A stretch of DNA of 13,033 nt from an uncultured Anaerobutyricum sp. (GTDB taxonomy: Bacteria; Bacillota; Clostridia; Lachnospirales; Lachnospiraceae). The stretch is taken from the NCBI GenBank assembly GCA_934317185.1, contig CAKREJ010000035.1, positions 1-13,033 of the forward strand, in the 5' to 3' direction. Below the pieces are notes generated by a model, which was not told where the DNA came from, ran no database searches, and saw nothing but the letters and a program-made list of their open reading frames with translations. A program made the position numbers and the translations under genes. This document shows, piece by piece, positions 1 through 13,033 of this stretch. Within the stretch, counting starts at the first letter, position 1. Each line of letters starts with the position of its first letter.

Positions 1-2380
1 GATAGCTACTGGTGGAGAAGGAAAGACTGGAAGTGATACGGGTTCAGAGAATGGTTCAGGAAGCGAAAGTGGCTCAGGAAGTGGAAGTGGAACAGGCACA
101 GAGAGCGGTTCGGGAAGCGGAAGTGGAACAGGTACAGAGAGCGGTTCGGGAAGCGGAAGTGGAACAGGTACAGAGAGCGGTTCGGGAAGCGGAAGTGGAA
201 TAGGCACAGAGAACGGTTCGGGAAGCGGAAGTGGAACAGGTACAGAGAGCGGTTCGGGAAGCGGAAGTGGAACAGGTACAGAGAGCGGTTCAGAAAGTGG
301 ATCTGAATCCGGCAAAGATGATAAGAACCCGGAGCCAAAGGAGAATATTAATAGTCTTGAGGATGCGTCTGGAACAGGAACAAAGGATGATAAATACATT
401 TTTGATTTGAAAAAAGGTGGAAAAGTCAGCGGCTCTGTTATTAAACAACTAAAAGATAAGGGAGAGAATGGTTATGCAGTATTCAGAGAACATGATGGAG
501 ATGATACGAGTACTTATACATTAACCCCGGAAAAATTATCGAACATAAATGTAAAAGAAAGCAAGATGTATTCTGTTGAGGAATTGAAAAATGGCGGCGA
601 TGAAGATATTGTAGATAATGTTTCATCGGATGAAAGTTATATCAAAGGTTCCGGAACGAAAGAAGATCCATATGTATATAATTTGAATATTAATGGCTCT
701 ATTTTAGGAGATGTAATTCAGAAATTAATAAAAGATGGGAAATACGCGAAGTTTGTTGAATATGAAAGTGAACAGCAGACAGGAAAAACGTATGTTTTAA
801 CTCCGGATACAGCATTTAGAAGAGATATTGTATCAGAAGAGAACTATACAATCGCTTCATTGAATGAATTGACAAAAGCATCCTATACAGATTTACCAAA
901 AGCAATAACAAGTATAGATGATAAAGATGATTACGATAGTTCAGATGAGAAATATGTATATTATCTGAGTGATAATGGAGTTATTAAAGGTTCTGTAATT
1001 AAAGAATTAATCAAAAGTAAGAAGTCCGCAGAGTTTATTTCCTATGCTTCTGAAAAGGATTATAAAGCAGGAACGAAGCAGTTCACATTATCTGTTAATG
1101 CAGATACCAAGTTTAAAAATATTTTATTGGATTCAACCCAATATGCTATTTCAGATTTAATAGACAATATACAAAAAGATGAACCGACAAAGCCAACTAC
1201 AGAACAAAAAGATCCGACAAAACCTGTTACGAAAACAAAGACGATCAAGTTCAAACAGAATCGTAAGAAGATAACAGCAGGGAATGGATGCCTGCTTACC
1301 GTTGTAACATCGGACGGAAAGAGTATTGACCAGACAAAGGTTAAATGGGAGTTGCTTGATAATATTTCTAAAGACACTACTATCACAAAGACAAAGTCTG
1401 GTATCTGGCTTTATGTAGATGAGGGAGAACCGTCTTCTTCTGTAACAATTACAGCACAGGTTAAAAATGTAAAGGGAATCTCTACAGAAAAGATTTCAAG
1501 AACCATAATTATCAAAGGAGCCAATACCGGTGGAAATGGTGGTGGTAACGGAGGTGGCTCCGGCACTGGAGGAAGTGGTTCTGAAATTCCGGGAGATAGC
1601 AGTGGAGGAGATGACGGTGAGAATAGCTATACGGCTGCCGAATTAAGAGAAGCCATCTCCGACAAAGAGGATGAAATTTCTCAGGCAAAAGAAGATCTTC
1701 ATGAAGCCCAGATTAATTACAATGAAGCGAAGGCAGAGGTAGATAAAGCTACAGTAAAGGCTAAGCTTGCAGGAACGGTAACAACGGCCTGCAGTAAGGG
1801 TACTCTTCCTACAGATGGTTCTGCAGCGATTGTTATAAAGGCGGCTGATGGAATGTATGTAAAGACATCGGTTAGTGAGATGGAGCTTGAGAGTGTAAAG
1901 GTTGGAGGAACAATTAAGTGTGTATCCAGTGATACAGGAGATGAATACACTGCCGAAATAAAGGAAATTTCTGATTTCCCTACAGCGGATTCCAGTAATG
2001 ATGGCGGAACAACAAATCCAAACAGTTCATATTATCCTATCGTTGCATTTATTAAGGATGCAGATGGATTGAGTCCGGGAGGAAGTGTTGAAGTTTCTTA
2101 CAGCTCTAAATCAATGGGGACAGCAAGTAAAGATGCAGTCTATATTCAGAAGGCATACATCCGCACAGAAGATAAGAAGAGTTATGTATATATCCGAGAT
2201 AAGAAGACAAAGCGTTTAAAGAAGCAGTATATTACTGTTGGAAAAACAATGAATGGCCAGTACATGGAAATTGTTTCCGGACTTACAGAGAATGATAACA
2301 TTGCCTTCCCTTATGGAAAGAATTTGAGAGAAGGGGTAAAAACAAAGATTTCCGAAGACGATAGCGAAATGATTTATTAG
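1..2380 (+). CDS. HlyD/MacA-type efflux adaptor subunit, 5'-truncated by window edge
   Basis: The codon phase is open from base 2 to the TAG at 2378-2380, giving 792 visible residues; the start lies upstream. In order: a Gly/Ser-rich tandem repeat (residues ~8-102), three copies of a ~70-residue repeat domain (~130-387), an Ig-like beta-rich segment (~408-506), a Gly-rich linker (~507-541), a charged heptad-like helix (~542-585), then a lipoyl/barrel-sandwich half beginning near AKLAGTV and the beta-barrel and membrane-proximal parts ending in SEDDSEMIY. The C-terminal third is typical of membrane-fusion adaptors that pair with MacB-like permeases, which is the gene next door. The N-terminal membrane anchor, first lipoyl half and first hairpin helix should be upstream, so the whole repeat and Ig block looks like an insert in the hairpin region. 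In a Gram-positive cell it would act outside the membrane. The adaptor role is well supported by the C-terminus and neighbour; the insert's function and the exported substrate are unknown. Confidence 0.85.
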   Translation, partial: IATGGEGKTGSDTGSENGSGSESGSGSGSGTGTESGSGSGSGTGTESGSGSGSGTGTESGSGSGSGIGTENGSGSGSGTGTESGSGSGSGTGTESGSESGSESGKDDKNPEPKENINSLEDASGTGTKDDKYIFDLKKGGKVSGSVIKQLKDKGENGYAVFREHDGDDTSTYTLTPEKLSNINVKESKMYSVEELKNGGDEDIVDNVSSDESYIKGSGTKEDPYVYNLNINGSILGDVIQKLIKDGKYAKFVEYESEQQTGKTYVLTPDTAFRRDIVSEENYTIASLNELTKASYTDLPKAITSIDDKDDYDSSDEKYVYYLSDNGVIKGSVIKELIKSKKSAEFISYASEKDYKAGTKQFTLSVNADTKFKNILLDSTQYAISDLIDNIQKDEPTKPTTEQKDPTKPVTKTKTIKFKQNRKKITAGNGCLLTVVTSDGKSIDQTKVKWELLDNISKDTTITKTKSGIWLYVDEGEPSSSVTITAQVKNVKGISTEKISRTIIIKGANTGGNGGGNGGGSGTGGSGSEIPGDSSGGDDGENSYTAAELREAISDKEDEISQAKEDLHEAQINYNEAKAEVDKATVKAKLAGTVTTACSKGTLPTDGSAAIVIKAADGMYVKTSVSEMELESVKVGGTIKCVSSDTGDEYTAEIKEISDFPTADSSNDGGTTNPNSSYYPIVAFIKDADGLSPGGSVEVSYSSKSMGTASKDAVYIQKAYIRTEDKKSYVYIRDKKTKRLKKQYITVGKTMNGQYMEIVSGLTENDNIAFPYGKNLREGVKTKISEDDSEMIY
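59..310 (+). repeat. 36-bp in-frame tandem repeat encoding Gly/Ser-rich units
   Basis: Units of 36 bp start at 95, 131, 167, 203, 239 and 275. A degenerate copy lies at 59-94, and the last unit decays after about 290. Each unit encodes 12 residues of the form GTESGSGSGSGT. Variants are few: GGC or GGT at the first codon, an Ile codon near 200, and an Asn codon at 212. Because 36 is divisible by three, copy-number change would keep the reading frame. The near-identity at DNA level suggests recent expansion or homogenisation. It probably forms a flexible extracellular linker. Confidence 0.9.
389..1162 (+). repeat. three tandem copies of a ~70-residue protein repeat within the adaptor
   Basis: Copies lie at about 389-592, 665-868 and 947-1162. 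Each begins with a Tyr-rich strand (KYIFDL, PYVYNL, KYVYYL), followed by a Gly-containing turn and a G-x-V-I helix start (GSVIKQL, GDVIQKL, GSVIKEL). Each then has a Lys-rich stretch ending in A-x-F, a strand ending in T-L or V-L, and a closing short helix (SVEELK, SLNELT, SDLID). The copies have diverged at DNA level, unlike the Gly/Ser repeat. I do not recognise a named domain; similar inserts may be common in Lachnospiraceae adaptors. Confidence 0.75.
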
Positions 2381-2391
2381 GAGGAAGAACA

Positions 2392-3648
2392 ATGCTTGAA
2401 AATATAAGACTATCTTTTCAGGGTGTGTGGAGTCACAGACTACGTTCCTTCTTAACGATGTTGGGTATCATTATTGGTATTGCCGCAATTATTGCTATTG
2501 TATCAACAATTAAAGGAACAAATGAACAGATTAAGAAAAACCTGATTGGTTCAGGTACAAATACGACAACAGTACAGCTTACAGAAGAAGGAAACTACGC
2601 AGCAGAGATGGAATACGGAATCCCGAAAGGAATTCCGGTTCTCGACGATGATATGCGTCAACAGCTTGCGGAACTGGATCATGTAAAGGATGCATCTTTA
2701 TATGTATCTCGTACACAGGTTGATTATATTTATTATAATGCGACAGCTCTTTCCGGAGGACAGCTTATCGGAGCAGATTCACATTATCTTGGAACCTGTG
2801 GTTATGTGATGAAAAGAGGAAGAGGATTTACAGAAAGTGACTATGAAAAATATCGTAAAGTTGCAGTAATTGATGGAGTAGCTGCAGATTCTCTTTTTGG
2901 AGATGAAAATCCGGTTGGAAAAACAATTGATATTAAGGGAGAGCCGTTTATTGTTGTTGGAGTTATTGAAGAATCCACAGCATTTAGTCCGGTTATTAAT
3001 TCTGTCGAAGATTATTATACTTATGTGTATAATGATGGAAGTGCCAGTGGTATTGTTGTGATTCCGGATGTGGACTGGAATATCGTACAACAATATGATG
3101 AGCCACAGAATGCTAAGCTACTGGCAGATTCTACAGATAGCATGACTTCTGTAGGAAAAGCAGCACAGACACTTTTGAACGAAACGATAACCAGTAAAAC
3201 AATCAAATATCGTGCAGCCAATATGAATGAAACAGCAGAAGAAAGTCAGCAGGTAAGTGCTACAACAAATAAACAGTTAATCTGGATTGCCAGTATTTCT
3301 CTGTTAGTTGGTGGTATTGGTGTTATGAATATTATGCTGGTATCGGTAACAGAACGTACCAGAGAGATTGGTCTTAAAAAGGCGATTGGTGCAAGAAAGA
3401 ACAAAATATTGGCACAGTTTTTAACAGAGGCAGCGGTGCTTACAAGTTTAGGTGGTATTATTGGCACGATTACGGGAATTGCATTGGCAGAAATTATCGG
3501 TAAGATATCAAATGTTCCGATTGCGATCAGCATACCGGCAGTAATCCTTGCAATCGCATTTTCTACAGTTATTGGCGTTGTGTTTGGATTATTACCAGCG
3601 GTAAAGGCTGCGAACTTAGACCCGATTGTTGCATTGCGTCATGAATAG
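2392..3648 (+). CDS. MacB/FtsX-type ABC transporter permease
   Basis: A 418-residue membrane protein of the MacB-like exporter type. One membrane segment lies at about residues 21-40 (LTMLGIIIGIAAIIAIVS). A large extracytoplasmic domain follows (~45-290). Three C-terminal membrane segments lie at ~296-317, ~345-368 and ~378-403, with the FtsX-domain hallmark TERTREIGLKKAIGAR between the first two. It ends in LDPIVALRHE, the usual terminal motif of this family. There is no Walker A or ABC signature, so it is a permease without fused ATPase and needs a separate ATP-binding partner. The ribosome site AGGAGG (2379-2384) overlaps the stop codon of the adaptor gene, implying tight co-expression. 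It probably exports a peptide, antibiotic-like or lipid-linked substrate together with the adaptor; the substrate cannot be read from sequence. Confidence 0.92.
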   Translation: MLENIRLSFQGVWSHRLRSFLTMLGIIIGIAAIIAIVSTIKGTNEQIKKNLIGSGTNTTTVQLTEEGNYAAEMEYGIPKGIPVLDDDMRQQLAELDHVKDASLYVSRTQVDYIYYNATALSGGQLIGADSHYLGTCGYVMKRGRGFTESDYEKYRKVAVIDGVAADSLFGDENPVGKTIDIKGEPFIVVGVIEESTAFSPVINSVEDYYTYVYNDGSASGIVVIPDVDWNIVQQYDEPQNAKLLADSTDSMTSVGKAAQTLLNETITSKTIKYRAANMNETAEESQQVSATTNKQLIWIASISLLVGGIGVMNIMLVSVTERTREIGLKKAIGARKNKILAQFLTEAAVLTSLGGIIGTITGIALAEIIGKISNVPIAISIPAVILAIAFSTVIGVVFGLLPAVKAANLDPIVALRHE

Positions 3649-3657
3649 TGCTATGAT
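3629..3657 (+). promoter_or_regulatory. candidate glmM promoter inside the permease 3' end
   Basis: TTGCAT (3629-3634), a 17-bp spacer and TATGAT (3652-3657), with an extended -10 TG at 3649-3650. The -35 is weak (three of six matches) but the -10 is five of six. It would give glmM its own transcript with a short leader before the ATG at 3692. Read-through from the transporter operon is equally possible, since no terminator separates the genes. Confidence 0.4.
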
Positions 3658-3691
3658 GAGTTTAAAAACGATAGGTAACAGGAGTAAAATA

Positions 3692-5038
3692 ATGGGTAAA
3701 TATTTTGGAACAGACGGTTTTCGTGGCGAAGCGAATGTAGATTTAACCGTAGAACATGCGTACCAGGTGGGACGTTTCCTCGGATGGTACTACGGAAAAG
3801 ATAAAGAACAGAAATGTAAAGTAGTAATAGGAAAGGACACTCGCCGTTCAAGCTATATGTTTGAATATTCTTTGGTAGCCGGATTAACTGCATCTGGTGC
3901 AGATGTCTATCTATTACATGTAACAACAACTCCAAGTGTTTCTTATATTGTAAGAACAGAGGATTTTGACTGCGGCATTATGATTTCTGCCAGCCATAAT
4001 CCGTATTATGATAATGGAATCAAGCTCATCAATTCTAAAGGTGAGAAGATGGATGAAGAAACGATTCTAAAGGTAGAAGATTATATTGATGGTAAGCTTG
4101 AAGTTCCTATGGCAGTAAGAAATGAAATCGGTTGCACTGTAGATTATTCTGCCGGAAGAAACCGCTACATAGGCTACTTGATTTCTCTTGCAACACGTTC
4201 TTATAAGAATGTGAAGGTTGGACTTGATTGTGCGAATGGAAGTTCATGGATGATTGCCAAAAGTGTTTTTGATGCTTTAGGAGCAAAAACCTATGTTATC
4301 AATGCAGAGCCAGATGGTTTAAACATTAATATGAATGCAGGTTCTACCCATATCGAAGTACTTCAGAAGTTCGTAAAAGATAATCAGCTTGATGTAGGAT
4401 TTGCTTTTGACGGAGATGCAGACCGCTGTATTGCCGTTGATGAGAATGGTAATGTGGTAGATGGAGACTTAATTTTATACATTTATGGACGTTACCTCAA
4501 AGAAAAAGGTGCACTTCGTAACAATACAGTAGTAACAACAATTATGTCTAATTTCGGACTCTATAAAGCCTTTGATGAAATTGGTATTGATTATGAAAAG
4601 ACACAGGTTGGTGATAAATATGTTTACGAAAATATGGTAAAGAACGGACATCGTATCGGTGGAGAACAGTCCGGTCATATCATTTTCAGTAAATATGCAA
4701 CAACAGGAGATGGAATCCTCACAGCAATAAAAATGATGGAAGTTATGCTAGAGAAAAAGTCCTCCCTTGCAACACTTGCATCTCCTGTACGCATTTATCC
4801 ACAGGTACTTAAAAATGTACGTGTAAAGAGTAAACCGGAAGCACAGAATGATGCTGACGTACAGGCAGCAGTAAAACAGGTGGCAGAAACACTTGGAACA
4901 ACAGGAAGAATCCTTGTACGTGAAAGTGGAACTGAGCCTGTAATTCGTGTTATGATTGAGGCTGAAACAAAGGAAGAATGTGAGAAGTATGTAGACTCCG
5001 TAATCGAAGTCATCAAAGAAAAAGGACATTGTGAATAA
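3692..5038 (+). CDS. glmM: phosphoglucosamine mutase
   Basis: Converts glucosamine-6-phosphate to glucosamine-1-phosphate in the cytoplasm, on the route to UDP-GlcNAc for peptidoglycan. The product is 448 residues, the family's normal size. It starts GKYFGTDGFRG, has the active-site serine loop ISASHNP (phosphoserine Ser101), the metal loop DGDADR (240-245), the sugar-binding loop GGEQSGH (323-329) and the phosphate-binding loop RESGTEPVIRV (410-420). The frame is open back to 3626, but ATG 3692 is chosen because AGGAG (3680-3684) sits 7 bp ahead and the conserved N-terminus begins there. It lies 43 bp after the permease gene. A phosphomannomutase or phosphoglucomutase is the alternative, but the Ser-loop form, length and N-terminus favour GlmM. 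Confidence 0.93.
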   Translation: MGKYFGTDGFRGEANVDLTVEHAYQVGRFLGWYYGKDKEQKCKVVIGKDTRRSSYMFEYSLVAGLTASGADVYLLHVTTTPSVSYIVRTEDFDCGIMISASHNPYYDNGIKLINSKGEKMDEETILKVEDYIDGKLEVPMAVRNEIGCTVDYSAGRNRYIGYLISLATRSYKNVKVGLDCANGSSWMIAKSVFDALGAKTYVINAEPDGLNINMNAGSTHIEVLQKFVKDNQLDVGFAFDGDADRCIAVDENGNVVDGDLILYIYGRYLKEKGALRNNTVVTTIMSNFGLYKAFDEIGIDYEKTQVGDKYVYENMVKNGHRIGGEQSGHIIFSKYATTGDGILTAIKMMEVMLEKKSSLATLASPVRIYPQVLKNVRVKSKPEAQNDADVQAAVKQVAETLGTTGRILVRESGTEPVIRVMIEAETKEECEKYVDSVIEVIKEKGHCE

Positions 5039-5085
5039 CGTCTGATTACTTGTAGTAATTTATTAGATTATCTCCTAGTCTTTTT

Positions 5086-5243
5086 CTGATTTGGATCAGA
5101 CAGGAAAATAAAAAGTAGCTTATAGCAGATGTGACCTCGGAGCAAATATTGAATGCGAGCCTTTATGCAAGCATTCAAGATGCAGCGACTACCGGCACAG
5201 ATGCTATAAGCTACTTTTTATTTTTCGTCAAGCTTCAAATCAG
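5086..5243. repeat. palindromic element 1, probable bidirectional terminator of glmM and the convergent small gene
   Basis: A perfect 23-bp inverted repeat (5105-5127 with 5202-5224) has an A-rich outer left side and T-rich outer right side, so each strand reads as a stem followed by a U-rich tract. Inside are TGTG/CACA (5130-5133 with 5196-5199) and an inner 8-bp stem TTGAATGC/GCATTCAA (5149-5156 with 5171-5178). An outer 8-bp pair CTGATTTG/CAAATCAG (5086-5093 with 5236-5243) includes the stop codon of the - strand gene. The core blocks GCAGATGTGACCTCGGAGC (5125-5143) and CAGCGACTACCGGCACAG (5183-5200) recur in element 2, in opposite orientation. The placement between convergent genes fits a shared terminator. 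Confidence 0.85.
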
Positions 5244-5509
5244 GATCTGTATTCTTCTGGAATGTCTTCTTCATCCCATACGATGACATTAAAGTTTTTC
5301 TGGCATCCCATTTTAATTCCGAAACCAAGAACGTTATCTGTAGAACGATCTAAAGCAACTTTGATAAAATCAACAGCCTCTTTATGTTTCTCTCCTACAA
5401 CGTACACGTTAAAATTTTTGGAATATTCTCCGTTTAAAACAGTAAATTCTCCATTTTTTAAATGCTCGTCACGTTCTGGAGCTAATTTTCTTTTCTCAAG
5501 TATTGTCAT
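5240..5509 (-). CDS. small hypothetical protein with internal KNFNV repeat
   Basis: An 89-residue soluble protein with no signal peptide or membrane segment, acidic at the C-terminus (DEEDIPEEYRS). A good AGGAGG lies at 5519-5524, 9 bp ahead of the ATG. The motif KNFNV occurs twice (residues 31-35 and 71-75), each followed by a hydrophobic strand ending in an acidic residue (YVVGE, IVWDE), suggesting a duplicated beta element. I do not recognise the family. The gene has its own strong promoter and a ~150-nt leader with potential secondary structure, and is convergent with glmM. Codon pattern and ribosome site make a real gene likely; function is unknown. Confidence 0.75.
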   Translation of the reverse strand: MTILEKRKLAPERDEHLKNGEFTVLNGEYSKNFNVYVVGEKHKEAVDFIKVALDRSTDNVLGFGIKMGCQKNFNVIVWDEEDIPEEYRS

Positions 5510-5533
5510 AATAGTTCTCCTCCTTAAAATTTT

Positions 5534-5651
5534 GATACCAGATTGCTACGTGTTTTGCACTCTCGCAATCTTCAAAAACATTTATAATTCACTCATTTTT
5601 CTTTGAAAAATGGCTGCTTACTCATACTTTTGAACTCTTGACCCCGGTATC
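5534..5651 (-). promoter_or_regulatory. candidate structured 5' leader (three-stem junction) of the small gene
   Basis: Read on the - strand, GAUACC (5651-5646) can pair with GGUAUC (5539-5534) just before the ribosome site, closing two hairpins. One is CAUUUUUC-AAA-GAAAAAUG (5612-5594), an 8-bp stem with a 3-nt loop. The other is AGAUUGC with GCAAUCU (5571-5565 with 5546-5540), whose 3' strand is directly adjacent to the closing stem. This three-helix layout resembles a riboswitch-like leader, but it matches no known class that I can recall. It could also be incidental pairing in AT-rich DNA. Confidence 0.35.
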
Positions 5652-5664
5652 TTCACAAATAGTA

Positions 5665-5692
5665 ATTATAACATTTATTATGAAATCTTCAA
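5665..5692 (-). promoter_or_regulatory. promoter of the small gene at 5240-5509
   Basis: On the - strand: TTGAAG (5692-5687), a 16-bp spacer, and a perfect TATAAT (5670-5665) preceded by TGT, an extended -10. Initiation is expected near 5658, giving a leader of about 150 nt. Confidence 0.65.
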
Positions 5693-5711
5693 GGAGTCTT
5701 GCAGAAGAAAA

Positions 5712-6635
5712 TTATTTTACAATTTCCTGTTCAGAATCAGTCATAAGAAAGTTTTTGCAAAGGTATCCTTCTCGCACACCATAACGGGATACCCATAATT
5801 CTTTACAATGCAGTTGTTCCATGACTTCTTTTGCAACAAGCATACCAGGGATGATGGTGTGGACACGGTCAGGGCATAATTTTAAAATATAATTACGAGA
5901 AAGAGTATTACGCTTGGTCAGAATTTTTAAAATTTTATCAAATTCTTCTTTTGTGATAATCCGATTATTTTCCTGTTTATTAAAATGATAATTTACAATG
6001 TTTAAAATGGCTCGACAAGTACCGCCCACACAGCAGACCTTTTCCGGAGACTTTTTTGGAAATTCTACCATATCAAGACGTTTGGCAATACGTTTAGAAA
6101 TTGCTTTTTGTTCTTTTTTATCTGGCCATAAACCGGAAACATGATTATGGAAAAGATTTAAAGAACCAATAGAAATACTTTGAGATTTTTTAACTTTTCC
6201 ATTTTTTATACGGACGAATTCTGTACTTCCACCACCAATATCAAACATAATTCCATTTTTTAAATCTGTCGTATATAAAGCACCATAATATCCGAGAATA
6301 CCTTCTTCGCTGCCTGCAATTACATCAACAGAAAGTCCGGTTCTTCGCTTAATAGTTTCCAGAGCCTTTTCTGTGTTTTTTATGTTACGGAGAGAAGCCG
6401 TAGCAAATACATGCATTTCATTTACTCCAAGCTGCTGTAAAAGAATCTTGAAATCAAGTAGTACGGCACAGGCCTGATTGATTCCATCATTTGACATGAT
6501 TCCATGAGAAACATATCCAGCAAGACCAGCCATATATTTTTTGGAAAATAAAGTTTCAAAACCGCCATTATTCAGTGTATTATAGAGAGAAAGACGGATT
6601 GTATTTGAACCTAAATCGACGATAGCACATTTCAT
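5712..6635 (-). CDS. Ppx/GppA-family phosphatase (exopolyphosphatase-like)
   Basis: A 307-residue cytoplasmic enzyme of the ASKHA fold. The first phosphate loop DLGSNTIRLSLY lies at residues 7-18, the catalytic acidic region GSEEGILGYYG at 108-118, and the second phosphate loop DIGGGSTEF at 132-140. A GGTCRA segment lies at 204-209 and RVHTIIPG near 257-264. The family removes terminal phosphate from polyphosphate or converts pppGpp to ppGpp. At this length it consists of the two core domains only and lacks the C-terminal HD-like extension of E. coli Ppx/GppA, a short form common in Firmicutes. AGGAGG (6644-6649) sits 8 bp before the ATG. No polyphosphate kinase gene is in the window, so polyphosphate versus pppGpp preference cannot be decided. 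Confidence 0.88.
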   Translation of the reverse strand: MKCAIVDLGSNTIRLSLYNTLNNGGFETLFSKKYMAGLAGYVSHGIMSNDGINQACAVLLDFKILLQQLGVNEMHVFATASLRNIKNTEKALETIKRRTGLSVDVIAGSEEGILGYYGALYTTDLKNGIMFDIGGGSTEFVRIKNGKVKKSQSISIGSLNLFHNHVSGLWPDKKEQKAISKRIAKRLDMVEFPKKSPEKVCCVGGTCRAILNIVNYHFNKQENNRIITKEEFDKILKILTKRNTLSRNYILKLCPDRVHTIIPGMLVAKEVMEQLHCKELWVSRYGVREGYLCKNFLMTDSEQEIVK

Positions 6636-6668
6636 AAATAAAACCTCCTAAAAATCAGTAATATTGCT

Positions 6669-6697
6669 ATAATAACAAGTGTTCGTAAAAAAAGGAA
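6669..6697 (-). promoter_or_regulatory. weak candidate promoter of the Ppx/GppA gene
   Basis: On the - strand: TATTAT (6674-6669) preceded by TGT (extended -10), and a poor -35 TTCCTT 17 bp upstream. It lies in the divergent region shared with the gene at 6795. Confidence 0.3.
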
Positions 6698-6728
6698 GAA
6701 ATATAAAAGAAGTTTTTGTAAAATGATA

Positions 6729-6757
6729 TTGCAATGAAAAAAAGGATATGGTAAGAT
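6729..6757 (+). promoter_or_regulatory. promoter of the DUF6472-like gene
   Basis: TTGCAA (6729-6734), a 17-bp spacer, and TAAGAT (6752-6757) with an extended -10 TG at 6749-6750. The promoter is flanked by an 11-bp perfect inverted repeat, TTTTTGTAAAA (6713-6723) and TTTTACAAAAA (6769-6779), which could be an operator pair or AT-rich coincidence. Confidence 0.5.
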
Positions 6758-6794
6758 AAATGTAATAATTTTACAAAAAGAAAGAGGGACGAAT

Positions 6795-6971
6795 ATGGCT
6801 ATTCAGTGTGATTTATGTGCATATTATTGGATTGATGAAGAAGATGGTACAGGGGAATGTCAGGTTAATCTGGATGAAGATGATTTAGCAAGGATGTTAT
6901 CTGGTTCATCAGATAGCTGCCCATATTTTCAGATGGATGATGAGTATAAGATAGTAAGAAAGCAGATGTAA
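6795..6971 (+). CDS. small four-cysteine protein, DUF6472-like
   Basis: A 58-residue acidic protein. Cys5-x2-Cys8, Cys22 and Cys42 (the last in SCPYF) look like a zinc or metal ligand set. The C-terminus DEYKIVRKQM and the CPYF motif match my memory of the DUF6472 family, widespread in Lachnospiraceae and of unknown function. The ATG is preceded by a modest GAGGG (6784-6788). It is divergent from the Ppx/GppA gene and convergent with the gene at 7113-7292. Family assignment is from recall, not a search. Confidence 0.75.
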   Translation: MAIQCDLCAYYWIDEEDGTGECQVNLDEDDLARMLSGSSDSCPYFQMDDEYKIVRKQM

Positions 6972-7159
6972 AGCCGGCTTGTCTGGACAACAAACGAAAT
7001 GATACAGCGACGATAGAAGTAGATACACCAAGTGTATGCAGAGAGTCTGGTAAAACAATACAGTTGCCGAAAGCTATAGGCGAAAAAGATGTGGTTGCAA
7101 TTGAAGGGTTAATTATACGAACTGATTTGTTTTTTCGTTGTATTCAAATCCTGCGATAG
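6971..7159 (+). other. orphan open frame without start codon; possible gene remnant
   Basis: The frame is open from just after a TAA at 6947-6949 to a TAG at 7157-7159 and reads sensibly (TATIEVDTPSVCRESGKTI, then QLPKAIGEKDVVAIEGLII). There is no ATG and no usable GTG or TTG near its beginning. It is in the -1 frame relative to the preceding DUF6472-like gene, and its end overlaps the 3' end of the - strand gene at 7113. It may be a decayed gene end or chance. No terminator with a U-tract is visible between the two convergent small genes; a 6-bp hairpin ATACAC/GTGTAT lies at 7023-7037. Confidence 0.25.
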
Positions 7160-7292
7160 ATAATTTTTCTTTTAACTCATTCTCGTTAATATTCATAGCT
7201 TCGCATAATGTCTCTAATGAAGAATAAAAATCTCTGAGCTTTGTATTAATAACGCTGTAAAGCATGATGGGGTCTTGTGGTAAGTGTTCCAT
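7113..7292 (-). CDS. small protein, DUF4250-like
   Basis: A 59-residue protein beginning MEHLPQDPIMLYSVINTKLR and containing DFYSSLETLCEAM, a pattern I recognise as the DUF4250 family of short Firmicutes proteins of unknown function. The helix pair after the conserved N-terminus (NENELKEKLSIAGF) looks like a small helix-turn-helix-like bundle, so nucleic-acid binding is conceivable but unproven. A weak ribosome site AAAGGA lies 11 bp ahead of the ATG. A candidate small RNA or attenuator lies upstream on the same strand. Family assignment is from recall. Confidence 0.8.
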   Translation of the reverse strand: MEHLPQDPIMLYSVINTKLRDFYSSLETLCEAMNINENELKEKLSIAGFEYNEKTNQFV

Positions 7293-7355
7293 TTTGTTTC
7301 AGGTCCTTTCAAAAATAATTATTCAAAAATGAGCGGATTAAGCTTATTATAATTT

Positions 7356-7361
7356 ATAGTA
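7356..7361 (-). promoter_or_regulatory. possible -10 box for the DUF4250-like gene
   Basis: A perfect TATAAT on the - strand, 64 bp ahead of the start codon. No convincing -35 is seen at the right distance: a T-run from the upstream terminator-like U-tract occupies it. Transcription may instead come from the promoter at 7472-7500 by read-through. Confidence 0.3.
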
Positions 7362-7367
7362 AAATAC

Positions 7368-7466
7368 AAAAAAAGAGATGCCTCATATGCTATAAAAAAT
7401 ATATATACCAAAGAATCAGCAGAGGAAGGCATCCCTTAAAACTAGAAATACGTTATCTAATTTCTA
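7368..7466 (-). ncRNA. candidate small RNA or attenuator leader with own promoter and terminator
   Basis: On the - strand, a promoter at 7500-7472 predicts a transcript starting near 7466. It begins with a perfect 10-bp hairpin, AACUAGAAAU with AUUUCUAGUU, loop of 10. A long hairpin follows, closed by GGGAUGCCU with AGGCAUCUC (7435-7427 with 7383-7375, nine pairs including one G-U), with inner pairing UGCU/AGCA. It ends at seven U (7374-7368). The length is about 100 nt. It could be an independent small RNA or the premature-termination leader of the DUF4250-like gene 75 bp downstream. I do not recognise the RNA family. Confidence 0.5.
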
Positions 7467-7471
7467 GTTAA

Positions 7472-7500
7472 ATTATATATGAAATCTTGAAAAAAAGCAA
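7472..7500 (-). promoter_or_regulatory. promoter of the candidate RNA
   Basis: On the - strand: TTGCTT (7500-7495), a 17-bp spacer and a perfect TATAAT (7477-7472). Spacing and -10 are ideal; the -35 matches three of six. Confidence 0.55.
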
Positions 7501-7514
7501 GTAAAAATGAAAAG

Positions 7515-7550
7515 AAATACTGTACTATTTTTAATACAGTATTTTTGCTT
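7515..7550. terminator. bidirectional hairpin, terminator-like
   Basis: Perfect 10-bp arms AAATACTGTA (7515-7524) and TACAGTATTT (7535-7544), loop of 10, followed on the + strand by TTGCTTTT and on the - strand by CTTTTCATTTTT. It sits between the candidate RNA promoter and the leuD-type promoter region and may insulate them. Confidence 0.5.
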
Positions 7551-7608
7551 TTATAAAATAGAATAAAGTCGAAAATTGCATAAAAATTAAAAATACATTA
7601 GTTGTGAA

Positions 7609-7720
7609 TTGACATGAATTATAAAATATAGGATTTTTGTAAAAAAAAGCAGTAAATATATAACATAAATTGGAAAAGAACGTTAATTTTCTGGACTTCA
7701 TTTTTTATTTGTAGTATTCT
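7609..7720 (+). promoter_or_regulatory. promoter region of the dual LeuDC operon
   Basis: The nearer candidate is TGGACT (7692-7697), a 17-bp spacer and TATTCT (7715-7720), each four of six matches. A second, at 7609, has a perfect TTGACA but only a poor GATTTT -10 after 17 bp. A 6-bp inverted repeat TATTCT/AGAATA (7715-7720 with 7728-7733) overlaps the nearer -10 and start region and could be an operator. No T-box leader motif was seen between 7545 and 7753. Confidence 0.4.
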
Positions 7721-7753
7721 AATGAGTAGAATATTTTATTGGAGGTAATATTT

Positions 7754-8230
7754 ATGAATAAAGTATGGAAGTTCCATAATGATGTGGATACTGACCAGAT
7801 TATCGCTTCACAGTATTTACTTTTACCAGATATTGAAGCAATGAAACAGTATACATTCGAGTCTTTAGATCCAGATTTTGCAAAGAAAGCACAGGCTGGA
7901 GATTTGATCGTAGCCGGTGAGAACTTTGGCTGTGGGTCCTCAAGAGAACAGGCTCCAAGTGTCTTAAAGGCTCTTGGAATCAAGGCCGTAATTGCGAAGT
8001 CTTTTGCCAGAATTTTTTATCGTAATTCAATTAATATCGGCCTTCCGGTTATTGTATGTAAGGAATTATATGACCATGTAGAAGATGGCGGTCAGGCTCA
8101 GCTTGATTTATCTGCCGGTACAGTTACTGTTGATGGACAGGTATTTTCCTGTACAAAGCTTCCGGAATATATGCAGAATATTTTGAATGCCGGAGGCTTG
8201 ATTGCATCTTTAAATAAGGAGGAAGCGTAA
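7754..8230 (+). CDS. LeuD-like hydro-lyase small subunit (pair 1)
   Basis: Small (swivel-domain) subunit of the isopropylmalate isomerase/homoaconitase family, 158 residues. Near the N-terminus is DVDTDQI; the conserved loop ENFGCGSSREQAP lies at 56-68, and SFARIFYRNSINIGLP follows. The substrate loop reads YLLLP (21-25), unlike the YLNTS-type of common clostridial LeuD, and the motif has REQAP where LeuD usually has REHAP. The frame is open to a TTG at 7739, but ATG 7754 is chosen because GGAGGT (7741-7746) lies 7 bp ahead. It would pair with the large subunit 3 bp downstream. The likely reaction is 3-isopropylmalate, citramalate or another C4-C6 hydroxy-diacid isomerisation; the substrate is not certain. 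Confidence 0.85.
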   Translation: MNKVWKFHNDVDTDQIIASQYLLLPDIEAMKQYTFESLDPDFAKKAQAGDLIVAGENFGCGSSREQAPSVLKALGIKAVIAKSFARIFYRNSINIGLPVIVCKELYDHVEDGGQAQLDLSAGTVTVDGQVFSCTKLPEYMQNILNAGGLIASLNKEEA

Positions 8231-8233
8231 ATT

Positions 8234-9487
8234 ATGGGAATGACTTTAGGAGAAAAGATTATCGCCCGTGCTGCCGGAGTTGATTTTGTAAAACCGAATG
8301 ATATACATACTGTTACTTTAGACCGAATGATGAGTAACGATGGAACGACTCATCTGACTGTAGATATGTATCATAACCAGTTAAAACATCCAAAGATTGC
8401 TGATAAGGATAAAGTTGTTTTTATTATGGATCACAATGTCCCTGCTGAGAATCCAAAGACAGCAGAGGCACATAAAAAGATGCGTGACTTTGCGATAGAG
8501 AATGATATTAAGCTTTATGAAGGACAGGGTGTATGCCACCAGATTATGATGGAAGACTATGTTTGTCCGGGTGAGCTGATTTTTGGAGCAGATTCTCATA
8601 CAACTTCCTACGGTGCTCTTGGTGCATTTGGTACAGGTGTTGGATGTACAGACTTTTTATATGCTATGACTACAGGAACTTCCTGGGTCATGGTTCCGGA
8701 AACCATTCGTTTTAATTTACATGGTAAGTTAAAAGAAGGTGTCTATCCAAGAGATTTGATTCTTACGATTATCGGAGATATCGGAGCCAATGGAGCCAAT
8801 TATAAGATTATGGAATTTGCAGGCGATGGTGCACATGAGCTTTCTATTGATGATCGTATGGTTCTGTGTAATCTTACAGTAGAGGCTGGGGCTAAAGCAG
8901 GAATTGTGGAGCCGGATGAAAAGGTTGTAGAATATTGTAAAGCACATGGTCGTGAGGCCGTACATATGTTTAAAAGTGATGAGGATGCTCATTTCTGTGA
9001 AGTATACGATTATGATCTGAGCAAGATTGAGCCAGTTGTGGTTCGTCCGGACTTTGTAGATAATTTTGCACTTCTTAAAGAGGTAAAAGAAGAAAAAATA
9101 GCTATTGATGAAGCCTTTTTAGGTTCTTGCAACAATGGCCGCATCGATGATCTGCGAGTTGCTGCTAAGATTGTAAAAGGGAAACAGGTTGATCCAAAGG
9201 TTCGTTTTATTGTAGCACCTGCTTCAAAAGCAGTATATATTCAGGCATTGGAAGAAGGAATTATTACTACACTGATGGAAGCTGGAGCGATGGTTATGAA
9301 TTGTAACTGTTCTGTATGCTGGGGAAGTTGTCAGGGAGTTATCGGTGAGAATGAAGTACTGATTTCTACCGGAACAAGGAACTTTAAAGGGCGTGCAGGG
9401 GCACCAAGTTCAAAGGTTTACCTGGCAAGTTCGGCTACAGTAGCAGCTTCTGCTCTTGCAGGGTATATTACAGGACCGGAAGCTTAA
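8234..9487 (+). CDS. LeuC/aconitase-like hydro-lyase large subunit with atypical cluster motif (pair 1)
   Basis: A 417-residue [4Fe-4S] subunit of the short, archaeal-type IPMI/homoaconitase family. GADSHTTSYG (118-127) is family-typical. The cluster ligands should be Cys299 in GSCNNGR (usually GSCTNGR) and Cys359/Cys362 in CSVC, where the family has CGPC. Extra cysteines flank this at 357 and 366 (NCNCSVCWGSC), and the usual Pro-Gly before CGPC is missing. The end reads TRNFKGRAG and VYLASSATVAASALAGYI, family-like. AGGAGG (8217-8222) lies 11 bp before ATG 8234; the ATG at 8240 is an alternative. The cysteine count keeps the three ligands, so activity is plausible. The substrate may differ from isopropylmalate, for example dimethylmalate or citramalate; this is inference. 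Confidence 0.85.
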   Translation: MGMTLGEKIIARAAGVDFVKPNDIHTVTLDRMMSNDGTTHLTVDMYHNQLKHPKIADKDKVVFIMDHNVPAENPKTAEAHKKMRDFAIENDIKLYEGQGVCHQIMMEDYVCPGELIFGADSHTTSYGALGAFGTGVGCTDFLYAMTTGTSWVMVPETIRFNLHGKLKEGVYPRDLILTIIGDIGANGANYKIMEFAGDGAHELSIDDRMVLCNLTVEAGAKAGIVEPDEKVVEYCKAHGREAVHMFKSDEDAHFCEVYDYDLSKIEPVVVRPDFVDNFALLKEVKEEKIAIDEAFLGSCNNGRIDDLRVAAKIVKGKQVDPKVRFIVAPASKAVYIQALEEGIITTLMEAGAMVMNCNCSVCWGSCQGVIGENEVLISTGTRNFKGRAGAPSSKVYLASSATVAASALAGYITGPEA

Positions 9488-9537
9488 AGTATTCACAACA
9501 ACAAAATCGTTTTATTATAGAAAGAGGTGCTTATATT

Positions 9538-10029
9538 ATGGAACAATTTACCGGAAAGGTATGGGTGCTTGGAGATGATATTGATACAGATATTATCATT
9601 CCAACAGAATATCTGGCACTGCCTACCGTGGAAGATATGAAGCAGTATGGATTTTCTCCGTTAAGACCGGAGCTTGCAAGTCAAATTCAGGAAGGGGATA
9701 TTATTGTTGCCGGAAAGAATTTTGGCTGCGGTTCTTCAAGAGAGCAGGCTCCTGAAATTATTAAAGCATTGAAAGTGAAGTGTGTTATTGCTAAGTCATA
9801 TGCCCGTATTTTCTTTAGAAACTCCATTAATAACGGACTTTTACTTATTGAGAACAGTGATATTCAGGATGTGATCAAAGAGGGAGATGACCTCATCGTA
9901 AATATGGGTGAGTCTTTGGAATTTGATGGAAAGACTTATCCAATACACCCACTGCCAGATAATCTGATGGATATTATCAATGCAGGGGGACTTGTAAAAG
10001 CAATGCAGAAACGTAATGGAATTATTTAG
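9538..10029 (+). CDS. LeuD-like hydro-lyase small subunit (pair 2)
   Basis: A 163-residue swivel-domain subunit, clearly related to the first copy. It has DDIDTDIIIP at the N-terminus, KNFGCGSSREQAP (60-72) and SYARIFFRNSINNG. The substrate loop is YLALP (25-29) rather than YLLLP, a change at the family's specificity position. GAGGTG (9524-9529) precedes the ATG by 8 bp, in a 50-bp gap after the first large subunit. It is the partner of the large subunit 9 bp downstream. Substrate is uncertain, as for pair 1. Confidence 0.85.
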   Translation: MEQFTGKVWVLGDDIDTDIIIPTEYLALPTVEDMKQYGFSPLRPELASQIQEGDIIVAGKNFGCGSSREQAPEIIKALKVKCVIAKSYARIFFRNSINNGLLLIENSDIQDVIKEGDDLIVNMGESLEFDGKTYPIHPLPDNLMDIINAGGLVKAMQKRNGII

Positions 10030-10038
10030 GAGGCAGTT

Positions 10039-11280
10039 ATGGGAAGTACATTAATTGAGAAAATTATCGAAAAAAACACTGGCCTTTCTAAAGTAACTCC
10101 GGGTCAGATTGTTACAGTAAATGTTGACAGAGTAATGATTCATGATATTTTTATTCCATTTGTGGCAGAAAAGTTCGAAGAAATGGGATTTAAAAAGCTA
10201 TGGGATGCAGATAAGGTTGTACTGATTTATGATCATCTTGTTCCGACAAGTGCAGTAGAAGATGTCCGTCATTTTAAAATTGGGGATGCGTTTGCGGACA
10301 AATATGGTTTAACACATGTGCACAGACGTGATGGTATCTGTCATCAGCTTATGACAGAAGCTGGTTATGCAAAACCGGGAAATATTGTCTTTGGTACAGA
10401 TTCTCACACAACAACTTATGGATGTGTAGGATGTTTTTCTTCCGGTATTGGTTATACGGAGATGGCTTCTATTCTTGGAACCGGAGAGATGTGGATTCGT
10501 GTCCCGGAAACAATAAAGGTGGTTATTGACGGAACACTTCCGGCTAATGTAACAGCTAAAGATGTGATTTTACGTCTTATTGGCGATCTTCGTGCAGACG
10601 GTGCAACCTATAAGGCACTTGAAATTACAGGTTCAGCGGTAGATAAGATGAGTGTTGCCTCAAGAATGACAATTTCTAATATGGCAATCGAGGCTGGAGC
10701 AAAGTGCTGTTTATTCCGTCCAGATGAGAAAACGTGTGAATACTCAGAAGTAAAGATGGAAGATGTAAACTGGCTTTATGGTGATGAAGATGCAACGTAT
10801 TGTCGTATAATGACATATCAGGCCGAAGAACTTGTACCAGTATGTGCCTGTCCTTCACAGGTAGATAATATTCATCCGGTAAGCGAGCTTGTTGGAACAG
10901 ACATTGATCAGGTATTTATTGGTTCCTGTACGAATGGACGTTTAGAAGATCTGGCAGTGGCCGCAAAAATTCTTGAAGGAAAGACAGTTTCCTGCCGTAC
11001 GATCATAACTCCGGCCAGCCGCAAGATTTATATCGAGGCAGTCAAAGCGGGTTACATGGCAACTTTGGCAAAAGCAGGAGCAATTATTACCCAACCGGGT
11101 TGTGGATTATGTTGTGGACGTGCAGGAGGAATCCTTTGTGATGGAGAAAAGGTACTTGCAACCAATAATCGTAACTTCTTAGGGCGAATGGGAACATCCA
11201 AAGTAGGAATTTACTTAGGATCTCCGGCAACAGCAGCTACCTCTGCAATACATGGGAAAATTACACTTCCTTCCATGTAG
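10039..11280 (+). CDS. LeuC/aconitase-like hydro-lyase large subunit (pair 2)
   Basis: A 413-residue [4Fe-4S] dehydratase subunit. GTDSHTTTYG starts at residue 119. The ligand cysteines are Cys297 in GSCTNGR and Cys355/Cys358 in PGCGLCCG, close to the canonical PGCGPCLG with one extra Cys (359). It ends with NRNFLGRMG and IYLGSPATAATSAIHGKI. Its motifs are nearer to classical LeuC than those of the first copy, so it is the better candidate for true isopropylmalate or citramalate isomerase. AGGAGG (10028-10033) overlaps the preceding stop codon, 5 bp before the ATG. No leuA or leuB lies in the window. Confidence 0.88.
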   Translation: MGSTLIEKIIEKNTGLSKVTPGQIVTVNVDRVMIHDIFIPFVAEKFEEMGFKKLWDADKVVLIYDHLVPTSAVEDVRHFKIGDAFADKYGLTHVHRRDGICHQLMTEAGYAKPGNIVFGTDSHTTTYGCVGCFSSGIGYTEMASILGTGEMWIRVPETIKVVIDGTLPANVTAKDVILRLIGDLRADGATYKALEITGSAVDKMSVASRMTISNMAIEAGAKCCLFRPDEKTCEYSEVKMEDVNWLYGDEDATYCRIMTYQAEELVPVCACPSQVDNIHPVSELVGTDIDQVFIGSCTNGRLEDLAVAAKILEGKTVSCRTIITPASRKIYIEAVKAGYMATLAKAGAIITQPGCGLCCGRAGGILCDGEKVLATNNRNFLGRMGTSKVGIYLGSPATAATSAIHGKITLPSM

Positions 11281-11286
11281 AATACT

Positions 11287-11445
11287 AATTTATTAGTAAC
11301 GGACGAAAAATAAAAAAGAATATAATAGCATCTGTGCCAGTAGTCGCTGTGTGAAGAATACTCGTAAAAACTCGCATTCTTTACTCGCTCCGAGGTCACA
11401 TCTGCTATTATATTCTTTTTTGATTTTTCTGTCTGTTATTAAATT
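11287..11445. repeat. palindromic element 2, probable terminator of the LeuDC operon
   Basis: A perfect 19-bp inverted repeat (11312-11330 with 11403-11421) flanks a core that is the reverse complement of element 1. GCTCCGAGGTCACATCTGC (11387-11405) is 19/19 identical to its counterpart, and the 22-nt block 11328-11349 matches 21/22. The outer arm sequence differs from element 1 but pairs with itself. The inner stem AAGAATGC/GTATTCTT (on the - strand) also differs yet still pairs. It lies just after the LeuC stop codon at 11278-11280. Confidence 0.85.
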
Positions 11446-11627
11446 GAAGATGAAAATTAAATTAGTGGAGAGAGAAAGGGGAATCTCCAGTAGATTATGG
11501 CAGTCGATCGGAGAAAATCTTCAGTAAACAAAAAGTGTCTAATCTTTTCACTAAATCAGTATCGGGAAGAAAATATGTGAAATAAAGAGCACACATTTCC
11601 GTGTAGCCCCTTCTTCCATCTCAGCAT
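11446..11627. other. gene-free spacer between elements 2 and 3
   Basis: No convincing gene. Short reading frames on the - strand run into element 3 and look spurious. The segment from 11597 to 11627 (ACACATTTCCGTGTAGCC and onward) may belong to a composite repeat with element 3, but no second copy is in the window. Confidence 0.4.
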
Positions 11628-11812
11628 CAAATACTAATTTACCCAAGTGACGGACGAAAAATAAAAAATAAATACTAGTAAAATGTGCCAGTAATCGCTG
11701 CGTATGGAATGCGAACCTTTTCGGTGAGCATTCCATACGCAGCGACTACTGGCACAGATGTTACCTGCTTCTTTTTTCTTTTTCGTCCGTGATTCAAACA
11801 AATTAGTATTTG
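11628..11812. repeat. palindromic element 3, near-perfect long inverted repeat at the pyruvate kinase-like 3' end
   Basis: Three nested paired segments are seen. The outer 13-bp CAAATACTAATTT (11628-11640 with 11800-11812) runs through the - strand stop codon. The middle 12-bp is ACGGACGAAAAA (11650-11661 with 11779-11790). The core of 29 bp has one mismatch (11684-11712 with 11728-11756) around a 15-nt loop. Both core halves are of the CAGCGACTACTGGCACAG type, whereas elements 1 and 2 have one such half and one GACCTCGGAGC half. The left flank AATACTAATTT then ACGGACGAAAAATAAAAAA is shared with element 2. Probably the terminator for the - strand gene. Confidence 0.85.
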
Positions 11813-12864
11813 AGAGCTTCTTCACTTGTTTGTGCAAGTATTTTCATTGCTTCCTCGGGGTAAGCACCGATAGCTGTTTCTCCGGTTAACATTAATGAGG
11901 ACGCTCCATCTAAAACTGCCTGAAAGATATCTGTCACTTCTGCTCTTGTAGGGACAGGGTTTTGTTCCATAGAAGCAAGGAACTGTGTTACGACCATAAA
12001 TGGTTTCTTTGCATGAAGGCAGGTTATTGCGATTCTTTTTTGGATAGCAGGAAGTTTAGGTAAAGGTACTGCATTTCCAAGATCTCCTCGGGCAATGACA
12101 ATTTCATCACAAAAAGGAAGAAGAGAAGGGAGGTGTTCAACACCTTCTAAGGATTCTATTTTGGCAAAAATACGAATATGTGCCATATTATTAGCCAGCA
12201 ATTCTTTGCGTAGTGTAATCAAATCGTCTGCGTTTCTTACAAAGGGAAGCATAACACCGGTAACATGGTATTTACGAAGCAGCTTTAAATTTTTTTTGTC
12301 AGTTTCTGTGAGAACAGGAAGAGGGATACTGACTCCGGTAATAGCGATACTTTTCTTTGAAGTTAAATCCCCACCTTTTATTACTTTTCCACAAAAAATA
12401 TCTTCTTCTAAAGGTGTAGATAATTTTAAAAGGATTTTTCCATCATTTAATTTTACTTCCTGTCCTTCATTAAAATGGGAAAAAAGTATTTCCGGGCAGG
12501 GAATAATAGAGAATTCATCTTCGCCTTCTAAAATACGAGAAAAAATATCAGAATTTTTTTTCTTCTTATTAAATGATTTTTCCGATATAAGAAAAATAAT
12601 ATCACCTTCACAAAGAGACAATGGAAAATCCAGTGTACCAATTCGAAGTTCAGGTCCTTGCAGGTCAACAAGTAGCTCAGGTATGATATGAAGACGTTCG
12701 GAAACTTCATGGTATTGCCGGAGCCAGTTCTCACAGTCATCAAGATTGCTGTGAGAAAGATTAAGTCGCATACCAGTCATTCCTGCCAAAAACATTGCCT
12801 GTATTTTTTCTTTTGAAGCACAGGCAGGACCGAGTGTTCCGTATAAGTGAAGAGAATGTTTCAT
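11803..12864 (-). CDS. pyruvate kinase-like protein lacking the C-terminal domain
   Basis: A 353-residue protein with the A and B domains of pyruvate kinase. Present are TLGPA (10-14), RLNLSHSN (33-40), VDLQGPELR (66-74), KIESLEGV (235-242), ARGDLGN (258-264), VVTQFLASME (291-300), PTRAEVTDI (305-313) and TGETAIGAYPEEAM (327-340). Catalytic-type residues Arg33, Asn35, Ser37, Asp67, Lys235, Glu237, Asp261 and Thr293 are retained, but the usual TKGPE Lys is Gln69. Normal pyruvate kinases exceed 460 residues; this one stops after the barrel, so the allosteric C-domain is absent. The end is not a visible frameshift. It may be a divergent paralogue with altered regulation or activity. AGGAGG (12873-12878) lies 8 bp before the ATG. 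Confidence 0.85.
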   Translation of the reverse strand: MKHSLHLYGTLGPACASKEKIQAMFLAGMTGMRLNLSHSNLDDCENWLRQYHEVSERLHIIPELLVDLQGPELRIGTLDFPLSLCEGDIIFLISEKSFNKKKKNSDIFSRILEGEDEFSIIPCPEILFSHFNEGQEVKLNDGKILLKLSTPLEEDIFCGKVIKGGDLTSKKSIAITGVSIPLPVLTETDKKNLKLLRKYHVTGVMLPFVRNADDLITLRKELLANNMAHIRIFAKIESLEGVEHLPSLLPFCDEIVIARGDLGNAVPLPKLPAIQKRIAITCLHAKKPFMVVTQFLASMEQNPVPTRAEVTDIFQAVLDGASSLMLTGETAIGAYPEEAMKILAQTSEEALKY

Positions 12865-12920
12865 TATAAAAACCTCCTATAATGTCATGCTAACTATTCA
12901 AAGTCAGTGTGTTTTTTAAC

Positions 12921-12949
12921 TTCTCAAAAATATAAATTTATTGTATCAT
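12921..12949 (+). promoter_or_regulatory. candidate promoter of the gene at 12976
   Basis: TTCTCA (12921-12926), a 17-bp spacer and TATCAT (12944-12949), four and five of six matches. The leader would be about 20 nt with GGAGGAG at 12964-12970. Confidence 0.35.
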
Positions 12950-12975
12950 ATTTTATAAGATATGGAGGAGATTTT

Positions 12976-13033
12976 ATGGAATGGAAATTAACAACGCTGC
13001 TTGAAAATCATTCGGATAAAGAAGAACAATATG
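12976..13033 (+). CDS. partial N-terminus of an unknown protein, possibly MBL-fold hydrolase
   Basis: Only 19 codons are visible, beginning MEWKLTTLLENHSDKEEQY and running off the window. GGAGGAG (12964-12970) lies 5 bp before the ATG. The opening strand followed by TTLLEN resembles the start of metallo-beta-lactamase-fold hydrolases (usually TTLIEN), but that is too little for assignment. Divergent from the pyruvate kinase-like gene. Confidence 0.45.
   Translation, partial: MEWKLTTLLENHSDKEEQY

Follow-up and report, generated by a model that had tools for sequence, protein, structure and literature searches.

Three Related Palindromes at Gene 3′ Ends

The DNA analyzed here, a stretch of 13,033 nt that we call the window, contains three related imperfect palindromes, E1, E2, and E3, which are DNA repeats able to form hairpins. 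We read them, with a probability of roughly 0.55, as a lineage-limited, MITE-like family of palindromic repeats, about 158–185 bp long, that sits at gene 3′ ends and may act there as a two-way terminator. E1 (5086–5243, +) lies between glmM (+, ends 5038), which is 47 nt away, and an 89-aa ORF (−, 5240–5509). E2 (about 11285–11465, −) follows the 3′ end of leuC2 (+, ends 11280), and its − strand presents the parts in the same order as the + strand of E1. E3 (11628–11812, +) lies at the 3′ end of a pyruvate-kinase-like gene (pyk-like; −, 11803–12864).

The + strand of E1 reads, in order, CTGATTTG, CAGACAGGAAAATAAAAA, an outer stem arm, the left core GCAGATGTGACCTCGGAGC (5127–5145, +), an inner hairpin TTGAATGC/GCATTCAA (5149–5178, +), the right core GCAGCGACTACCGGCACAGATGC (5182–5204, +), the second stem arm, TTTTTATTTTTCGTC, and CAAATCAG. 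A first-pass annotation of this DNA had described core blocks common to the elements, and these are present: The left core of E1 (+) recurs letter for letter in E2 (−), and CAGCGACTACYGGCACA occurs in all three. With up to three mismatches allowed, CAGCGACTACYGGCACA is found at four places in the window, every one within an element (5183–5199, +; 11333–11349, −; 11740–11756, +; and 11684–11700, −, with one mismatch), as against a mean of 0.01 and a maximum of 1 in 200 shuffles. The cores are common to E1, E2, and E3 far above chance.

The motif CTRATTTR stands at all six outer ends of the three elements, facing inward and accompanied by inner A-rich repeats; three of its nine occurrences in the window lie away from element ends. 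In E2 the outer copies are at 11285 and 11465, so the element probably extends to 11465 rather than ending within the 11287–11445 first assigned to it, the 8-mer at 11465 having been picked after inspection further outward. In being short, noncoding, and bounded by terminal inverted repeats, the elements match MITEs. Inspection by eye showed no target duplication at E1, E2, or E3, and the window contains no transposase.

Gene Neighborhood and Stop Codons

Three of the six element ends lie at or near the ends of reading frames. The outer 8-mer of E1, CTGATTTG (5236–5243, −), contains the TGA stop (5240–5242) of the 89-aa ORF, and that of E3, CTAATTTG (11799–11806, −), contains the TAA stop (11803–11805) of the pyk-like gene; two ends thus contain a neighbor's stop, and the third, in E2, begins 4 nt beyond the stop of leuC2. 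The pyk-like protein ends in ALKY here and in its relative P0001, and in ALRFKY in P0002. The tail KY, encoded by the repeat end AAATACTAA, is found in 2 of 13 close relatives (P0001–P0013), whereas P0003–P0013 (11 of the 13 read) carry other tails, such as LRFKIAKF. This pattern suggests that the element end shortened the pyk-like reading frame.

Facing genes do flank all three elements, as the first-pass annotation held, but in two gaps rather than three: E1 lies in one, between glmM and the 89-aa ORF, and E2 and E3 share another, between leuC2 and the pyk-like gene. Because the 89-aa ORF has no Pfam or NCBIfam match, convergence at E1 rests on an unnamed ORF. A possible third convergent gap in the window (between predicted ORFs of 58 and 59 aa, 6971/7113) lacks the element.

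Several other features of the window were recorded. At 7122–7153, at the 3′ end of the 59-aa ORF, an element-end look-alike reads CTGATTTG...CGTTG...CAAATC; we take it to be, probably, coding sequence of that ORF. Directly upstream of the 89-aa ORF, at 5533–5652 (−), is an Rfam Clostridiales-1 RNA (RF01699), which scores 62 bits where 48 is the cut-off. The gene run at 7739–11280 encodes, twice in succession, a small and a large subunit of the LeuD/LeuC (aconitase) family, and a 36-bp tandem repeat at 22–318 codes for a Gly/Ser/Glu/Thr-rich stretch of an HlyD-like adaptor protein. The pyk-like gene (11803–12864, −) encodes a pyruvate kinase barrel of 353 aa, which stops at the point where a C-terminal domain normally begins and scores under the NCBIfam pyruvate kinase cut-off.

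Folding and Recovery of E3 by a Covariance Model

With RNA and with DNA parameters alike, all three elements fold much more stably than their own shuffles. RNA folding z scores were −10.2 (+) and −9.2 (−) for E1, −6.7 (+) and −9.5 (−) for E2, and −16.6 for E3, which was folded as RNA on the + strand alone.

A covariance model, R1, was trained on E1 and E2 only. It scored its two training sequences at 137.5 bits (E1, 5108–5221, +) and 127.5 bits (E2, 11311–11422, −) and recovered E3, outside the training set, at 11661–11779 (+) with an E value of 1.5e-9. Elsewhere in the window, with both strands of the three elements excluded, the best match had an E value of 0.09.

Compensating Stem Changes: Selection or Copying

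Across 37 aligned pairs, E1 and E2 differ on both sides of seven pairs and break none: Seven left and eight right positions have changed, every left change has a partner change, and the eighth right-side change yields a G-U pair. The reported change of the inner stem with pairing kept is present, one pair having gone from G-C to G-U. The outer stems, described in the same place as unrelated yet perfectly paired, do keep their pairing in E1 and E2 but are related (20 of 24 pairs the same, 4 changed on both sides), and the outer stem of E3 is interrupted, so its pairing is imperfect.

The double changes between E1 and E2 have P = 7.8e-7 under independence, and slid pairings gave zero or one double change; a shuffle control, however, reached the observed value in 6 of 500 trials. 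The test compares only two sequences under a structure drawn from those same two, and it therefore favors that structure.

E3 points to a second route to matched arms. Both of its arms are of the right-core type: On the left, E3 has not the GACCTCGGAGC core but an inverted copy of its own right core, so that the two inner arms agree as inverted copies in 28 of 29 letters, and its outer stem is left unconverted. E3 thus looks like a product of arm-to-arm conversion, in which an inverted right core has taken the place of the left one. Template switching is described as able to create, repair, and maintain stems (PMC8794818). Since E3 has the look of such copying, double changes alone do not show a selected fold, and the matching stem changes may come partly from DNA copying between arms. 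The family with kept pairing is real; the further step in the original claim, from compensating changes to a signature of selection for structure, is not secure. The cores of E1 and E2, which are nearly identical, speak for constraint on the cores or for a recent common origin.

Strand Preference and a Possible Structured RNA

Strand asymmetry in the elements bears on a different proposal, that E1 (+), E2 (−), and E3 (+) encode a strand-specific structured RNA—a 3′ UTR element or small RNA—whose conserved asymmetric internal loop would be the functional part. On these strands, tandem G-A mismatches adjoin the cores (GCA-GA-UGUG/CACA-GA-UGC, by eye), where the opposite strand would have U-C, and the inner hairpin has the form GC-GA...GA-G in E2 and E3, with AA on one side in E1 (also by eye). 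The G-A strand has the lower folding energy in both E1 (−64.6 vs. −57.8) and E2 (−53.6 vs. −46.9), and the similarity of both cores between these two elements fits an RNA as well. Against this, no Rfam family reaches its gathering score within the elements; permissive matches consist of microRNA and unrelated models, the best at E = 0.00028 and far under the cut-offs; and the left core is lost in E3. The G-A strand preference keeps a structured RNA in play and does not show one; we consider this reading unlikely. We think it quite improbable that the two ideas combine, in a mobile repeat that would carry a strand-specific structured RNA, with tandem G-A helices on either side of the conserved asymmetric internal loop, to gene 3′ ends and serve there simultaneously as a stop codon, as a terminator in both directions, and as an RNA element.

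Termination

By eye, A-runs precede and T-runs follow the stems on both strands. A consensus terminator scan called none in either element region, a result that speaks against the terminator part of the MITE-like reading. The scan requires a loop of 3–8; these hairpins have none of that size and may for that reason escape it.

The same A- and T-runs, together with the placement of all three elements between facing genes, would also fit ordinary bidirectional terminators that share ancestry through duplication or conversion and are not mobile. Termination does not need conserved cores or outer ends, though, and six other contigs carry putative copies of a similar kind; with the scan's failure to call any, this leaves the explanation rather unlikely. 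The first-pass annotation had offered a palindromic mobile element and a bidirectional terminator family as separate options. The two are mutually compatible, mobility and function each being an inference here.

Copies on Other Contigs

Three elements lie in 13 kb of DNA. An open frame through E1, used as a query, matched four proteins, all of them short, with E values between 1.5e-13 and 2e-11, and the alignment of the opposite orientation matched two (E = 6e-13 and 4e-8). All six come from one source, and we read these metagenomic small ORFs as translated element copies; at the protein level they point to six further copies on other contigs. Both arms were tested in two of the six, P0121 and P0125: Their codons permit pairing without a break for 25 letters in P0121 and 32 in P0125, which 0 of 2,000 shuffles reproduced in each case. 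At one left-arm position where E1 has G, P0121 can have only C or T; the right codon agrees with this, a purine being required there if the adjoining pair holds. The first-pass annotation had named a lack of further copies in the genome as grounds for abandoning the idea; given six putative copies, those grounds do not apply.

Searches of sampled genomes with R1 (E 0.1) gave 0 of 394 for the order Lachnospirales and 0 of 57 for the family; these counts show little, as the filters were stricter and there was no positive control, and the host group was probably not in the sample. One of four genus genomes gave a 44-nt match (E = 0.05) that we judged to be chance. Element parts had no match among plasmids, phages, and E. 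coli except one of 33 bases (E = 0.5) on a Photobacterium plasmid. An exact-core scan returned 35 loci among genome contigs and 23 among viral contigs, with one match apiece; we took these as chance because GACCTCGG appeared in 0 of 58 within the printed context. A gapped-core scan of viral sequences gave two stretches, both lacking the element's long stem by eye, and two other viral patterns gave none each. A peptide pattern matched 40 stretches, of which 0 were confirmed. Sites resembling attC were dismissed by eye, by comparison with the attC motif.

Neighboring proteins were used as queries as well. The pyk-like protein had matches in 224 of 291 class genomes (best 55%) and, at E 1e-85, in 2 of 200 and 2 of 398 family genomes. 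Its relative P0003 gave 0 of 329 genomes at 1e-120, probably mostly ones sampled before, and P0002 gave 3 of 57 at 1e-70 (best 54%). Identity of the pyk-like protein was 86% to large clusters, 65% to a protein named Eubacterium sp., and 82% over 57% to P0107, a fragment named Anaerostipes hadrus; by this one protein, the host is probably close to A. hadrus. GlmM matched in 3 of 3 genomes at 57–59% and, at 1e-185, in 26 of 260 (best 77%); LeuC1 matched in 6 of 6 (best 43%). No element was seen by eye in the stretch downstream of eight GlmM loci.

Relation to Known Repeats

Mostly by description, the family resembles ERIC, YPAL, bcr1, and SPRITE. ERIC (IRU/RU-1, 127 bp) and YPAL (RU-2, about 168 bp) are described as enterobacterial palindromic intergenic repeats of similar size that form long stem-loops and are regarded as MITE-like (PMC2229807); they differ in host phylum, and YPAL is known here by description. 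Sequence comparison with ERIC was made through E. coli genomes, where E1 had no match (blastn, E 0.01). The bcr1 repeat of the Bacillus cereus group (147–167 bp), compared by description, is likewise a lineage-limited structured intergenic repeat with mobile-element features (PMC2267715, PMC6542083), and has been linked to a TTTAT motif rather than to CTRATTTR ends (PMC6542083). SPRITE, BOX, and RUP of Streptococcus pneumoniae, also compared by description, are likewise small; SPRITE is said to resemble a Rho-independent terminator, and RUP differs in being 107 bp (PMC10969869, PMC2229807).

The elements also share with GTAG/CGTC REPs, as these are described, a palindromic form and a place mostly 3′ of genes, between convergent or unidirectional genes (PMC3733652). 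Imperfect hairpins at gene 3′ ends, and the letters CGTC and GTAG in E1, would suit REP-like single-stranded hairpins mobilized by a Y1 (RAYT-type) transposase. REPs are reported, however, as units of 20–40 bp, one end of which bears an unpaired tag (PMC3733652), neither of which the elements show: Their unit is about 158–185 bp, and their CGTC letters lie in paired arms. This origin is very unlikely. In the main text of that paper, "firmicutes" and "clostridi" do not occur.

The family is apparently new and lineage-limited, the features tested directly being those of ERIC (via E. coli genomes) and REP, neither of which it displayed. Literature searches that paired palindromes, MITEs, or insertion sequences with Anaerostipes found nothing, and the matches listed by a broader search were microbiome studies.

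Discussion

If the MITE-like reading is correct, the repeats would spread as nonautonomous elements. Copies would survive at gene 3′ ends because their terminal repeats either provide a stop codon or come after one, and also because the succession of A-run, stem, and T-run can terminate transcription intrinsically on both strands. The stems would drift in sequence, and their pairing would be restored in part by arm-to-arm template switching, as E3 suggests, and in part, perhaps, because the hairpin is under selection.

E3 carries a caution: Copying from one arm to the other can produce compensating stem changes, which by themselves do not prove that an RNA fold is under selection. Repeats of this kind are known in other bacteria; a palindromic family among the relatives of a common butyrate producer of the gut would extend them to the Lachnospiraceae.
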